A stretch of DNA of 64,000 nt from Verrucomicrobiia bacterium (GTDB lineage: Bacteria > Verrucomicrobiota > Verrucomicrobiia > Opitutales > Cerasicoccaceae), in assembly GCA_030432235.1 (NCBI GenBank), contig JAUIHT010000001.1:1116001-1180000 (forward strand), written 5' to 3'. The translations under genes and the position numbers were made by a program. Under the pieces are notes generated by a model. The model was not told the origin of the DNA. It saw only the letters and a list, made by a program, of their open reading frames with translations, and did no database searches. Below, piece after piece: positions 1-64,000 of the stretch (within the stretch, counting starts at the first letter, position 1; every line of letters begins with the position of its first letter).

Positions 1-1
1 G

Positions 2-2212
2 CTGGGCATACACTGGGCGCGCGACTACGCAGCCGGGGGCTTGGGCATCGGCGCCAGCCCGCCCAAGGCAAAGGACGGTAACAATTTTCGCACCGTCTAC
101 GATAGAGCCGCCGCCGCAGGTGTCATCGTGTTGCCCTGCATGCAGCGTGGTTTTCACAATGCGGATGGCACCGGGTTCGTTGCGGACTCGAAAATCGAGA
201 AGAGCTACGAGCAACTTGCCAAGGCCTTCCCCGAGATTTCCGTCTGGGAAGTGGAAAACGAGTACGACACACCGCTGGTCAAGATCGGCAAGGACACCGT
301 CGAAGTCTGGGGGCCGATGATTGCGGCTGCGCACAAGGGTCTTGAGGCAAGCGGCACCGGCGCCAAGCTTGCCATGAACGGCCGCGCGGGCATTCACACC
401 GACTTCACGCGTGAGTTACTGGAGTCCGAATACGGCGACGATTTCTCGGTGGTGAACTACCACTATTATACGGGCACGGTGCCTCCGGAAGTCTCCAGCG
501 CCAATATGAACAACGGTGTCGATCCGGGCTATGAAAAGTTCACCTACCTCGACCAACTGCGTATCATCAATCAGCTTGCCCGTGAGCACGGCAAGGAAGC
601 TTGGCTGACCGAGGGTGGCTACGATGTGAAATACGGTCCTGCCGTGGGGGTTGAAAACCAGGCCATTCTTCTGCCGCGCCTCTATCTCACGGCGCGTTGG
701 GCGGGGACGGACAAGATTTTCTGGTACTTCGATCGCGATGTTCGAGGCTCCACGCAGAAGTTTGGTTCCTGTGGACTTTTCGACCTTAGCGGTCATCTGC
801 GTCCTTCGGCGGCTTCTCTGGCTGCGCTATCGGCGCAGACTGCCACCGCGAAGGTGCTTGGTCGCATCGATCTCGGCTCCCCCGATATCTGGTGCCTGGT
901 CTTGGAGAAGGACGAGGGAGGTTATGTTTTACCCGCCTGGACGGTCTCGGAATCCGTACCGCTTCCGGCCGCTCTCAATGGCGCCACGGCTACCTACGAC
1001 ATGTATGGCAACGCGGTGTCGCCAGCTCAGCTCGGGCCACGGATGCACTATTTCCATATGGACGAGCTGCGCGCCGGGTGGTCCGGTATGTTGGCCACCG
1101 CCTTGGTCAGCCCCTCCGTCATGAGTGTACAGCCCGGCGGCTCCGGAACGGTGGCAATCACGCAGCCCGCAGGCTCCGGCATCACCTGGCAGGGCCTGCC
1201 CGAGGGCGTTACCGCGGACGGCCTCACGCTCCAGGTCGCCCAGGATGTGGAAGCAGGGCCTTATCCGGTCCAGCTGGTCGTCAGCGGCGACGGTTGGACG
1301 AAAACGCTGTCGATGGTGCTCGATGTCTCCGCCGTACTGAAGGTGACGCGTGAACCCTTCAAGCCTGGCTCGTCCACGACACTCACATTCAAGGCGCAGG
1401 GGAACCAGCGCGAGGACTGGCGCATCGGCACTACCGCATCCGGCGTGGCTTTCACGCCTGCGCGTTTCAGCCTGAGCCCGGGGCAGACGCAGTCGGTCAG
1501 TGTGGCCGTGCCGCGTGCCCAGACTGCTATCTTCCAGGTCAACCTCACCTCTGCCTCGGGCTTTGGCCAGAGCTTCTGGATGAAGCCGGCGTTGCATGTC
1601 GTGCCGGAAGCCAGTTTCGACGACGCCTCGCCGTTCCCCGGTGAGTGGCCGACTAGAGGTGAGATGTCCGGCGCCAGTTTTTCAAGCACGGATCTGGGGA
1701 AGGACCTGCGTACCCGCTTTGCCTGGTCGCCCGACGGTCTCGCCATGGCTGTTCGTCTGCCTTCGAAAATGCTCCAGTCTGGCAATCCGCAAAATTTCTG
1801 GGAGGGTTCCAACATCGAGTTCTTCATCGCTACCGACCCCGGGGCCGGTAGCGGCTGGAACAAGACCGCGCATCACTTCTACTTCGTCCCTTACAAAGAG
1901 GGAGAGCAGTGGGACCTGGCCTCCGGCGAGTGGAAGCGCAGTGATGCCATCAAGGCAACGATCCGCGACGATGATCGTGTGCAGAAAAAGGCCATCGAAA
2001 CCGGTGACGGCATGGTGCTGATGGCGTACATCCCCGCCGAAGCGTTGAATATGGATCGTCTCCGGCCCGGCGCGGAGTATGCCGTTGCGGTGGCAGTCCG
2101 GCAGGTCGATGCGCCCCTGAATTTCCAAACCGACTACGCCTGGCCCAAACCCAAGGGCGATGGCATTCTCAATGGCGTCGAGGACTGGGGCACCTTTGTC
2201 CTGGGGCCCTGA
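2..2212 (+). CDS. Clan GH-A-like glycoside hydrolase with C-terminal CBM9-like module (5' end outside window)
   Basis: The frame is open from base 2, so the true start and any signal peptide lie upstream; about 736 residues are visible. The first third looks like a (beta/alpha)8 glycosidase of the GH39/GH42/GH5 kind: WEVENEYD (Glu codon 260-262) fits the acid/base and WLTEGGYD (Glu codon 611-613) fits the nucleophile. The middle is beta-rich. The last 190 or so residues resemble a family 9 carbohydrate-binding (DOMON-like) module, with NIEFFIATDP and HHFYFVPYKEG. It probably acts on a polysaccharide outside the cytoplasm; the substrate cannot be read. A LacI regulator follows 59 bp downstream, then a sugar isomerase, suggesting one small sugar locus. 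The GH family assignment is inference from motif spacing. Confidence 0.7.
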   Translation: MGIHWARDYAAGGLGIGASPPKAKDGNNFRTVYDRAAAAGVIVLPCMQRGFHNADGTGFVADSKIEKSYEQLAKAFPEISVWEVENEYDTPLVKIGKDTVEVWGPMIAAAHKGLEASGTGAKLAMNGRAGIHTDFTRELLESEYGDDFSVVNYHYYTGTVPPEVSSANMNNGVDPGYEKFTYLDQLRIINQLAREHGKEAWLTEGGYDVKYGPAVGVENQAILLPRLYLTARWAGTDKIFWYFDRDVRGSTQKFGSCGLFDLSGHLRPSAASLAALSAQTATAKVLGRIDLGSPDIWCLVLEKDEGGYVLPAWTVSESVPLPAALNGATATYDMYGNAVSPAQLGPRMHYFHMDELRAGWSGMLATALVSPSVMSVQPGGSGTVAITQPAGSGITWQGLPEGVTADGLTLQVAQDVEAGPYPVQLVVSGDGWTKTLSMVLDVSAVLKVTREPFKPGSSTTLTFKAQGNQREDWRIGTTASGVAFTPARFSLSPGQTQSVSVAVPRAQTAIFQVNLTSASGFGQSFWMKPALHVVPEASFDDASPFPGEWPTRGEMSGASFSSTDLGKDLRTRFAWSPDGLAMAVRLPSKMLQSGNPQNFWEGSNIEFFIATDPGAGSGWNKTAHHFYFVPYKEGEQWDLASGEWKRSDAIKATIRDDDRVQKKAIETGDGMVLMAYIPAEALNMDRLRPGAEYAVAVAVRQVDAPLNFQTDYAWPKPKGDGILNGVEDWGTFVLGP

Positions 2213-2271
2213 TCACGCCATTCCTTCTCAACCCCATATCCTTGCTTGTCTTGAATACTCTGCTTAATAAC

Positions 2272-3384
2272 ATGGATGAGATGAGCTTTGGAAAGCGTGT
2301 AACGATGAGAGACATCGGTGAAAAAGCCGGCGTCTCCATATCGACCGTTTCCCTTGCCCTTCGTAACGACCCCCGCTTACCCCGGAAAACAATCGAGCGC
2401 GTCCAGAAGGCCGCGGACGAGCTCGGCTACGCGCCCGATCCCTGGCTGTCCTCATTGTCCTCCTACCGCCGTGCGGATGTCCTCGGCGGCCGTAATACCA
2501 CCGTCGCCATTCTCTCGAATTGGGATACGCGCGATGGCTGGCGTGAGGTGCCGACCATCGTCAATTACCACTCGGGTGCGCGGCGGATGGCGTATCAACT
2601 CGGGTACCGCATCGAGGAGTTTTGGGTGAAGGAAAACGGCGGGGAGGCCCGTACGGAGTCCATCCTCTACAATCGTGGCATCAAGGGCGTGCTCTTGTTG
2701 CCGCTGCCGCCCGACGTACTTCACACCAAGTTCGACCTGAGCCGCTTTTCCGTGGTCCAGGTGGGGCAACGCATATCCTGGCCGGTCCTGAACACCGTCA
2801 TACACAATCACTACGGCGCGATGCAGCTGTCGGTGTATCAGTTGCGGACCCTCGGCTACAAGCGCATCGGGTTAGTCATTCCGGAAAAGGTAACGCGCCT
2901 GCACCGCTACAGTTGGCTGGCGGCTTTCCTGGCCAAGCAATACGACTTCACCGAAGAGATGGCCAGGCTCCCGATCCTGCGCACCGATAATCTCACCGAG
3001 AAGGTATTTTTCGAATGGCTGGAGAAGAATCGTTGCGACGTCGTCATCGGAGCCAGTTATAAGCCCTACGAGTACATGCTCAAAGCCGGGATGAAAGTTC
3101 CCGAGGACATCGGCTTTAACTGCCTGTGTATGGAAGATGCGAATGAGAAGGATGTCTCCGGCATTTTCATGAAATCCGAGGCTGCCGGTGGGCAGGCTAT
3201 GAATTTGCTCCATATGCTCATGATGAGTGGCCAGCGTGGCAGTGGCAGCGACCCCATCACGCAGGTGATCGAAGGTGAGTGGTATATGCGCAAGACGCTC
3301 CGCGAGCAGGGCGAGGCCAAGCCTCCTGTGGTGACTCCGGGCAAGCGGTCCACCCGTCGGAAAAAAGCCGCGGTCAGAGCCTAA
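2272..3384 (+). CDS. LacI family transcriptional regulator
   Basis: About 370 residues. The N-terminus carries a clear LacI helix-turn-helix and hinge helix (TMRDIGEKAGVSISTVSLAL, then an ADELGYAP-type segment). A periplasmic-binding-protein-like sensor domain fills the rest (HNHYGAMQLSVYQLRTLGYK; VVIGASYKPYEYML). The tail is basic (GKRSTRRKKAAVRA), longer than in typical LacI proteins. I chose the ATG at 2272; ATG 2281 is equally possible, and a TTG at 2242 is less likely. It sits between a glycosidase and a sugar isomerase on the same strand, so it probably controls them in response to a sugar. The ligand is not visible in the sequence. Confidence 0.9.
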   Translation: MDEMSFGKRVTMRDIGEKAGVSISTVSLALRNDPRLPRKTIERVQKAADELGYAPDPWLSSLSSYRRADVLGGRNTTVAILSNWDTRDGWREVPTIVNYHSGARRMAYQLGYRIEEFWVKENGGEARTESILYNRGIKGVLLLPLPPDVLHTKFDLSRFSVVQVGQRISWPVLNTVIHNHYGAMQLSVYQLRTLGYKRIGLVIPEKVTRLHRYSWLAAFLAKQYDFTEEMARLPILRTDNLTEKVFFEWLEKNRCDVVIGASYKPYEYMLKAGMKVPEDIGFNCLCMEDANEKDVSGIFMKSEAAGGQAMNLLHMLMMSGQRGSGSDPITQVIEGEWYMRKTLREQGEAKPPVVTPGKRSTRRKKAAVRA

Positions 3385-3404
3385 GCCCCGCGCCGGTAAG
3401 AGAG

Positions 3405-3416
3405 CCATTTAAATGG
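3405..3416. promoter_or_regulatory. 12-bp perfect palindrome upstream of sugar isomerase
   Basis: CCATTTAAATGG is a perfect palindrome in the 116-bp gap between the LacI gene and the isomerase. It could be a regulator site, but an AT-centred 12-mer can also occur by chance. No second copy was noticed in the window. Confidence 0.3.
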
Positions 3417-3434
3417 TTGAATGAAATGAAGTCG

Positions 3435-3453
3435 TGCCAACGCGAAGTTGGCA
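3435..3453. promoter_or_regulatory. Inverted repeat TGCCAAC-N5-GTTGGCA (operator or hairpin)
   Basis: TGCCAACGCGAAGTTGGCA has 7-bp perfect arms around a 5-base centre, 48 bp before the isomerase ATG and 51 bp after the LacI stop. There is no T-run on either strand, so a terminator is unlikely. The symmetry and position suit an operator for the adjacent LacI protein; this is inference. Confidence 0.4.
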
Positions 3454-3500
3454 TAGCAAACTGCGTAATCTCTTACTGACATTGTCTACTCCATCCCCTC

Positions 3501-4445
3501 ATGAAGAAGCAGAACTTCGAAAAGAAGAGCAATGCTATCCGGGCCCGTTTCGAGGCGCTCAAAGCCGAGCAACCCAGGCGTTTTGAAAAGCGCTTGAATC
3601 TCTCTTGGAGCAACTGGGGGTTCGGCATGGAGAGCCTGGAGACTTCCGCCAAGAGGCTGCAGGCTGCGGGCGTCACTTTCATCGAGCTGCATGGTAACCA
3701 CTATGGGCCCGATCTTGGCTATGAGCCGAAGGAGACTTTGAAAATCCTCGGGGACCACGGCATCACCGTCGGTGGCATCTGCGGGATGTTCTCCGCGGAC
3801 AACGATCTGGCCAGTAACCGAGGTGTCTGCCGTCAGGCTGCCATCGACTATATCAAACGCGAACTGGATTTCGCCACGGCTGTCGGCGCCTCCTACATGC
3901 TCGTGGTGCCCGGTGCGGTGGGGCGTCCCCAGGCCTATGACGAGTCTGAGTTCGCCCGTAGCGCTGATACCTTGCGACTTTGTGGCGACCTGTTTGTCGA
4001 GCATAACGTGCGTGCGGCCATCGAGCCCATCCGCTCGGCGGAGGTAAGTCTGGTTCACACCATCGCGGACGCGCAGTCCTACATTGAGCGAGTCGGCCAT
4101 CCCGGCATCGGCCACATCAACGGAGACGTTTACCACATGCAGTCGGAGGAGGCCCATATCGGCGAGGCCCTGCTGGTTGCGGACACGCAGTTGGCCAATC
4201 TCCACCTGGCCGACAGTAACCGCTGTGCGCTGGGTGACGGCGCCATGGACCTGGACACGATTATCCGTGCGCTCTACCTGATAGGCTTCAACCGGGACGG
4301 CTGTTATGCCACGCCAGAGCCGCTCGGCCCTGGCGGTGATCCGTATCCGGCTATGTTTGGCATGCCCGATCCTGCCTCACTGGACAGGATGGTACTCGAT
4401 TCGGCAAAGTACTTCCGCGCACGCGAGGAAGCACTGCTGAGTTAG
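3501..4445 (+). CDS. Sugar phosphate isomerase/epimerase-like TIM-barrel protein
   Basis: 314 residues with features of the xylose isomerase-like TIM barrel family (AP endonuclease 2 fold, PF01261). FIELHGNHYGPDLGY lies on an early strand, YMLVVPGAVG mid-barrel, AAIEPIRSAEVS and GHINGDVYHM supply the Glu, Asp and His expected for metal binding, and NLHLADSNRCALGDGAMD closes the barrel. Such proteins interconvert ketoses or process sugar acids and inositols in the cytoplasm; the substrate here is unknown. No signal peptide. It follows the LacI gene and is probably part of the same sugar locus. It faces the PEP-CTERM gene tail to tail. Confidence 0.82.
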   Translation: MKKQNFEKKSNAIRARFEALKAEQPRRFEKRLNLSWSNWGFGMESLETSAKRLQAAGVTFIELHGNHYGPDLGYEPKETLKILGDHGITVGGICGMFSADNDLASNRGVCRQAAIDYIKRELDFATAVGASYMLVVPGAVGRPQAYDESEFARSADTLRLCGDLFVEHNVRAAIEPIRSAEVSLVHTIADAQSYIERVGHPGIGHINGDVYHMQSEEAHIGEALLVADTQLANLHLADSNRCALGDGAMDLDTIIRALYLIGFNRDGCYATPEPLGPGGDPYPAMFGMPDPASLDRMVLDSAKYFRAREEALLS

Positions 4446-4500
4446 GGTGACGTGTGGATACCTGCGACTGGGAAATCGCCATCGGGCGGATGGATTTTCC

Positions 4501-5280
4501 TTAAACCTTGCGGCGGCGCAGACCCAGAATCGCTACCAGCATCAGACCAGCGAAGATGGCGGCGGATTCCTCCGGCTCGGGCACGGTGCTCAGGTTGTTG
4601 GCGAAGAGCGCGTCCTGAGGGTTACCCTCCGTGCTGCCGACGTAGAGCTTGATGCTGCGAGCCACACCGGTGTAGGTGCCCGTGTCAAAGTCGGAGACGC
4701 CACCGCTGCGGGTGATGGACCAGTTGCCGCCACTGACGGTGGTCTGGTCGAACTGGAGGGTGAAGAGCGTATCGTCGCTATAGGTGTCGCCGATGCTGCC
4801 GTTGCCGGTGGTGGCGTTGTTCACCACGTAGTCGTCACCGCCGATATTGAAGTTGAAGATGTTCTCATCGGAGGAGCCACGCAGGTCGATTCCCTTGAAG
4901 CCGTTGCGATAGTTGACCGCCAACTGGACGGAAAAGCTCTGTCCGGCGTCCAGGCCCGCCGGATCGATGAACCGGTAGGCGGTGGCTTCCTGGCCGTTTT
5001 TACCCTCCATGCGGAACGAGACACCGCTGGTATTCAGATTTGGAGGATTATCGCTAAGTGAATCGACGGTATCGATTTCGTGCACGATGTCCGCCGTGTC
5101 CGTGTTCAAGAACCAGACGCCGTAGGCGCCGGGGCCGGTAATGGAGCCGTCCGTGCCGTCCGTCCAGCCTCCGCTGTAGGCGCTGGCACTGGCGTTGTCC
5201 GTGCCTGGAGTCGCCGCGTGTGCGGAAACGGCGAAGACTGAGCCCAGGGCGATGAGGGTGGGGTAGAGTACGTTTTTCAT
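4501..5280 (-). CDS. PEP-CTERM sorting domain-containing secreted protein
   Basis: 259 residues: a signal peptide (MKNVLYPTLIALGSVFAVSAHA), a beta-rich Gly/Asp/Thr-rich body without a recognised enzyme motif, and a typical PEP-CTERM end (VPEPEESAAIF, a hydrophobic helix, then LRRRKV). Members of this class are exported and processed by exosortase, and are often tied to an extracellular matrix; no exosortase gene lies in the window. A TAAACAGTTAA site at 5359-5369 lies 79 bp upstream of the start and matches sites before the alpha-glucan genes, so the protein may be co-regulated and bind glucan. Its function is otherwise unknown. Confidence 0.85.
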   Translation of the reverse strand: MKNVLYPTLIALGSVFAVSAHAATPGTDNASASAYSGGWTDGTDGSITGPGAYGVWFLNTDTADIVHEIDTVDSLSDNPPNLNTSGVSFRMEGKNGQEATAYRFIDPAGLDAGQSFSVQLAVNYRNGFKGIDLRGSSDENIFNFNIGGDDYVVNNATTGNGSIGDTYSDDTLFTLQFDQTTVSGGNWSITRSGGVSDFDTGTYTGVARSIKLYVGSTEGNPQDALFANNLSTVPEPEESAAIFAGLMLVAILGLRRRKV

Positions 5281-5317
5281 GCGATTGAAGGGTTGGTTAA
5301 TGTGATTGATTGCGGTA

Positions 5318-5346
5318 AATATAGACTGTCTCTTTATTACCGGAAA
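5318..5346 (-). promoter_or_regulatory. Tentative promoter of the PEP-CTERM gene
   Basis: On the minus strand TATATT (5318-5323) could be a -10 box, with a poor -35 TTTCCG (5341-5346) 17 bp upstream. The operator-like site 5359-5369 lies directly upstream of this -35. The weak -35 would suit an activated promoter, but the assignment is tentative. Confidence 0.25.
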
Positions 5347-5358
5347 GGGGGTTGGTGT

Positions 5359-5369
5359 TAAACAGTTAA
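5359..5369. promoter_or_regulatory. Putative LacI operator copy 1 (TAAACAGTTAA)
   Basis: This 11-bp core sits within GTTAAACAGTTAAC (5357-5370). It is an odd palindrome centred on one base (AAC-N-GTT with outer GT..AC). It overlaps the stop codon of the GH66-like gene and precedes the PEP-CTERM gene. Three more copies occur at 10008-10018, 10062-10072 and 11929-11939, each before a gene of this cluster. Confidence 0.6.
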
Positions 5370-7513
5370 CTCGCTTCCCGGTAGCGAATGATGACGCTCC
5401 CGTGGACCTGCAACTCCGGCAGCGTCAATCGGACTTGGCCGCGTTCGAACTCGAAGGGCAGCGCTTGAGGTAATTGATACTCGGGGGAGTCGGGTGTCGT
5501 ATAATAGATGGCTTCGGGCTTCAAGCCGGAGGGGAGAGGGATCGTCAGGGTGACTTTGCTGCGGGCCGGGAAATAGGCCGGCACGGCGGCCCAGTCGGGA
5601 TCGTTGCCCACATGAAGTAGTTGTACCGTGATGGCACTATGGTCCGGGGCTTGAAATGCCCGCGTGATGCAGCCCTCGACCGGCACGCGCAGGGGCAGGT
5701 TTTGCACATCGCTTCCATGGGTATAGCGGTAGAGCAGCGCGTCGTGCTGGTAATAGCGCCGCAGCAGGGCCTCGTTTTCCTGGCTCATCGGCTGGTGGTC
5801 CGGGTAGTAGAGGGAGTTAAGCGCGTGCATCGTGCCGGTGGCATCATCCGGCTCTCCTGCCACCATGAGGGAGCCGCCACCGGTCATGGTGGCGCCGAGC
5901 ACACGCGCCAGGGTGACGTGTGGCCAGCTCGTGCGAGTGGGTTGCATGTCCGCCGGATAGAGCTTGAGCACGACGCGCTGGTTGCGGGCCTGGCGATGGT
6001 AATAACAAATGTCGATCAGGGCGCTGAGGCGGCTGGCGTAGGTGCGCCAAATTTCCAGGAAGAGGAAGTCGGTCACCGAGTACATGTTCTCGACGCCGAA
6101 TTCGTTGACGCTGTTGAAGGAGACCAGGCCCTGCGGTTTGATTTCGTGGGTGAGGGTGGTCACGTCCTCGACGTAGTCCTGCAGGACCTCGGCGAGCCGA
6201 TCGCCGTCCCGAGGACTACCGGGAGCGTGGAAGCGCGCCTCACGGCTGTCTCCGTAGGTGTCGATTTCGAAGCCGTCGAAGGCCACATAGTCGTCGCCGT
6301 CCTCGCGCAAGGCTTGCTCGAGCTCGGCGAGGATGTAGCGATGCCAGTCCGAGCCCCGGGCGATGTTCATCAGCCAGAACCATTTTTGCTGCCCCTTCCG
6401 ATCCGCTTCGGCCTCGGTGGTAATGTAGCCGTTGAAGACCTTGGGGCTGCCGCCGGCGTCGGTCATGGGATCGGTCACCGCGCGGTAGATGCTTTCCGAT
6501 GCGGCGTAGGCGGCGATGTAGGCGATAGCCAAAATACTGCGTCGGTGACCGGCCTCGATCTTCGCCTTCACATCCAACGCATTGATGGCGACGTCGAAGG
6601 GTTCGAAACGATAGGCCGGCTCTTCCGGGGCATAGTCGCCGTGCGCGGGAAAGTAGTCGTAGAACTCCACGGCGTTGATGTGCAGGTCCGCCAACATCGC
6701 GGCCTTGGCATCGTAGTTGGCCTGTTCGTCCGGATAGGTGGCGTAGAATCCGTAACGCAGATCGTCGGCCACGTTTTTCAGCACGGAGAGAATCGTCTGA
6801 CCGGATGCGGAGACCTCACCGTTGCGGATCATTTCCACTCGGGCAACATAACCGCCGCTTTGCGCAAAGCCGGGCAGCTTAATGCGATTGACGCCAGTAT
6901 GTGCCGCCTGCGTTGCCTGGTGGATGGTTTCACCGAAGGGCGTGGTGATGGTTGTGCGCAGTTGCGTGCCGTCTGCAAGGTCGTCGTCCAGCTTTGCGAT
7001 GAGCGTGTTGGTCTCACCGGGCCGCACCCAGACGCTTTCCACCGCCAGCGGGAGCGTGTGCTTGGTCCAGGAGGTTGTTTCCGCCGGGCCGGCTTGTTCT
7101 CCGAGGGCCTCCAGGGTGACCGCGGAGTTGCCGTCGGTATCGCGCTCCTGGACGAACGGATCGTTCATCCAGTGGTAGTTTCCGTCGGTGGTTTCGACTA
7201 CGTAGCGGTATTGAAAGCGCTCGCCGGGCAGATCCATATAGGCATACCAGACGCCGGATGGCGCGCGCTGCATGGCGTGCCGGGGATTGTCGATTCTGCC
7301 GTCGTTGTTGTTGGCCCAGTTGTTAAAGGAACCCGCCAGATACACCTGGCTCACGTCGCTATTATCGGGAGGCTCGAAGCGAAACAGCACACTGGGGCCG
7401 TCAACCTGAGGCGGCCCGCCGGATTTCAGCCGCGGCTCGCGGTTGTCTTTTCCAAAAATGACCGTGCCCAGGCATAGAATGAGCCAGCAGACTAAAAACT
7501 TGCGTACTCTCAT
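5366..7513 (-). CDS. GH66-like dextranase/cycloisomaltooligosaccharide glucanotransferase with N-terminal CBM48-like module
   Basis: 715 residues from the ATG at 7513, which gives a proper signal peptide (MRVRKFLVCWLILCLGTVIFG) and overlaps the upstream stop by 4 bp (ATGA). Residues ~30-130 look like a glycogen-binding/CBM48 domain (VYLAGSFNNWANNN, RFQYRYVVET). The catalytic part shows FYDYFPAHGDY, the nucleophile region FDGFEIDTYGD (Asp about 418) and the acid/base region FLFLEIWRTY (Glu about 487), as in GH66. GH66 enzymes cut or cyclise alpha-1,6-glucans outside the cytoplasm. It is translationally coupled to the six-hairpin glycosidase gene before it. The family call rests on these two motifs and on length; substrate is inferred. 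Confidence 0.78.
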   Translation of the reverse strand: MRVRKFLVCWLILCLGTVIFGKDNREPRLKSGGPPQVDGPSVLFRFEPPDNSDVSQVYLAGSFNNWANNNDGRIDNPRHAMQRAPSGVWYAYMDLPGERFQYRYVVETTDGNYHWMNDPFVQERDTDGNSAVTLEALGEQAGPAETTSWTKHTLPLAVESVWVRPGETNTLIAKLDDDLADGTQLRTTITTPFGETIHQATQAAHTGVNRIKLPGFAQSGGYVARVEMIRNGEVSASGQTILSVLKNVADDLRYGFYATYPDEQANYDAKAAMLADLHINAVEFYDYFPAHGDYAPEEPAYRFEPFDVAINALDVKAKIEAGHRRSILAIAYIAAYAASESIYRAVTDPMTDAGGSPKVFNGYITTEAEADRKGQQKWFWLMNIARGSDWHRYILAELEQALREDGDDYVAFDGFEIDTYGDSREARFHAPGSPRDGDRLAEVLQDYVEDVTTLTHEIKPQGLVSFNSVNEFGVENMYSVTDFLFLEIWRTYASRLSALIDICYYHRQARNQRVVLKLYPADMQPTRTSWPHVTLARVLGATMTGGGSLMVAGEPDDATGTMHALNSLYYPDHQPMSQENEALLRRYYQHDALLYRYTHGSDVQNLPLRVPVEGCITRAFQAPDHSAITVQLLHVGNDPDWAAVPAYFPARSKVTLTIPLPSGLKPEAIYYTTPDSPEYQLPQALPFEFERGQVRLTLPELQVHGSVIIRYREAS

Positions 7514-10008
7514 GAGCGGGGCGGGCCTTGATAAAGCAGATGGATTCCTGAGACGTTGATGCGGTTGTAGCAATCTTCGCCGCCACCCGGCAATGCCGTA
7601 TAGCTTTCGTTTCCTTGCAGGTAGCTCATGTTTCGAGAGATGGGATCTTCATAAAGACGCAGCGTGTATCGCCTGTCGGCATCGAGCCGGACCCGCACGG
7701 AGTTGGACAGGTCGTAGCGGCTCCAGTCGCCCGATTGTGGCATGACCACGTAGCCGGATGCCACCCGCTGGCCGGAGACGGTGTCCACGATGTCGAGGTG
7801 TTTCACCGCACAGGTGATGCCCGTGTTAATCGGTCCGGAGCCGTTGGCGAAGGCTATGCGCACGGCATACTTGCCGTCTCTCTCAACCGTGACGGACTCC
7901 GCCAGCAGTTCGTCTTCGGGGTGTCCCCAGTCCTTAATGTATGCGTCGCCGGAGCGTTTTCCTCCGCTTGCTTTTAGGTCCGCGGCAGGGATGACGACGA
8001 TGCTACCCTGTGCTTGCCAGGAGGTCCCACGCGTGGGGTGGGAGGTCAGCCCGTTGATCGGGTCACGCGCGATGACATGGTAGACGTAAGTGTATGTGTC
8101 GGCGTTTTCCGAATCGGGATCGGTCCAACTCGTCGCCGTGGCTCCCTCGGCGCACAGCAGGCCGTCGCGGTAGATATCGAAAACCATGGCCTCCGCACGC
8201 GGATGGTTGAAGTCCAGTCGCAGGAGCTGTCCCTGCCGCGAGACGCCATCGCTCCACTGGGGTTGTACGGGGGCGAAGATGGCGGATTCGTCGGTGACGT
8301 CCACCATGCGGATGCGATCCGGCTCCGGCTCGTTTTCCGGGACCGCGAGAAATATCTCCCAGAGGTTTGCGTCGCAAAGCGAATCGCGCGGGATGTATGC
8401 CTGCGGGGAAATCGTTGAATCGTTCAAACGCACCTTGCGTACGGTTGCGATACCTGAGACGAAGTCCTCTTCGGATGGTAGGTGGATACGGATGTCGTTT
8501 TGTGCGCCGAGGTAATTGACGTTGAGTAGCTCGATGCAGGTTGCCTCGCCAAAAAGCTCCTGGCGCATGCGTGCGGTGATGCACGGTGTTACGCGAATGC
8601 CGCCCGTATCGATGTCGACGCCGAAGATGCTGCTCTGCACCATGGACAGGTAACCAGCCACCGACCAGAGTTGGCGGCGCGAGTTGATCACCGGTCCCGT
8701 TCGTGCGCCTTCGGTGACTTCCGCTAGGCCGGTGACGAAGTCGAAGTTCTCCATGTTGGATAGATTGGCAGCGGCCTGTTGCATGAGCGAATCCACGCCT
8801 GCGTCGAGAGCGGCGGCATTACCGGTCTGGCGCGCGGCTTTCAGCCAGTAGGCGGTGACGAACGGCCAGATGCCCTGATTGTGGTAGATGGCCTGGTCGC
8901 TTTCCTGCGGCCAGATGACGGGCGGTCCGTGTGGCCCCGACGGATAATTTTCCAGTGCCCGTTTTGCCTGCGCCTCATCGGCGACACCGAAGAGGATGGC
9001 GAAGCAGGTACCGAGGAGATCGTAACGCTGCACCGGCAGCTGAACGTCGCCGTATTCCGAGAGCACATAGGTGCGGTAGAGGCCGCTTGTCTCATCGTAA
9101 AAGTGCGCGTTGATTGCCTGCCCCAACGACTTGGCCCAGGCGGCGTATTCATCGCTTTCCTCGTGGCAGTCCAGGGCACGGGCATAGTCTGCCGCGATAG
9201 CGAGTACGCGCGAGTAAGCGGCGTTGACCGAAAGGGCTTTGGACTGGGCGATGAGCCGCGTATCCTGCCGGGTCCAACCGGGATAGGACTGCTCGCGCCA
9301 GTCGAGGAAGGACTGCTCGCCACGGTAGAGGCCGTCGCGGGGATCGTAAACGAGTCGGCGGTCCTGCTCAAGGGTGTCGCGCAGGAATGGATAGATTTCG
9401 CGGAGGAAATCCTCCCGCTGCGGGCTGGGCAGGTGCTTGAGCGTTTCGTGGGCGCCGATGGCCCAGACGATGCGGTCCGTCGAAACCGGATAGCTGCCGC
9501 CCGAACCAGTGTCCTGCATGAGCTGCCGGCGGAAGCCGCCCGGGATAGTCGGTTTGATCCGGGAGGCTTTGAAGCGGAGCGAATTCACGGCGCGCTGCGG
9601 GTCGTAACCGGCCAGGCCGAGGTGCAGCGCATAGGCCAGGTCGCGGGTCCAGACGTAGTTCCATTGTTCGCCGGTTTGAAAGACCTCCGCCTCGATGGCC
9701 TTGCCTTGCGCGTAGGAGCCGTCGCTGATGGCGGATACGGCGTTCTGCCCGGTTTCCTGCAGCGCCAGCGCATAGAGCGCATCAAAGAGCGTGTTTCCGC
9801 TGCGGCAGCGCGGCTGCTCCGGGGCCTCGGTAACGCGCAGGCTTCCACCAGCGGGTAGGTTGTCGCGCAGGGGACCGTCGGTGGTCAGGGTGTAGGCGCG
9901 CGGTTCGGCGGAGGAGTCAGCGCGCACGTCTCCGGTGTCGGTTTCCTGGGCGTGGAGCAAGGTGGAGGTCATTAGAAAAGCCAGGCGTGCGAGGATGCTA
10001 TTCGCCAT
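7510..10008 (-). CDS. Secreted six-hairpin glycosidase (amylo-alpha-1,6-glucosidase/GH63-like)
   Basis: 832 residues with a signal peptide (start MANSILARLAFLMTSTLLHA). Residues ~55-500 look like an (alpha/alpha)6 barrel: NYVWTRDLAYALHLGL, PTIPGGFRRQLMQD, the acidic FLDWREQSYPGWT, IWPQESDQAIYHNQGIWPF and NFDFVTGLAEVTEG. These fit the debranching-enzyme/GH63/GH37 group of inverting glycosidases. A fibronectin-like segment and a beta-rich C-terminal domain follow. First gene of a two-gene operon with the GH66-like enzyme. Together they would degrade alpha-glucan in the periplasm or outside the cell. One operator-like site overlaps its start codon region (10008-10018). The exact GH family is uncertain. 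Confidence 0.72.
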   Translation of the reverse strand: MANSILARLAFLMTSTLLHAQETDTGDVRADSSAEPRAYTLTTDGPLRDNLPAGGSLRVTEAPEQPRCRSGNTLFDALYALALQETGQNAVSAISDGSYAQGKAIEAEVFQTGEQWNYVWTRDLAYALHLGLAGYDPQRAVNSLRFKASRIKPTIPGGFRRQLMQDTGSGGSYPVSTDRIVWAIGAHETLKHLPSPQREDFLREIYPFLRDTLEQDRRLVYDPRDGLYRGEQSFLDWREQSYPGWTRQDTRLIAQSKALSVNAAYSRVLAIAADYARALDCHEESDEYAAWAKSLGQAINAHFYDETSGLYRTYVLSEYGDVQLPVQRYDLLGTCFAILFGVADEAQAKRALENYPSGPHGPPVIWPQESDQAIYHNQGIWPFVTAYWLKAARQTGNAAALDAGVDSLMQQAAANLSNMENFDFVTGLAEVTEGARTGPVINSRRQLWSVAGYLSMVQSSIFGVDIDTGGIRVTPCITARMRQELFGEATCIELLNVNYLGAQNDIRIHLPSEEDFVSGIATVRKVRLNDSTISPQAYIPRDSLCDANLWEIFLAVPENEPEPDRIRMVDVTDESAIFAPVQPQWSDGVSRQGQLLRLDFNHPRAEAMVFDIYRDGLLCAEGATATSWTDPDSENADTYTYVYHVIARDPINGLTSHPTRGTSWQAQGSIVVIPAADLKASGGKRSGDAYIKDWGHPEDELLAESVTVERDGKYAVRIAFANGSGPINTGITCAVKHLDIVDTVSGQRVASGYVVMPQSGDWSRYDLSNSVRVRLDADRRYTLRLYEDPISRNMSYLQGNESYTALPGGGEDCYNRINVSGIHLLYQGPPRS

Positions 10009-10018
10009 TATCTGTTTA
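10008..10018. promoter_or_regulatory. Putative LacI operator copy 2 (TAAACAGATAA on minus strand)
   Basis: One mismatch from the consensus core; the longer GTTAAACAGATAAT reads on the minus strand over 10007-10020. It touches the ATG of the glycosidase gene, a position suited to repression. Its centre is 54 bp (about five helical turns) from copy 3. Confidence 0.5.
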
Positions 10019-10061
10019 ACGGATTAGCTACCTTAATGGCCCTTGGCAAAGAGCTCTCTTG

Positions 10062-10072
10062 TAAACAGTTAA
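10062..10072. promoter_or_regulatory. Putative LacI operator copy 3 (TAAACAGTTAA)
   Basis: Exact copy of the core in the divergent promoter region between the glycosidase operon and the LacI gene, 43 bp before the LacI ATG. It could serve autoregulation and, paired with copy 2, DNA looping. Confidence 0.6.
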
Positions 10073-10115
10073 ACTGAAATTGACTCGGCAGTGGCCCACT
10101 TGCTACGAATTATCC

Positions 10116-11141
10116 ATGGCAATGACCATTCGAGGTTTGGCCAAAAAAGCCGGGGTATCGCCCGCGACGGTGTCGCTGGCCCTGCGGAATCACCCACGCA
10201 TCAGCAAGACCATGCGCGATCGCATTCAGCGCCTGGCTAAAAAGGAAGGCTACGTGCCCAACCCCATCGTCTCCAAGCTCATCGCGCAGGTGCGGGCCAG
10301 CAAGACGACGCTCTACAAGAGCACCATCGCCATTGTGAACACCTCCGAGCACGTCAGTGATACCGAGGAGCCCACTGTGCGCTCCTGGACCGAGGCGGCG
10401 GCAGCCCGAGCGCGTGAGCTTGGGTATTACGTGGACCACTTTGTGACCTCGAAAGAACACCTGCGCCCGGAGCGCCTCATCGACATCCTTGATGCGCGCG
10501 GTATCCAGGGGCTGATTGTTACCGGACCTTTTCATAACAACATCATCGACCCGAAGTTCGACGCACTCTGGGCACGATCCGTGGCGGTGGTTTTGGGTGA
10601 GCGGCCCGTGCGCCCGGCTCTCTCGTGCGTGATCAACAACCAGTTTAACACCGTCATCCAGGCCATGCGGGAGGCCCGCACACTCGGCTATCAGCGACCG
10701 GGGCTCTGCGTCCATCCCGACATCGACGAGCTTCTGGAGCAGCGCCTCAGCGGCGGTTACCTGGTCGGCCAGCAGGCGCTGCCGCCTGACGCGCGTTTGC
10801 CTGCTCTTGCGTATGCTCCCGATGACCAGCCCGGCTTCGAGCGCTGGTTTGCCGAGCACCGCCCGGACGTCATCCTGACTTTGCATACGGAGGTGAAGGC
10901 CTGGCTGGAGTCCATGGGTTGCAAGGTGCCCGGTGATTGCGGCCTTATCCACTTGGATTTGTCACCGGCCACACCCGGCTGGGCCGGCATGTGGCAGAAC
11001 CACGACGACGCCAGCACCGCTGCCGTCGATATGCTCACCGGCCAGCTTTACCGCAACGAGATCGGCCCGCCACGCTTCCAGAAATGCATGGTCATTAACA
11101 GCGACTGGCGCCTCGGGAAAACCGTTAAGGCAAAACGTTGA
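10116..11141 (+). CDS. LacI family regulator of the alpha-glucan locus
   Basis: 341 residues from ATG 10116 (an ATG at 10122 is also possible). The LacI helix-turn-helix is plain (IRGLAKKAGVSPATVSLALR, then KKEGYVPNP), followed by a sensor domain (GLIVTGPFHNNIID, RTLGYQRPGLCVHPD, GLIHLDLSPATPGWAG). It is divergent from the two-gene glycosidase operon, and only 4 bp separate its stop from the end of the convergent pseudopilin gene. The four TAAACAG(T/A)TAA sites around this gene are the obvious candidates for its operators. The ligand is probably an alpha-gluco-oligosaccharide or derivative; that is inference. Confidence 0.9.
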   Translation: MAMTIRGLAKKAGVSPATVSLALRNHPRISKTMRDRIQRLAKKEGYVPNPIVSKLIAQVRASKTTLYKSTIAIVNTSEHVSDTEEPTVRSWTEAAAARARELGYYVDHFVTSKEHLRPERLIDILDARGIQGLIVTGPFHNNIIDPKFDALWARSVAVVLGERPVRPALSCVINNQFNTVIQAMREARTLGYQRPGLCVHPDIDELLEQRLSGGYLVGQQALPPDARLPALAYAPDDQPGFERWFAEHRPDVILTLHTEVKAWLESMGCKVPGDCGLIHLDLSPATPGWAGMWQNHDDASTAAVDMLTGQLYRNEIGPPRFQKCMVINSDWRLGKTVKAKR

Positions 11142-11145
11142 CGCT

Positions 11146-11859
11146 TCAGTATTGGCGATTGGCCGGAACGAAATCGCCCATCTCGGAGTTGCCGAAGATG
11201 TCCTCGGCGGGCAGGCGTTCGACGCGTCCGTCGGCATAGCCGACATGGGCCTCGCCGTTGTAGCGCGTGGTGGGTTCATCCATAAACCAGACGCAGAATG
11301 AGTCGTTGGGGGTGTCTTCTTCGTAGATGAGTACCTTTGTCGCCGGGTCCTGCAGGAAGCTGAGATTGACGGTGCCGAGGGCTTTTTCGAAGCCCGACGG
11401 TCCGCTTGCGCCTTCCAGAAGCTCGCCCTGGTTGATGAGGAAGTTGAAGGAGTAGCTGAAGTTGCGGCCTGGCTCTCCCGGTTCGCTCAGACCTTCGTCC
11501 GCCGGAGCTCGCAAGAGGGCCGCGGCGGATTCGGCGCCGCCCAGGTAGTGCGCCAGGACGGTGTCCTCCGTTTTGGCTACGCCGTTTTCTGTTACGAAAA
11601 AGAAGTCCTTCGGGTCGTCGAGCCCGACATTGTCAGCGGCGACTTTGGGTAGGTGGCCGCCATGCTCGGCTGCGTAGAGATTGGCCGCCGTGAATATCTG
11701 GCGCATCTGGGAAACCGCCTCGGCCGCCTGAGCGCTCTCCCGGGCCTTGCCCAGGCCTGCCACGAGCAGCCCCGCCAGGATGGCCACCACCGCCACGACG
11801 GTTAGCAGCTCAATCAACGTAAAGCCGTTAGGTTGGTCGGGATGGCGGGGGTTGGGCAT
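11146..11859 (-). CDS. Prepilin-type N-terminal methylation domain protein, H-X9-DG family
   Basis: 237 residues. A short basic leader precedes the type IV pilin-like motif GFTLIELLTVVAVVAILAG, so the protein would be cut by a prepilin peptidase and methylated. The C-terminal part holds HVGYADGRVERLP, the DG-containing end of the H-X9-DG pseudopilin family that is abundant in Planctomycetes and Verrucomicrobia. Its role is unknown; the family resembles type II secretion minor pseudopilins. A TAAACAGTTAA site lies 69 bp upstream of the start, suggesting co-regulation with the alpha-glucan genes and perhaps a part in displaying or exporting their products. Confidence 0.85.
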   Translation of the reverse strand: MPNPRHPDQPNGFTLIELLTVVAVVAILAGLLVAGLGKARESAQAAEAVSQMRQIFTAANLYAAEHGGHLPKVAADNVGLDDPKDFFFVTENGVAKTEDTVLAHYLGGAESAAALLRAPADEGLSEPGEPGRNFSYSFNFLINQGELLEGASGPSGFEKALGTVNLSFLQDPATKVLIYEEDTPNDSFCVWFMDEPTTRYNGEAHVGYADGRVERLPAEDIFGNSEMGDFVPANRQY

Positions 11860-11928
11860 CGCGGGTTTTGTGTTCTGCTTTAGACAAAACGATACTTATC
11901 ATGGACGCAACGTCCACTTGGTAAGGCG

Positions 11929-11939
11929 TAAACAGTTAA
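11929..11939. promoter_or_regulatory. Putative LacI operator copy 4 (TAAACAGTTAA)
   Basis: Exact copy of the core (CGTAAACAGTTAAC over 11927-11940) in the 84-bp gap between the pseudopilin gene and the end of the DASS transporter gene. Only the pseudopilin gene starts next to it. Confidence 0.55.
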
Positions 11940-11943
11940 CCGC

Positions 11944-13512
11944 CTATTTGACCCATTCCGGCAGTTTTCCCACCATGATATCGAACGCGGGTATCATGAT
12001 CAGGTAGGTGACCGCCGGTATCAGGACGATGCCGATGAGGTTGAGCCCCAGGCCGCTGCGCACCATGTCGCGCATCGAGACGTAGCGGGAGCCAAACACG
12101 ATGGCGTTGGGTGGTGTCGCCACCGGCAGCATGAAGGCGCAGGAGGCCGCCATGGCCGCGGGAGCCAGCAGCAGCAGGGGGCTCTCGCCCAGACCGATGG
12201 CCACCCCGGCCAGCACCGGCATGAGCATGGTCGAGGTTGCTGTGTTGGAGGTGAACTCGGTCAGGAAAATGACCAGGACGGTGACCCCGCAAATGATGAC
12301 CAGCACGGGCATCCCTTGGAGAATGGTGACCTGATCAACGATCCAGGCGGCCAGCCCGGAGACCTCGAAGCCTTTGGCCAGGGACAAGCCGCCACCGAAC
12401 AGTATCAGTACGCCCCAGGGGAGCTTGGCGGCCCACTTCCAGTCCATGACAAAGATGCGCTTTTTGAAGTCCACCGGGATCAGAAAAAGCGAGAGGGCGC
12501 CGACCAGGGCGATGGTGGCGTCCTTGATCATGTCGGGCTGCGGAAAGACCGAGGCGATTTGATCGCGGAAAATCCAGCCCAGGGAAGTCAGCCCGAAGAC
12601 GAGGCCGGTCCAGCGCTCCGCCGGGGTTACGGGCCCGAGCTCTTCCAGCTCATGATGGATGATGGCCTCGGCGTTGGGGATGGTCAGGTTCGGCATGCGG
12701 TTGACAACTCGCGTCAGCCAGAACCAGGTGAAGGGCAGGAACAGGCAGGCCAGCGGTACTCCGACCATCATCCAGTTGAAAAAAGTGATTTCGTAGCCGT
12801 AGGTTTTTTCCAGGTAGCTTGCCAGCACGATGTTGGGCGGGGTGCCGACCAAGGTGGCGATGCCTCCGATGGAGGCCGCGTAGGCGATGCCAAGCATGAG
12901 GTTCAGCGAAAGCGTCTGCACGGGGGCCGGCACCGGCGCATCCTTGTCCGGATTTAGCTCACTCGTGATTTGCATGATAACCGCCATGCCGATGGGCAGC
13001 ATCATGATGGACGTGGCGGTGTTCGAAACGAAGGCCGATAGCAGCGCCGTCGCCAGCATGAAACCGATGACCAGCCGGTCCGGGGAAAAGCCGACCGCGT
13101 TGATGATATGCAGGGCGATGCGGCGATGCAGGTTCCAGCGCTGCATGGCCAGCGCGATGATGAAGCCGCCCATGAACAGGAAGATGACATGGTTGCCGTA
13201 GGGGAGTGTCGATTGGGCTGAGGGCATGACGCCCAGCAGCGGAAAAAGGGCGACCGGCAGCAGGCTTGTGGCCGGGATGGGAATGGCTTCGCTGATCCAA
13301 TAGATGGCCATCAGCAGCGCCACAGCGGCGACCCGCTGCGCCTCGGGCGGCATGCCGGAGGGGGAGGGCAGCATCACCACCACCAGGGCCAGCAGCGGTC
13401 CGGTAACGAGGGCGACTTTTTGATGCAGGCCGTAGGATTCTTTTTTATCCTTTTCGGGCACAGTTGCCTGCGCGGGCGCTGATTCTGTATTCTTTTCCGG
13501 GGTATTGCTCAT
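11944..13512 (-). CDS. SLC13/DASS family anion (dicarboxylate) transporter
   Basis: 522 residues with about 11 hydrophobic segments after a hydrophilic N-terminus. Both family signature loops are present: FVSNTATSIMMLP in the first half and EFTSNTATSTMLMP in the second, each followed by a proline-containing re-entrant loop (VGTPPNIVLASY; VATPPNAIVFGS). Family members use the sodium gradient to import di- or tricarboxylates, sulfate or phosphate across the inner membrane. The substrate is not decidable here. It lies upstream of the pseudopilin gene on the same strand, and is divergent from a sulfatase across an AT-rich 168-bp gap, so sulfate or a carboxylated sugar-acid product is possible. 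Confidence 0.9.
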   Translation of the reverse strand: MSNTPEKNTESAPAQATVPEKDKKESYGLHQKVALVTGPLLALVVVMLPSPSGMPPEAQRVAAVALLMAIYWISEAIPIPATSLLPVALFPLLGVMPSAQSTLPYGNHVIFLFMGGFIIALAMQRWNLHRRIALHIINAVGFSPDRLVIGFMLATALLSAFVSNTATSIMMLPIGMAVIMQITSELNPDKDAPVPAPVQTLSLNLMLGIAYAASIGGIATLVGTPPNIVLASYLEKTYGYEITFFNWMMVGVPLACLFLPFTWFWLTRVVNRMPNLTIPNAEAIIHHELEELGPVTPAERWTGLVFGLTSLGWIFRDQIASVFPQPDMIKDATIALVGALSLFLIPVDFKKRIFVMDWKWAAKLPWGVLILFGGGLSLAKGFEVSGLAAWIVDQVTILQGMPVLVIICGVTVLVIFLTEFTSNTATSTMLMPVLAGVAIGLGESPLLLLAPAAMAASCAFMLPVATPPNAIVFGSRYVSMRDMVRSGLGLNLIGIVLIPAVTYLIMIPAFDIMVGKLPEWVK

Positions 13513-13680
13513 AGGCTCGCGCGGAGGCTACCGTCATAGCAGCATTTTGGGGGGTAGAAGATTTTTGATTTATGTAGCACCCCAGTACAGTCAGCTTGAA
13601 AGACAAGCCAAGCTTGATTCTGATACTTTCTAAAATCCTTCTCGGTATTTTAGTGATATAAACTATAGATAAAATTCTAT

Positions 13681-15036
13681 ATGAAGAAACCCAGCCCCAA
13701 CATTGTCCTCATCGTCTCCGACGACCACGGCCGCGAAGCGACCGGCTGCTACGGCAATCCGGTTATCAAGACGCCTCACATGGATGCCCTGGCCGCCGGG
13801 GGTACGCGTTTTACCCAGGCTTTCTGCACGACGCCGTCCTGCGCCGCCAGCCGTTCCTGCATCCTGACGGGCCAGCAGAATCATACCAACGGCACCTACG
13901 GCCACACGCACGGCCTGCATCACTTCGCCGCCTTCGATGACGTGGTGAGCCTGCCGCGCCTGCTCAACGAAAGCGGCTATCGCACCGCGAATATCGGCAA
14001 AACGCATTTTGCCCCGGAGTCCGTCTATCCTTTTCAGGCCAAGCTCGACGCAGACAAGAGATACGGGCGCGACGATATCGCCATGGCCAAGGCCTGTCGT
14101 GAGTACATCGAGGCCGACGGGCCCTTCTTCCTGTACTGGTGCAGCTTCAACCCGCATCGTTCCGGCAACACGACGGACCATCCGTTCAAGCCGGATGCTT
14201 TCGGCAACCCAGGCGAGTCCTTTCCCGGCGATGCGGAGCAGACGTACGACGAGAGCGAGGTGGTGGTTCCGCCCTGGCTGCCGGACACGCCCCATACGCG
14301 CGCGGAGTTGGTTCAGTACTACCAGAGCATCAGCCGGCTGGACCGCGGCATCGGGCAGCTCATGGAGGAGCTGAAGCGCGCCGGTAAGTTCGACAACACT
14401 GTCATCATCTACATCTCGGATAACGGCGCGGCTTTTCCCGGCAGCAAGACCACGCTCTACGAGCCCGGCATGCAACTCCCCTGCCTTGTCCGCGCTCCGG
14501 AGCAAGCCAAACGGGGTGTCGCCTGCAACGGACTCGTGGCCTGGTACGACATCACGCCGACGATACTGGACTTCGCCGGGGTGCCGGAGAAAGCGAAGGG
14601 CATGTTCGGGCAGTCATTCCGGCGCATTCTGGAGGAAACCGATCCGGCGGACTGGCGTGAAGAAATCTTCGCCGCGCACACCTTCCACGAGATCACGAAT
14701 TACTATCCCATGCGCGCCATCCGCACGCCACGGTACAAGTTCATCTGGAACGTAGCCCATCCGTTGACCTTCTCCTTCGCCAGCGATTTGTGGACTTCAG
14801 CTACCTGGCAGCCCTTCCGTGAAAATGCGCCCGAGCATTACGGCAGGCGCACAGTGGAGGATTACCTGCACCGGCCTGCTTTTGAATTGTACGATCTGGA
14901 GAACGACCCCGACGAGCTACAGAACCTCGCGGCGGATCCGGGGCACCGCGCCCTGGTTGAGTCCTTCTGCGAAAAGATTAATAACTACCAGCGCGAAACC
15001 AGGGACCCCTGGCTGCACAAGTGGGAGTACGAATAG
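13681..15036 (+). CDS. Sulfatase (S1 family, sulfamidase/heparan-sulfatase-like), no signal peptide
   Basis: 451 residues. The metal-binding start (NIVLIVSDDHG) and the formylglycine site (SCAASRSCILTG, Cys54 in a C-x-A-x-R core) are intact, as are the IYISDNGAAFPG and HTFHEITNYYPMRAIRT segments. The layout resembles the N-sulfoglucosamine sulfohydrolase-like subgroup. Family members remove sulfate from sulfated glycans. The protein begins MKKPSPNIVL with no signal peptide, unlike the sulfatase at 29629-31041, so it may act in the cytoplasm on imported sugars. An AT-rich stretch before the ATG holds the divergent promoters for it and the transporter. Confidence 0.88.
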   Translation: MKKPSPNIVLIVSDDHGREATGCYGNPVIKTPHMDALAAGGTRFTQAFCTTPSCAASRSCILTGQQNHTNGTYGHTHGLHHFAAFDDVVSLPRLLNESGYRTANIGKTHFAPESVYPFQAKLDADKRYGRDDIAMAKACREYIEADGPFFLYWCSFNPHRSGNTTDHPFKPDAFGNPGESFPGDAEQTYDESEVVVPPWLPDTPHTRAELVQYYQSISRLDRGIGQLMEELKRAGKFDNTVIIYISDNGAAFPGSKTTLYEPGMQLPCLVRAPEQAKRGVACNGLVAWYDITPTILDFAGVPEKAKGMFGQSFRRILEETDPADWREEIFAAHTFHEITNYYPMRAIRTPRYKFIWNVAHPLTFSFASDLWTSATWQPFRENAPEHYGRRTVEDYLHRPAFELYDLENDPDELQNLAADPGHRALVESFCEKINNYQRETRDPWLHKWEYE

Positions 15037-15052
15037 GCCACGCACCGCGGGT

Positions 15053-15071
15053 CTGGGGCGCGTAGCCCCAG
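15053..15071. terminator. Hairpin between convergent genes (CTGGGGC-GCGTA-GCCCCAG)
   Basis: Perfect 7-bp stem with a 5-base loop in the 59-bp gap between the convergent sulfatase and cutA genes. There is no U-tract on either side, so it may be an mRNA-end hairpin or a small dispersed repeat rather than a classical terminator. Confidence 0.4.
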
Positions 15072-15095
15072 GTTGTGCATTAGCCACGGCTAGCT

Positions 15096-15404
15096 TTAGC
15101 TATTCACCCAGGCGGCATAGTCTGGCGAGCAATGCGTTGCCTTTACCGCGACCCACTGCGGCGTGTCGTAGGGGTGGTGCGTACGCAGGTAGGTTTCGAT
15201 GTCAGCGACTTTGCCTTCGGCGAACTTGACCGCCAACCGGAACTCCCTGGCGCGTTCGAGTTTGCCCTCCCAGCGGTAATGAGACACGACCGGACCGTCG
15301 ATTTGCACACAGGCGGCCAGTCTGGATTCCACCAGGCCTTGCGCAAGCGCATCCGCCTGCTCCTTTGTCTCCACCGTAGTCCAGCCGACGCAAATCGCAT
15401 CCAT
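15096..15404 (-). CDS. cutA: Divalent-cation tolerance protein CutA
   Basis: 102 residues, the usual CutA1 length. Family landmarks are the early TTVETKEQADALAQGLVE helix, RLAACVQI, SHYRWEGKLE, the EFRLAVKFAEGK strand and the C-terminal HPYDTPQWVAV. CutA forms very stable trimers related to PII proteins and has been linked to copper tolerance; its biochemical role is unsettled. Stand-alone gene, convergent with the sulfatase and divergent from the SIS-domain gene. Confidence 0.95.
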   Translation of the reverse strand: MDAICVGWTTVETKEQADALAQGLVESRLAACVQIDGPVVSHYRWEGKLERAREFRLAVKFAEGKVADIETYLRTHHPYDTPQWVAVKATHCSPDYAAWVNS

Positions 15405-15488
15405 GCCTTTACCATGACTTATACCTGCACGGCCTCAATTTATTTTTGTGACAAGCGTGTGATTTCATGGCTGAACTTTCCGTGAATT

Positions 15489-17030
15489 ATGTCCACTCCT
15501 GAACAACTTGCCCGTGATTTTCTCGCCATTGCCGATCAGTTTCGCCTGGGAGAACTGCCCACGGAGCAGCCACACCCGCTGACCGCCGAGTTGTCGCGTC
15601 TGGCCCAGGAGGATTTGCCCGAAGCCCTGCGTGTGCTGCAGCAAGTGGACGCGCTGGCACTGGAGAAGCTCGCGGCTTGCCTGCCCGGTATCGAGGCACT
15701 GGCCAAGGACATCGGCAGAGCTTTCATGGCTGGACGACGTGTCTTCATCGCCGGATGCGGCGCGACAGGGCGCCTTGCCCTGACCCTCGAGACTCTCTGC
15801 CGCGAGGGTTTGCTGCCCGATGGGCTGGGGGACCGGGTCGTGGGATTCATGGCGGGTGGGGATTCCGCGCTGATTCGTTCGCTGGAGGGTTTCGAGGATT
15901 ATCCCGAGTACGGAGCGCGCCAGCTCATGGAGCTTGGCTATGCGCCGGGCGACCTCCTGATTGGCGTGACCGAGGGCGGCGAAACACCCTTTGTCATTGG
16001 TGCGACCGAAGCTGCCCTGGTCGATGATGGTCGCACTCCCTGGTTTTGCTACTGTAACCCGGATGAGGTTCTGTGCCGGGTAGCGGAGCGCTCGAAGAGT
16101 GTTCTGGAAAACGAGGCCATCCGCAAGCTGCCCATCGTGACCGGTCCGATGGCGTTGGCCGGAAGCACGCGCATGCAGGCCACCACCGTCCAGATGGCCG
16201 CAGTGGGGATGGCATTGAAACACCACGCCAAGCCGGGTGATATCGCGGAGGATTTGCAGAGCCTGCGCGACTGGGTGGATGCCATTGAGTACGCCAAAGT
16301 CGCTGCGTTGACCGAGACCGAAGCTAAGCTTTATCAGTCCGGCGGGCATGTGCTTTACCGCACCCGGCCCTACGGTATGACCGTGCTGACTGACACCACC
16401 GAGCGCGCGCCGACTTTCAGCTTGCCGCCGTTCGAGAACGACCAGACGCCGGACGCGCCTTTGTCCCTCTGTTATTTATCCCTGCCGAAGTGGGTCTACG
16501 CCGATACCGCCTGGAGCGGCCTGTTAGGGCGTCTGCCGCGTACCTTGAACTGGCCGGAGGTCGAGGCCATTGCCGGAACAGCCTATCTGCTCGGGTTTGA
16601 CATCTCCGGCGGTTCGGTGGCCGCCCGGACGAAGCGCCTAGGCTCGTCACCGGCCATGTTTGAGATTTGCGGCGAGAAAAACCTTTCCCTGCAACTGGGC
16701 GATAGTGTCGCGTATTTTGACATGCCGCGTTGCGCGCTGCTGCGTAACCTATGCCTGAAGATGCTGCTCAATGCACACTCGACCTTGGTCATGGGCAGGC
16801 TGGGGCGCTACGAGGGCAACCTCATGACCTGGGTCAAACCGAGCAACAACAAGCTCATCGACCGCGCCATCCGCTACGTGCGCGAGCTCTACCGCCGTAA
16901 GCACGGCACGGAGCCGGACTACGCCGATGTTTGCCGCGCGCTCTTCATCGCCCGTGAAGACCTGCGTTTGGACGAGCCCATCGTGCTGAAAACACTGGCG
17001 CTCTTGTCGAAGGATGCGGAATCCGATTGA
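15489..17030 (+). CDS. SIS-domain protein, MurQ (MurNAc-6-P etherase)/glucokinase-regulator-like
   Basis: 513 residues, clearly longer than MurQ (about 300) and closer to the two-SIS layout of glucokinase regulatory protein. The first SIS domain shows FIAGCGATGRLALTLE, the phosphosugar-binding loop typical of MurQ. The second half carries GFDISGGSVAARTKRL, NAHSTLVMGRLGRYEGNL and an AIRYVRELYR helix. It likely binds or converts a 6-phosphosugar in the cytoplasm. The GH20-like gene begins 40 bp downstream, consistent with use of N-acetylated amino sugars or cell-wall fragments. Whether it is an etherase, an isomerase or a regulator cannot be told from the sequence. Confidence 0.75.
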   Translation: MSTPEQLARDFLAIADQFRLGELPTEQPHPLTAELSRLAQEDLPEALRVLQQVDALALEKLAACLPGIEALAKDIGRAFMAGRRVFIAGCGATGRLALTLETLCREGLLPDGLGDRVVGFMAGGDSALIRSLEGFEDYPEYGARQLMELGYAPGDLLIGVTEGGETPFVIGATEAALVDDGRTPWFCYCNPDEVLCRVAERSKSVLENEAIRKLPIVTGPMALAGSTRMQATTVQMAAVGMALKHHAKPGDIAEDLQSLRDWVDAIEYAKVAALTETEAKLYQSGGHVLYRTRPYGMTVLTDTTERAPTFSLPPFENDQTPDAPLSLCYLSLPKWVYADTAWSGLLGRLPRTLNWPEVEAIAGTAYLLGFDISGGSVAARTKRLGSSPAMFEICGEKNLSLQLGDSVAYFDMPRCALLRNLCLKMLLNAHSTLVMGRLGRYEGNLMTWVKPSNNKLIDRAIRYVRELYRRKHGTEPDYADVCRALFIAREDLRLDEPIVLKTLALLSKDAESD

Positions 17031-17069
17031 TTTGCGATTGGCGCGGGGTATGCATTTATACCAGTCACC

Positions 17070-18755
17070 ATGCTGCTTTGCCCACAACCCAAGCTCCTGA
17101 CCGCCTATCCCGGTGCCTATGCCGGTCCGGTGGACACCGTGCGCGAGGAGATTCGCGAGTCCCTGCCACCCGAGGCCTACTGGTTGAGCATCGCACCGGA
17201 GGGTATTTTGTTACAGGCTAGCGACCCGGCGGGCTTTTTTTACGCGCGGCAGACGCTCGCGCAGATTGTGCAGCAGTCCTGGGTAGACGGTAGTTTGCCC
17301 TGCGTGGAAATAGAAGACTGGCCGGACTTCGCCGAGCGCGGCTTCATGCTGGATGTGAGCCGCACCAAGGTGCCGACGCTCGCCACGCTCCGTCATCTGG
17401 TCGACCTGATGGCCTCGCTGAAGTTCAACCAGCTTCAACTCTACATCGAGCACACCTTCGCCTATGCCGGGCATGAGCTGGTCTGGGGAGATTCTTCACC
17501 GCTGACCGGCGCGGAAATCGAGGAGTTGGATGTCTATTGCCGCGAGCGCTTTATCGAGCTGGTCCCCAACCAGAACTCCTTCGGCCACATGGAGCGCTGG
17601 CTGCGGCACCCGGAGTACCATTACCTGGCCGAGAGCCCCGACGGTTTTATTCATCCGTTCACCGACAAAAAAGTACGGTGGGGGTCGACTCTCAAGCCCG
17701 ACGAGGAATCCCTGGCCTTTATTAACGAGCTTTACGGCGAGCTCCTGCCGCATTTCTCCAGCAAAAAGCTCCATGGCGGCTGTGACGAGACCTGGGAGCT
17801 GGGGCAGGGGTGGAGCAAGCCGCAGACTGAGGCCGAGGGCCTGGGTACCGTTTACCTGCGCCACCTTTCACGTATCAGCGACCTGGCGGAAAAACACGGC
17901 AAACACTTGCAGTACTGGGCCGACGGCGTGCTGAAGCATCCGGAGCTGACCAGTGAAGCTCCGCAAAGGGCTATGCCGGTAGTCTGGGGTTACGAGGCGG
18001 CGCATCCCTTCGATGAGGAGTGTCGCGTTTGCGCCGAGGCCGAGCTGCCCTTTTACGTCGCCCCGGGGGACTCCACCTGGAACAGCTTTACCGGTCGCTT
18101 AGCCACCGCCGAGCCCAACATCGCGGCGGCGGCCCGCCACGGCCAGCGCTTCGGCGCACGCGGGCTGATACACACCCATTGGGGAGACAGCGGCCACCCG
18201 CAGACCTGGGCGGTGATGCTGCCGGGGCTTGTTTTGGCGGCTTCGGCCTCCTGGAACACGGGTGCCTCGACGCCTCTGGCCGGCACGCTCAGCACGCTTA
18301 TCCTGCGCGATGCGAACGGGACGCTGGGGCAGGCCCTGTGCGGCCTCGGGCAGATCGATACCGCGCTGGGGCTCCAACGCGGCAACCGGAGCTTCCTGTT
18401 TGACGCCTTTTTTGATTCGCCCGAGGAGCTGTTGCCTCGCATCGAGGGCCTCAAGAGCGACGCCATGAACAACCTCGTTGAGCGGCTGGAGTCCATTGCC
18501 GCGCTCATTGCGCAGGCCAATCCGCAGACGGGTGACGCCACCTGGCTGCTGGACGAGGCGCGGCTGGCCCACGACATGTGCTATTGGGCTCTGCGTCGCC
18601 TGCTGGTGCTGCGCCGCAGCGCCGATACCGCGGACCTGCGCCCGACTCTAACGGAGCTGATTGGCCGCTACGAGACCATCTGGTTGCGGCGTAACCGCCC
18701 CGGTGGCCTGCATGAGAGTTCCGCACGGCTGAGAGCTGTCCTAGCCTCATTGTAA
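17070..18755 (+). CDS. Beta-N-acetylhexosaminidase-like protein (GH20)
   Basis: 561 residues. A small N-terminal alpha/beta domain (GILLQASDPAGFFYARQTLA) leads into the GH20 barrel: DFAERGFMLDVSRTKVPT, FNQLQLYIEHTF, PNQNSFGHMERWL, and the catalytic pair in LHGGCDETWELG (Asp239-Glu240). GH20 enzymes remove terminal GlcNAc or GalNAc by substrate-assisted catalysis. No signal peptide is seen, so it would be cytoplasmic, pairing logically with the MurQ/GCKR-like protein before it. The C-terminal 150 residues are helical and not assigned. ATG 17070 is the start. Confidence 0.85.
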   Translation: MLLCPQPKLLTAYPGAYAGPVDTVREEIRESLPPEAYWLSIAPEGILLQASDPAGFFYARQTLAQIVQQSWVDGSLPCVEIEDWPDFAERGFMLDVSRTKVPTLATLRHLVDLMASLKFNQLQLYIEHTFAYAGHELVWGDSSPLTGAEIEELDVYCRERFIELVPNQNSFGHMERWLRHPEYHYLAESPDGFIHPFTDKKVRWGSTLKPDEESLAFINELYGELLPHFSSKKLHGGCDETWELGQGWSKPQTEAEGLGTVYLRHLSRISDLAEKHGKHLQYWADGVLKHPELTSEAPQRAMPVVWGYEAAHPFDEECRVCAEAELPFYVAPGDSTWNSFTGRLATAEPNIAAAARHGQRFGARGLIHTHWGDSGHPQTWAVMLPGLVLAASASWNTGASTPLAGTLSTLILRDANGTLGQALCGLGQIDTALGLQRGNRSFLFDAFFDSPEELLPRIEGLKSDAMNNLVERLESIAALIAQANPQTGDATWLLDEARLAHDMCYWALRRLLVLRRSADTADLRPTLTELIGRYETIWLRRNRPGGLHESSARLRAVLASL

Positions 18756-18830
18756 AAGCCCTTTGAAAGTGCGTCACCGAGGGAGGCCGATCTTGCCGTC
18801 TGGGCGATTCTCCCTAGTATTTGGGGGCTA

Positions 18831-19082
18831 ATGCGGTTCGATTCACAGGGGGATGAGCTGGATTTCCTGGCGGATTTCCTGCGAGGGGTGATGGACGATC
18901 AAGACAGCCGTCGGCGCCTGCGGGTTATCCTGCGCCAGCCGCCGTTTCACCGCCGGTCATTGCTCAATACGGCCATCCAGCAGATGCAGCTCCAGGGCGA
19001 AGACAGCGAGACCATCCGGGCCCTGGCACACCTGAAAAACGACGATACCGCCAGCCGGGCTTTGGCCATTTTGGAGGCCTGA
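18831..19082 (+). CDS. Small hypothetical protein (83 aa)
   Basis: An 83-residue charged, mostly helical protein starting MRFDSQGDELDFLADFL, without membrane segment or signal peptide and with no cysteine. Codon use matches its neighbours, and it sits 75 bp after the GH20 gene and before the rpsB promoter. It has short acidic and arginine-rich helices (DDQDSRRRLRVILRQ) but no motif I recognise. It may be a lineage-specific protein. Confidence 0.6.
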   Translation: MRFDSQGDELDFLADFLRGVMDDQDSRRRLRVILRQPPFHRRSLLNTAIQQMQLQGEDSETIRALAHLKNDDTASRALAILEA

Positions 19083-19086
19083 ACCG

Positions 19087-19104
19087 CGCCCGGGCGCTTT
19101 TTTA
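19087..19104 (+). terminator. GC-palindrome plus T6, possible terminator
   Basis: GCGCCCGGGCGC followed by TTTTTT directly after the 83-aa ORF. The stem is short (4 bp around a 4-base loop), so it is a weak intrinsic terminator candidate separating the upstream genes from rpsB. Confidence 0.45.
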
Positions 19105-19117
19105 CGCAAAAAACCGC

Positions 19118-19145
19118 TTGCCAAGGGGCGGTCGGAGCCTATCTT
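19118..19145 (+). promoter_or_regulatory. Candidate sigma-70 promoter of rpsB-tsf
   Basis: TTGCCA (19118-19123) and TATCTT (19140-19145) are separated by 16 bp, directly after the possible terminator. Transcription would leave an rpsB leader of about 115 nt, long enough for an S2 autoregulatory structure, which I could not fold here. Confidence 0.5.
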
Positions 19146-19268
19146 TTCTGCCCTTTATGCGACTTCCGGTTTCCCGGCCAGAAGTCTTTTACACAACCAA
19201 ATCCAAAATCCCTCTATCCAAGGTTCGCTGTTGTGCGGGGCAATACGCGGATACGGAGCCCGTTCGTT

Positions 19269-20138
19269 ATGAACATCACAGTCAAAGACCTGCTCGACGC
19301 CGGTGTGCACTTCGGTCACCAGACGCGTCGTTGGAATCCCAAGTCCAAGCCCTACGTGTACGATCACCGTCAGGGCATCTCCATCATCAATCTGGAGAAA
19401 ACCTACGCGCTTCTCGAAAAGGCCGTCGCCTTCGCAGAAGAAATCTCCGCCTCCGGCAAGGACATCATGTTCGTCGGTACCAAGCGCCAGGCGCAGGACA
19501 TCCTCCGCGAGGCCGCCACGACCGTCAACATGCCCTTCAGCGTTAACCGCTGGCTCGGCGGTACGCTGACCAACTACGCCACGGTCGAGAAGAGCCTTGA
19601 GAAGTACAAGCGCTACCTCGGCATGGAGGCCGACGGTTCCCTGCAGAAGCTGCCGGGTAAGGAAGCCGCCGCCATCCGCCGCGAGATGGCCCGCATGAAC
19701 CGCAACTTCGAGGGCATGCTCGAAATGAAGACTCTGCCCTCAGCGCTCTTCGTCATCGACACCAAGACCGAGGAAATCGCCGTGGCCGAAGCACGCCGCC
19801 TGAAGATTCCGGTCATCGCCCTGGTTGACACCAACTCCGACCCGACTTTGGTCGATTACCCGATTCCGGGCAATGACGACGCCGCCAAGGCCATCCGCCT
19901 GGTTGTCGAAGTGCTCCTGGAAGCCATCCAGAACGGTGTGGCCCGCCGCGTTGAGCCGTCGTCCAAGACCAAGGAGTTCACGCCTTTCGTCCGTCAGGAC
20001 TTCGTCGACACCGAGCAACCCGAGGTGACTCTCTCGGCCGACCTGATCGCCGAGCAGGAAGCTGCCGAAGCTGCCGCTCAGGAAGCACGCGAAGCCAAGG
20101 AAGCCGCCGAGGAGCAGCCCGCCGCCGAACGCGCCTAA
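19269..20138 (+). CDS. rpsB: 30S ribosomal protein S2
   Basis: 289 residues from ATG 19269 (MNITVKDLLDAGVHFGHQTR). The S2 signatures are complete: GVHFGHQTRRWNPKSKPY, NLEKTYALLEKA, FVGTKRQAQDI, NRWLGGTLTNY and VIALVDTNSDPTLVDYPIPG. An upstream in-frame start at 19233 would add a non-conserved extension. The C-terminus has an extra Ala/Glu-rich tail of about 50 residues. Component of the small ribosomal subunit. tsf follows 48 bp downstream, the usual bacterial order, with a terminator after tsf. Confidence 0.98.
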   Translation: MNITVKDLLDAGVHFGHQTRRWNPKSKPYVYDHRQGISIINLEKTYALLEKAVAFAEEISASGKDIMFVGTKRQAQDILREAATTVNMPFSVNRWLGGTLTNYATVEKSLEKYKRYLGMEADGSLQKLPGKEAAAIRREMARMNRNFEGMLEMKTLPSALFVIDTKTEEIAVAEARRLKIPVIALVDTNSDPTLVDYPIPGNDDAAKAIRLVVEVLLEAIQNGVARRVEPSSKTKEFTPFVRQDFVDTEQPEVTLSADLIAEQEAAEAAAQEAREAKEAAEEQPAAERA

Positions 20139-20186
20139 CCTTTTACCATCCTACAAGAAAGAAACCCACCGAAATTCCCAAGCATC

Positions 20187-20777
20187 ATGGCCGACATTAC
20201 CGCAAGCATGGTCAATCAGTTGCGTCAGCGCACCGGCGCTGGCCTGATGGACTGCAAAAAAGCGCTCGTTGAAGCCGATGGCGACGAAGAAGCCGCTATC
20301 AGCATCCTCAAGAAGAAGGGCATCGCCAAGGCAGCCAAGAAGGCTGATCGCGACGCCTCCGAGGGCATCATCGAGTCCTATATCCACATGGGAGGGAAGG
20401 TCGGCGTGCTGTTGGAAATCAACTGCGAGTCCGATTTCGTAGCCAAGAACGACGAGTTCAAGGCCCTGGCCCGCGACATCTGCATGCACATCGCCGCCGC
20501 CAGCCCCCTGGCTGTGACCCGCGACGAAGTGCCCGAGGATGTCATCGCCAAGGAGCGCGAGGTTGCCGTGGCCCAGGCCGAAGGCAAGCCGCCTCAAGCG
20601 GTGGAAAAGATTGTGGAAGGCAAGATCAACAAGTTCCTCTCCACCGTCTGCCTGTTGGACCAGCCCTTCGTCAAGAATCCCGACCAGTCGATCAACGATC
20701 TGCTGACCGAAAAGATTCAGAAGATCGGCGAAAACTTGAAGATCAAGCGTTTCGCGCGCTACGCCATCGGCGAATAA
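20187..20777 (+). CDS. tsf: Translation elongation factor Ts (short form)
   Basis: 196 residues. The N-terminal UBA-like domain with RTGAGLMDCKKALVEADGD and the core segment MGGKVGVLLEINCESDFVA are typical, and the end QIGENLKIKRFARYAIGE is well conserved. EF-Ts is the nucleotide exchange factor of EF-Tu. It is much shorter than the E. coli protein (283 residues) because the second core half and coiled-coil insert are missing, matching the compact Thermus-type form. Last gene of the rpsB-tsf operon, with a strong terminator 23 bp after its stop. Confidence 0.98.
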   Translation: MADITASMVNQLRQRTGAGLMDCKKALVEADGDEEAAISILKKKGIAKAAKKADRDASEGIIESYIHMGGKVGVLLEINCESDFVAKNDEFKALARDICMHIAAASPLAVTRDEVPEDVIAKEREVAVAQAEGKPPQAVEKIVEGKINKFLSTVCLLDQPFVKNPDQSINDLLTEKIQKIGENLKIKRFARYAIGE

Positions 20778-20800
20778 TTTCGTACACTGATATTTTTTCA

Positions 20801-20832
20801 AAAGCGCGGCTGGCCAAGGCCGCGCTTTTTTG
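20801..20832 (+). terminator. Intrinsic terminator of rpsB-tsf
   Basis: Perfect 10-bp stem (AAAGCGCGGC at 20801-20810 with GCCGCGCTTT at 20819-20828), 8-base loop and a T-run. The next gene starts 17 bp beyond it. Confidence 0.9.
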
Positions 20833-20848
20833 TTGTATTGATTTGGTT

Positions 20849-21631
20849 ATGCCAGAATTTGCCCCCTTCAATGCGTCCTTGGACAGCGGTACGACCGGTC
20901 CGGCGCCTTTGGTCACGCCGTACATCCCCGAGCAGCCGGGCTACGGTGGCGCCGCCATCGTTATTTTTCCCGGCGGTGGCTATCGTCAACGGGCGGAACA
21001 TGAAGGCGCGGGCTTTGCCGAGTTCTTTGCCGCCGAAGGCATCGCCAGCTTCGTGGTCGACTACCGTGTGCGCAATGAAGGCGACCACCTTTATCCTTGC
21101 CAAATCGAGGATGCCTACGCGGCGATTGCCACGGTTCGGCGGCGGGCGCGTGAGTTTGGTTGCGACCCGGGCAAGATCGGCGTCATCGGTTCATCCGCTG
21201 GCGGACACCTGGCGGCGCATACCACCGTGGCCTGGCGCGATTACGAGAGCGATGTTTCGCTGCGGCCCGATTTCGCCATCCTGTGCTACCCGGTTATCTA
21301 CATGCACGGGCAATTCTCACACGGGGGATCCGTGCTGAATCTGCTCGGTGAGGAGCCCAGCGACGAAGTCCTTGAAAACGTCACTGTGGTTGAGCGTGTG
21401 GATGAAAAAACGCCTCCGTGCTTTATCTGGCACACCTTGGGCGATCCCGGTGTGCCGGTGGAGAACAGCCTGGGGTTTGCCACCGCCCTGCGCATGCACG
21501 ATGTGCCTTTCGAACTGCATGTTTACCAGCGTGGACGCCACGGGGTCAGCCGTAAGACTTCCCTCGGCTGGGACAACGATTGCCTGCGCTGGCTGCGTGA
21601 CTTCGCCGACAGCCGTTCCCCCGAGATGTGA
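20849..21631 (+). CDS. Alpha/beta hydrolase, esterase/lipase (acetylxylan esterase-like)
   Basis: 260 residues from ATG 20849. The oxyanion-hole segment FPGGGYRQRAEHEG, the nucleophile elbow IGSSAGGHLAAH (GxSxG), HTLGDPGVPVENS with the likely acid and GRHGVSRK with the likely His form a full catalytic set. The fold matches the BD-FAE/acetyl esterase group. No signal peptide, so it probably deacetylates imported oligosaccharides in the cytoplasm. It is separated from tsf by a terminator, so it needs its own promoter or read-through. Confidence 0.85.
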   Translation: MPEFAPFNASLDSGTTGPAPLVTPYIPEQPGYGGAAIVIFPGGGYRQRAEHEGAGFAEFFAAEGIASFVVDYRVRNEGDHLYPCQIEDAYAAIATVRRRAREFGCDPGKIGVIGSSAGGHLAAHTTVAWRDYESDVSLRPDFAILCYPVIYMHGQFSHGGSVLNLLGEEPSDEVLENVTVVERVDEKTPPCFIWHTLGDPGVPVENSLGFATALRMHDVPFELHVYQRGRHGVSRKTSLGWDNDCLRWLRDFADSRSPEM

Positions 21632-21632
21632 C

Positions 21633-21656
21633 CCGGGGCTACACTACGTACCCCGG
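21633..21656. repeat. Intergenic hairpin CCGGGG...CCCCGG
   Basis: GGGG-C-TAC / GTA-CCCC with a short loop forms a compact hairpin just after the esterase stop. It heads a 140-bp GC-rich gap between convergent genes that resembles REP-type extragenic DNA. Confidence 0.4.
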
Positions 21657-21659
21657 CAC

Positions 21660-21770
21660 TGTGTTTATGGGGGCTGCGCGAGCCAGCCTCGGTCTGGCTT
21701 CTCCTACAAACGGGGCAGCGAGCAACGCGAGCGATGGGGCAGAGCCCCAGTAATGTCCTGTGCGGTCACG
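21660..21770. repeat. REP-like GC-rich intergenic sequence
   Basis: The gap between the convergent esterase and YugP-like genes holds word pairs such as GCGAGCCAGCCTCGGTCTGGCTTC (in two abutting parts, AGCCAG/CTGGCT) and GCAGCGAGC-AACGCGAGCGATGGGGC. The first part forms an AGCCAG-CCTCGGT-CTGGCT hairpin. It codes for nothing visible. It looks like a dispersed extragenic palindrome, but no second copy lies in the window. Confidence 0.4.
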
Positions 21771-21773
21771 CAC

Positions 21774-22475
21774 CTAGCGGCGGGAGTTGGCGACCATGAT
21801 CCAGTAGACCATCTGGGCCAGCGAAGCGACGAAGGCGGCGACGTAGGTCCAGGCAGCGGCATCGAGGGTCTTGTTCACGCCCACGCGTTCATCCTGATCG
21901 ATGATGCCCAGGCCGACCAGCTCCTGCTTTGCACGACGGCTGGCATCGAACTCGACCGGGAGAGTGACGAGGTTAAAGAGGGTTAACACCGCGTAGCAGG
22001 CGATGATGAGCTTGATCAGAAGCATGCTGTGAATCGGGGTGAGCAGGAAAAGGCTCCCGATTAAAATAATGGGCAAGGCTTTTGATGCGAAGCCGGTTAC
22101 CGGCACCAGGCTCATGCGCAGATTCAGGGCCTTGTAGCCCACCTTATGCTGGATGGCGTGACCGGCTTCGTGGGCGGAGACGCCCAGTGCGGCCAGGCTG
22201 GTGCCGCGATAGTTGTCACGGCTCAGGCAAAGACGCTTGTGCACCGGGTCGTAGTGATCGGTCAGCCTGCCACCGATTTCCACGATATCCACGTCGTTGA
22301 TGCCGGCCTTGCGCATGACCGCGCTTGCGGCCTCGGCCCCGGTGATGCCGCCGCGCGAGGGCACACGCACCCACTTGTTATAAGCGCTGCTGACTTTCGT
22401 CTGAGCCCAGATGCCCAGAATGATGGTGGGTACGATCAGTACCAGAAAGAGTCCTAAATTGGAAATATAGTACAT
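21774..22475 (-). CDS. Neutral zinc metallopeptidase, YugP-type membrane protein
   Basis: 233 residues. An N-terminal membrane helix is followed by the zinc motif HEAGH (His102-Glu103, His106) inside LGVSAHEAGHAIQHKVGY, then two or three more hydrophobic segments and VEFDASRRAKQELVGLGII, as in the YugP/PF04298 family. These are membrane-bound putative metallopeptidases of unknown substrate. The family is usually 220-235 residues, so the gene looks complete. It stands alone, convergent with the esterase gene. Confidence 0.92.
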   Translation of the reverse strand: MYYISNLGLFLVLIVPTIILGIWAQTKVSSAYNKWVRVPSRGGITGAEAASAVMRKAGINDVDIVEIGGRLTDHYDPVHKRLCLSRDNYRGTSLAALGVSAHEAGHAIQHKVGYKALNLRMSLVPVTGFASKALPIILIGSLFLLTPIHSMLLIKLIIACYAVLTLFNLVTLPVEFDASRRAKQELVGLGIIDQDERVGVNKTLDAAAWTYVAAFVASLAQMVYWIMVANSRR

Positions 22476-22679
22476 GGCTAATAAGGTTCTAGGTTTTAAC
22501 CGCTACGAGCAAGAAAAGTTCCCAACCTTAGGCGGATTGCAAGTCGCAGACGCACAATAACTTGAGTGTGGCTGCGGGATTTGGGAAAACTGCCTGCCGT
22601 GCCACGCTGTCTCAACGCCCTGAAAATAAGGGGAAAGGTGTCACACTTGAAGAACGCTCAAAATCCTGCGACTTTTCGG

Positions 22680-22707
22680 TTGATTTTCCCAAGGCCATCC
22701 CTACTTT
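22680..22707 (+). promoter_or_regulatory. Candidate promoter of tRNA-Leu
   Basis: TTGATT (22680-22685), 16-bp spacer, TACTTT (22702-22707); transcription would begin about 15 bases before the tRNA. The preceding bases 22476-22679 show no gene or structure I can name. Confidence 0.4.
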
Positions 22708-22729
22708 CATGCGTTTCCCTCAATTCAAT

Positions 22730-22814
22730 GCTCAGGTGGTGGAATTGGTAGACACGCTATCTTGAGGGGGTAGTGCCCACAAGCGTGCGGGTTCGAGTCC
22801 CGCCCTGAGCACCA
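22730..22814 (+). tRNA. tRNA-Leu (anticodon GAG)
   Basis: Class II tRNA with acceptor stem GCTCAGG/CCTGAGC, D-arm GGAATTGGTAGACAC, anticodon stem CTATC/GGTAG with loop TTGAGGG (anticodon GAG at 22764-22766), long variable arm and T-arm GTTCGAGTCC. The terminal CCA is encoded. It reads CUC/CUU codons, which suit a GC-rich genome. Confidence 0.95.
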
Positions 22815-22851
22815 ATTTTACTAGGTACACAGCCTCTAGAAATGGACACTT

Positions 22852-23919
22852 CTACGAGGCGGTGCTCCGTTCTTCGAAGAATTCCTTCAGGACTTCGACA
22901 CGGGAGCGCTCCAGGTTTTCTTCGTGAACTTCCTCGCTGGTGCGCTGGCGTTCGAAGTTGGCCATCTGGCGGCGCATGCGCTGGAGGGCCATGTTCTGGA
23001 GCTGTCGCACGCGTTCGCGGGTAATGTCGAAGTGCTGGCCGACTTCCTCGAGGGTCAGCGGGCGTTCGCCGCCCAGGCCGAAGCGCAGGCGGATGATGTC
23101 AGCCTCGCGCTGATCGAGATCGTCGAGCATGTCGTTGACGTCGGAGATGAGCGACTTGCCACGCAGAGTCTCGAAGGGGGTGAGGGCGTTTTCGTCGCCG
23201 ACCAGCTCCCCGAATTCCGTGCCGTCCTCCTGGCCCACCGGGGCGTCGAGGCTGGTCGGGCGTACGCTGACTGACTTCAGGTGCGCGACTTTGCTCGGGG
23301 ACATCTCCATGGCGTAGGCGATTTCCTCGTCGGTCGGCTCACGGCCGAGCTCCTCCTGTAACTGCAGGGCCATACGGCGCATGCGCGCAATCTTGTCGAC
23401 GAGGTGAACAGGTAGCCGGATGGTCTTCGACTGGTTGGCCAGGGCGCGCTTGATGGATTGCTTGATCCACCAGGCTGCGTAGGTCGAGAGCTTGCCGCCC
23501 TTGTCCGGGTCGAAGCGTTCGACGGCTTTGATGAGGCCGATGTTGCCCTCGCTGATGAGGTCGAGCAGGGGCAGGCCGAAGTTCGAATAGTCGTGCGCTA
23601 TCTTAACGACGAGACGCAGGTTGGCCTGAATCATTTTCTGGCGCGCCTTTTCGTCGCCCTTTTGGATGCGGCGAGCCAGCTTCACTTCTTCCTCGGGAGT
23701 GAGGAGTGCGGTCTTGCCGATTTCGTGCAGGTAGAGCTTGAGCGGGTCCTTCTCGGAATGCGGCAGCTCTTCGTAAGTCTGCGGCTCGGGAGCGGCAGGC
23801 ACCTCACGATTGATCTTGGGCTGTTCCTCGGGCTGGGTTGCTTTCGGGGAACGGCTATCCCTTGGCGCGGCTTTGGCAGCGGCGCTTTTTGGGGATTTCT
23901 TGGCGGCCTTTTTAGGCAT
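22852..23919 (-). CDS. RNA polymerase sigma-70 family factor (RpoD/RpoS-type)
   Basis: 355 residues. A Lys/Ala/Pro-rich N-terminal tail precedes region 1.2 (DPLKLYLHEIGKTALLTPEE), region 2 (NLRLVVKIAHDYSNFGLPLL, STYAAWWIKQSIKRAL), region 3 (IRLPVHLVDKIARM) and region 4 (LRFGLGGERPLTLEEVGQHF, ITRERVRQLQ). It has no region 1.1 or non-conserved domain, so it is closer in size to RpoS than to a full RpoD. It would direct RNA polymerase to -10/-35 promoters. It lies only 48 bp downstream of trpE on the same strand, so it may be transcribed through trpE and its attenuator. Confidence 0.93.
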   Translation of the reverse strand: MPKKAAKKSPKSAAAKAAPRDSRSPKATQPEEQPKINREVPAAPEPQTYEELPHSEKDPLKLYLHEIGKTALLTPEEEVKLARRIQKGDEKARQKMIQANLRLVVKIAHDYSNFGLPLLDLISEGNIGLIKAVERFDPDKGGKLSTYAAWWIKQSIKRALANQSKTIRLPVHLVDKIARMRRMALQLQEELGREPTDEEIAYAMEMSPSKVAHLKSVSVRPTSLDAPVGQEDGTEFGELVGDENALTPFETLRGKSLISDVNDMLDDLDQREADIIRLRFGLGGERPLTLEEVGQHFDITRERVRQLQNMALQRMRRQMANFERQRTSEEVHEENLERSRVEVLKEFFEERSTAS

Positions 23920-23967
23920 CAGTAGTTCTTATTGCCTCTATATAGACAGGTTCTATCCAGAGAAGGT

Positions 23968-25455
<1,488 letters not shown>

Positions 25456-25514
25456 GGGAGTTTGGTTTTAAAGTGTTGGTGTCGTTGGTGGCTGTCGAGC
25501 CAGTGTTTTTGCAC

Positions 25515-25541
25515 AAAAAAAGCCGCCTCATTCCGGGCGGC
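25515..25541 (-). terminator. trp attenuator terminator
   Basis: On the minus strand GCCGCC-CGGAATGA-GGCGGC is followed by seven T. It lies between the leader peptide stop and the trpE ATG, 59 bp before the latter. Its 5' arm (GGCCGCCCGG, 25533-25542) can pair instead with CCCGGGTTGGCC in the leader ORF (25589-25600), which would form an antiterminator. Confidence 0.88.
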
Positions 25542-25557
25542 CGTTAAGCAAAGGTTT

Positions 25558-25578
25558 GTCGCGAATCTTACACGCGAC
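25558..25578 (-). promoter_or_regulatory. Hairpin at the leader peptide stop codon
   Basis: GTCGCG/CGCGAC 6-bp stem with a 9-base loop that includes the UAA stop of the leader peptide. It may act as a pause or protector hairpin in the attenuator. Confidence 0.45.
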
Positions 25579-25666
25579 GCCATCGCAGGGCCAACCCGGG
25601 CACGGCTACGCACCACCACACCTTGAGGGTGGAAAGGGTTTTCGCGGCTGCGATGTTCAATGACAT
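25568..25666 (-). CDS. trpL: trp operon leader peptide (32 aa)
   Basis: The ORF starts at ATG 25664-25666 and stops at TAA 25568-25570. It reads MSLNIAAAKTLSTLKVWW followed by CVAVPGLALRWRRV: two adjacent Trp codons at positions 17-18 and a third near the end, in 32 residues. A ribosome stalled on the tandem Trp codons would leave CCCGGGTTGGCC (codons 23-26) free to pair with the 5' arm of the terminator, allowing trpE transcription. With enough Trp-tRNA the ribosome would cover that stretch and the terminator would form. No strong Shine-Dalgarno is visible. The Trp codons, antiterminator and terminator agree well with ribosome-mediated attenuation. Confidence 0.85.
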   Translation of the reverse strand: MSLNIAAAKTLSTLKVWWCVAVPGLALRWRRV

Positions 25667-25746
25667 GATGCGCAATAAGACTTCGCTGAATCGAAAAGGC
25701 AACCCCAAAGCGTCTTCGCCCGCCGCGCGGAATGGCGCTATCTGTG

Positions 25747-26193
25747 TTAATGCTGCTCCGGCTGAGCCGCGTGGTCGAGCTGTAGCGGCTCGCGGTGGAA
25801 CTTCCGGCGCAGCCAGTTGATGCTGCGGCAAACGGGCTTCCAGCCGACGAGTCGCCTCTCCAGACGGTATTTGCCCGGGAAGTCGAGTGCCATGAAGCCG
25901 ACGAAAATCGTGAGCAATCCCTGGCCGGGCGTGACCAGCATGACGATGCCGATGATGATCAACAGCACGCCCACCAGATTGCGCGCGATCATGATCAGGA
26001 CGACGAGGGCAGGGTGCATTTGCCTCCAGCGGCCTTCATGGCGACGCTGATCCAGAAAGTAATCCGCCGGCATTCTGACGAGAATCACCGGGACCAGAAT
26101 GGCTGCCGCCACGAATAGCAGCAGGGTCAAGCCCGCAATCAGGCTTAGCACCGTGGCGTTGTCTTCTAAAAAGCTTTTGGTCGCTTCCCACAT
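25747..26193 (-). CDS. Small membrane protein with PGPGW-like motif
   Basis: 148 residues with a first hydrophobic helix (VLSLIAGLTLLLFVAAAILV), a loop with conserved charge (MPADYFLDQRR), and a second pair of hydrophobic segments around VMLVTPGQGLLTIFVGFMAL, the PGPGW-type motif (PF09656). The C-terminus is cytoplasmic and basic. The function of this inner-membrane family is unknown. It lies 18 bp upstream of the GH30-like gene's end on the same strand and just before the trp leader. Confidence 0.8.
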   Translation of the reverse strand: MWEATKSFLEDNATVLSLIAGLTLLLFVAAAILVPVILVRMPADYFLDQRRHEGRWRQMHPALVVLIMIARNLVGVLLIIIGIVMLVTPGQGLLTIFVGFMALDFPGKYRLERRLVGWKPVCRSINWLRRKFHREPLQLDHAAQPEQH

Positions 26194-26211
26194 GTTTCCC
26201 GGGAGGGTACA

Positions 26212-27903
26212 TCACCGTTCGATCATCAACGTGGCAATGCCATAGACGGGCAAGGTGAAGTTCGCCGCCGGGTCTTCCTTTTGCCAGAGGCTGTCCTCCG
26301 AGGAAACACGTAGCGCGAGCGGCTTCCAGCCGGGGTCGAGGTCCAGGCGGACTTCCTGCAACTGGTCCGACGCATTGAGCAGGACGATGGTAGAACGCTC
26401 GCCACCGGGCTGCAGGTAGGCGCTGGCCAGTATGGATTCGTTCTCTTCATCGACGGCGTAGCAGGCGGAGCCTGCCGGGATAGCAGCGAAGTAATGCCGC
26501 GCGGCGGTAAACTTCCCCGCACCCTCGCCAGTTTCCTTGTCGGTGAGGGCCTGGTCGTTGAGCTTTTTACCGTCGGCCATCTGCCAGTAGATATACGCGC
26601 TTTGTTGTCCGGTGGTCAGGGCCTGGTGAATCTTTAACGCGACCGACCACGCGCCGCGATGCGGTGATTTACCATCCTTGCCAAGCCAAGCCGGATCTTC
26701 ACCTGAGGTTTCCGTCATCCAGGACTTGCGACCCTTGGCGGCGTAACCCGCGACGTTGCCGGGGATGCCCTCGGCGGGAGAACGTTTCCAGCCTTCGCGC
26801 CACCAGATCCACGGTTGGGCTTCGGCTCCGGCGCTGCTTTTACCGTCGGGCGCGTAGCCGTGGATGGCCGCGATGGGCATCAGCTCGACGCCGCCGGGTT
26901 GGGCGTCGATGTCCCGCAGGTATTGCAGGTTCTTGGCGCGGGCGGTCTTTCCGCCGCCGTACTGCCAGAGCGAGTAAGCGCCGCCGCCGAGGAGGTCTTC
27001 CGGGCCGACAAGCTGGATGTGCCGCAGCTCGGGATGCGCGTCAAAGGCCGCGCGGATAGCCTCGAGGGCGGGCCGGTAACCTTCGCCACTGGGATAGAGG
27101 CAACTGTTGTAAAACACCTCGAAGTTTGGCTCGTTCTGGATGCTGAAGTAGTCGAGCTTGAGGTTGAAGGTGCGCTGCCAGCCCAGGATGTACGAGGCAG
27201 TGGAGCGCGCAAACTGCTCCAGCGCGGAGGTGTCGCGGTCGCCGTCGTTGAAGAGCGCGAGCGGCTCATTACTGGTGTCGAGCACGCCCCCGGCGAAGTT
27301 CCCGCCCCAGATGAAGGGCCAGGGCGCGCCTTTCTTGGGCATGGGGTAGTCGCTGTTGCCGTAGCGATAGCCCGAGGTGCGCTTGACCCACGGTACAGGT
27401 GACCAGAGCGAGCCGACGAGGACGAGGTCTTCGCCGCCTTTTTGCGCCAGTAGGGCGGAGGCCCATGCCGTGCCGTCCTTGTAGTTGAAGAAATGCAGGT
27501 TCTTCTCCGGGTCGGCCTGCATGACCGAGATGGGCACGCTCTTGCCCGCGTACTCGCGGGTGTAGTCCTCCGGCCCGCTGTAGGTGCGCACGTTGTTGTC
27601 ATCGGGGCCGGGCAGCGGCGGGCGGTTGTGGAACCACGGTGAGTTGTAGAGGTCGGTCGAGTAGGGCTCAACGAAGCGCGGCGTGAAGTCGATGCGCAGC
27701 ATGGAGCAGCGCAGGCTTTCGAGAAAGAGCTTTTGAAACCATTCCTCGGCGGCGCCTTCGCCGTAGGTGCAGGTGCCGAAGCCATCGATCGTTTGACGCT
27801 GGTGCGCGTCGTCAAAAGTCACGGGAATAGTGACGGGGGCGGCATGGGCGCTCAGTGCGAGAGCGAGCAGGCAGGGGAGGGAAGCAAGCTTCGACATACC
27901 CAT
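26212..27903 (-). CDS. Secreted GH30-like glycoside hydrolase
   Basis: 563 residues with a signal peptide (KLASLPCLLALALSAHAA). The family opening QTIDGFGTCTYGEGAAEEW, the acid/base region YFSIQNEPNF (Glu258) and the nucleophile region WMTETSGEDPAW (Glu398) fit GH30, followed by a C-terminal beta domain (SILASAYLQPGGERSTIVLL). GH30 enzymes act on beta-linked glycans such as glucosylceramide, beta-1,6-glucan or xylan; the exact linkage cannot be told. ATG 27903 and 27897 are both possible starts. Divergent from the adenine deaminase gene, with 101 bp between starts. Confidence 0.85.
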   Translation of the reverse strand: MGMSKLASLPCLLALALSAHAAPVTIPVTFDDAHQRQTIDGFGTCTYGEGAAEEWFQKLFLESLRCSMLRIDFTPRFVEPYSTDLYNSPWFHNRPPLPGPDDNNVRTYSGPEDYTREYAGKSVPISVMQADPEKNLHFFNYKDGTAWASALLAQKGGEDLVLVGSLWSPVPWVKRTSGYRYGNSDYPMPKKGAPWPFIWGGNFAGGVLDTSNEPLALFNDGDRDTSALEQFARSTASYILGWQRTFNLKLDYFSIQNEPNFEVFYNSCLYPSGEGYRPALEAIRAAFDAHPELRHIQLVGPEDLLGGGAYSLWQYGGGKTARAKNLQYLRDIDAQPGGVELMPIAAIHGYAPDGKSSAGAEAQPWIWWREGWKRSPAEGIPGNVAGYAAKGRKSWMTETSGEDPAWLGKDGKSPHRGAWSVALKIHQALTTGQQSAYIYWQMADGKKLNDQALTDKETGEGAGKFTAARHYFAAIPAGSACYAVDEENESILASAYLQPGGERSTIVLLNASDQLQEVRLDLDPGWKPLALRVSSEDSLWQKEDPAANFTLPVYGIATLMIER

Positions 27904-28004
27904 TCCCTATGGCCGGAAAGCCGGGCCGCGTCGATGTCCTTTTCAGCCACCGCCGGAAAGCTTCATGCTTGTCCCGTACGGATTGTTGGGAAACAGTTCA
28001 CCTT

Positions 28005-29609
28005 ATGGAGCAAAGCTTTACCCTCGAAGGCAACGTGGTCGATGTCGTCGCCGGCCGCATATTTCCCGGCAAGGTAACCGTGAAGGACGGCACCATTACC
28101 GCCGTCGAGGAGAACCCCGGCGAAACCTACGACACGTACCTCTCTCCCGGGCTAGTCGATGCCCACGTGCATGTGGAGAGCTCGCTGCTGTCGCCGTCGG
28201 AGTTTGGCCGGGCCGCTCTGGTACATGGCACCGTGGCGTCCGTCAGCGACCCGCATGAGATTGCCAACGTGCTCGGCATTCCCGGCGTGGAATGGATGCT
28301 GGAGGACGCCAAGAAGACGCCCTTTCACATTTGCTTCGGTGCTCCCTCCTGTGTGCCCGCCACGTCTTTCGAGACTGCTGGCGCCGCCTTCGGCCCCGAG
28401 GAGGTCGACCAGCTTTTGGCCCGTGACGACATCCCGTACTTGGCCGAGGTGATGAACTTTCCCGGCGTCATTAACCGCGACCCGCACATGATGTCGATTG
28501 TGCAGAAGGCCATCGACCGCGGCAAGCGCATCGACGGTCACGCACCCGCCGTCACCGGGGAGGCCATCGAGAAATATGCCAGCGCAGGCATCGAGACCGA
28601 CCATGAGAGCATCACACTCGACGAGGCCCGGCAGAAGTGCCACCTCGGCATGAAGATCGCCATCCGCGATGGCTCCGCCGCGCGCAACTTCAACGACCTC
28701 TGGCCGCTGATGGCGGAGTTCCCCGACATGTGCTTCCTGTGCAGCGACGACAAGCACCCCGACGACCTTGTCGTCTCCCATGTCGACGAGCTGGTGCAAC
28801 GCGCCATCACCAACGGCATCGAGCCCATGATTGCCCTGCGTGCCGCCACGCTCAACCCCACCAAGCACTACGGTCTGCACAACGGCCTCCTGCAGGTGGG
28901 CGATAGCGCGGACATCGCCGAATGGGATTCACTCCAGACGATGAAGTGCCAGCGCTGCTGGGCCAGCGGTCAGCTCGTGGCGGAAAAGGGTGAGTCACTC
29001 CTCGAATACCAGAAGCCTTCCACGATCAACAAATTCGAGGCCCCACAAACCAAGCCCGAGGATTTTCAACTGCCTGCGGTGGAAGGCCCGCGACGTATCA
29101 TCGTAGTGCTGGATGGCCAAATCGTCACCGACGAAACCAGCGCAGAGGCGGACGAGGCGGACATCGAAAACGACCTGCTCTACATCGCGGTGGTCAATCG
29201 CTACGCACCCGCCAAACCGGCGGTCGCACTGATTAAAGGCTTTGGCCTGCGTGACGGCGCCATGGCCAGCAGTGTGGCGCACGACAGCCACAATGTCGTG
29301 GTTGTCGGTACGAACGTGCGCGACCTCTCCCGCGCCGTCAACCTCGTCATCGCGGCCGGAGGCGGCCTGAGCCTGGCCGCGGGCAAAGGAGGCAAAGTGC
29401 TGCCGCTGCCTATCGCCGGTCTCATGAGCGACGGCGAGGCTCACGATGTCGCCCGCGCCTTCACCGGCCTGACTCACGCCGCCAAACAGCTCGGCTGCCC
29501 GCTGGGCTCGCCCTTCATGACGCTCTCTTTTATGGCCCTGCCGGTGATTCCGAAATTAAAAATCACTGACCACGGCCTCTTCGACGTCACCACGTTCTCA
29601 CTGGTGTGA
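28005..29609 (+). CDS. ade: Adenine deaminase
   Basis: 534 residues from ATG 28005 (MEQSFTLEGNVVDVVAGRIF). Longer in-frame starts would run back over the divergent GH30 gene and are not conserved. Family marks are YLSPGLVDAHVHVESSLLSP (metal-binding HxH), SDPHEIANVLG, MNFPGVINRDP, GKRIDGHAPAVTG, FLCSDDKHPDDL, DSHNVVVVGTN and GGLSLAAGKGG. The enzyme converts adenine to hypoxanthine and ammonia in the cytoplasm. It is convergent with the downstream sulfatase, only 19 bp apart. Confidence 0.96.
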   Translation: MEQSFTLEGNVVDVVAGRIFPGKVTVKDGTITAVEENPGETYDTYLSPGLVDAHVHVESSLLSPSEFGRAALVHGTVASVSDPHEIANVLGIPGVEWMLEDAKKTPFHICFGAPSCVPATSFETAGAAFGPEEVDQLLARDDIPYLAEVMNFPGVINRDPHMMSIVQKAIDRGKRIDGHAPAVTGEAIEKYASAGIETDHESITLDEARQKCHLGMKIAIRDGSAARNFNDLWPLMAEFPDMCFLCSDDKHPDDLVVSHVDELVQRAITNGIEPMIALRAATLNPTKHYGLHNGLLQVGDSADIAEWDSLQTMKCQRCWASGQLVAEKGESLLEYQKPSTINKFEAPQTKPEDFQLPAVEGPRRIIVVLDGQIVTDETSAEADEADIENDLLYIAVVNRYAPAKPAVALIKGFGLRDGAMASSVAHDSHNVVVVGTNVRDLSRAVNLVIAAGGGLSLAAGKGGKVLPLPIAGLMSDGEAHDVARAFTGLTHAAKQLGCPLGSPFMTLSFMALPVIPKLKITDHGLFDVTTFSLV

Positions 29610-29628
29610 GGGAGGCGTCACTTGCGAA

Positions 29629-31041
29629 CTATTCGGAGCGCAGGGAGAGCCTTTGTTGGAGCTGTGCGTTCAGCTCTTCGACGGCCTCGGGCTGGTCCTT
29701 GGCAATGTTGAGGGTCTCGCCTTCGGGCGTACGGTGATCGTACAGTTCGTAGTAGCCACCTTTATGCGCGATCAGACGATAGTTGTCTGTGCGGATAGTC
29801 GTTGCCTCGGATTGGTAACTGACCGCGCTGCCGCCGGTCTGGTCGGGGTTGTCGAGTTGAGGCGTGAGGGATTCTCCATGGAGCTCCGGCGGCAGGGGCA
29901 GCCCGGCCAAATCGCATAGGGTAGGGTACAGGTCGACGGTCTCGACAACAGCCTTGGTGCTGGCGCCGGGTTGCTTCATACCGGGAGTGACGATGATGAG
30001 CGGCGCGTGCAGGGACTCTTCGAAGAGTGCGTGCTTGCCCCAGATGGCGTGTTCGCCGAGGTGCCAGCCGTGGTCGCCCCACAGCACGATGATGGTGTCC
30101 TTGTCCAGGCCGTCTTTTTTCAGGGCGTCGAGGACATCGCCGACCTGTTTGTCGGCGTAGGTGACGCAGGCGTCGTAGTGGCGGCGTACCTGTTCGGCAA
30201 AGGCGGCGTCCTCGCGCGGGTCTTTGCCCCACAGGTTGTAGCGCATGAATTCATTTGAGCCGTGCCAGGTGGTTTTGCCCGCGGGTTTGTTCGGATGTGG
30301 GGTGGGCGGCAGGTCGATGTCGCGGTAGGGCTCCATGTAGGTCTCCGGCGAGCCGAAGGGCAGGTGCGGGCGGATGAACCCGACGGCGAGAAAGAACGGT
30401 TTGTCGGCTTTTGACAGTTCGCCCAGCTCTTTGAGCGCCTCTTCTTTGATAAGGCCGTCGGGGTAGGTGGTGTCCGGCCCTGCTTCGGACTGATAGACGT
30501 CCGTCGTGCCCGTTTTGCCCCGGGCCTCCCCGTTAGCCAGGCCGTGCATGGCGCCTTTGGGGCTCTGCCAGGGACCGCTGGGCATCAGGCTGCGGTCCCA
30601 CGCATCGGGCAATTCAGGCTTGGCCGGATCGTCCCAATTCGCGCCGCCGAGGCCGCCGGGATAGTGGGATACCTTCCCGATGGACACCGTGGTGTAACCG
30701 TGCTCACGCAGCCATTGCGGCAGTGAGGGCGAGACCGAGTCGGGGTCCTTCTCGAGCTGTCGGGTGCGCTTCTCGAAGGCGTTGTTGTTGCTGGGGCCGT
30801 ACTGGCCGGTCAACATGGCATAACGGGAGGCGCCGCAGGTGGGGGCCTGCACATAGTGCCTCAGGAACAGCCGCCCCTGGGAGGCCAGCCGGTCGATGTT
30901 GGGTGTCTGCATGTAGTCGGCCCCGTAGCACCCAAGCTCGGGCCGCAAGTCGTCCACGCAAATCAGCAGGATGTTCGGACGCTTGGCCGAAGCCAGCAAG
31001 GCCGAGGGGATCAGAAGAAGGAACAAGGCAAATCGTTTCAT
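29629..31041 (-). CDS. Secreted sulfatase (iduronate-2-sulfatase-like)
   Basis: 470 residues: signal peptide ([19 protein letters not shown]), metal site [18 protein letters not shown], formylglycine motif [14 protein letters not shown] (Cys69, C-x-A-x-R type), [34 protein letters not shown] and [17 protein letters not shown]. This layout is that of iduronate-2-sulfatase-like S1 sulfatases. It would remove 2-O-sulfate from uronic-acid-containing or other sulfated glycans in the periplasm or outside the cell. A formylglycine-generating enzyme is required but is not in the window. Confidence 0.92.
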
Positions 31042-31206
31042 GGGAGAATAACCGGACGAGTGAAGTACTAGGTTTTATTATCTCAGGTGTCACGGCAATG
31101 ATCAACCTGATGCGTCCTGTAGCTTTACTGATTTACGGTCTTTTGTGGATTAAAAGAAATAATGCTCGACAGGGGTATTAGGAAGCTTAACTAATAGTGG
31201 CCCCTC

Positions 31207-32337
31207 ATGAAGCGCCTTTTTGCCCCCACCGAAACCCATCCCGCCGAAACCCGCGCTGCCGTCGCGCCGGATACGGTCAGGAAGTTCCGAGACCTCGGCT
31301 TGGCCGTCTCCGTGCAGAAGGGCATCGGGGCGAAGTCCGACTTCCCTGACGCCGCTTACGCCGAGGCCGGGGCCGATGTCGTGCCCGATGCACCGACGGG
31401 TTATGCCCAGGCGGACATCGTTACGCGCGTGCGCAAGCCCTCGATTGCCGAAATCGACGCGCTCAAGCCCGGAACTCTGCAACTGAGCTTTTTGGATCCC
31501 TTTAACGAGAAGCCGCTCATTGACGAGCTGGCGAAAAGGGAAATCGCCGCCATCAGCATGGAAATGATTCCGCGCACGACCCTGGCTCAGAAGATGGACG
31601 CGCTTTCGTCGCAGGCCAATCTCGCCGGGTACGCCGCCGTCGTGCTGGCCGGGGACCGCATGCGCAAGATTCTGCCCATGATGATGACGCCTTCCGGGAC
31701 GATTTCACCGGCCAAGTTTTTCATCATCGGGGTCGGGGTGGCCGGTTTGCAGGCCATCGCCACAGCCAAGCGGCTCGGCGCCCGTGTGGAAGCCTTCGAC
31801 ACCCGTCCGGTGGTCGAGGAGCAGGTCAAATCCCTCGGCGCGAAGTTCGTCAAGGTGGACCTCGGCGATACCGGCCAGACGGACCAGGGCTACGCCAAGG
31901 AGCTCACGCCCGAGCAGTTGGAAAAGCAGCGCGCGGAGATGGCCAAGGCCTGCGCTCGCGCCGATGTCGTCATCACCACGGCGAAACTTTTTGGCCGCAA
32001 GGCCCCGCTCATCCTCAACGAGGAAGTGCTCACGCAGATGGCCCCCGGCAGCATCGTGGTTGACCTCGCCGTCGAGTCCGGCGGTAACGTCGCGGGCTCC
32101 AAGGTGGGCGAGGAACATGTGACCGCCAATGGCGTGCGCGTCCTGGGCCCGGAAAACCTCGAAGGCTATTTTCCGAAGGACGCCAGCCTCATGCTTGCGT
32201 CGAATTTCTACAATCTCATCGACCACTTCTGGGACGCCGAGGCCAAGGACTTCCAGTTCCGCGAGGACGACGAAATCCTCAAGGGCTGCCTCATCACGCG
32301 CGGCGGCCAGATCGTCCACGAACGCTTTAAAGGATAA
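31207..32337 (+). CDS. pntAA: NAD(P) transhydrogenase subunit alpha part 1
   Basis: 376 residues. Family start KRLFAPTETHPAETRAAVAP, EISMEMIPR-type segment AISMEMIPRTTLAQKMDALS, the nucleotide fold FFIIGVGVAGLQAIATAKRL and VVVDLAVESGG-like SIVVDLAVESGG. This is domain I, the soluble NAD(H)-binding part of the proton-translocating transhydrogenase. First gene of a three-gene set (6 bp to the next gene). The 165-bp gap upstream of it presumably holds the promoter, though I see no clear box pair. Confidence 0.96.
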   Translation: MKRLFAPTETHPAETRAAVAPDTVRKFRDLGLAVSVQKGIGAKSDFPDAAYAEAGADVVPDAPTGYAQADIVTRVRKPSIAEIDALKPGTLQLSFLDPFNEKPLIDELAKREIAAISMEMIPRTTLAQKMDALSSQANLAGYAAVVLAGDRMRKILPMMMTPSGTISPAKFFIIGVGVAGLQAIATAKRLGARVEAFDTRPVVEEQVKSLGAKFVKVDLGDTGQTDQGYAKELTPEQLEKQRAEMAKACARADVVITTAKLFGRKAPLILNEEVLTQMAPGSIVVDLAVESGGNVAGSKVGEEHVTANGVRVLGPENLEGYFPKDASLMLASNFYNLIDHFWDAEAKDFQFREDDEILKGCLITRGGQIVHERFKG

Positions 32338-32343
32338 CGCCCC

Positions 32344-32625
<282 letters not shown>

Positions 32626-32634
32626 GGCGCGGCC

Positions 32635-34080
32635 ATGGAAGACCTCATCAATCTCGCGTACATCGTCGCCTCGATCATCTTCGTGCTGGGTATCAAGATG
32701 CTCGGCAAGGCCGAGACCGCCCGCAAGGGCAACATGCTCTCCGCCGTCGGCATGCTCATCGCCATCGTGGTCACGCTGCTGGCCAAGGGGCTCGACTACA
32801 AAATCATCTTTGCCGGGCTCGTCATCGGCGGTGGCATCGGCGCGGTCGCGGCCAAGCGCGTACAGATGACCGGGATGCCGGAGCTCGTCGCGCTCTTCAA
32901 CGGCTTCGGGGGCCTGGCCTCGCTGCTTGTCGGTTGGGCGGAATACCACCGCAAGTCACATCTTATCCCCGAGGAACTGCTGGGCGTGGTCGAACCCATG
33001 AACGAAGCGGTGGCTGCGTCAATAACACCGCTGCCCACTTTCACCGCCGTGGTTATCGTGCTAGCCATCCTCATCGGCGGCGTGACCTTTACCGGGTCGG
33101 TTTACGCCTGGGGCAAGCTCTCCGGCAAGCTCGGGGGCAAGGCTCTGGTTTTCTCCGGACAGAAGATCGTTAACGCCCTCATCGCTCTGGCTATCGTCAT
33201 CCCGGGCATTCTTTTCAGCCTCAATCCCACCGGCGAGATGGCATACACGCTGTTGTTTGTCGTCATCATCGCTTCGCTGTTGCTGGGTGTGACGATGGTC
33301 ATGCCCATCGGCGGGGGTGACATGCCGGTGGTTATTTCCTTGCTGAACTCTTTTTCCGGCCTCGCTGCCAGTGCGGCTGGCTTCATTATCGCCAACAACG
33401 TGCTCATCGTCGCGGGCTGCTTGGTCGGTGCCAGCGGTTTGATTCTCACGGTCATCATGTGCAAGGCCATGAACCGCAGCCTGGCCAACGTGCTCTTCTC
33501 CGGCTTCGGCTCTGTGACGCAAAGCTCGGCCAAGGGTGGACCCGGCGGCGAGCCCAAGGCCATCACCGTCGAAGACGCCTATTATGTTTTGGAAGCGGCG
33601 CGCAACGTGGTCTTCATTCCCGGCTACGGCATGGCCGTGGCGCAGGCCCAGCACGCGGTCAAGGAGCTGGGTGAGCTGTTGGAAAACAACGGCTGCGAAG
33701 TGCGTTTTGCCATCCACCCGGTGGCGGGTCGCATGCCCGGTCACATGAACGTTCTGCTGGCCGAGGCCGATGTGCCATACGAGCAACTGGTCGAGATGGA
33801 CGACGTCAACCCGACCATTGAGATGGTCGACGTGGCTTTTGTTATCGGGGCCAACGACGTGGTCAATCCCGCCGCGGCGGACGACCCCGGCAGCCCGATT
33901 TACGGCATGCCCATCATCGAGGCGCACAAGGCCAAGAGCGCCTTCTGTCTCAAGCGCGGTAAGGGCGCGGGCTTCTCCGGCTTGGAGAACGGCCTCTTCA
34001 CCGCTCCCAATACCCGCATGATTTACGGCGACGCCAAGGCCACCATCACCGGCCTCGTCACCCAGTTCAAGGATAGCTGA
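32635..34080 (+). CDS. pntB: NAD(P) transhydrogenase subunit beta
   Basis: 481 residues: nine or so membrane helices in the first 280 (LFNGFGGLASLLVGW, GGGDMPVVISLLNSFSGL), then the NADP(H)-binding domain III with VFIPGYGMAVAQAQHAV, FAIHPVAGRMPGHMNVLLAE, GANDVVNPAAADDPGSPIYG and KRGKGAGFSGLENGLF. It completes the enzyme that moves hydride from NADH to NADP+ using the proton gradient, providing NADPH. Last gene of the pnt set, convergent with vapC. Confidence 0.97.
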   Translation: MEDLINLAYIVASIIFVLGIKMLGKAETARKGNMLSAVGMLIAIVVTLLAKGLDYKIIFAGLVIGGGIGAVAAKRVQMTGMPELVALFNGFGGLASLLVGWAEYHRKSHLIPEELLGVVEPMNEAVAASITPLPTFTAVVIVLAILIGGVTFTGSVYAWGKLSGKLGGKALVFSGQKIVNALIALAIVIPGILFSLNPTGEMAYTLLFVVIIASLLLGVTMVMPIGGGDMPVVISLLNSFSGLAASAAGFIIANNVLIVAGCLVGASGLILTVIMCKAMNRSLANVLFSGFGSVTQSSAKGGPGGEPKAITVEDAYYVLEAARNVVFIPGYGMAVAQAQHAVKELGELLENNGCEVRFAIHPVAGRMPGHMNVLLAEADVPYEQLVEMDDVNPTIEMVDVAFVIGANDVVNPAAADDPGSPIYGMPIIEAHKAKSAFCLKRGKGAGFSGLENGLFTAPNTRMIYGDAKATITGLVTQFKDS

Positions 34081-34125
34081 GTGTCGTGAGTCAATGGGAT
34101 CTGGGGCGTGTGACTCAAGGTGTCG

Positions 34126-34524
34126 CTAGTCCAGTAGCTTCACCGGTATGTATTTTGCGTAGTGGCTGAAATCCTGGTCTGTAGTCAGGATAGCCATGCG
34201 GTGATTGGTTGCCTGGGCGCAGATGAGGAAGTCGTAAAACGAGCCTTGAATCCCGTGGGCACGACAGTGGTTGAAATACTCCGCGGCTAGGATGTGGTCC
34301 AGATCGGTGGCGAGCAGGACCTCATAACCGGAAAGCAATTCGTTCAATTTTGAAAAACGTGCCGGGTCACGGATGCCAGAGAGCAGTTCCTGCTTTACGA
34401 TTCCGGGCAGGATGACACGTCCCTCCGTTATGAGTTCACGAAGCTGCCGGATGGTGTCCGAGACTGCGGTCTTGTGCCTGCGAAAATAGAGTGACCAGAC
34501 GGAGGTGTCGACGAGGACCTTCAT
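34126..34524 (-). CDS. vapC: VapC-like PIN-domain toxin
   Basis: 132 residues with all PIN-domain acidic residues: Asp6 (VLVDTSVWSLYF), Glu46 (VKQELLSG), Asp98 (SFYDFLICAQA) and Asp116 (LTTDQDF). PIN toxins are Mg-dependent ribonucleases, often cutting tRNA or rRNA, neutralised by the partner antitoxin. The start overlaps the antitoxin stop by 4 bp (ATGA at 34521-34524), the standard VapBC layout. The C-terminus HYAKYIPVKLLD is typical. Confidence 0.93.
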   Translation of the reverse strand: MKVLVDTSVWSLYFRRHKTAVSDTIRQLRELITEGRVILPGIVKQELLSGIRDPARFSKLNELLSGYEVLLATDLDHILAAEYFNHCRAHGIQGSFYDFLICAQATNHRMAILTTDQDFSHYAKYIPVKLLD

Positions 34525-34721
34525 CGTCCGCGACGATACTTTTTGTAATCGAAGTCGTCGAATTCTTCAAAGGCACCTTCGGCATCCAGGAGTTTCAATT
34601 GCTTTTGGTGGCGGATAAAGCTTCGCAAGGCCTCATCCACGGTTTCTCGCTTTGTGCGGAATCCTCCAAGGGCCAGGGCTTCGTCAAGCAACCCCTCTTC
34701 GATTTTTAGATTTGTCGCCAT
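34521..34721 (-). CDS. vapB: VapB-like antitoxin
   Basis: 66 residues: a ribbon-helix-helix-like N-terminus (MATNLKIEEGLLDEALALGG, then KRETVDEALRSFIRHQKQ) and an acidic aromatic tail (EEFDDFDYKKYRRGR) that would wrap the toxin. This is the VapB family with DUF2191-type features. It precedes vapC with a 4-bp overlap and is preceded by a palindromic operator, so autoregulation by the VapBC complex is likely. Confidence 0.92.
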   Translation of the reverse strand: MATNLKIEEGLLDEALALGGFRTKRETVDEALRSFIRHQKQLKLLDAEGAFEEFDDFDYKKYRRGR

Positions 34722-34723
34722 GA

Positions 34724-34759
34724 TGTGTCAATGTTGACACATTATGGGGTTGTGTCAAC
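34724..34759. promoter_or_regulatory. vapBC operator: perfect 18-bp palindrome plus half-site
   Basis: TGTGTCAATGTTGACACA (34724-34741) is a perfect palindrome ending 3 bp before the vapB ATG, and TGTGTCAAC recurs at 34751-34759. A palindrome plus a repeated half-site next to a ribbon-helix-helix antitoxin gene is a classic autoregulatory operator layout. Confidence 0.75.
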
Positions 34760-35551
34760 TCAAAGCCCGTAGAATGCCCGGGCGTTGGCAGTGGTTTGGG
34801 CGGTGAGTTCGTCGAAGGGAACTCCGAGCAACTCGGCGCACTTTTGGGCGGTGAGTTTGACCATGGCGGGCTCGCAGGGCTTGCCGCGGTGGGGCTCGGG
34901 GGCGAGGTAGGGCGCGTCGGTCTCGACCATGAGTGCATCGATGCCTTGTTCGACGACGGCCTGTCGGATGGCCTCGGCGTTCTTGAAGGTAACGATGCCG
35001 GTGAAGGAACCGCGTCCTCCACGGGCGTTGAGGCGACGGATTTCCTCGGCGCCGTCGGCGAAGCAGTGGAATACCACCTTGGCCCAAGGGAAGCCGCTGG
35101 CGTCAATCATGGCCAAACAGTCGTCGAAGGCGGCGCGTGAGTGGACGACCACGGGGCAGTCGAGTTGGTGCGCAAGGTCGAGCTGAAAGCGGAAGGCGTC
35201 GGCCTGCCACTGCTTGATTTTGGCGGCTTCGGTTTCGTCCTTGGGCAGGCGGAAGTAATCGAGGCCGATTTCGCCTACGGCCACCGGAGGCGTTTGCGTG
35301 GTCCAGCAGGGGGCGAGCTGCGCGAGGGCATCGCGGAAGTCCTCATCGACATCGCTGGGGTGCAGGCCGGCGGTCCAGTCGATTTGCCCGGCGTGCTCGG
35401 CAGCCAGCTTGTGGTAGAGGGACCAGTCCTGCGGGCAGGTGCCGATGGTAATCACCCGGGAGACGCCCGCCTCGCTGGCCCGCTCCAGCACGGCGTCTAG
35501 CTCGCGCTTCGCGACGAATTTTTCCAGATGGCAATGGGTGTCGATGAGCAT
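34760..35551 (-). CDS. tatD: TatD family hydrolase (DNase)
   Basis: 263 residues. MLIDTHCHLEKF supplies the first metal HxH; AVGEIGLDYFRL, PVVVHSRAAFDD, VVFHCFADGAEEI, SFTGIVTFKNAEAIR and MVETDAPYLAPEPHRGKPCEP are the remaining signature blocks. TatD proteins are metal-dependent TIM-barrel nucleases in the cytoplasm linked to DNA repair and quality control. The length is standard. It is the gene upstream of the vapBC module on the same strand; the stop lies next to the vapB operator half-site. Confidence 0.95.
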   Translation of the reverse strand: MLIDTHCHLEKFVAKRELDAVLERASEAGVSRVITIGTCPQDWSLYHKLAAEHAGQIDWTAGLHPSDVDEDFRDALAQLAPCWTTQTPPVAVGEIGLDYFRLPKDETEAAKIKQWQADAFRFQLDLAHQLDCPVVVHSRAAFDDCLAMIDASGFPWAKVVFHCFADGAEEIRRLNARGGRGSFTGIVTFKNAEAIRQAVVEQGIDALMVETDAPYLAPEPHRGKPCEPAMVKLTAQKCAELLGVPFDELTAQTTANARAFYGL

Positions 35552-35555
35552 GAAA

Positions 35556-35590
35556 CAAATGCTGAGTGCTAAACGCTGAAGTAAAAAGGA
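35556..35590. repeat. Word repeat GCTGAGTGCTAAACGCTGAA
   Basis: Short AG-rich word sequence next to the tatD start. A reverse-complement relative lies at 40754-40790 (AGCGTTTAGCGCTCAGCG), about 5 kb away, so it belongs to a dispersed intergenic repeat set. Confidence 0.45.
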
Positions 35591-35650
35591 AAGTAGCCTT
35601 TACCATCTCTTGTGGACATGGTTTCAATAACGACGTCTCTAAAGGCGCCG

Positions 35651-37534
<1,884 letters not shown>

Positions 37535-37556
37535 AATACCTTTAAATATCGCTTTC

Positions 37557-37644
37557 AGCCAAAAGTCGAAAGCTAAAAGCTCAAAGCAGGAAAGCCAGTT
37601 TCCATGTTCGTTCGCATTGAGCTTTCGACTTTTGGTTTTTGGCT
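37557..37644. repeat. Long imperfect inverted repeat of shuffled words (sppA upstream)
   Basis: Left arm 37557-37584 and right arm 37617-37644 are each 28 nt. Read in the same sense, both start AGCCAAAA, both end AAAGCTCAA or AAGCTCAA, and both contain GTCGAAAGCT, but at shifted positions. The arms are thus related by rearranged words rather than simple point changes. It lies between divergent genes (sppA and the gene at 37723). Confidence 0.65.
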
Positions 37645-37722
37645 TCGTTCCGTCACATTTTCGTGACTGCAAAATTGTGTGTTTGCACGACAGGCCGGAA
37701 TCCTGCTACAGATTTTCTAATT

Positions 37723-39240
37723 ATGGCTATGAAAGACCCTCAGATGGAGCCCAAAGAGCTGACTACTAACCGGAAGGCTTTCCTCATCAATCTGGACCAG
37801 AACGTCTACGGCACCTTTGCGGAAATCGGTGCCGGGCAGGAAGTTGCGCGGCATTTTTTCCAGGTCGGGGGTGCGGCCGGCACGATTGCCAAGAGCATGT
37901 CGGCCTACGACATGAAGTTTTCGGATGAGATTTACGGCAAGGCTCCAAGGTACGTCAGCCGTGAGCGTGTGGAGCAGATGCTGGCCCACGAGTATAACCT
38001 GCTTACCGAGCGCCTTTCGGCCGACCGCGGAAAGGAGAGCACCTTCTTCGTCTATGCCAACACCGTAGCCGCGGCCAGCTTCCGCAACAACAAGAACTGC
38101 CACGGCTGGATGGGCATGCGCTTTCAGATTCACCCCGAGTCTCCGCCCAGCGACATCATCTGCCATGTGCGCATGTGGGACAAAACCCCGACGGCGCAGC
38201 AGGAGGCCCTCGGCATCTTCGGCGTCAATTTCATCTGGGCCTCCCTGGTTTACTTCCAGGACATGGACATGTTCGTGAACTCGCTCATCGACCACTTGGG
38301 CATTGAGCGTATCGAGGTGGACATCCTCGAGTTCAGCGGGCCTGACTTCAAGGACATCGACAATCGCGTCGTGGCCATGAAGCTGGTCGAGAACGGTCTG
38401 ACCAACGCCGTCATGTTTGGACCCGACGGAGAGGTCATGCAGCCCTCCGAGGCGCTTTACAAAAAGTGCATCCTGGTCGAGCGCGGCTCCTTCCGTCCTG
38501 TGACCCACGTCAACATGGACATGATCAAGTGCGCCGGTGCGCAGTTCGTGCAGGAAGACGATGTGCAGGGACAGGAAGTGATTGCCCTGATGGAGATGAC
38601 CGTTAACAACCTCCTCGGCAAGAACGAGAAAATCGACTACGACGACTTCCTCGCCCGCATCGACACCATTTCCGCACTGGGCTACCACACGCTGGTCTCC
38701 AACTACATGGAGTATTATCGCCTCAGCTCGTACTTCCGTCGCTACACCCAGAATATGATCGGAATGGTGCTCGGGATCAATCACCTCCAGGCGGTGCTCA
38801 ATACCGAGTACTACGACAACCTTGAGGGCGGCATCCTGGAAAGCTTCGGGCGTCTCTTTAAGGCCAACGTCAAAATGTACGTCTACCCGATGAAAGGGCA
38901 GGGCTACCAGGCCTACGTGGCCGGCAAGGCCAACAAGAACTCCGGGCACGACTTCTCCCAGGAGATGGTCATCACCGCGGACAACGTCAAGGTGCAGCCC
39001 CAGCTTCGCCACCTCTACGCCTACCTCGTCGAGAACCACTACATCGAGCCGGTGGTCGGTGCGGATCTGGAAAACCTCACCATTTTCTCACGCGAAGTCC
39101 TGCGCCAAATCGCCGAGGGCGACCCCGCATGGGAAAAAGATGTTCCCGAGGAAGTTGCCCAAACCATCAAGGAAAAAGGCTACTGGGGCTACGACAAGAG
39201 CTCTGAAAAGAGCGAAGGAACGAAACCTGCCAAGGCGTAG
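37723..39240 (+). CDS. Conserved protein of unknown function (nicotinate-nucleotide adenylyltransferase label doubtful)
   Basis: About 505 residues from ATG 37723 (ATG 37729 also possible). Striking conserved-looking blocks are GTFAEIGAGQEVARHFFQVG, GTIAKSMSAYDMKFSDEIYG, RYVSRERVEQML, CHGWMGMRFQIHPE and NHLQAVLNTEYYDNLEGGIL. I recall this family in Bacteroidota and Verrucomicrobiota, sometimes labelled nicotinate-nucleotide adenylyltransferase. I see no HxGH nucleotidyltransferase motif, so that label is doubtful. No signal peptide or membrane helix. It is divergent from sppA and monocistronic. It is probably a cytoplasmic protein whose activity is not known to me. Confidence 0.8.
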   Translation: MAMKDPQMEPKELTTNRKAFLINLDQNVYGTFAEIGAGQEVARHFFQVGGAAGTIAKSMSAYDMKFSDEIYGKAPRYVSRERVEQMLAHEYNLLTERLSADRGKESTFFVYANTVAAASFRNNKNCHGWMGMRFQIHPESPPSDIICHVRMWDKTPTAQQEALGIFGVNFIWASLVYFQDMDMFVNSLIDHLGIERIEVDILEFSGPDFKDIDNRVVAMKLVENGLTNAVMFGPDGEVMQPSEALYKKCILVERGSFRPVTHVNMDMIKCAGAQFVQEDDVQGQEVIALMEMTVNNLLGKNEKIDYDDFLARIDTISALGYHTLVSNYMEYYRLSSYFRRYTQNMIGMVLGINHLQAVLNTEYYDNLEGGILESFGRLFKANVKMYVYPMKGQGYQAYVAGKANKNSGHDFSQEMVITADNVKVQPQLRHLYAYLVENHYIEPVVGADLENLTIFSREVLRQIAEGDPAWEKDVPEEVAQTIKEKGYWGYDKSSEKSEGTKPAKA

Positions 39241-39288
39241 AAAGACAACTCAGAAGCCAGCGATCTTCCCGTCTGCTGTCTAGCGTGT

Positions 39289-40188
39289 CTAATTCTTGAG
39301 GATATCGCGGGCGCGGTCCAGGGTTCGCTTTTCCTCATCGCTCAGTGCCCCAAAGCCCTTGGTGTTGATCTTGTCGAGGATGCGGTCAACCTCCTTTTTC
39401 AGCTCCGTGCGGTCGGACATGTTGAGCTTGAAGCCGCGGCTGGTTTTGGCTGTTCGTGGCTTGCGCTTGAGCCACTCCGGCGGCTCGATGGCGATTTTCC
39501 GGCCCGGCATCCCGAGTGGGTTAAAGCCGGAGTTCAGCACGAAGCGGAAAAAGAGCCAGCCCGCCAGCATCCCGCCGAGGTGGGCGGAGTAGGCTACCGG
39601 CGAAGGCGCCAAGGGGGTACGTCCGAAGACGAGAGGCAGCTCCGTGAAGAGAAAGCCTACGCCGTCGATGCCCAGGAGTATCCAGATAATCCAGCGTGGC
39701 CTGAGCGTGACCGGGATGATGAAAAACAGTAGCAGGGTGATGGGACGGTCCGGCTGCATCAGGCAAAACAGCATTAGCAGCCCCAGCGCACCCGCCGATG
39801 CGCCCTCCACGGTGCCACCGCGAAAATGCACTCCCAGATAGACCATGCCCCCGAGCAGGACTGCCGCCAGATAAACCTGCAGGACACGCTTTGCGCCGAT
39901 AAGAGGCTCCAGGGCGCGCCAGGCAAAAAAGATAATGAAGCCGTTGACGAGGATATGAAAAATCCCGCCGTGTAGCATGGAATAGGTTAGGAGCGTCCAG
40001 ACGCGTCCGGACATGATTTGCTCCATACCCAGGGCAAACCAGCTCGACATGAAGGTGGGATTTACCCAGACCTTGATCATGCTTTGCACGATGAAGCCCG
40101 CCACAGTCGTTCCCAGAACCCAATAGAGGTACGGGATTTCCCTGCGGCCCGGGACGCCACCACGCATATATGGCCTGTCGTAAAGCAT
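39289..40188 (-). CDS. Rhomboid family intramembrane serine protease
   Basis: 299 residues from ATG 40188 (MLYDRPYMRGGVPGRREIPY); a GTG at 40227 is less likely. Six or so membrane helices carry YSMLHGGIFHILVNGF, the catalytic serine in VEGASAGALGLL (Ser131) and the catalytic His in YSAHLGGMLAGW (His203). Rhomboids cut membrane proteins within the bilayer. The C-terminal 70 residues are soluble and basic, ending in a conserved-looking helical segment (DRTELKKEVDRILDKINTKG) seen in rhomboids of related bacteria. Convergent with the preceding gene. Confidence 0.93.
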   Translation of the reverse strand: MLYDRPYMRGGVPGRREIPYLYWVLGTTVAGFIVQSMIKVWVNPTFMSSWFALGMEQIMSGRVWTLLTYSMLHGGIFHILVNGFIIFFAWRALEPLIGAKRVLQVYLAAVLLGGMVYLGVHFRGGTVEGASAGALGLLMLFCLMQPDRPITLLLFFIIPVTLRPRWIIWILLGIDGVGFLFTELPLVFGRTPLAPSPVAYSAHLGGMLAGWLFFRFVLNSGFNPLGMPGRKIAIEPPEWLKRKPRTAKTSRGFKLNMSDRTELKKEVDRILDKINTKGFGALSDEEKRTLDRARDILKN

Positions 40189-40267
40189 TATATCTCGAAA
40201 CAGCAGAACATAGCCCCTTGTTCCCACCTGACAAGGATGGAAGGGAAGGAAATGGGGAAAAGCAGAA

Positions 40268-40391
40268 GGGAAAGACTGAAACGCTGAAAATTTGAAAAAC
40301 CTGAAACTAATATGGGAATCGCTTTCATCGGACCTGCTTCACCTATTTTCAGCATTTCAGGTTTTCAACCTTTCACCTTTAGTCTTTCCCG
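40268..40391. repeat. Long imperfect inverted repeat of shuffled words (rhomboid upstream)
   Basis: Left arm 40268-40306 and right arm 40346-40391. Read in the same sense both hold GGGAAAGACT, GCTGAAAA and TTGAAAA(A)CCTGAAA, again in different order. The arms flank about 40 bp. It lies between the rhomboid and ferredoxin genes and has no coding potential. Confidence 0.65.
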
Positions 40392-40444
40392 TTTTCGCTT
40401 CTTCTTGACTCTGAGCCTTCCATTACTCTAATCCCCTGTCCCTT

Positions 40445-40681
40445 ATGGCAGACAAAAGCGACAAGTGGCCCGAAAACGTGTCCGGCAAGTTCTACGTCGA
40501 TGAGCAGTGCATCGACTGCGATCTGTGCCGTGAAACCGCGCCCGACTTTTTTACTCGCAGCGACGACGGCGGCTATTCCTTCGTCCACAAGCAGCCCGAG
40601 TCCCAGGAAGACATCGACCAGTGCATGGAAGCCCTGGAAGGTTGCCCTGTCGAGGCCATCGGCGACGACGGCGAAGACTGA
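40445..40681 (+). CDS. Ferredoxin, single [4Fe-4S] cluster
   Basis: 78 residues. Three cysteines in CIDCDLCRETAPDFF (Cys22, 25, 28) and the distal CP of LEGCPVEAIG (Cys67) make one [4Fe-4S] site; Cys60 is extra. The acidic surface is typical of small electron-transfer ferredoxins of the Fer4_13/Fer4_15 type. Cytoplasmic; the redox partner is unknown. trmD starts 119 bp downstream on the same strand, with a CACGGAA-type inverted repeat between. Confidence 0.92.
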   Translation: MADKSDKWPENVSGKFYVDEQCIDCDLCRETAPDFFTRSDDGGYSFVHKQPESQEDIDQCMEALEGCPVEAIGDDGED

Positions 40682-40689
40682 TTTTAAGT

Positions 40690-40750
40690 TTTTACCACCA
40701 AATTCACGGAACTAAGATTCGTTTTCTTTTCCGTGCCTTCCGTGGGCTAA
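40690..40750. repeat. CACGGAA-type intergenic inverted repeat, copy 1
   Basis: Left side TTTTTACCACCAAATTCACG-GAA and right side TTCCGTGCCTTCCGTGGGCT-AAAAA pair imperfectly over about 22 bp. The same words (CCACGGAA, CACGGAA) build the repeat at 42460-42548. Confidence 0.6.
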
Positions 40751-40753
40751 AAA

Positions 40754-40790
40754 CAGTTTTAGCGTTTAGCGCTCAGCGTTTAGCGTTTAT
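40754..40790. repeat. Word repeat AGCGTTTAGCGCTCAGCG
   Basis: AGCGTTTAGCG occurs twice around CTC just before trmD. It is the reverse-complement relative of the sequence at 35556-35590 (GCTGAGTGCTAAACGCTGAA). Confidence 0.5.
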
Positions 40791-40800
40791 TTTTCCTCTC

Positions 40801-41472
40801 ATGCGCATCGACTTGCTGACGCTTTTTCCGGCCATGGCCGAGGCCGTGCTGGGCGAAAGCATGATTGGCCGCGCGCAGAAAAGCGGCCTTATCCAGCTCG
40901 GTTTCCACAATCTGCGGGACTGGGCCACGGACAAGCACCACATTGTCGATGATCGCCCCTTCGGCGGCGGGGCAGGGATGGTGCTCAAGCCCGAGCCGCT
41001 TTTTGCCGCCATCGAGCGGCTCAAAACGCCCGCCGCGCAGGTGGTCTACCTCTGCCCGGATGGGGAGCAGTTGAGTACGCCACTGGTCAAGGAGCTGGCC
41101 GCCGCCGAGCACCTTGTGCTAGTCAGCGGTCACTACGAGGGCATCGACCAGCGCGTGCGCGATACCCTGGTGGACCGCGAGGTCTCCATCGGCGACTACG
41201 TGCTGACCAACGGCACCCTCCCGGCCATGGTGCTGATCGACTGCGTTTGCCGCTATGTTCCGGGCGTTTTAGGTGAAGAAAAATCCTTGACGCAGGACTC
41301 ATTTCACGATTCTTTCCTCGGTTTTCCTCAATTCACCCGCCCGGCGGAGTATCGCGGAATGACAGTCCCGGAAGTACTGCTTTCAGGCGATCACAAGGCA
41401 ATCGAGCGGTGGAGAGAGGAAGAAGCACTCAAAAAAACTCGGCAGCGGCGCCCGGACCTCCTCGGCGACTGA
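40801..41472 (+). CDS. trmD: tRNA (guanine-N1-)-methyltransferase
   Basis: 223 residues from ATG 40801 (MRIDLLTLFPAMAEAVLGES). SPOUT-family marks include DDRPFGGGAGMVLKPEPLF, LVSGHYEGIDQRV and EVSIGDYVLTNGTLPAMVLID (in two abutting parts) followed by EEKSLTQDSFH. TrmD methylates G37 of tRNAs reading CNN codons to prevent frameshifting. Upstream in-frame starts would run into the ferredoxin gene and are rejected. rplS follows after 21 bp. The usual rpsP and rimM partners are absent from this locus. Confidence 0.97.
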   Translation: MRIDLLTLFPAMAEAVLGESMIGRAQKSGLIQLGFHNLRDWATDKHHIVDDRPFGGGAGMVLKPEPLFAAIERLKTPAAQVVYLCPDGEQLSTPLVKELAAAEHLVLVSGHYEGIDQRVRDTLVDREVSIGDYVLTNGTLPAMVLIDCVCRYVPGVLGEEKSLTQDSFHDSFLGFPQFTRPAEYRGMTVPEVLLSGDHKAIERWREEEALKKTRQRRPDLLGD

Positions 41473-41493
41473 GGCCCCCAAGTTCCTTTTCCC

Positions 41494-41862
41494 ATGCAAT
41501 CCATTATCGAAGAAGTCACCCAGGATCAGCTCAAGCCCGACCGTGAAAAGTTCAAGGTCGGTGACGGCGTGCGTGTGCACACCCGCGTCCGCGAAGGCGA
41601 TAAAGAGCGCATCCAGGTTTTTGCCGGTATCGTTATCGCCCGCAAAGGCTCGGGCATCCACGAGACCTTTACCGTGCGCCGCATCTCCTACGGCGAAGGC
41701 GTCGAGCGCGTCTTCCCCGTGCATTCTCCCAACATTGAGAAGGTGGAGGTCGACCGCGAATCCGTCACCATGCGCGCCCGTATGTACTACCTGCGTGACC
41801 GCATCGGTAAGAAGGCCACCAAGGTCAAGGAGAAGCGTCTCCTCGAAACCGCCGGCGCCTAA
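41494..41862 (+). CDS. rplS: 50S ribosomal protein L19
   Basis: 122 residues: [78 protein letters not shown] and [19 protein letters not shown]19 sits at the 30S-50S interface. Between trmD and rplI with short gaps (21 and 20 bp), so one transcript is likely. Confidence 0.98.
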
Positions 41863-41882
41863 ACCCCGTACCTATTTACGAC

Positions 41883-42401
41883 ATGGCACATTCCGAAGTA
41901 TTGCTCCTGCAGCCCGTCGAGAACCTCGGCGGCGAAGGCGAAACGGTCAAGGTCAAGGCCGGCTACGCCCGCAATTTCCTCCTCCCGCGCAACCTGGCCC
42001 TGCCGGTCAACCGCGCGAACAAGAAGTACGTTGAGTCGCTCACCGCCCGTCGCGAAGCCCGCGAGAAGCAGGAGCGCGAACACGCCGAGCAGGTTCTGGC
42101 CAAGCTCGAAACGCTCAGCATCGCCATCGCGGTGAAGACCGGCGAAGGCGGCAAGATGTTCGGCTCCGTCACGTCCAACGACCTGGTCGACCGCCTCAAG
42201 GAAGAAGGCATTGAGCTGGAAAAGAAGCAACTCAACCTCTACAGCCCGGTCAAGACCCTCGGCAAGCACACCACCAAGATCAAGCTGCACCCGGAAGTCA
42301 GCTTCGAGCTCGAGTGGGAAGTCGTTTCCGAGAATCCGATCGACGCCCCCGAGGAAGCCGAAGCTTCCGAAGAAGCCCCCGCCGAAGAGGCCAAGGCTTA
42401 A
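41883..42401 (+). CDS. rplI: 50S ribosomal protein L9
   Basis: 172 residues. N-domain SEVLLLQPVENLGGEGETVK and VKAGYARNFLLPRNLALP, central helix with NRANKKYVESLTARREAREK, C-domain GKMFGSVTSNDLVDRLKEEG. The C-terminal tail (EEAEASEEAPAEEAKA) is an acidic extension beyond the usual 148 residues. Last gene of the trmD-rplS-rplI set, ended by a good terminator. Confidence 0.98.
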   Translation: MAHSEVLLLQPVENLGGEGETVKVKAGYARNFLLPRNLALPVNRANKKYVESLTARREAREKQEREHAEQVLAKLETLSIAIAVKTGEGGKMFGSVTSNDLVDRLKEEGIELEKKQLNLYSPVKTLGKHTTKIKLHPEVSFELEWEVVSENPIDAPEEAEASEEAPAEEAKA

Positions 42402-42428
42402 GCGGCAGGTACATATCTTTTCAAGAAG

Positions 42429-42454
42429 GCGCGGAAGTAATTCCGCGCTTTTTT
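42429..42454 (+). terminator. Intrinsic terminator after rplI
   Basis: Perfect 8-bp stem GCGCGGAA-GTAA-TTCCGCGC followed by TTTTTT. Confidence 0.92.
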
Positions 42455-42459
42455 GTATC

Positions 42460-42548
42460 GTAAACCACGGAACACACGGAAGACACGGAAATTGTCTCCA
42501 GAATACTGCTATCATTTCAGAGTATTCCGTGTATTCCGTGGTTTAAAT
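42460..42548. repeat. CACGGAA-type intergenic inverted repeat, copy 2
   Basis: Left arm 42460-42490 (AAACCACGGAACACACGGAA core) and right arm 42525-42548 (TTCCGTGTATTCCGTGGTTT) pair with one mismatch over 20 bp. The unit CACGGAA is repeated with varied spacers. Same word family as 40690-40750. Confidence 0.7.
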
Positions 42549-42619
42549 CATGGTTAATGCGGTGCTAAGGGCACTATACCATTGCCCTTGAGCGCGAAAG
42601 CCGTGAAATCGGCTGCGCC

Positions 42620-43954
42620 ATGAGTGAAGATACTGTTTCCGATTCTCAAGCGGCCAAGCCTGTCAAAGGCCGTGGTCTGGTCTGGTTAATCGCTATCTGC
42701 CTGCTGATTGTGGGCGGCTGGTACGGCTACAAGAAGTGGAGCTTCGACAAGCACCACGTCTATACCGACAACGCGCAGGTGGACGGGCGCATCGTCAAGG
42801 TGCTGAGTCCGGAGACTGGCTACGTGGAAAAGCTTCCCGTGGCCAACAACCAGCCGGTCAAGCGAGGCGAGCTCCTGCTGAAGCTCTCGGACGACTTCTA
42901 CCGGCTCGAGGTGCAGCGCGCGCAGGCCCAGTACAATATCGTGCAGTCACGCCTTGGTGACGAGAAGTCAGGCGGGCTTGCACAGGCTCAGCAGGCTTCC
43001 GCCCAGGCTCACCTGGAGGTGCTTCAGTCGCAATTGGCTCAGGCGGAGGCGGATGCCAAGCAGGCCGCGGATTCCTACCAGCGGATGCAGCTCCAGTTTA
43101 AGAACAACAACATCAACCAGAGCCAGCTCGATATGTCCAAGGCCTCCAACGACCAGGCCTCCGCGCACCTGCTGACCCTGCAGAAGGAGGTTTACGAGGC
43201 CCAGCAGGAGCTCATTGAGGAGCAGGCCAGCGGCAAGCTCGAGGGCTTCGGGCTGGATTCGGCCAAGGCCGAACTGGCGCAGGCCCGGCAGCGGCTCGAC
43301 TACACCTCCATCACCAGCCCACTCGACGGCGTCGTGGCCAAGATGCTGGCCGAGCCCGGTACGCTGGTGGAGCCGGGGCAGTACCTGATGTCCGTCGTCT
43401 CGCTCAGTGACGTCTGGATCGTAGCCAACATCAAGGAGTCGGATTTTCTCAAGGTCAAGCGGGGCGCCTCCGTCACGGTGACCATCGATGCCTACCCGGG
43501 GCAGACATTCCAGGGTGTGGTCAACAGCACCAGCCCGGCCACCGGTGGTATGTTCGCCCTCATTCCCAAGGACAACGCCTCGGGCAACTTCATCAAGGTG
43601 CCCGCGCTGATTCCGGTCCGCATCGATTTCGTCGGTTTGCCGCAGGCGCAGTACCGGCTGCTTCCCGGCATGAGCGCCGAGGTGCAAATCGAGATCATCG
43701 ACAAGCCCATCGAACAGTCCACCGACGCTGCCGAGAAAAAGTCCGACGGGCAATCGAGTACCAAGGATGACTCGAACAAGGAGACGGACACCAAGACCGC
43801 CGCCAGCGAGAAGAAGGCTACCGATGCCAAAGCCACCTCGGGCGAAAAGCAAACCGGTGGGGCGTCTTCATCGAGTACTGCCAGCTCAGCGCAGTCAGAT
43901 ATGTCCGTCGAGGCGCAGGAGCCTTCCCCGGCAGATTCGGACCTCTCCCAGTAA
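42620..43954 (+). CDS. HlyD/EmrA-family efflux periplasmic adaptor
   Basis: 444 residues. One membrane anchor near residues 18-36 (LVWLIAICLLIVGGWYGYKK), then the beta-barrel/lipoyl segments (YTDNAQVDGRIVKVLSPETG, GVVAKMLAEPGTLVEPGQYL) around a long coiled-coil hairpin (QAQQASAQAHLEVLQSQLAQ). The last 65 residues are a low-complexity Lys/Ser/Thr/Ala tail, unusual for EmrA. It would link the inner-membrane MFS pump encoded 11 bp downstream to an outer-membrane channel, not found nearby. Confidence 0.92.
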   Translation: MSEDTVSDSQAAKPVKGRGLVWLIAICLLIVGGWYGYKKWSFDKHHVYTDNAQVDGRIVKVLSPETGYVEKLPVANNQPVKRGELLLKLSDDFYRLEVQRAQAQYNIVQSRLGDEKSGGLAQAQQASAQAHLEVLQSQLAQAEADAKQAADSYQRMQLQFKNNNINQSQLDMSKASNDQASAHLLTLQKEVYEAQQELIEEQASGKLEGFGLDSAKAELAQARQRLDYTSITSPLDGVVAKMLAEPGTLVEPGQYLMSVVSLSDVWIVANIKESDFLKVKRGASVTVTIDAYPGQTFQGVVNSTSPATGGMFALIPKDNASGNFIKVPALIPVRIDFVGLPQAQYRLLPGMSAEVQIEIIDKPIEQSTDAAEKKSDGQSSTKDDSNKETDTKTAASEKKATDAKATSGEKQTGGASSSSTASSAQSDMSVEAQEPSPADSDLSQ

Positions 43955-43965
43955 ATCCTTTCGGC

Positions 43966-45552
43966 ATGGCCCAAGACGACCAGAAAGACCAGCTGCCGGA
44001 GGACGATGCCAATGGGCATCCGCAGCGTTATCTGATCGCCTTCACGGTCACCCTGGCCTCGCTGCTTGAGGGGCTCGACACCAGCGTGGTCAACGTCTCG
44101 ATACCGGAGATGATGGGTGCGCTGGGAGTCAGCCTGGACCAGATCGCGGGCGTGACCACGGGCTACATCGTGGCATCCGTTATCGTCATTCCGTTGACCG
44201 GCTGGCTGGCCTCGCTTTTTGGCCGAAAGAACTACTTCGCCGGGTCACTGGCACTGTTCACCCTCAGCAGCCTGATGTGCGGCTTGTCGAGCAGCCTGAC
44301 GGAGATCGTGATCTGGCGGATCATCCAGGGCATCGGGGGTGGGGCGCTTTTGGCCACTTCGCAGGCCATTATATACGAGGTATTTCCCAAGCGTGAGCAC
44401 TCCAAGGCCATGGCTATCTGGGGGCTCGGCATCATGGTAGGGCCCGCGGTAGGGCCGCCTCTGGGTGGATACCTGACCGAGGTGCTGTCCTGGCCGTGGA
44501 TTTTCTTCATCAATGTCCCGGTCGGCATCCTGGCGCTGGCAGCGGTGTGGGTGCTGGTGCCGAACTCGCCCTACCGGGAAAAGGTCAAGAAGGTCGACTT
44601 TCCCGGGCTGGTGCTGCTGGCCGTCGGGGTCGGCACGCTGCAAATGTTCCTGGACCAAGGGCAGAGTCTGGGTTGGTTTACCTCCGACATCATCTGGATG
44701 TACACGCTGACTATCGTGTTCTGCCTCGGGCTTTTCGTCTACTGGGAGTTGAAGATCAAGGAGCCGGTGGTCGACCTGCGTATCCTGGCCAACGCGCAGT
44801 TCACCGCGTGTTGCCTGTTCACCTTTGTGCAGGCCATGTGCACGCTGGCCATCGTCTTCGTCACGCCGCTGATGCTGATGGACCTGATGGGCTACTCGGC
44901 CATGCAGACAGGCTTCATCATGCTGCCGGTGGCGCTCGGGACGGGCATCATCATGTTTGTGGTCGGGCGCTATGCCAACCGCTTCAATCCCTACGCGGTC
45001 ATTCTCATCGGGGTCGGCATTTTCTTTTTTGCCATGGCCAAGTACAGCTACTTTACCAACGAGACACCACGCGAGGACTTCTTCATGCCGCTGTTGCTGC
45101 GAGGCATCGGGCTGGGCATGATCTTCGTGCCGCTCAACGCCTTGGCCGTGGCCGATCTGCCCAAGGCGAAAATAGCCGCCGCCACCGGTCTGCTCAACCT
45201 GCTGCGTTGGGTCGGCAGCAGCGTGGGCATCGCTATCTCGGCCACAATCCTGGGCAAGATCGAGGAGCGCTTCGCCTTCCTGCTCAGCTCCACCATGACC
45301 ATCGCCAACCCCATGCAGAGCTGGACCTTCAACGAGATTTCACGACGAGCGCATAGTGACGGCCTGCCAGCCAGCCTCAGCGACAATTACGCCTATATGC
45401 TGCTCAACGACCACTTCCTCAACACGGCCAAGAGCCTCGCCTTCGAGCGCATCTTTGCCATTTTCGGGCTGTCGCTCATTGTCGTGTTGCCTCTGTTGCT
45501 TTTGATGCGCAAGCGCCCCGACGAGAGCGCACCGGCCCCCAGCGGCCACTGA
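43966..45552 (+). CDS. DHA2-family MFS multidrug transporter (EmrB/QacA-like)
   Basis: 528 residues with 14 predicted membrane helices. DHA2 marks: LLEGLDTSVVNVSIPEMMGA, TGYIVASVIVIPLTGWLASL, FGRKNYF (motif A), WRIIQGIGGGALLATSQAII, and GLGIMVGPAVGPPLGGYLTE with WPWIFFINVPVGI (motif C region). It probably exports drugs or toxic metabolites by proton antiport, with the EmrA-like adaptor encoded before it as partner. The substrate is unknown. Confidence 0.93.
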   Translation: MAQDDQKDQLPEDDANGHPQRYLIAFTVTLASLLEGLDTSVVNVSIPEMMGALGVSLDQIAGVTTGYIVASVIVIPLTGWLASLFGRKNYFAGSLALFTLSSLMCGLSSSLTEIVIWRIIQGIGGGALLATSQAIIYEVFPKREHSKAMAIWGLGIMVGPAVGPPLGGYLTEVLSWPWIFFINVPVGILALAAVWVLVPNSPYREKVKKVDFPGLVLLAVGVGTLQMFLDQGQSLGWFTSDIIWMYTLTIVFCLGLFVYWELKIKEPVVDLRILANAQFTACCLFTFVQAMCTLAIVFVTPLMLMDLMGYSAMQTGFIMLPVALGTGIIMFVVGRYANRFNPYAVILIGVGIFFFAMAKYSYFTNETPREDFFMPLLLRGIGLGMIFVPLNALAVADLPKAKIAAATGLLNLLRWVGSSVGIAISATILGKIEERFAFLLSSTMTIANPMQSWTFNEISRRAHSDGLPASLSDNYAYMLLNDHFLNTAKSLAFERIFAIFGLSLIVVLPLLLLMRKRPDESAPAPSGH

Positions 45553-45614
45553 GTGAAGTAATTTCATCAACACGGCTTGACCCACACAGGCTTTAGTCGT
45601 CATCCTTGCCCAGA

Positions 45615-46124
45615 ATGAACTCCGTATTGCTGATTACCCTGAGCGGGGATGATCGGCCCGGGCTGGTACAGGCCCTCGCCGATACCGTCGCCGCGCATAA
45701 GGCAAACTGGGAGCAAAGCCGTATGCTCCACCTCGCCGGACGCTTTGTCGGCCTGCTAGAGGTGGCAGTCCCGGAGGACAAGGCGCACGCGCTCATCACT
45801 GCGCTGAGGGAGCTGGGCGAGCTGGAGCTGACCATTGCCGAGGGCAGACTTTCCCACGCCAAGCCGGATCGCGCGATTGAAATCCAGGTGTTGGGCGCGG
45901 ACCATCCCGGCATTGTCGCCGAGATTTTTGGCGCGGTTGCCGAAGCGGGTCTCAACGTGGAAAACCTTACCACCGGTACGGAGCCCGCCCCGGATTCCGG
46001 CCAAGCCCTCTTTCGCGCCAGTGCCCGCCTGAGCGCGCCAGGCAATATCGATTTAGATGCCCTCCGCGATATGCTGGAGGACATTGCCGCCGACCTCGTG
46101 GTCGAAGTTGAACTGAAAGAATAG
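45615..46124 (+). CDS. Tandem ACT-domain regulator (GcvR-like)
   Basis: 169 residues from ATG 45615 (MNSVLLITLSGDDRPGLVQA). Two ACT domains: SGDDRPGLVQALADTVAAHK and LGADHPGIVAEIFGAVAEAG, each opening with the conserved D-x-PG-I/L turn. The architecture matches glycine cleavage system transcriptional repressor-like proteins, which bind amino acids. No DNA-binding domain is present, so it would act through a partner. The sialate esterase gene follows after 4 bp, but there is no functional link that I can see. Confidence 0.85.
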   Translation: MNSVLLITLSGDDRPGLVQALADTVAAHKANWEQSRMLHLAGRFVGLLEVAVPEDKAHALITALRELGELELTIAEGRLSHAKPDRAIEIQVLGADHPGIVAEIFGAVAEAGLNVENLTTGTEPAPDSGQALFRASARLSAPGNIDLDALRDMLEDIAADLVVEVELKE

Positions 46125-46128
46125 AGAA

Positions 46129-47661
46129 ATGCGTTACCTCATCCACACCCTCCTCCTTGCGCTTTGCGCGTCATCCGGAGGCCTCCTCGCGGAGGTCTCC
46201 CTGCCAAATGTTTTTGGCGATCACATGGTCCTGCAGAGGGACCAGAAGGATCCTGTATGGGGGTGGGCCGACCCCGGTGAAGCAATCACGGTGACCATCG
46301 CGGGCCAGAGTCACAAGACAACAGCGGACGCTGATGGCAAATGGCGCGTCGAGCTCGACCCGATGGAAGCGGGCGGCCCCTACGAGTTGGTCGTGCAGGG
46401 CACAAACACCGTTACCTTCCGAGATGTGCTGGTGGGTGAGGTCTGGGTCTGCTCCGGACAGTCCAACATGCAGTGGAATGTCGGTAAAAGTAATAATGCC
46501 GAAGTGGAAATCGCCTCGGCCAAGAATAATCAGATTCGACTGCTCACCGTGCCCACCAAAGGCACCCAGGAGCTCCAGGATAACTTTAACGGAAAATGGG
46601 CAGTCTGTTCTCCGGAGACAGTTAAAGATTTTTCAGCGGTGGGCTACTTCTTCGGCCGTCGCCTGCAGCAGACCCTCGGTGTGCCCATCGGCCTGATCGA
46701 TAATGCCTGGGGCGGCTCTTCCGCCGAGGCCTGGATACCGCGCGAGGATTTCAGCAAGACCGAGCTCACGGCCGAGTTCCTGGCTAATGCCGACGCTAAA
46801 CTGCAGGATTACACAGACGAGAGCTACCAGGAGGCACTCACCAGTTACGAAGAAAAAAGAAGCGAATGGGAAGCCCAGGGCAAAAAAGGCCGCGCCCCGC
46901 GCAGGCCTTCGGATCCGCGCTACAACCAGCATCGTCCCGCCAACATCTATAACGGCATGGTGTATCCCATCCAGGGCTACGGCATCCAGGGTGTCATCTG
47001 GTATCAGGGCGAAAGCAACGCCGGACGCGCCAAGAGCTACCAGACCGTCTTCCCCATGGTGATCACCTCCATGCGCGAAAAGTGGGGCCAGGGCGACTTC
47101 CCCTTCTACTGGGTGCAACTGGCTGATTATAATGCTGAGACCGACGATGCCAACGCCAAGACTGCCTGGGCGGAACTCCGTGAGGCCCAGACCATGACTC
47201 TCAACCTGCCCAATACCGGCGAGGCTGTCATCATCGACGTCGGCGAAGGCCGTGACATCCACCCGCGCAACAAGCAGGTGCCCGCCGAGCGTCTGGCCCG
47301 TTGGGCGCTGGCCAACGATTACGACATCGACATGCATTACCAGAGCCCGACCTTCCAGTCCATGGAAGTGCAAGGCAACAAGGCCATTCTGACCTTCGAC
47401 CATGTTAGTGGCGAGGGTCTGTACTCCTTTGATACCAATGAAGTAAAGGGCTTCTCCATTGCCGGGGATGACAAGAACTTCTATTGGGCTGATGCGAAGG
47501 TTATCGGTAAAAACCAGGTGGAGGTCTCCAGCGATCAAGTTTCGAACCCGGTGGCTGTGCGTTACGGCTGGGCCCAGAATCCGGTGGTTAACCTGCAGGA
47601 TCGCAATGGCCTGCCGGTGACGCCTTTCCGTAGCGATACCTGGCCGGGAGTTACTAATTAG
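46129..47661 (+). CDS. Secreted sialate O-acetylesterase-like protein
   Basis: 510 residues with a signal peptide (RYLIHTLLLALCASSGGLLA). Family marks are LPNVFGDHMVLQRDQKDPVW, WVCSGQSNMQWNV (nucleophile Ser), GWGGSSAEAWIP-like NAWGGSSAEAWIP, GVIWYQGESNA, FPFYWVQLADYN and DIHPRNKQVPAERL (likely Asp/His). SASA-family (PF03629) esterases remove acetyl groups from sialic acids or plant glycans; in polysaccharide degraders they often act on acetylated hemicellulose. The gene has a strong terminator downstream. Confidence 0.93.
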   Translation: MRYLIHTLLLALCASSGGLLAEVSLPNVFGDHMVLQRDQKDPVWGWADPGEAITVTIAGQSHKTTADADGKWRVELDPMEAGGPYELVVQGTNTVTFRDVLVGEVWVCSGQSNMQWNVGKSNNAEVEIASAKNNQIRLLTVPTKGTQELQDNFNGKWAVCSPETVKDFSAVGYFFGRRLQQTLGVPIGLIDNAWGGSSAEAWIPREDFSKTELTAEFLANADAKLQDYTDESYQEALTSYEEKRSEWEAQGKKGRAPRRPSDPRYNQHRPANIYNGMVYPIQGYGIQGVIWYQGESNAGRAKSYQTVFPMVITSMREKWGQGDFPFYWVQLADYNAETDDANAKTAWAELREAQTMTLNLPNTGEAVIIDVGEGRDIHPRNKQVPAERLARWALANDYDIDMHYQSPTFQSMEVQGNKAILTFDHVSGEGLYSFDTNEVKGFSIAGDDKNFYWADAKVIGKNQVEVSSDQVSNPVAVRYGWAQNPVVNLQDRNGLPVTPFRSDTWPGVTN

Positions 47662-47687
47662 TCCTAGTCGCTTTTTGAAAATTAGTG

Positions 47688-47720
47688 AGCCTCCGCCTTG
47701 TATTAGGCGGAGGCTTTTTT
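47688..47720 (+). terminator. Intrinsic terminator after sialate esterase gene
   Basis: Perfect 10-bp stem AGCCTCCGCC / GGCGGAGGCT with 8-base loop and T6. After it comes an AT-rich stretch (47721-47899) that must hold the promoter of the next gene; no clear box pair stands out. Confidence 0.93.
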
Positions 47721-47899
47721 CTTATCTTTTTTATTAATATAAGGAGTATTCCTAGGTGTATTGTGCCTGGTATTAGATTTACATCAGTATATAGTTCAGT
47801 GGCTTATAAATTAGAAATGTGCTGATTGGTGGTTTTGTTACTGTAGGAATCATCTTAGTATAGGGCTTTCTTGTTTAACCCGATAACCCCCTTAAAGCA

Positions 47900-48859
47900 A
47901 TGAAATCACTACTTCGGTTTCTTATTTATAGCACGCTGTTCGTTAGCGTTACTTCGTTGGCTCAGGCGATCACGATAACCTTTGAGGGGACTTGCTCCTA
48001 CTCTGGTTCTTCCCATGCCGTTGCGGTCAGCGACACCGTGACGGTTACCTTGACGCTAAATGAGGATGCCGTGGATGGCAATACATCCGCAGATGAAGCG
48101 AACTTCCAGGATTTCTCGCAGATGGATCTTTCGCTGGAAGTGCAGGGAGCCGGCGCCGGCTCATTTCCAGGTGCTAACGGTGGTACGCTTACTTTCACCC
48201 CCTATATGAACGGCACCGTCATCAACGGATATCTACAGGATACCACCGCCGGACTGCCGGGTCTGACTGACGGCGAATATGGGGGCCTGGTTTTCATCGC
48301 CGTGGAAGTCTCGGACAACCTCAACCGGGGTCAAGGCGGGGCGGAACCGCTGTCGGATGTCCTTCTCGATGGCACGACGACTTCCGGCGCCAGCGGCACG
48401 ATTACGATTGAGCCTGACTGGGACAGCCGGGTCGAAATAGCCATTAGCAGCGTGGTTGTGGTCAATGGGGCTGAACCGGAGCCTGAGCCGGAACCAGAAC
48501 CCGAGCCGGAACCTGAGCCTCAGGTAACCATGCCCAGCGCTCTGGCCGCGGCATTGGAGCTTGGCAACAGTTGGTACTACCTGAACTGGTACGGTGTTTT
48601 CTACTATGAAAACGCCTACGGGGACTGGACCTACAGCGGTGACCTGGCCTGGCTCTACGTCGACCCTCTGGGCAGCTCGGATAGCGTGTGGCTCTGGTCT
48701 GACCTTAAGCAGGATTGGTACTGGAGCTGTGAACCCAATGAGCGCTGGCTCTACAGCTCCAACAACCAAACGTGGGTGTACGTCTACAGCAACAATCCCC
48801 AGTGGGGCTGCTGGATGTATGCCGAAAATACCCAGCAGTGGACCGAGGTCACCTTCTGA
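47900..48859 (+). CDS. Secreted protein with Glu-Pro repeat linker and aromatic-rich C-terminal domain
   Basis: 319 residues. A signal peptide (LLRFLIYSTLFVSVTSLAQA) is followed by a beta-rich domain, then a (Glu-Pro)n linker at residues ~192-207 (EPEPEPEPEPEP type), then a 97-residue C-terminal domain packed with Trp and Tyr (SWYYLNWYGVFYYENAYGDW, LAWLYVDP, SVWLWSDL, QDWYWS, WGCWMYAENTQQW). The same domain ends the protein at 52428-53654. This suggests a shared surface or matrix module at the end of exported proteins. No enzyme motif is seen. Function unknown; export and domain sharing are well supported. Confidence 0.82.
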   Translation: MKSLLRFLIYSTLFVSVTSLAQAITITFEGTCSYSGSSHAVAVSDTVTVTLTLNEDAVDGNTSADEANFQDFSQMDLSLEVQGAGAGSFPGANGGTLTFTPYMNGTVINGYLQDTTAGLPGLTDGEYGGLVFIAVEVSDNLNRGQGGAEPLSDVLLDGTTTSGASGTITIEPDWDSRVEIAISSVVVVNGAEPEPEPEPEPEPEPEPQVTMPSALAAALELGNSWYYLNWYGVFYYENAYGDWTYSGDLAWLYVDPLGSSDSVWLWSDLKQDWYWSCEPNERWLYSSNNQTWVYVYSNNPQWGCWMYAENTQQWTEVTF

Positions 48860-48902
48860 CCATGGGTTGCTGACCGCTCAATAGCACATTCTAGCCGGGG
48901 GC

Positions 48903-48925
48903 GACGTATTCTTACGTCGCTCCTG
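48903..48925. repeat. GCGACGTA-TTCT-TACGTCGC hairpin
   Basis: Perfect 8-bp stem with a 4-base loop, flanked by GG and TCC, in the gap between the convergent aromatic-domain gene and trxB. I recall such GGAGCGACGTAAGAATACGTCG-type intergenic hairpins from Opitutales genomes; that memory is not proof. It could serve as a shared transcript end. Confidence 0.5.
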
Positions 48926-48949
48926 TTTTTAGAGCATGGCGTAACAGCC

Positions 48950-49903
48950 TTACGCCGTTGCGGTTGCAGCGAAAAGGCCCTCGTGCTCGGCCAGCCAGCG
49001 CTCGGCCTCGATGGAGGCGCGGCAACCCATGCCCGCGGCGGTGATGGCCTGGCGGTAGACGTGGTCAGCGCAGTCCCCGGCGACATAGACACCCTCGATG
49101 CCGGTGTGGACGCCGCTCTCGTGGTCACTGACCAGGTAGCCCTCGTCGTCGGTCTTGAGTGCGCCGCCGAGGAAAGCGGTGTTCGGGATGTGCCCGATGG
49201 CGATGAAAAAGCCCTTGGCCTCGATTTCGCGGGTCTGGCCAGTCTTGGCGTCCTGCACGCGCACGGCGCGCATCATGCCCTGATCGTCGGCCAGGACTTC
49301 CTCGGGGATGGTGCTCCACTGGATGTCGATTTTCTCGTGCTCGATGGCGCGGTCGGCCATGATTTTGGAGGCGCGCAGCTCGTCGCGACGATGTAGCAGA
49401 TATACCTTGCTGGCGAAGCGGGTCAGGAACAGGGCCTCCTCCGTGGCGGAGTCCCCGCCGCCGACCACGACGACGTCCATGCCTCGGTAGAAGGCGCCGT
49501 CGCAGGTGGCGCAAGTGGTCACACCCTTGCCGCCGTACATCTCCTTTTCGCCGGGGATGTCGAGCAGGCGAGGGCGGGCACCGGTGGCGACGATGACGGT
49601 CTTGGCTTCGTAGTTCTTGGCGCCTTTGAGTTTCTTCACCGGGCCGGAAAAGTCCACGCTCTCGATGACGTCGCTCTCGAAGCGCGCGCCGAAGCGCTTG
49701 GCCTGCTTGCGCAGGTTGTCCATCAGCAGGAAGCCGTCGATGCCCTCGGGAAAGCCGGGGAAGTTCTCCACCTCCGAGGTGGTGGTGAGCTGCCCGCCGG
49801 GCTGGCTGCCCTCGATGACGAGGGGCTCGAGGTTGGCGCGGGCCGCGTAGATGGCGGCGGTCAGGCCGGCACAGCCGGTTCCGAGAATAATGACGTTTTC
49901 CAT
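48950..49903 (-). CDS. trxB: Thioredoxin reductase
   Basis: 317 residues. FAD-binding [20 protein letters not shown], the redox motif CATC (Cys131, Cys134) in [20 protein letters not shown] fold [19 protein letters not shown] and the C-terminal [20 protein letters not shown]. It reduces thioredoxin with NADPH. The FAD loop reads GTGCAG instead of the usual GSGPAG, placing a cysteine beside FAD. A 2-Cys peroxiredoxin gene lies upstream on the same strand, a natural partner, though a terminator separates them. Confidence 0.97.
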
Positions 49904-49948
49904 GATTTGAGACTTAAGACTGAAAGACTAAAGACGGGAAGCGGAAAG

Positions 49949-49989
49949 AAAAAACTGGCAAGGGTGAAAGTCTAACCACTTGCCAGTTT
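49949..49989 (-). terminator. Intrinsic terminator of the peroxiredoxin gene
   Basis: On the minus strand AAACTGGCAAG, 16-base loop, CTTGCCAGTTT and further T form an 11-bp perfect stem, 29 bp after the peroxiredoxin stop. Bases 49910-49948 between it and trxB are AG-rich words (GACTGAAAGACTAAAGAC) like those in the shuffled repeats elsewhere. Confidence 0.85.
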
Positions 49990-50017
49990 CTTAGTCCGTT
50001 AAAGGATTAAAACCTTA

Positions 50018-50644
50018 CTAGTTGCTCAGGTACTCGGCCACTCCCTCGTGGGAGGCGGTCATGGCCTTGCCGCCCTTGTGCCAGTTCATCGGGCAGACTT
50101 CCCCGTACTGCTCGAAGTGCTGCAGGGCGTCGACGGTGCGCAGGGCCTCCTCAATGCTGCGGCCCAGCGGCAAGTCGTTGACGAGCTGGTGGCGGACGAT
50201 GCCCTCCTTGTCGATGAGGAAGAGGCCGCGGTAGGCGATGCACTCGCCCTCAGCCACGAGGCTGCCGTCCACATCCACGTCGTAGCAGCCGGTGAGCACA
50301 TCGTAGGCGGAGGAAATGGTCTTGTTGGTGTCGGCCACCAGCGGGTACTCGACACCCTCGATACCGCCCTTGTTGCGCGGGGTGTTGACCCAGGCCCAGT
50401 GCGCAAACTCCGTATCGGTCGAGACGCCAATCACTTGCACGTCGCGTTCTTCGAACTGCCCCAGGGCTTCCTGGAAGGCGATGATCTCCGTCGGGCACAC
50501 GAAAGTGAAATCCTTCGGGTAGAAGAAGAGCACCACGTACTTCTTTTCGTGGAACTGGTTCAGCGTGAATTGAGGGACGATCTGCCCCTTCACCACCGCC
50601 TGGGCGGTGAAGTCGGGCGCTTTTTTGCCTACTAGGACTGCCAT
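50018..50644 (-). CDS. 2-Cys peroxiredoxin (AhpC/Prx1 type)
   Basis: 208 residues. Peroxidatic Cys50 in YPKDFTFVCPTEIIAF, resolving Cys184 in YGEVCPMNWHKG, plus APDFTAQAV at the start and an HxxYF-like C-terminal tail region. Typical 2-Cys peroxiredoxins reduce H2O2 and organic peroxides with thioredoxin. The downstream trxB gene encodes the reductase side. A candidate promoter with a consensus -35 lies upstream. The name prx or ahpC could both be used. Confidence 0.96.
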   Translation of the reverse strand: MAVLVGKKAPDFTAQAVVKGQIVPQFTLNQFHEKKYVVLFFYPKDFTFVCPTEIIAFQEALGQFEERDVQVIGVSTDTEFAHWAWVNTPRNKGGIEGVEYPLVADTNKTISSAYDVLTGCYDVDVDGSLVAEGECIAYRGLFLIDKEGIVRHQLVNDLPLGRSIEEALRTVDALQHFEQYGEVCPMNWHKGGKAMTASHEGVAEYLSN

Positions 50645-50683
50645 AAGATTATTCTTTTTGGAATTTACGGATTGGAGCGGGCA

Positions 50684-50711
50684 CTTCTAGGAACACATTA
50701 CCTGCTGTCAA
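50684..50711 (-). promoter_or_regulatory. Candidate promoter of the peroxiredoxin gene
   Basis: Minus strand: perfect -35 TTGACA (50706-50711), 16-bp spacer, TAGAAG (50684-50689) as a weak -10; the ATG is at 50644. Confidence 0.45.
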
Positions 50712-50834
50712 GGACAGCCCCAAATTCTTTCGCTAATGCCACCAAGTAGCAGCCCTGCTGATGGCTGTAGTTAGCATTTTGCGGGCCGGAAGGTGCATAT
50801 GGGGTTGTCAACCGGCCAACGGCCCGTTTGTCTG

Positions 50835-52388
50835 ATGAAAAATCCCATGAGCAAGCCAACCCCTGTCATTTTCAATAATAACGTCCTGCGCGACGGCCAC
50901 CAGAGTCTCGCTGCCACCCGCATGAGCACGGAGCAAATGCTCCCGGTCTGTCAGGACCTGGACGATTGCGGCTTCGGCTCCCTCGAAACCTGGGGTGGGG
51001 CCACCATCGACAGCGGGCTGCGCTTCCTCGGCGAGTTTCCCTTTGACCGCCTCGACGCGTTGAAAAAAGCCTGCCCGAAGACCCCGCACATGATGCTCCT
51101 GCGCGGCCAGAACATCGTGCAGTACGCGCACTTCCCCGACGACGTCGTGACGCGCTTCATCGAGCTCTCGGCCAAGCACGGGATGAACATCTTCCGCATC
51201 TTCGACGCGCTCAACGACCCGCGCAACATGGAGGTCGCCATCCAGGCCGCCAAGAAGGCCGGCGCGCAGGCCCACGGCACCATTTGCTACACCTCCAGCC
51301 CCGTTCACACGGTGGAGAAGTTTATTGAGCTGGGGCAGCGCCTCGAGGCCATGGGAGCCGATGCCATCGTCATCAAGGACATGGCCGGTCTCATCCCGCC
51401 GTTCCGCGCCAAGCTCATCGTGGAAGGCCTGAAGAAGTCCATCAAGATTCCGGTGTGGATTCACACCCACGAAACCGCCGGCCTGGGCGCGCCGACCTAC
51501 CTCGCCGCCATCGACGCCGGGGTGGACGCCGTCGACCTGGGCGTGACGCCTTTCGCCAATGGCACCGGCCAGCCCGATACGGTCCGCATGCTCGCCATGA
51601 TGGAGGACCACCCGCGCAGGCCGGAGTGGTCGCAGGAGAACTACGATCGCCTTTCCCGTGTACGCGCGCACCTTGAAGGCGTTTACAAGGAGCTTGGGGG
51701 CTTCACCAGCCACAAGAACGAAGTGGTCGACTCCGACGCGCTGCTCTATCAGGTCCCCGGCGGCATGCTTTCGAACTTCCGCACGCAGCTCAAGGAGCAG
51801 AAGATGGAAGACCGTTTCGACGACGTCTTTAAGGAAATCCCCGTTGTGCGCGAAGCCCTCGGCTGGATTCCGCTGGTCACGCCCACTTCGCAGATCGTGG
51901 GCATGCAGGCCTTCCTCAACGTCAAGTTTGGCCGCTGGAAGCAGATTTCACCGCAGGCTGCCGACATCGCCCTGGGCTACTACGGTACCACCCCCGCACC
52001 GGTGAACAAGGAGGTGCAGGCCCTCGCCGCCAAGCAGGCGGGCAAGGACCCCATCACCTGCCGCCCGGTCGAGGCGCCAGGCTCCAACCACACGCACATG
52101 GAGGACCTCAAGAAGCAGCTCGCCGAAAAGGGCCTGCCCGACGACGACGAGCACGCGGTCATCTACGCCATGTTCGCGCCGCAGCTTGAGAAGTTCTACG
52201 CCATGAAGAACGAGGGCAAAGACCCCGCCGCCGAGGCCCGGAAGGAAATCGCCGCCAAGGCCCAGGCCGCCGCAGCTCCCGCTTCGGCAGCTCCTCTCGT
52301 CGAGGCGAGCACCCCGGGCAAGGCCATGCGCTTCGACCTCACCGTCGATGGCCAGAAACACGCCGTTTTGGTGGAAGAACCGGCGTAA
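50835..52388 (+). CDS. Carboxyltransferase subunit (oxaloacetate decarboxylase alpha / pyruvate carboxylase B-like), no biotin domain
   Basis: 517 residues from ATG 50835 (ATG 50847 also possible). The carboxyltransferase TIM barrel is clear: NNNVLRDGHQSLAATRMST, SLETWGGATIDSGLRFLGE, MLLRGQNIVQYAHFPDDVV, RIFDALNDPRNM, VIKDMAGLIPP, IPVWIHTHETAGLGAPTYLA, and the PYC_OADA part GGFTSHKNEVVDSDALLYQV, PGGMLSNFRTQLKEQ. The protein stops just after a short beta segment (RFDLTVDGQKHAVLVEEPA) where the Ala/Pro linker and biotinyl domain normally begin. The biotin carrier must therefore be a separate gene. It moves CO2 between a biotin carrier and pyruvate/oxaloacetate. Confidence 0.88.
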   Translation: MKNPMSKPTPVIFNNNVLRDGHQSLAATRMSTEQMLPVCQDLDDCGFGSLETWGGATIDSGLRFLGEFPFDRLDALKKACPKTPHMMLLRGQNIVQYAHFPDDVVTRFIELSAKHGMNIFRIFDALNDPRNMEVAIQAAKKAGAQAHGTICYTSSPVHTVEKFIELGQRLEAMGADAIVIKDMAGLIPPFRAKLIVEGLKKSIKIPVWIHTHETAGLGAPTYLAAIDAGVDAVDLGVTPFANGTGQPDTVRMLAMMEDHPRRPEWSQENYDRLSRVRAHLEGVYKELGGFTSHKNEVVDSDALLYQVPGGMLSNFRTQLKEQKMEDRFDDVFKEIPVVREALGWIPLVTPTSQIVGMQAFLNVKFGRWKQISPQAADIALGYYGTTPAPVNKEVQALAAKQAGKDPITCRPVEAPGSNHTHMEDLKKQLAEKGLPDDDEHAVIYAMFAPQLEKFYAMKNEGKDPAAEARKEIAAKAQAAAAPASAAPLVEASTPGKAMRFDLTVDGQKHAVLVEEPA

Positions 52389-52427
52389 TAGGTTTCAGCA
52401 AGTAACTGTTTCAAGTAACATGTTTGC

Positions 52428-53654
52428 ATGAAGCCATATGTTTACCTCTTTGGGATTTTGCACTTTGCTCTGACGCCGCTGAGAGCTATTGATATCGGCG
52501 AATCAATAGCCTACGTGGATGTCGGTGAGACTGTTACATTGAATGTCGTTTCCGATCCAGAGGACCCGGAAATAATAGGGTACGCTTGGTATTTTGACGG
52601 GTATGACATGCTACTGCAATCAGGAGGCTCGTCCTATACCCTGCACAATGCTGAAGTTGAGGATTCCGGCACTTACCGTTGTCATGTGTCTCTTTTAAAT
52701 GGGGAATATCAAGTTCGTGTCACCAAAATCGTTGTTAATTTGGCGGGTGCGCCAAGAGTAAGTGTGGGATTTGATGGCTTTGATGATGACCCATTTAGCA
52801 ACTACATTGGATTAGGAGCAAATAGTACCAAGTATCGCACCGCAAATCCACTAGAAGGGTTCATTCTGGAGGTGGAAGCAACTGGAGAAAACCTGACGTA
52901 TGAGTGGTATATGGATGATGAAGTGGTTGCTGAAACTACCACACCTTCCTTGCCTCTAGTTCTCTTCCAGTCTTTCGAGGAAGTAACATTTCAGGCCGTT
53001 GTCTCTAATGAATTTGGCTCTGCTAACTCAGGGGCTCTGGTCTTGATATCCCAAGAAAACGTTTCCCAGTTGGAAATACTTAAGCTGGATCGGAACGATT
53101 TTGTGCTTCCTGACAATAACCGTGTATTTGATAAAATCGGCATTTATCTGAATCATGAGGAGTGCTTCGACGTTGCGTGGTATAAAAATGGTATGCTTTT
53201 GGGGGACGAAACAGGAGGCTATCTGGTATTCGATAATTATTCTGTATCTTATAACGGGGAATACACCCTCGTGCTCACCAACTTTCTGGGTCAGGAGCTT
53301 TCGAACAGCATTACGGTTGACTTCCCCCCTCCCGAAGTTGAGGAACCAACTCAACTTTGGACAGGTGAAATTACTGAAGTACCGGGGTGGAATTACAGTG
53401 AGTGGTTTGGCTGGTTTAATCTGACAACCTTGGGGGATGGATGGATTTACCATGAGAAGATGGGATGGGCATATGTGTCGGGAGAAAATACAGGTAGTAT
53501 CTGGTTCTGGGTGCCAGACTATGGCTGGATGTGGTCGAGTGCCTTTGATTTTCCATTTTTCTACCACAATGACAGTGGCCACTGGGCCTATTTGATACTC
53601 AGGGAGCTTGGACAGTACGGCTATCTCGATACAACTGTTATGGAATGGCTCTAG
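52428..53654 (+). CDS. Secreted Ig-like protein with aromatic-rich C-terminal domain
   Basis: 408 residues: signal peptide (KPYVYLFGILHFALTPLRA), two or three Ig-like domains (SYTLHNAEVEDSGTYRCHVS; the YNGEYTLVLTN segment), and a 90-residue Trp/Tyr-rich end (GWNYSEWFGWFNLTTLGDGW, GWAYVSG, SIWFWVPDYGWMWSS, FPFFYH) that matches the C-terminus of the protein at 47900-48859. The gene is visibly more AT-rich than its neighbours and has different codon use, pointing to a recently acquired or fast-evolving surface protein. It lies 39 bp after the carboxyltransferase gene. Function unknown; adhesion or glycan binding is a guess. Confidence 0.8.
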   Translation: MKPYVYLFGILHFALTPLRAIDIGESIAYVDVGETVTLNVVSDPEDPEIIGYAWYFDGYDMLLQSGGSSYTLHNAEVEDSGTYRCHVSLLNGEYQVRVTKIVVNLAGAPRVSVGFDGFDDDPFSNYIGLGANSTKYRTANPLEGFILEVEATGENLTYEWYMDDEVVAETTTPSLPLVLFQSFEEVTFQAVVSNEFGSANSGALVLISQENVSQLEILKLDRNDFVLPDNNRVFDKIGIYLNHEECFDVAWYKNGMLLGDETGGYLVFDNYSVSYNGEYTLVLTNFLGQELSNSITVDFPPPEVEEPTQLWTGEITEVPGWNYSEWFGWFNLTTLGDGWIYHEKMGWAYVSGENTGSIWFWVPDYGWMWSSAFDFPFFYHNDSGHWAYLILRELGQYGYLDTTVMEWL

Positions 53655-53732
53655 TGTTCCAATTGGAGGCTGGAAGTATGGACAAAAAGCGTTGCCCCCG
53701 TGCGGTCGGCTTGCCACGCTGCCGGGTTTTCC

Positions 53733-55265
53733 ATGAGCGAGAACAAGTCAACTGAGCAAGCCCCCGTCGATACCAGCGATCTCATCGCGGTGCGCCGGGC
53801 GAAGCTGGAGGCCCTCCGTGCCGAGGGCCAGGACCCCTTCCGCGCCAACTGGGCGCAGACGCACACCAGCGCCGAGGCCGTCAAATCCTACGAAGCCTGG
53901 GAGGCGGAGCAACCGCCGTTGCCGGAAGAGGAGGGCGCGCACCGCGAGGATTGTCCCGATGAGGTCTCCGTGGCCGGGCGCATCGTGGTGTTCCGCGTCA
54001 TGGGCAAGGCCAGCTTTGTCAAAATCCTTGATCGCGACGGTCAAATCCAGCTCTACGTCACCCGCGATGGCCTGCCCGAAGGCATCTACAACACCTATTT
54101 CAAAAAGCTCGACCTCGGCGATATCATCGGCGCGCGCGGCACCTTGTTCCGCACCAAGACCGGCGAGATCACTGTCCGCGTGAGCGCCTACGCGCTGCTG
54201 GCGAAGGCCCTGCGTCCGCTGCCGGAGAAGTTCCACGGCATGAGCGACAGCGAGCAGATTTATCGCCAGCGGTATCTCGACCTTATTGCCAACGCCGAGT
54301 CCCGCGAGCGCTTCCAGACGCGCAGCAAAATCGTCAAGGAGATCCGGCAGTTCCTGTGGGGCAGGGATTTCACCGAGGTGGAGACACCCTGCCTGCATGG
54401 TGTCGCCGGCGGTGCGGCGGCGCGGCCCTTCGTCACGCACTTCAATGCCCTGGACTGCGATTTCAACCTGCGCATCGCCCTGGAGCTGCACCTCAAGCGT
54501 ATGCTCGTGGGCGGTTTCGAGCGCGTCTTCGAGCTCGGTCGCGTCTTCCGCAACGAAGGTCTCTCCCGTCGCCACAACCCCGAGTTCACCATGCTTGAGG
54601 TCTACCAGGCCTACACCGATCATCGCGGCATGATGGACCTCATCCAGGGGCTCATCCGGCATTTGTGCGAAAATGTCTTAGGCACTTTCCAGATCAAGCG
54701 TGCTGACAGCGACGAGGTCATCGACTTCGCCGCGCCCTGGCGCGAAGTGACCTACAAGGAGCTTATCATCGAGGCTGCCGGTGACGCTGATTGGTTCTCC
54801 CGTTCCAAGACCGACAAGCTCGCCGCCTGCGAGAAGCTCGGCATCCAGGTCGATCCGGAGCTGGAAGACTTCGCGGTTACCAACGATGTCTTCGAAAAGC
54901 TGATCGAGCCCAAGCTTATCCAGCCGACATTCGTCATGAACATCCCGAAGGAGCTTTGCCCGCTGGCCAAGATCAGCGAGGCGGACCCGGACACCATCGA
55001 CGTCTTCGAGCTATGTATCAACGGGCAGGAGATCGCCCCGGCGTACTCCGAGCAGAACGACCCCGATGTGCAGCGGACGATGTTCATGGAGCAGGTCGGC
55101 GACGACATCCAAAACCTCGACGAGGACTTCCTCATGGCGCTCGAACATGGTATGCCGCCCGCCGGTGGCATGGGCGTGGGTATCGACCGCCTCGTCATCC
55201 TCCTGACCGGGGCGGCCAATATTCGCGACACCATCCTGTTCCCAAGTCTGCGCCCACGCGTTTGA
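53733..55265 (+). CDS. lysS: Lysine--tRNA ligase, class II
   Basis: 510 residues from ATG 53733 (MSENKSTEQAPVDTSDLIAV). The OB-fold anticodon domain (VSVAGRIVVFRVMGKASFVK) precedes the class II core: motif 1 region (VKEIRQFLWGRDFTEVETPC), motif 2 (FRNEGLSRRHNPEFTMLE) and motif 3 (GMGVGIDRLVILLTG). Charges tRNA-Lys in the cytoplasm. An in-frame start at 53700 would add residues not seen in the family. Length is usual for LysS. Confidence 0.97.
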   Translation: MSENKSTEQAPVDTSDLIAVRRAKLEALRAEGQDPFRANWAQTHTSAEAVKSYEAWEAEQPPLPEEEGAHREDCPDEVSVAGRIVVFRVMGKASFVKILDRDGQIQLYVTRDGLPEGIYNTYFKKLDLGDIIGARGTLFRTKTGEITVRVSAYALLAKALRPLPEKFHGMSDSEQIYRQRYLDLIANAESRERFQTRSKIVKEIRQFLWGRDFTEVETPCLHGVAGGAAARPFVTHFNALDCDFNLRIALELHLKRMLVGGFERVFELGRVFRNEGLSRRHNPEFTMLEVYQAYTDHRGMMDLIQGLIRHLCENVLGTFQIKRADSDEVIDFAAPWREVTYKELIIEAAGDADWFSRSKTDKLAACEKLGIQVDPELEDFAVTNDVFEKLIEPKLIQPTFVMNIPKELCPLAKISEADPDTIDVFELCINGQEIAPAYSEQNDPDVQRTMFMEQVGDDIQNLDEDFLMALEHGMPPAGGMGVGIDRLVILLTGAANIRDTILFPSLRPRV

Positions 55266-55296
55266 TCGCGGCGCGAAATGCCGTTACTTTAGTGTA

Positions 55297-55314
55297 GTAA
55301 TGCACACGCATTAC
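55297..55314. promoter_or_regulatory. Inverted repeat GTAATGC-ACAC-GCATTAC
   Basis: Perfect 7-bp arms around 4 bases in the gap between lysS and the SYLF-domain gene, 42 bp before the latter's ATG. There is no T-run, so it may be an operator rather than a terminator. Confidence 0.45.
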
Positions 55315-55355
55315 CTTAATGTGTAACCTGTTTTATCATCAGAACCTCCCAAACT

Positions 55356-56117
55356 ATGAAAAAGTTGATTCTCATTAGCGCCTTGGCAGCCAGCGTTGCC
55401 AGTGTATACGGTCAGTCGTCCGCTCCCAAGGGTGTGGAAGCCTCGTCCGCGACTTCCGCCAACCTGGAAGAGCCCGCCGCTCCCTCCACCATCCAAACCT
55501 ACATGACGGAAGCCACCAAGGTCTTCACCGCCATGCAGGCTAATCCGAAGAAGCGCATCCCCGACGAAGTGCTCGCCGAAGCCGATGCGATCCTGATGGC
55601 CCGCGTCAACTCCGGCGCTCTCATCATCGGTGCTTCCGAAGGCAAGGGCTTCGCCACCAAGAACAATATCGATAACTGGAGCCCGCCGGCCTTCTACACG
55701 CTGTCGGCCGGTAGCCTCGGTATCCAGATTGGCGGCACCAGCTCCGATGTTATCATCCTGTTCATGAACAGCAAAGCCGCGGACCTTCTCTACAAGAGCG
55801 AGTTCCAGATCGGTGTCGGCCTGCAGGCTGAAGCTGGTCCCGTGGGCGGTGAAGCTTCCCTCAATACCTGGCAGGACGCCGACATGCTCATCTACAACAC
55901 CACCAAGGGCCTCGCCGTGGGAGTCAAGGTAGCCGGAGGCAAACTGACCTCGGATACCAAGCTCGATGCGCAAGTCTACGGTGACAAGAACATCACGGCC
56001 ACCCAGATTCTGGGCAACACCGTGACCATGCCCCCCGAAGCCAAGGACCTGACCAACCTGCTGCGCGAGTACTCCTTCGTCAACACGCAGCCGGAGAACG
56101 CCAAGGCCGGCCAGTAA
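55356..56117 (+). CDS. SYLF (YSC84) domain lipid-binding secreted protein
   Basis: 253 residues with a signal peptide (MKKLILISALAASVASVYGQ). The body has the SYLF-type features AEADAILMARVNSGALIIGA, NNIDNWSPPAFYTLSAGSLG, QIGGTSSDVIILFMNSKAAD and LIYNTTKGLAVGVKVAGGKL (PF04366, Ysc84 actin-binding/lipid-binding family). Bacterial members are exported and bind lipids, with unknown physiology. Stand-alone gene with its own inverted repeat upstream and terminator downstream. Confidence 0.9.
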   Translation: MKKLILISALAASVASVYGQSSAPKGVEASSATSANLEEPAAPSTIQTYMTEATKVFTAMQANPKKRIPDEVLAEADAILMARVNSGALIIGASEGKGFATKNNIDNWSPPAFYTLSAGSLGIQIGGTSSDVIILFMNSKAADLLYKSEFQIGVGLQAEAGPVGGEASLNTWQDADMLIYNTTKGLAVGVKVAGGKLTSDTKLDAQVYGDKNITATQILGNTVTMPPEAKDLTNLLREYSFVNTQPENAKAGQ

Positions 56118-56143
56118 GGCATTTTAATATAACCTTTTCAGCG

Positions 56144-56180
56144 GCCACTGTCCCTCGCGGACAGTGGCTGTTTTGCTTTT
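56144..56180 (+). terminator. Intrinsic terminator after SYLF gene
   Basis: Perfect 10-bp stem GCCACTGTCC-CTCGC-GGACAGTGGC followed by TGTTTTGCTTTT. It also lies at the end of the convergent gene 56179-56778. Confidence 0.88.
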
Positions 56181-56778
56181 ATATCTGTGGTCGTTCTTGA
56201 TGGGATGGCGGGCTCGTTGAGTTATCTTGAGACTTGAGTCCAAGAAAACCGTTCAGAGCCTGTATGAAGTTAACCAGGGCCTGAGTGTCTGCTGTTCCAT
56301 TAATGATAAAGAGGCTGGCTCGGATTTTCAGGAAATATTGGTGGTAACCACGCACAAGAATGTATGAGTGCACACGGCCAGAGGAGATATCGAATCCCCA
56401 AGCCGAGACGGCATAGGGTAAGGTGGCTTGCTTTAGATCCTTGGATAAAGACTCTTTTTGAAGGTTGCGGTAGTAGCCCAGCTTTTCCGCTGTCTCTATT
56501 TCCAATTCAGCACCTGCCAGTTCTCGCAAGACAAGGGGAGTATTTTTGCCATCTTGGATGTTTTTCTCATTCTTGTTGTATACGTAGATGGTGATTTTCC
56601 CTGCGCGTTGCGCATACTCCACGCTGTAACCGAGCCCGTTTCCGTAATCCGTCTTTCCGGTATAGCTGAACGCACCTATCTGCTCGGGTAAATCAACGCC
56701 GATTTCAGGCAATAAGATATCACTCGCCTGAGCTAATACTGGAACGAGAAAGTAGAGAAGGCAAAGGGATGGTTTCAT
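56179..56778 (-). CDS. Hypothetical secreted protein (199 aa)
   Basis: 199 residues with a signal peptide (MKPSLCLLYFLVPVLAQASD). The body is mixed alpha/beta: LPEQIGAFSYTGKTDYGNGL, KITIYVYNKNEKN and SYILVRGYHQYFLKIRASLF, without catalytic motif or cysteine. The gene is more AT-rich than the msrA-thpR genes upstream of it. It resembles small periplasmic proteins of unknown role. It follows msrA by 20 bp and may share its transcript. Confidence 0.65.
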   Translation of the reverse strand: MKPSLCLLYFLVPVLAQASDILLPEIGVDLPEQIGAFSYTGKTDYGNGLGYSVEYAQRAGKITIYVYNKNEKNIQDGKNTPLVLRELAGAELEIETAEKLGYYRNLQKESLSKDLKQATLPYAVSAWGFDISSGRVHSYILVRGYHQYFLKIRASLFIINGTADTQALVNFIQALNGFLGLKSQDNSTSPPSHQERPQI

Positions 56779-56798
56779 CTACTTCTTGTATCAGATAT

Positions 56799-57464
56799 TC
56801 ACTCGAGGCCGAGCTTCTTGAGCTTGGGCCGGATAACGAAAGTGCAGTAACCGGCGTTGGGATTCTTGTTATAGTAATCCTGGTGATAGCTTTCCGCCGG
56901 GTAGAAAGTGCCCAGCTCCGTCACCTCGGTCACGATGGGATCATCGTAGGCGCCGGCGGCGTTCCACTTCTCGATAGCCAGCTCAGCCAGCTTCTTCTGT
57001 TTCTCGCTGCTGTAGAAGATGGCGGAGCGATATTGAGTGCCGGTGTCAGCCCCCTGGCGGTTGAGCGTGGTCGGGTCGTGACTTTTGAAAAAGACATCGA
57101 GGATTTCCGTGTAGCTGACCACATCCGGGTCGAATTCGATTTGCGCGACCTCGGCGTGGCCGGTAGTGCCGCTGCAAACCTGTTCGTAGGTGGGGTCTTT
57201 GACGTGTCCACCGGTGTACCCGGGCATCACGCTGTACACACCGTCAATGCGATCGTAGACGGCTTCGACGCACCAGAAGCAGCCGGCGCCGAGGGTGGCG
57301 GTTTCCAGGTTGGCGGGTTTTTCCTTGGTCATGGTATCGGGTTCGGTTGGAGTCTCGGGCTTGGTGGAGGAGGAATCGGCGGCGTTCAGGGCGAGGGCGA
57401 TGGCTACGGCAACGACGGGAAAGAGGAACGCGCGTGAGGTTAAAAGGCTTTTTAGCTTTTTCAT
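56799..57464 (-). CDS. msrA: Peptide-methionine (S)-S-oxide reductase, membrane-anchored or exported
   Basis: 221 residues from ATG 57464, preferred because it gives a signal/anchor sequence (KKLKSLLTSRAFLFPVVAVA). The catalytic motif LGAGCFWCVEAVYDRIDG (Cys about 62), PGYTGGHVKDPTYEQVCSG, GHAEVAQIEFDP, THPTTLNRQG-like HDPTTLNRQGADTGTQYRS and EDYHQ-like ESYHQDYYNKNP are intact. It repairs oxidised methionine in exported proteins. The linker between anchor and enzyme is Pro/Thr/Lys-rich. It follows thpR by 39 bp. Confidence 0.95.
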   Translation of the reverse strand: MKKLKSLLTSRAFLFPVVAVAIALALNAADSSSTKPETPTEPDTMTKEKPANLETATLGAGCFWCVEAVYDRIDGVYSVMPGYTGGHVKDPTYEQVCSGTTGHAEVAQIEFDPDVVSYTEILDVFFKSHDPTTLNRQGADTGTQYRSAIFYSSEKQKKLAELAIEKWNAAGAYDDPIVTEVTELGTFYPAESYHQDYYNKNPNAGYCTFVIRPKLKKLGLE

Positions 57465-57503
57465 GATGGTTGAGTCGGTGCCGAGTGGGTTTCCTGACAT
57501 CGA

Positions 57504-58049
57504 TTAGACATCCGTCAGTTTAAAAGTTTCCACCAAAGGGTAAAAGCGCCGTCCGCCCTGGCGTTCGCTGGCGTAGAGGTGGAACTCGGTCACGCGTACC
57601 GGCGCCGTCTCGAAATCGCGGTGCTTTTTGATGTACTGCCGGATGGCTTCGGCGGAGGCGCCGCCGCAACGCGCCAGTGTAATATGCGGTTGCCAGGCGC
57701 GTTCGCCGGGGTCGAACCCCAGACCGAAGAGTGTGTCAGTGATGCGGTGTTGGAGCTGGAACAGATGCGGGTGGCCGTTGCCCACGCCCGCCCACAGCAC
57801 GCGTGGCCGGCCCTTGGGCGGGAAGTACCCCACGCCTTGCACCGGCATGAAAAACGCCGCCACGCTGATGCTTCGCAAAGCAACCCGGACGGCCTCAATG
57901 CGCTCCTCCGGGGTCTCGCCGAGGAAAAAAAGCGTCAGGTGCCTGTTTTCCGGCATCGACCACGTCAGGCCGCGCATGGGTTCGGTCAATTGATCCAGTG
58001 CCTCAAGCGTGTATTCCGGCAAATCCAAAGCGACGAAAAGCCGTTGCAT
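57504..58049 (-). CDS. thpR: RNA 2',3'-cyclic phosphodiesterase
   Basis: 181 residues. The two HxTx motifs are His37-LTL (ENRHLTLFFLGET) and His122-ITL (WQPHITLARCGG), with the N-terminal RLFVALDLPEY strand. This 2H phosphoesterase (LigT/ThpR) opens 2',3'-cyclic phosphates on RNA. Cytoplasmic. It lies between the TonB-like gene and msrA on the same strand (38 and 39 bp gaps). Confidence 0.95.
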   Translation of the reverse strand: MQRLFVALDLPEYTLEALDQLTEPMRGLTWSMPENRHLTLFFLGETPEERIEAVRVALRSISVAAFFMPVQGVGYFPPKGRPRVLWAGVGNGHPHLFQLQHRITDTLFGLGFDPGERAWQPHITLARCGGASAEAIRQYIKKHRDFETAPVRVTEFHLYASERQGGRRFYPLVETFKLTDV

Positions 58050-58087
58050 GGGAAGAACCTAGGGCTTCCTCTCCAAAATTCAACCCC

Positions 58088-58840
58088 TCAGGGGCCGATA
58101 ACGACGCGGTAGTAGCCGCCCGGCAGGCTTTCGGACTCGAGGCGGCGGCGCAGGTAGTCGCCAAGGGCCTGGTCGAGCGCTTCCACATCGGTACTGGTGA
58201 CCAGAAGAGGCTGACCGAGCTGTCCGGTGTTTTCCACCAGCACCTGAAACTCGGCGAAGCGCCAGTTTGGCGGCAAAGACTCCGGCAGGGCATCACGCGT
58301 GACGATTGCGTTGAGGGCCTGACGACCGCTCTGGAAGTCGAAGACTTCCATGCGAGGACCCTGCGAAACTTCCGGTACGGGCAGGCTGCGGTCACTGCCG
58401 AAACTGGAATAGACCAAGCCGGGCTCGAACCCCAAAGCCGCTTCCGGGTTGGCCGGGGCGTTGGTCACCGGGGTTCCTTTTTGCTCGAAGACTTTGGCGC
58501 TTAAGGTGATTTCCGGCGAAAAGGTGTCAAAGGGGGTGGCGTTCATGCGGTCGTTGGCTGCCAGGCTTTGCGGAGCGGCGGCGTTCCAGCGCGTGGGCAG
58601 AAAAAGCGGCTCGGAATCCGCCAGTGCGGCCAGCACTACCAGGTCCTCAGCCGCCCGGGATGAGGAGGCCACACTGACATAGGGTTCGGGCTGGGGCCCG
58701 CCTGTCTGCGGCTCGGTGGCCACATGGAAGATCATGAAACCCGCCACGTGTATAAAGACGCCGCTGAGAATCGCCAGACGGGCCACGCGCCCGGCGCGGC
58801 CTTCAAACCAGATGGAGTCCACTGCCGGCGTGAGGGTCAT
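58088..58840 (-). CDS. TonB-like single-span membrane protein of an ExbB/ExbD cluster
   Basis: 250 residues: a short cytoplasmic tail, one membrane helix at about residues 20-42 (VARLAILSGVFIHVAGFMIF), then a long periplasmic part without the usual Pro-Lys repeat, ending PGGYYRVVIGP after an alpha/beta segment (FAEFQVLVENTGQLGQPLLV). Topology and position (4-bp overlap with exbD) suit a TonB-like energy transducer. The C-terminal domain is not a recognisable TonB fold to me. It may couple proton motive force to an unknown outer-membrane or periplasmic partner. Confidence 0.6.
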   Translation of the reverse strand: MTLTPAVDSIWFEGRAGRVARLAILSGVFIHVAGFMIFHVATEPQTGGPQPEPYVSVASSSRAAEDLVVLAALADSEPLFLPTRWNAAAPQSLAANDRMNATPFDTFSPEITLSAKVFEQKGTPVTNAPANPEAALGFEPGLVYSSFGSDRSLPVPEVSQGPRMEVFDFQSGRQALNAIVTRDALPESLPPNWRFAEFQVLVENTGQLGQPLLVTSTDVEALDQALGDYLRRRLESESLPGGYYRVVIGP

Positions 58841-59337
58841 GGGAACAGGCTGGGGGCGGGGATATCTTCCTCGAAGCTCTCTGCCCGTGCCGACTGTTCG
58901 CGGGCCGCCAGCTGCACGCCTTGGTAGCCGGCTTCACGGGCGAGTTGAGAAATGGCGATAAAGGTTTCCATGTCCACGCCTTCGTCCGCCCGAACCAGCA
59001 GGTAGGCATTCTCGGGCAGGCGTTCGAAGTCCGTCGCGCCCATTGCCTGAGTAAGGGTGGCGAGCGAGTATTTGGTTTCCCGGTAAATGATGAAGTTGCG
59101 GTCCTTGACCGTTAGCACGTCTACCGCGCTGACCCCGGTGAGGTCCGGCAAGGTGCTTTCGGGCAGCACAATGCTGAGGCCCGGTGCGAAGATGAACCGC
59201 GAGCCGAGAATAAAAAACATAGCCGCGATGAGCAGCACATCGAAGAGCGGTGCGGCGTCCAGCCGGCGGTCCGGCGGGGTTAGTACCTGCGCCAGCCCAA
59301 GCGGACGCAGCATGGAGGGGACGGGTTGCTGGCTCAT
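58837..59337 (-). CDS. exbD: ExbD/TolR family biopolymer transport protein
   Basis: 166 residues from ATG 59337, which overlaps the preceding stop by 4 bp (ATGA). A cytoplasmic tail (TPPDRRLDAAPLFDVLLIAA) carries the conserved Asp at the helix start, then one membrane helix (FDVLLIAAMFFILGSRFIF) and a periplasmic TolR-like domain (AYLLVRADEGVDMETFIAIS). With ExbB it would form a proton-driven stator unit. Its stop overlaps the TonB-like start by 4 bp, so four genes of this cluster are tightly coupled. Confidence 0.85.
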   Translation of the reverse strand: MSQQPVPSMLRPLGLAQVLTPPDRRLDAAPLFDVLLIAAMFFILGSRFIFAPGLSIVLPESTLPDLTGVSAVDVLTVKDRNFIIYRETKYSLATLTQAMGATDFERLPENAYLLVRADEGVDMETFIAISQLAREAGYQGVQLAAREQSARAESFEEDIPAPSLFP

Positions 59338-59936
59338 GGCGTAACGTCCGAGCCCTCCTCGCGTTCCTGCTCTGGCGCTATCGCGGACTCCAGCACGATG
59401 GTGGTTTTCTTGGGGGAGGTTTGCGCATCGCCTCCGGCGGTTTCCTCGCTCTGGCTTTCCAGCAGTTTGATAACCCGCTGCAATTCCAATGGCGGCTCGT
59501 CGCGCATGCCCCACGGGCCGGCGCCCTGGCCGTACATGTTGGCCGCGGCATTGCCGCCGAAGGGGTCCTTGCGTAACTGGTACTCGGCCTCGTAGATCGC
59601 TTCCATCTGGGCCTTGCGCAGCTCCTCGGTATCGGCGGCGGGCGGGGCGTTCTTCAGCCGCTCGCGGGCCGCCTCCAGGCGATCCTTATATTCGGTGTAC
59701 GTCTCGCCGCGCTGACGCTCGATCAGGCTGGGCCCGGCTTCGGATTCGAGCCGGATGGCCTCGGCGGCCTCGCGGTCCTCCTGGGCCACGGCATCCTGCT
59801 GGAGCGTGATGTCCGGCTGGGATGCGAGGTCGTCGTTGCGGGGGAAATTCAAGGCGCGGACCTTGCGCGGGGCCGCGGAGGCCGTGCAGGCTGCGACGAG
59901 GGTAAAAGCGATAACGGTGAAAATGCGATGTTTCAT
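59334..59936 (-). CDS. Hypothetical exported protein inserted between exbB and exbD
   Basis: 200 residues with a signal peptide ending in a Cys/Ala region (KHRIFTVIAFTLVAACTASA). The body is charged, helical and rich in Glu, Arg and Gln (YTEYKDRLEAARERLKNAPP), with a Gly-rich patch (FGGNAAANMYGQGAGPWGMR). It has no known domain. ATGA overlap with exbD and a 4-bp gap to exbB mean it is made together with the stator proteins. A periplasmic linker or plug is possible; this is inference. Confidence 0.7.
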   Translation of the reverse strand: MKHRIFTVIAFTLVAACTASAAPRKVRALNFPRNDDLASQPDITLQQDAVAQEDREAAEAIRLESEAGPSLIERQRGETYTEYKDRLEAARERLKNAPPAADTEELRKAQMEAIYEAEYQLRKDPFGGNAAANMYGQGAGPWGMRDEPPLELQRVIKLLESQSEETAGGDAQTSPKKTTIVLESAIAPEQEREEGSDVTP

Positions 59937-59940
59937 GATC

Positions 59941-60624
59941 TTATCCGATCTGTTCTTTGAGTGAAGGTTCCACTTGAGAAGGTTCTTCGTCCTCCTGGGC
60001 TTCGGGCAGGTCCCGCAGGAGGAATTGCATGATGTCGTTGGCGGCCCATTCCATGTCGTGGACGAGGGCGCGGACGCGTCCGTATAAAAAGTGATGGGCC
60101 AGGTAGGCCATGGCGGAGATCGCCAGTCCCGCCGCCGTGCTGATGAGGGCCTGCGCCACCTGGCCGGAAAACACCCCGGCGTCGGCGTAGGCTCCTATGT
60201 CCTGCATAAGGTTGAAGCCGCTGAGCATGGCGATGACGGTACCGAGCAGCCCCAGCAGAGGCGAGACCTTGGCGATGGCCGCGATGGTGCCGACACGGCG
60301 TTCCAGCACAGGTATCTCGACGAGGGCGGCCTCGCGCATGGCGGTACGCATTTCGGGCTCGGGCCGGTTGTAATTACGCAGGGCGGCGACGACGACCTTC
60401 GGAATGGGGCCGGGAGTTTCCTCGCAGACCGTGATGGCCTCGATGACGCGTCGCTTCCGCAGCAGGTTCTTGATGCCGTCGAGAAAAGCGTTGGTGCGTA
60501 TCTGCCCCTTGTGCAGGAAGAGGGTGCGCTCGACGAAAAAGACGAAGCCGAGGATGCTCAGCCCCAGCAGGGCCCACATCATAGGTCCGCCTTTTTCGAG
60601 CAGCGAGAAATTCCAGAAATCCAT
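59941..60624 (-). CDS. exbB: MotA/TolQ/ExbB family proton channel protein
   Basis: 227 residues with three membrane segments: MMWALLGLSILGFVFFVERT, VSPLLGLLGTVIAMLSGFNL and ALISTAAGLAISAMAYLAHH, the last two forming the proton path, and a conserved cytoplasmic loop with RRVGTIAAIAKVSPLLGLLG. It pairs with the ExbD protein encoded two genes on. The C-terminus is acidic (PEAQEDEEPSQVEPS). Inner membrane stator of a TonB- or Tol-like system. Confidence 0.92.
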   Translation of the reverse strand: MDFWNFSLLEKGGPMMWALLGLSILGFVFFVERTLFLHKGQIRTNAFLDGIKNLLRKRRVIEAITVCEETPGPIPKVVVAALRNYNRPEPEMRTAMREAALVEIPVLERRVGTIAAIAKVSPLLGLLGTVIAMLSGFNLMQDIGAYADAGVFSGQVAQALISTAAGLAISAMAYLAHHFLYGRVRALVHDMEWAANDIMQFLLRDLPEAQEDEEPSQVEPSLKEQIG

Positions 60625-60629
60625 GTGTT

Positions 60630-60810
60630 GAAAGATGAATGATGAAAGATGAAAGCAGAAAGATAAACGATGAAATCAGAAGGCAGAACACAGGACGATG
60701 TTGGTGGTATGCTGCACCTCAGGTACCCTGGCTATGGCTGGAAGTACAGCAAAGTCATTGGCCGCAATCTGGACTTCATCTTTCATCGTTCTGCATTCAT
60801 CTTTAATTAA
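60630..60810. repeat. Long imperfect inverted repeat of shuffled words (TPR-exbB gap)
   Basis: Left arm 60630-60688 and right arm 60774-60810. Words GATGAAAGATGAA, AAAGATGAATG, CGATGAAA and GCAGAA occur in both arms in different order, with about 85 bp between. It separates the TPR gene from exbB and has no coding potential. Confidence 0.65.
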
Positions 60811-63382
60811 CATTCGTTTCCACGCGGCCTTTGATAAGACTTTCGCCGGGTAGACCATAACGCGGAATCAGTTGGTACACTTCGCTGGCTTCGCGTTTGG
60901 AGCCCGCTGCTTCGAGCAGGCTGCCCAGCTCGACCAGTGATCGTGCCATCCAGTAGCGTCCGCGCGTGCCCATCTGGGCTGCCACAGCCGGGTCCTTGAG
61001 GATGCGCGTGACCATGAGCCAGAGGGTTTCACGGGCACGCAGGCTGTTGCCCTGACGGATGTAAATGAGCGCCTGCTTGTAACCGGCCTCGATGCGCGCG
61101 TCGACCGGCGTGCTGTTGTTGTCGAGGACACGGTCGAGGCCCTCCACGGCGGCGTCGAGCCGCAGGGGATCTCCGCTGGACTGGGCCAGGAGGCTGTCGG
61201 CGCGATAGAGCTCGGGCAGGTAGAGGGGAAACTCGTCGTCGCGCCCGGCGTAGTCGCGGAGCATTTTCTCATAGAGGATCTGGGCGCCGCCGAAGTTGTT
61301 CTGCTTACGGGCGAGGTTGCCGATCTGGAGCGTCGCGTGAAAAACCAGCGGATGCCCGGGATAGCGGTCAAGCAGGGCTTTGAGGATTTCGGTGGCTTCC
61401 TTGTAATTGCGATCCTGGCCCTGCTTCTCCGCCAGGGTGGCGGCCTCCAGTAGTGCGGCGGGGGCCAGTGGGCTGTCTGGATAGTGGTCGGCCAGCTCCC
61501 GCAGTCGGCTCTGCGCATCGACCAGGCGGTACTCGGCGGCCAGGTAGCGCGCTTCGATAAGGAAGGAGGAAATGGCAGCGTCCGTCCCCGGATAGTCGGA
61601 GCGCAGTTGCTTGAAAAGAGCGAGGGAGCGCTCCGGGTTGCCCGAGCGCAGCTCCGCGCGAGCTTCCAGAAGCATGAGGCTGGAGCCGAGGAGGCGCTTT
61701 TCGGCATCGGGGAGCTCGTCGGCGTCGGAGGAGTCGATCAGTTGCAGGGCTTCACTGGCGATATCGGGCACCTGTCCGTACTGACCGGCCTCGTAGAAGA
61801 CGAAGGCCCACAGCCACATCAGCCGCAGACGCAGCTCGGGCTGGATGCTTGAAAGCGGTTTGTCGCGCAACTTGAGCGAGAGCCGGGCAAAGGCTTCAGC
61901 GCTCTTACCGGAGCGCCGGAGCGCTTCGACGAGGTTCCACTCGGCACGCCACAGCCGCTGCGTGTCCGCCTCAGGCAGGGCGGTATGCGCGTCGATGAGG
62001 CGTGCGGCCTCGGTCAGGTTGCCGGCGCGGATTTCCGAAATGATGCCCTGGTAGGCAAGAGTCTCTCGCAGCGCGGCGGTTTTGGCATCTTGCAGTGCGC
62101 CGTTATAGACGGCGGCGGCGGTGGCGTAGTCGGCGTTCTGGAAATAGCAGTCGCCGATCAACTGGCTGAGCTGGGTGCGAGCGTCGCCCTGCGGCATGGA
62201 GTCACGAATGCGCTGCAGGTAGTCGGCGGCAGCACGGTAGCGAGCGGCCTCCCAGGCCAGCCGCGCAAGGATCCAGCGGGCGTCATTGCTGTAGGCCGAG
62301 GCGGGGAACTCCGCCAGGATACGTTCGGCGTCCGCGGCGGCGCCCTCCCGCTCGCCTTCATCGAGCCGCAGGCGCGCGCGCAGGATGAGGATTTCGTCGC
62401 GGATGGGATTCTTGGGATCGTCCAGCAGGCTCTTGAGAAAGTTGCGGAAAGCTTCGGCCTGGGCGGGCTCGCGTCTGACTTCGGCCAGCAGGTAGAGGGC
62501 AATGCGGGGCAGGGAAGGGTTGCTGGCATCCTTGAGGATGTCTTCGAGGGCGAGCTGGCCACGGCGGGTCTCCGGCCCGGCAATGAGGCCGATGAGCAGA
62601 AGCGTCTGGAGGCGCTCGTCGGGTTCATCGGCGGTGATAAGCCTGAGCTGCTCCTGCAGGACGTCGATGGCGGCGGCCTTTTGCCCCATCTGGTCGAGCA
62701 CGACGGCGTATTCGCGCGCGTAGGTAAAGCCCGGCCGGGTGCCTTTGTTGTCCTGCATCTTGCGGGAGAGCAGGTCGAGCAGGTCGTCGTCCGGCGGGCT
62801 GTCCCCGATGCGGCCAGTGAGTAAAAGGGCATCGAACTGGGCGCGTTGGATGGGGCTGACGCTGCTCTCCATGGCTTCCTCGATGTAGCCGGTGGCGCGT
62901 TCGCCACGGCCCTTGGCGCGGGCGATGAGCCCCCGCACGAGGAAGCTCCAGGGGCGGTCTCCGCGTGAGAGCCGCTTGGCGTCGACCAGTTCCATGGCAT
63001 CGTCGGCTTTTTCGATGTCGCTTTGGTTCAGCGCCACGATAGCGCGACGCAGCTCGACAGCCGGACTACCGGGCTTGGGCAACTGCTGGAGCAGCAGGCC
63101 GGCCTCGTCGAAACGCCGCTGCGCGATGAGCGAGGAAGCCAGTTTGAGGTCTACCGCGCGACGAGTTTCGGCCGGGATGTCCTGCGAGAGGACTTTGCGG
63201 TAAAGCGCTTCGGCCATGGCGGGCAGACCGGACTTGAGCGCGTCGTCACCGGCCAGGATGGTCCAGCGCCACTCCGGCCAGTCGGCGGTCATGCCCGCTG
63301 TCTGGGTAGTCAACGGCACGGATTCCTGAGCACTGGCCCAGGCAAAGCAGAGGAAAAGGATTATGACGGCAAATCGCGGCAT
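60803..63382 (-). CDS. Large exported tetratricopeptide-repeat protein
   Basis: 859 residues with a signal peptide (RFAVIILFLCFAWASAQE). Nearly the whole protein is helical TPR-like repeats, e.g. WILARLAWEAARYRAAADYL, IGDCYFQNADYATAAAVYNG, FKQLRSDYPGTDAAISSFLI and LKALLDRYPGHPLVFHATLQ (the last three of YbgF/BamD-like type). No catalytic motif. Large periplasmic TPR scaffolds of this kind accompany ExbB/ExbD in Verrucomicrobia and Planctomycetes as I recall. First gene of the minus-strand block that runs to 56179. A protein-binding scaffold role is likely, partner unknown. Confidence 0.85.
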   Translation of the reverse strand: MPRFAVIILFLCFAWASAQESVPLTTQTAGMTADWPEWRWTILAGDDALKSGLPAMAEALYRKVLSQDIPAETRRAVDLKLASSLIAQRRFDEAGLLLQQLPKPGSPAVELRRAIVALNQSDIEKADDAMELVDAKRLSRGDRPWSFLVRGLIARAKGRGERATGYIEEAMESSVSPIQRAQFDALLLTGRIGDSPPDDDLLDLLSRKMQDNKGTRPGFTYAREYAVVLDQMGQKAAAIDVLQEQLRLITADEPDERLQTLLLIGLIAGPETRRGQLALEDILKDASNPSLPRIALYLLAEVRREPAQAEAFRNFLKSLLDDPKNPIRDEILILRARLRLDEGEREGAAADAERILAEFPASAYSNDARWILARLAWEAARYRAAADYLQRIRDSMPQGDARTQLSQLIGDCYFQNADYATAAAVYNGALQDAKTAALRETLAYQGIISEIRAGNLTEAARLIDAHTALPEADTQRLWRAEWNLVEALRRSGKSAEAFARLSLKLRDKPLSSIQPELRLRLMWLWAFVFYEAGQYGQVPDIASEALQLIDSSDADELPDAEKRLLGSSLMLLEARAELRSGNPERSLALFKQLRSDYPGTDAAISSFLIEARYLAAEYRLVDAQSRLRELADHYPDSPLAPAALLEAATLAEKQGQDRNYKEATEILKALLDRYPGHPLVFHATLQIGNLARKQNNFGGAQILYEKMLRDYAGRDDEFPLYLPELYRADSLLAQSSGDPLRLDAAVEGLDRVLDNNSTPVDARIEAGYKQALIYIRQGNSLRARETLWLMVTRILKDPAVAAQMGTRGRYWMARSLVELGSLLEAAGSKREASEVYQLIPRYGLPGESLIKGRVETNVN

Positions 63383-63506
63383 CGAAACGGCAGCTATTAA
63401 CAGCCCCTTAGTGGCCTCAAGCCAAGGCCAATTTGTTGTCCGCTTATCTCAGGATAGCCAACAATACAGTTTACACGCCCCGTACGTCTGTTCAAGCTCC
63501 TTGGCC

Positions 63507-64000
63507 ATGTTAACTCATTTCTTCCGCACGACAGCCACCCTGGCGCTTTTCTCTGTCTCCCTCAGCGCCGCCAAGTTGCCTGACGATGTCATGGCCGTGG
63601 TTAAATTTCCCCCGCCGAAAACTTTTACCGAAAAGGTCATGTCGGTGGCCCGTGCGATTCAGCCCGGTCAGCAGACCGAAATGATGCCGCTGTTTTTCCT
63701 GGGCGCCTTCGGCTATCCCAATTACCCCGGTATTTCGCAGACCGACAACGTTTCGGTCTTTCTATTCGATTCGGAAGTACCGTCGGAGATGCCCTTTGTC
63801 GTGCTCGCCAAGGTGTCGAAGGACAGCACGCTGCGACAGACCGCAGCCTCCTTTCAATGGGCCATGGAAGACAAGGGTGGCTGGCTGCTGCTCTCCAAGG
63901 ATCCCTCCTACCTGAAGCTCATCAAGGACATCGCGCCCTATGAGGCCGTCAATGCCGAGCCGGCTGACTTCGATGTGGAGTTCCGTGTGTTCCTCGGCCA
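63507..64000 (+). CDS. Secreted hypothetical protein, 3' end outside window
   Basis: ATG 63507 opens a frame that runs off the window end (164 residues seen). It has a signal peptide (THFFRTTATLALFSVSLSAA) followed by KLPDDVMAVVKFPPPKTFTE, MMPLFFLGAFGYPNYPGISQ and FVVLAKVSKDSTLRQTAASF. The last parts resemble exported proteins with a beta-sandwich body, but no known motif is seen. Divergent from the TPR gene with 124 bp between starts, so the two may share a regulatory region. Confidence 0.72.
   Translation, partial: MLTHFFRTTATLALFSVSLSAAKLPDDVMAVVKFPPPKTFTEKVMSVARAIQPGQQTEMMPLFFLGAFGYPNYPGISQTDNVSVFLFDSEVPSEMPFVVLAKVSKDSTLRQTAASFQWAMEDKGGWLLLSKDPSYLKLIKDIAPYEAVNAEPADFDVEFRVFLG

Follow-up and report, generated by a model that had tools for sequence, protein, structure and literature searches.

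A candidate ribosome-mediated tryptophan attenuator before trpE in an Opitutales genome, and Trp leaders elsewhere in Verrucomicrobiota

The trpE gene of a Verrucomicrobiia bacterium (Opitutales; Cerasicoccaceae) is preceded by a short ORF with two adjacent Trp codons (WW), by an intrinsic terminator and by a sequence that pairs with this terminator. We propose, with a probability of about 0.6, that this element is a working ribosome-mediated Trp attenuator for trpE, isolated and probably of independent origin in its lineage. Leader-peptide attenuation is textbook regulation. The element lies in a window of 64,000 nt, the whole stretch of DNA that was analysed (positions 1,116,001-1,180,000 of contig JAUIHT010000001.1, assembly GCA_030432235.1). 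All coordinates given for the element are window positions, and trpE, the leader ORF, the terminator and the antiterminator are all on the minus strand.

The trpE leader and its predicted folds

The features of the region are the following, in the direction of transcription of trpE:

25747..26193, minus strand: gene for a PGPGW membrane protein of 148 aa (Pfam PF09656), upstream of trpE and co-directional with it
25675..25702, minus strand: promoter-like pair TTGCCT-16-TCTTAT, 8/12, weak, ending 8 nt upstream of the leader ATG
25568..25666, minus strand: candidate leader peptide ORF of 32 codons, MSLNIAAAKTLSTLKVWWCVAVPGLALRWRRV, from translation (ATG 25666, TAA 25570-25568)
25613..25618, minus strand: tandem Trp codons 17-18 (25618-25616 and 25615-25613), from the sequence; candidate site of ribosome stalling at low Trp-tRNA
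25589..25606, minus strand: antiterminator 5' arm GCCGTGCCCGGGTTGGCC, from the fold with a ribosome-masked 5' end; free when the ribosome is stalled at WW
25558..25578, minus strand: hairpin GTCGCG/CGCGAC whose loop holds the stop codon of the leader, from the folds
25515..25542, minus strand: intrinsic terminator GGCCGCC-CGGAATGA-GGCGGCT (stem 25542-25521, T's 25521-25515), from a terminator scan and the sequence
23968..25455, minus strand: trpE, anthranilate synthase component I, 495 aa (Pfam PF04715, Anth_synt_I_N, and PF00425, Chorismate_bind), the presumed regulated gene

The trpE start (25455) is sound, since residue 1 is aligned in all nine same-family relatives, with whose orthologues the protein shares 68-78% identity. 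The trpA gene of the same genome is on contig C4. A gene for a sigma-70 family factor (window 22852-23919, minus strand) begins 48 nt past trpE in the same orientation and might therefore also be reached by readthrough into trpE.

The sequence-only reading that this analysis follows up had described a 32-codon ORF with Trp at codons 17-18, a terminator 59 bp before trpE and an antiterminator pairing of 25589-25600 with 25533-25542. Translation confirmed the ORF on the minus strand; a third Trp stands at codon 29 and the frame is open well upstream of the ATG (87 codons from TTG 25831). The terminator has a 7-bp GC-rich stem and seven T's, ends 59 nt before the trpE ATG, and its 5' arm doubles as the partner of the antiterminator. 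The pairing of CCCGGGTTGGCC (25600-25589) with GGCCGCCCGG (25542-25533) was also recovered, and the fold lengthens it by GCCGT (25606-25602), which pairs with the 3' arm of the terminator. The antiterminator arm corresponds to codons 23-26, and the stop of the ORF lies about 19 nt past the arm.

The same reading had called the attenuator complete. This is right for the ORF, the WW codons, the terminator and the antiterminator, but a 1:2 protector hairpin, looked for in the folds of the trpE leader, is absent, the antiterminator arm lies inside the ORF and the fold of the untranslated leader is one of readthrough. Indeed, there is no competition between the antiterminator and the hairpin around the stop codon, which is therefore not a protector. 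The terminator probability of the untranslated leader is 0.06, which favours readthrough, versus 0.76-0.97 in 27 of 27 comparison leaders from the phylum; for E. coli we obtained 0.86 by a slightly different measure. Readthrough of the untranslated leader is thus predicted because, unlike E. coli trpL, it has no protector hairpin.

Switching was followed with a co-transcriptional score because E. coli trpL, the positive control, gives no switch in equilibrium folding. In the computed folds, the antiterminator score is 0.91 with the ribosome stalled at WW and 0.15 with the leader masked to the stop (0.50 and 0.00 for E. coli). The terminator probability is at most 0.01 when the RNA is free from the WW stall onwards and 0.98 when it is masked to the stop. 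The score of the stalled form is at least 0.4 in all 26 comparison leaders, but in only five of these 26 is the score with masking to the stop also at most 0.2.

From these folds we infer how the element would work. The transcript would start just upstream of 25666 and be translated immediately. At low charged Trp-tRNA, the ribosome would stall at codons 17-18 and leave 25606-25589 free; this stretch would pair with both terminator arms and RNA polymerase would read into trpE. With ample Trp, moving ribosomes would cover 25606-25589 while the terminator forms, and transcription would stop at about 25515. A lack of ribosomes on this stretch would give readthrough, and closely following translation would give termination. 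We counted against the attenuator that a ribosome parked at the stop codon would leave the greater part of the antiterminator arm free, and further its 7-bp stem, its readthrough fold when untranslated, its missing protector hairpin, its lack of conservation, its weak promoter, the looser switch tests and the absence of a convincing match to the RNA families tested.

The untranslated and WW-stalled leaders fold nearly alike (terminator probability 0.06 and 0.00), suggesting that the switch reads the presence of ribosomes on 25606-25589 more than their stalling. Such folds would also suit a trpE regulated by some other signal, or by translation-coupled readthrough that senses no amino acid, where leader translation itself picks the fold. 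We hold this to be very improbable; it leaves unexplained the tandem Trp codons, which are at stalling distance.

The putative promoter is weak, because a pair of at least 8/12 precedes 7.4% of about 3000 ATGs sampled in the same genome, and a stricter promoter scan gave no promoter-like site before the leader ORF. Among the comparison leaders, 10 of 26 have a pair of at least 9, and in nine of these ten the pair ends 7-10 nt upstream of the start. Lower scores were obtained for the remaining 16, and the promoter background was sampled from the genome of the window and not from theirs. The CATCATG start of the window leader is common to three of these 26 leaders (L235, L270 and L274).

Chance, coincidence and conservation

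Both the parts of the trpE leader and the distances between them are real, and chance is unlikely to have produced them together. For this comparison we used a sample of 464 kb of the same genome, window included, which holds 28 terminators between genes. A WW ORF lies upstream of only one of these 28, the one before trpE. Likewise, a WW ORF at matching spacing was found in one of 107 intergenic regions (at least 150 nt, before a gene), again that of trpE, while ORFs with at least two Trp occur in 18 of the 107. The antiterminator score of 0.91 is the highest among 37 terminators of this genome outside genes. It was matched by 20 of 2000 dinucleotide shuffles and by none in a run of 200.

Other measures were less selective. 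In equilibrium folding, 20 of 400 shuffles gave this switch at the identical position and 45 of 150 a switch anywhere, and looser thresholds for the stall/stop switch were passed by 35 of 200; as a whole, the leader region has no unusual stability (z -1.31). Seven comparison leaders were also shuffled, and their scores were reached by 167 (L235), 151 (L265), 85 (L271), 62 (E. coli), 48 (L287), 17 (L245) and 2 (L281b) of 200 shuffles. The antiterminator score is therefore supportive and not decisive, since several comparison leaders are often equalled by their own shuffles.

A different account is a coincidence, in which the terminator ends the PGPGW transcript, the trpE promoter lies within the 59 nt that follow, and the WW ORF is an open frame that arose by chance in a GC-rich spacer. 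Terminators between co-directional genes do occur (nine in the 464 kb, that of trpE included), and the one studied here could also serve the upstream PGPGW gene. The leader frame is open far upstream of its ATG. Within the family, the PGPGW gene (PF09656) was found in only one of ten genomes, that of the window, so the spacer as a whole may be of recent origin. In addition, the last 64 nt before trpE contain a 7/12 promoter-like pair, a level common in random stretches and found likewise in nine of nine relatives. This account does not sit well with the rarity of WW ORFs, of which the one found in 107 regions precedes trpE and is accompanied by the strongest antiterminator of 37. We regard coincidence as possible, though rather doubtful.

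The absence of the element from relatives also speaks for coincidence. The sequence-only reading had set beforehand, as a refuting observation, that the WW codons and stems be conserved in no relative. The comparison set consisted of the nine other genomes of the family, all with trpE and none congeneric with the genome of the window, and a WW ORF with a terminator before trpE was found in none of them (one, L005, with 212 nt upstream only). We then considered 141 distinct regions upstream of trpE (149 fetched minus 8 duplicates): five have a terminator, three a WW ORF and one, the window itself, has both, leaving none among the 140 others. From the strict rates of 3/141 and 5/141, simple arithmetic gives about 0.1 co-occurrence expected by chance in the set. 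One of the 141 is from Agathobacter (L052), and the others belong to the order of the window by kinship label or come from records named Opitutales, Opitutae, Opitutaceae, Cephaloticoccus or Verrucomicrobia; L051 and L053, in which the trpE start is missing, were left out. Throughout the analysis, short upstream stretches were counted in (L191 about 50 nt, L043 178, L005 212, L285 3). Conservation of the trpE attenuator in Opitutales is thus rejected, no relative examined having both parts, an outcome that by the sequence-only reading's own standard counts against the attenuator.

With a looser rule, a leader and a terminator are found in two of the 141 regions, the window and L199; the L199 'leader' is probably the tail of a coding gene that lies upstream, similar ends being seen by eye in L196-L200. 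In L003, a WW ORF lies farther upstream of trpE, with no terminator.

Trp leaders in other classes of the phylum

We also read trpE upstream regions elsewhere in Verrucomicrobiota, 'other class' being assigned by kinship labels and 'Opitutales' by record names. Among 60 regions from other orders and classes, 11 have a Trp-cluster ORF, 11 a terminator and seven both. In family f36, a Trp-cluster ORF followed by a terminator was found in 23 of the 30 trpE loci read, out of 37 listed places. The same arrangement precedes trpE in 17 of 21 loci of family f41, these 21 being taken from 25 (L308 and L317-L319, partial or at a contig end, were left out). In the order of G371, 30 of 38 matches were read; both parts occur in 16 of the 30 loci and a Trp-cluster ORF in 25, some of which (L337, for example) may be due to chance. 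The loci of these three groups are L263-L292, L295-L316 and L320-L349, and their leader peptides include MKTYANKSFYSCWWRWW, MNTRTCIFISNRWQWRW, MKYSTYNRNTGRWLWR and MQKLANISLNRWWLWR. Of 12 such upstream regions, none matches Rfam Trp_leader, for which E. coli scores 93.1 bits. At L247, about -159 to -105 before trpE, a leader MKNRFEQKNWRGWRRGP followed by a terminator was seen by eye, the leader having been missed by the scan rule.

Three loci (L281, L288 and L300) carry tandem units within 450 nt upstream of one trpE, that is two Trp leader ORFs, each with its own terminator. Tandem attenuators are known, as described for Salmonella mgtCBR (PMC3641672).

For covariation, a sequence-based alignment was made of 18 of 32 leaders, chosen for their common layout. 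In the antiterminator helix 97.2% of cells are paired and 13 cells are changed on both sides; the terminator helix has the same percentage with 8 such cells, related sequences being counted many times in both cases. For both helices, the percentage paired, the number of two-sided cells and the covariation score were reached by none of 500 shuffles, and when the partners are slid, pairing drops to roughly 70% or below. In each helix the two-sided changes come from two pairs, a number of pairs reached by 397 and 349 of the 500 shuffles. A three-way change from C-G-C to U-A-U (columns 32, 80 and 114), spanning segments 2, 3 and 4, occurs in six of the 18 leaders. For the 1:2 helix of the family, pairing is 91.3% and all changes are one-sided (G-U), no better than in shuffles. 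The covariation and the repeated Trp leaders together are good evidence for classical attenuation in these other classes, and we consider that Trp-leader attenuators before trpE form a clear and widespread family there, a stronger result than that for the window element. They show that the mechanism exists in the phylum, and we counted this for the window attenuator.

A covariance model, R1, was built from the 18 leaders and searched in 387 genomes of the phylum, with strict filters by which weak members may be missed. Matches at E of 0.001 or less were found in 57 of the 387 genomes, 51 of the 57 being in f36, f41 and f52. Twenty matches, picked mostly for lying off known trpE places, were read. 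In 17 of them (L360, L362-L371, L373-L377 and L379) a Trp-cluster leader precedes a trpB-type gene: 12 are TrpB-like (TIGR01415, NF009057) and five are trpB (TIGR00263), followed in two of the five by trpA. Leaders at these loci include MRNDFYNALSFGWWRRW and MKTLTLNITNIFGWWRWR. The L361 match precedes a trpE-type gene (Pfam Anth_synt_I_N) and that of L378 has no Trp leader. In ten of the genomes whose R1 matches were read (G284, G338, G340, G391, G400, G416, G449, G450, G485 and G486), many of the assemblies being incomplete, no trpE match was found at E 1e-80.

A further match, at L372 (132-179), has a poly-Leu leader, MTMMLDNFLLLLLLR, before genes for a helix-turn-helix/cupin protein and an AMP-binding enzyme, and is perhaps a Leu-specific relative of the Trp leaders.

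We suggest, tentatively and at somewhat less than even odds, that trp attenuation has at least two origins in Verrucomicrobiota, one as a widespread family and one as an independent, reduced form in this Opitutales lineage. The former would stand before trpE, trpB, trpBA and TrpB-like genes, some of its leaders starting almost at the 5' end of the transcript and some being in tandem; the latter would lack the protector hairpin, absent translation meaning readthrough.

Comparison with known attenuators

Leader-peptide attenuation is best documented in Proteobacteria and Actinobacteria; in 2010 the authors of PMC2965389 knew of no leader peptide system shown outside these two before the Firmicutes case that they themselves described, except for the atypical ermC leader. 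The sequence-only reading knew of none described in Verrucomicrobiota. For trpE or trpB, no description of a trp attenuator in this phylum was found among the titles listed from the open-licence literature, a scope outside which most subscription papers lie; a word search for Verrucomicrobi(a) gave nothing in the main texts of PMC2965389, PMC4833913, PMC3766115 and PMC1262725. The titles listed thus agree with that reading, but such attenuators do exist in the phylum, outside the class of the window. The family before trpE, trpB and TrpB-like genes in several Verrucomicrobiota families would extend the known range of leader-peptide attenuation, and its single, tandem and relocated attenuators form a natural series for studying the origin and relocation of attenuators. 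If the window element is real, it would represent a separate and minimal origin of trp attenuation.

Like E. coli trpL (Rfam RF00513, Trp_leader), the window element has a short tandem-Trp ORF, a terminator before trpE and an antiterminator that uses the terminator 5' arm. Unlike trpL, it has no 1:2 protector hairpin, its stop codon lies past the antiterminator arm, and it is predicted to read through when untranslated. Membership of RF00513 was rejected, the window element giving no match and the E. coli control 93.1 bits.

In Actinobacteria, as reported in PMC1262725, Trp attenuators have two or three UGG codons in the leader, a GC-rich terminator with a U tract and complementary triples gGCC-rGCy-GGCC, and occur in all Corynebacterium and Streptomyces genomes considered there. 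Similarly, the window element has GGCC in both antiterminator arms; in contrast to the Actinobacteria attenuators, it was found in one genome of its order.

Membership of R1 was also rejected: the window element scored 9.0 bits (E 0.022 in 1.2 kb), against 8.8 bits for an unrelated plus-strand stretch. The R1 model gave no match in the genome of the window at 1e-3, and the one match at the window's locus (L001), of 17.3 bits, falls where the stretch was cut off and away from the leader. The aligned R1 set, unlike the window element, has a stop-codon hairpin together with covarying 2:3 and 3:4 helices. The two are alike in having a Trp-rich leader ORF and then an intrinsic terminator upstream of trpE, and in the window, as in some R1 leaders, the leader start is close behind a promoter-like pair. 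The distance from the Trp codons to the terminator is 73 nt in the window versus 48-113 in the comparison leaders of the phylum, and 14 codons follow the last clustered Trp versus 0-20. We conclude that the window element, a member of neither of the RNA families tested (RF00513 and R1), probably works like an attenuator.
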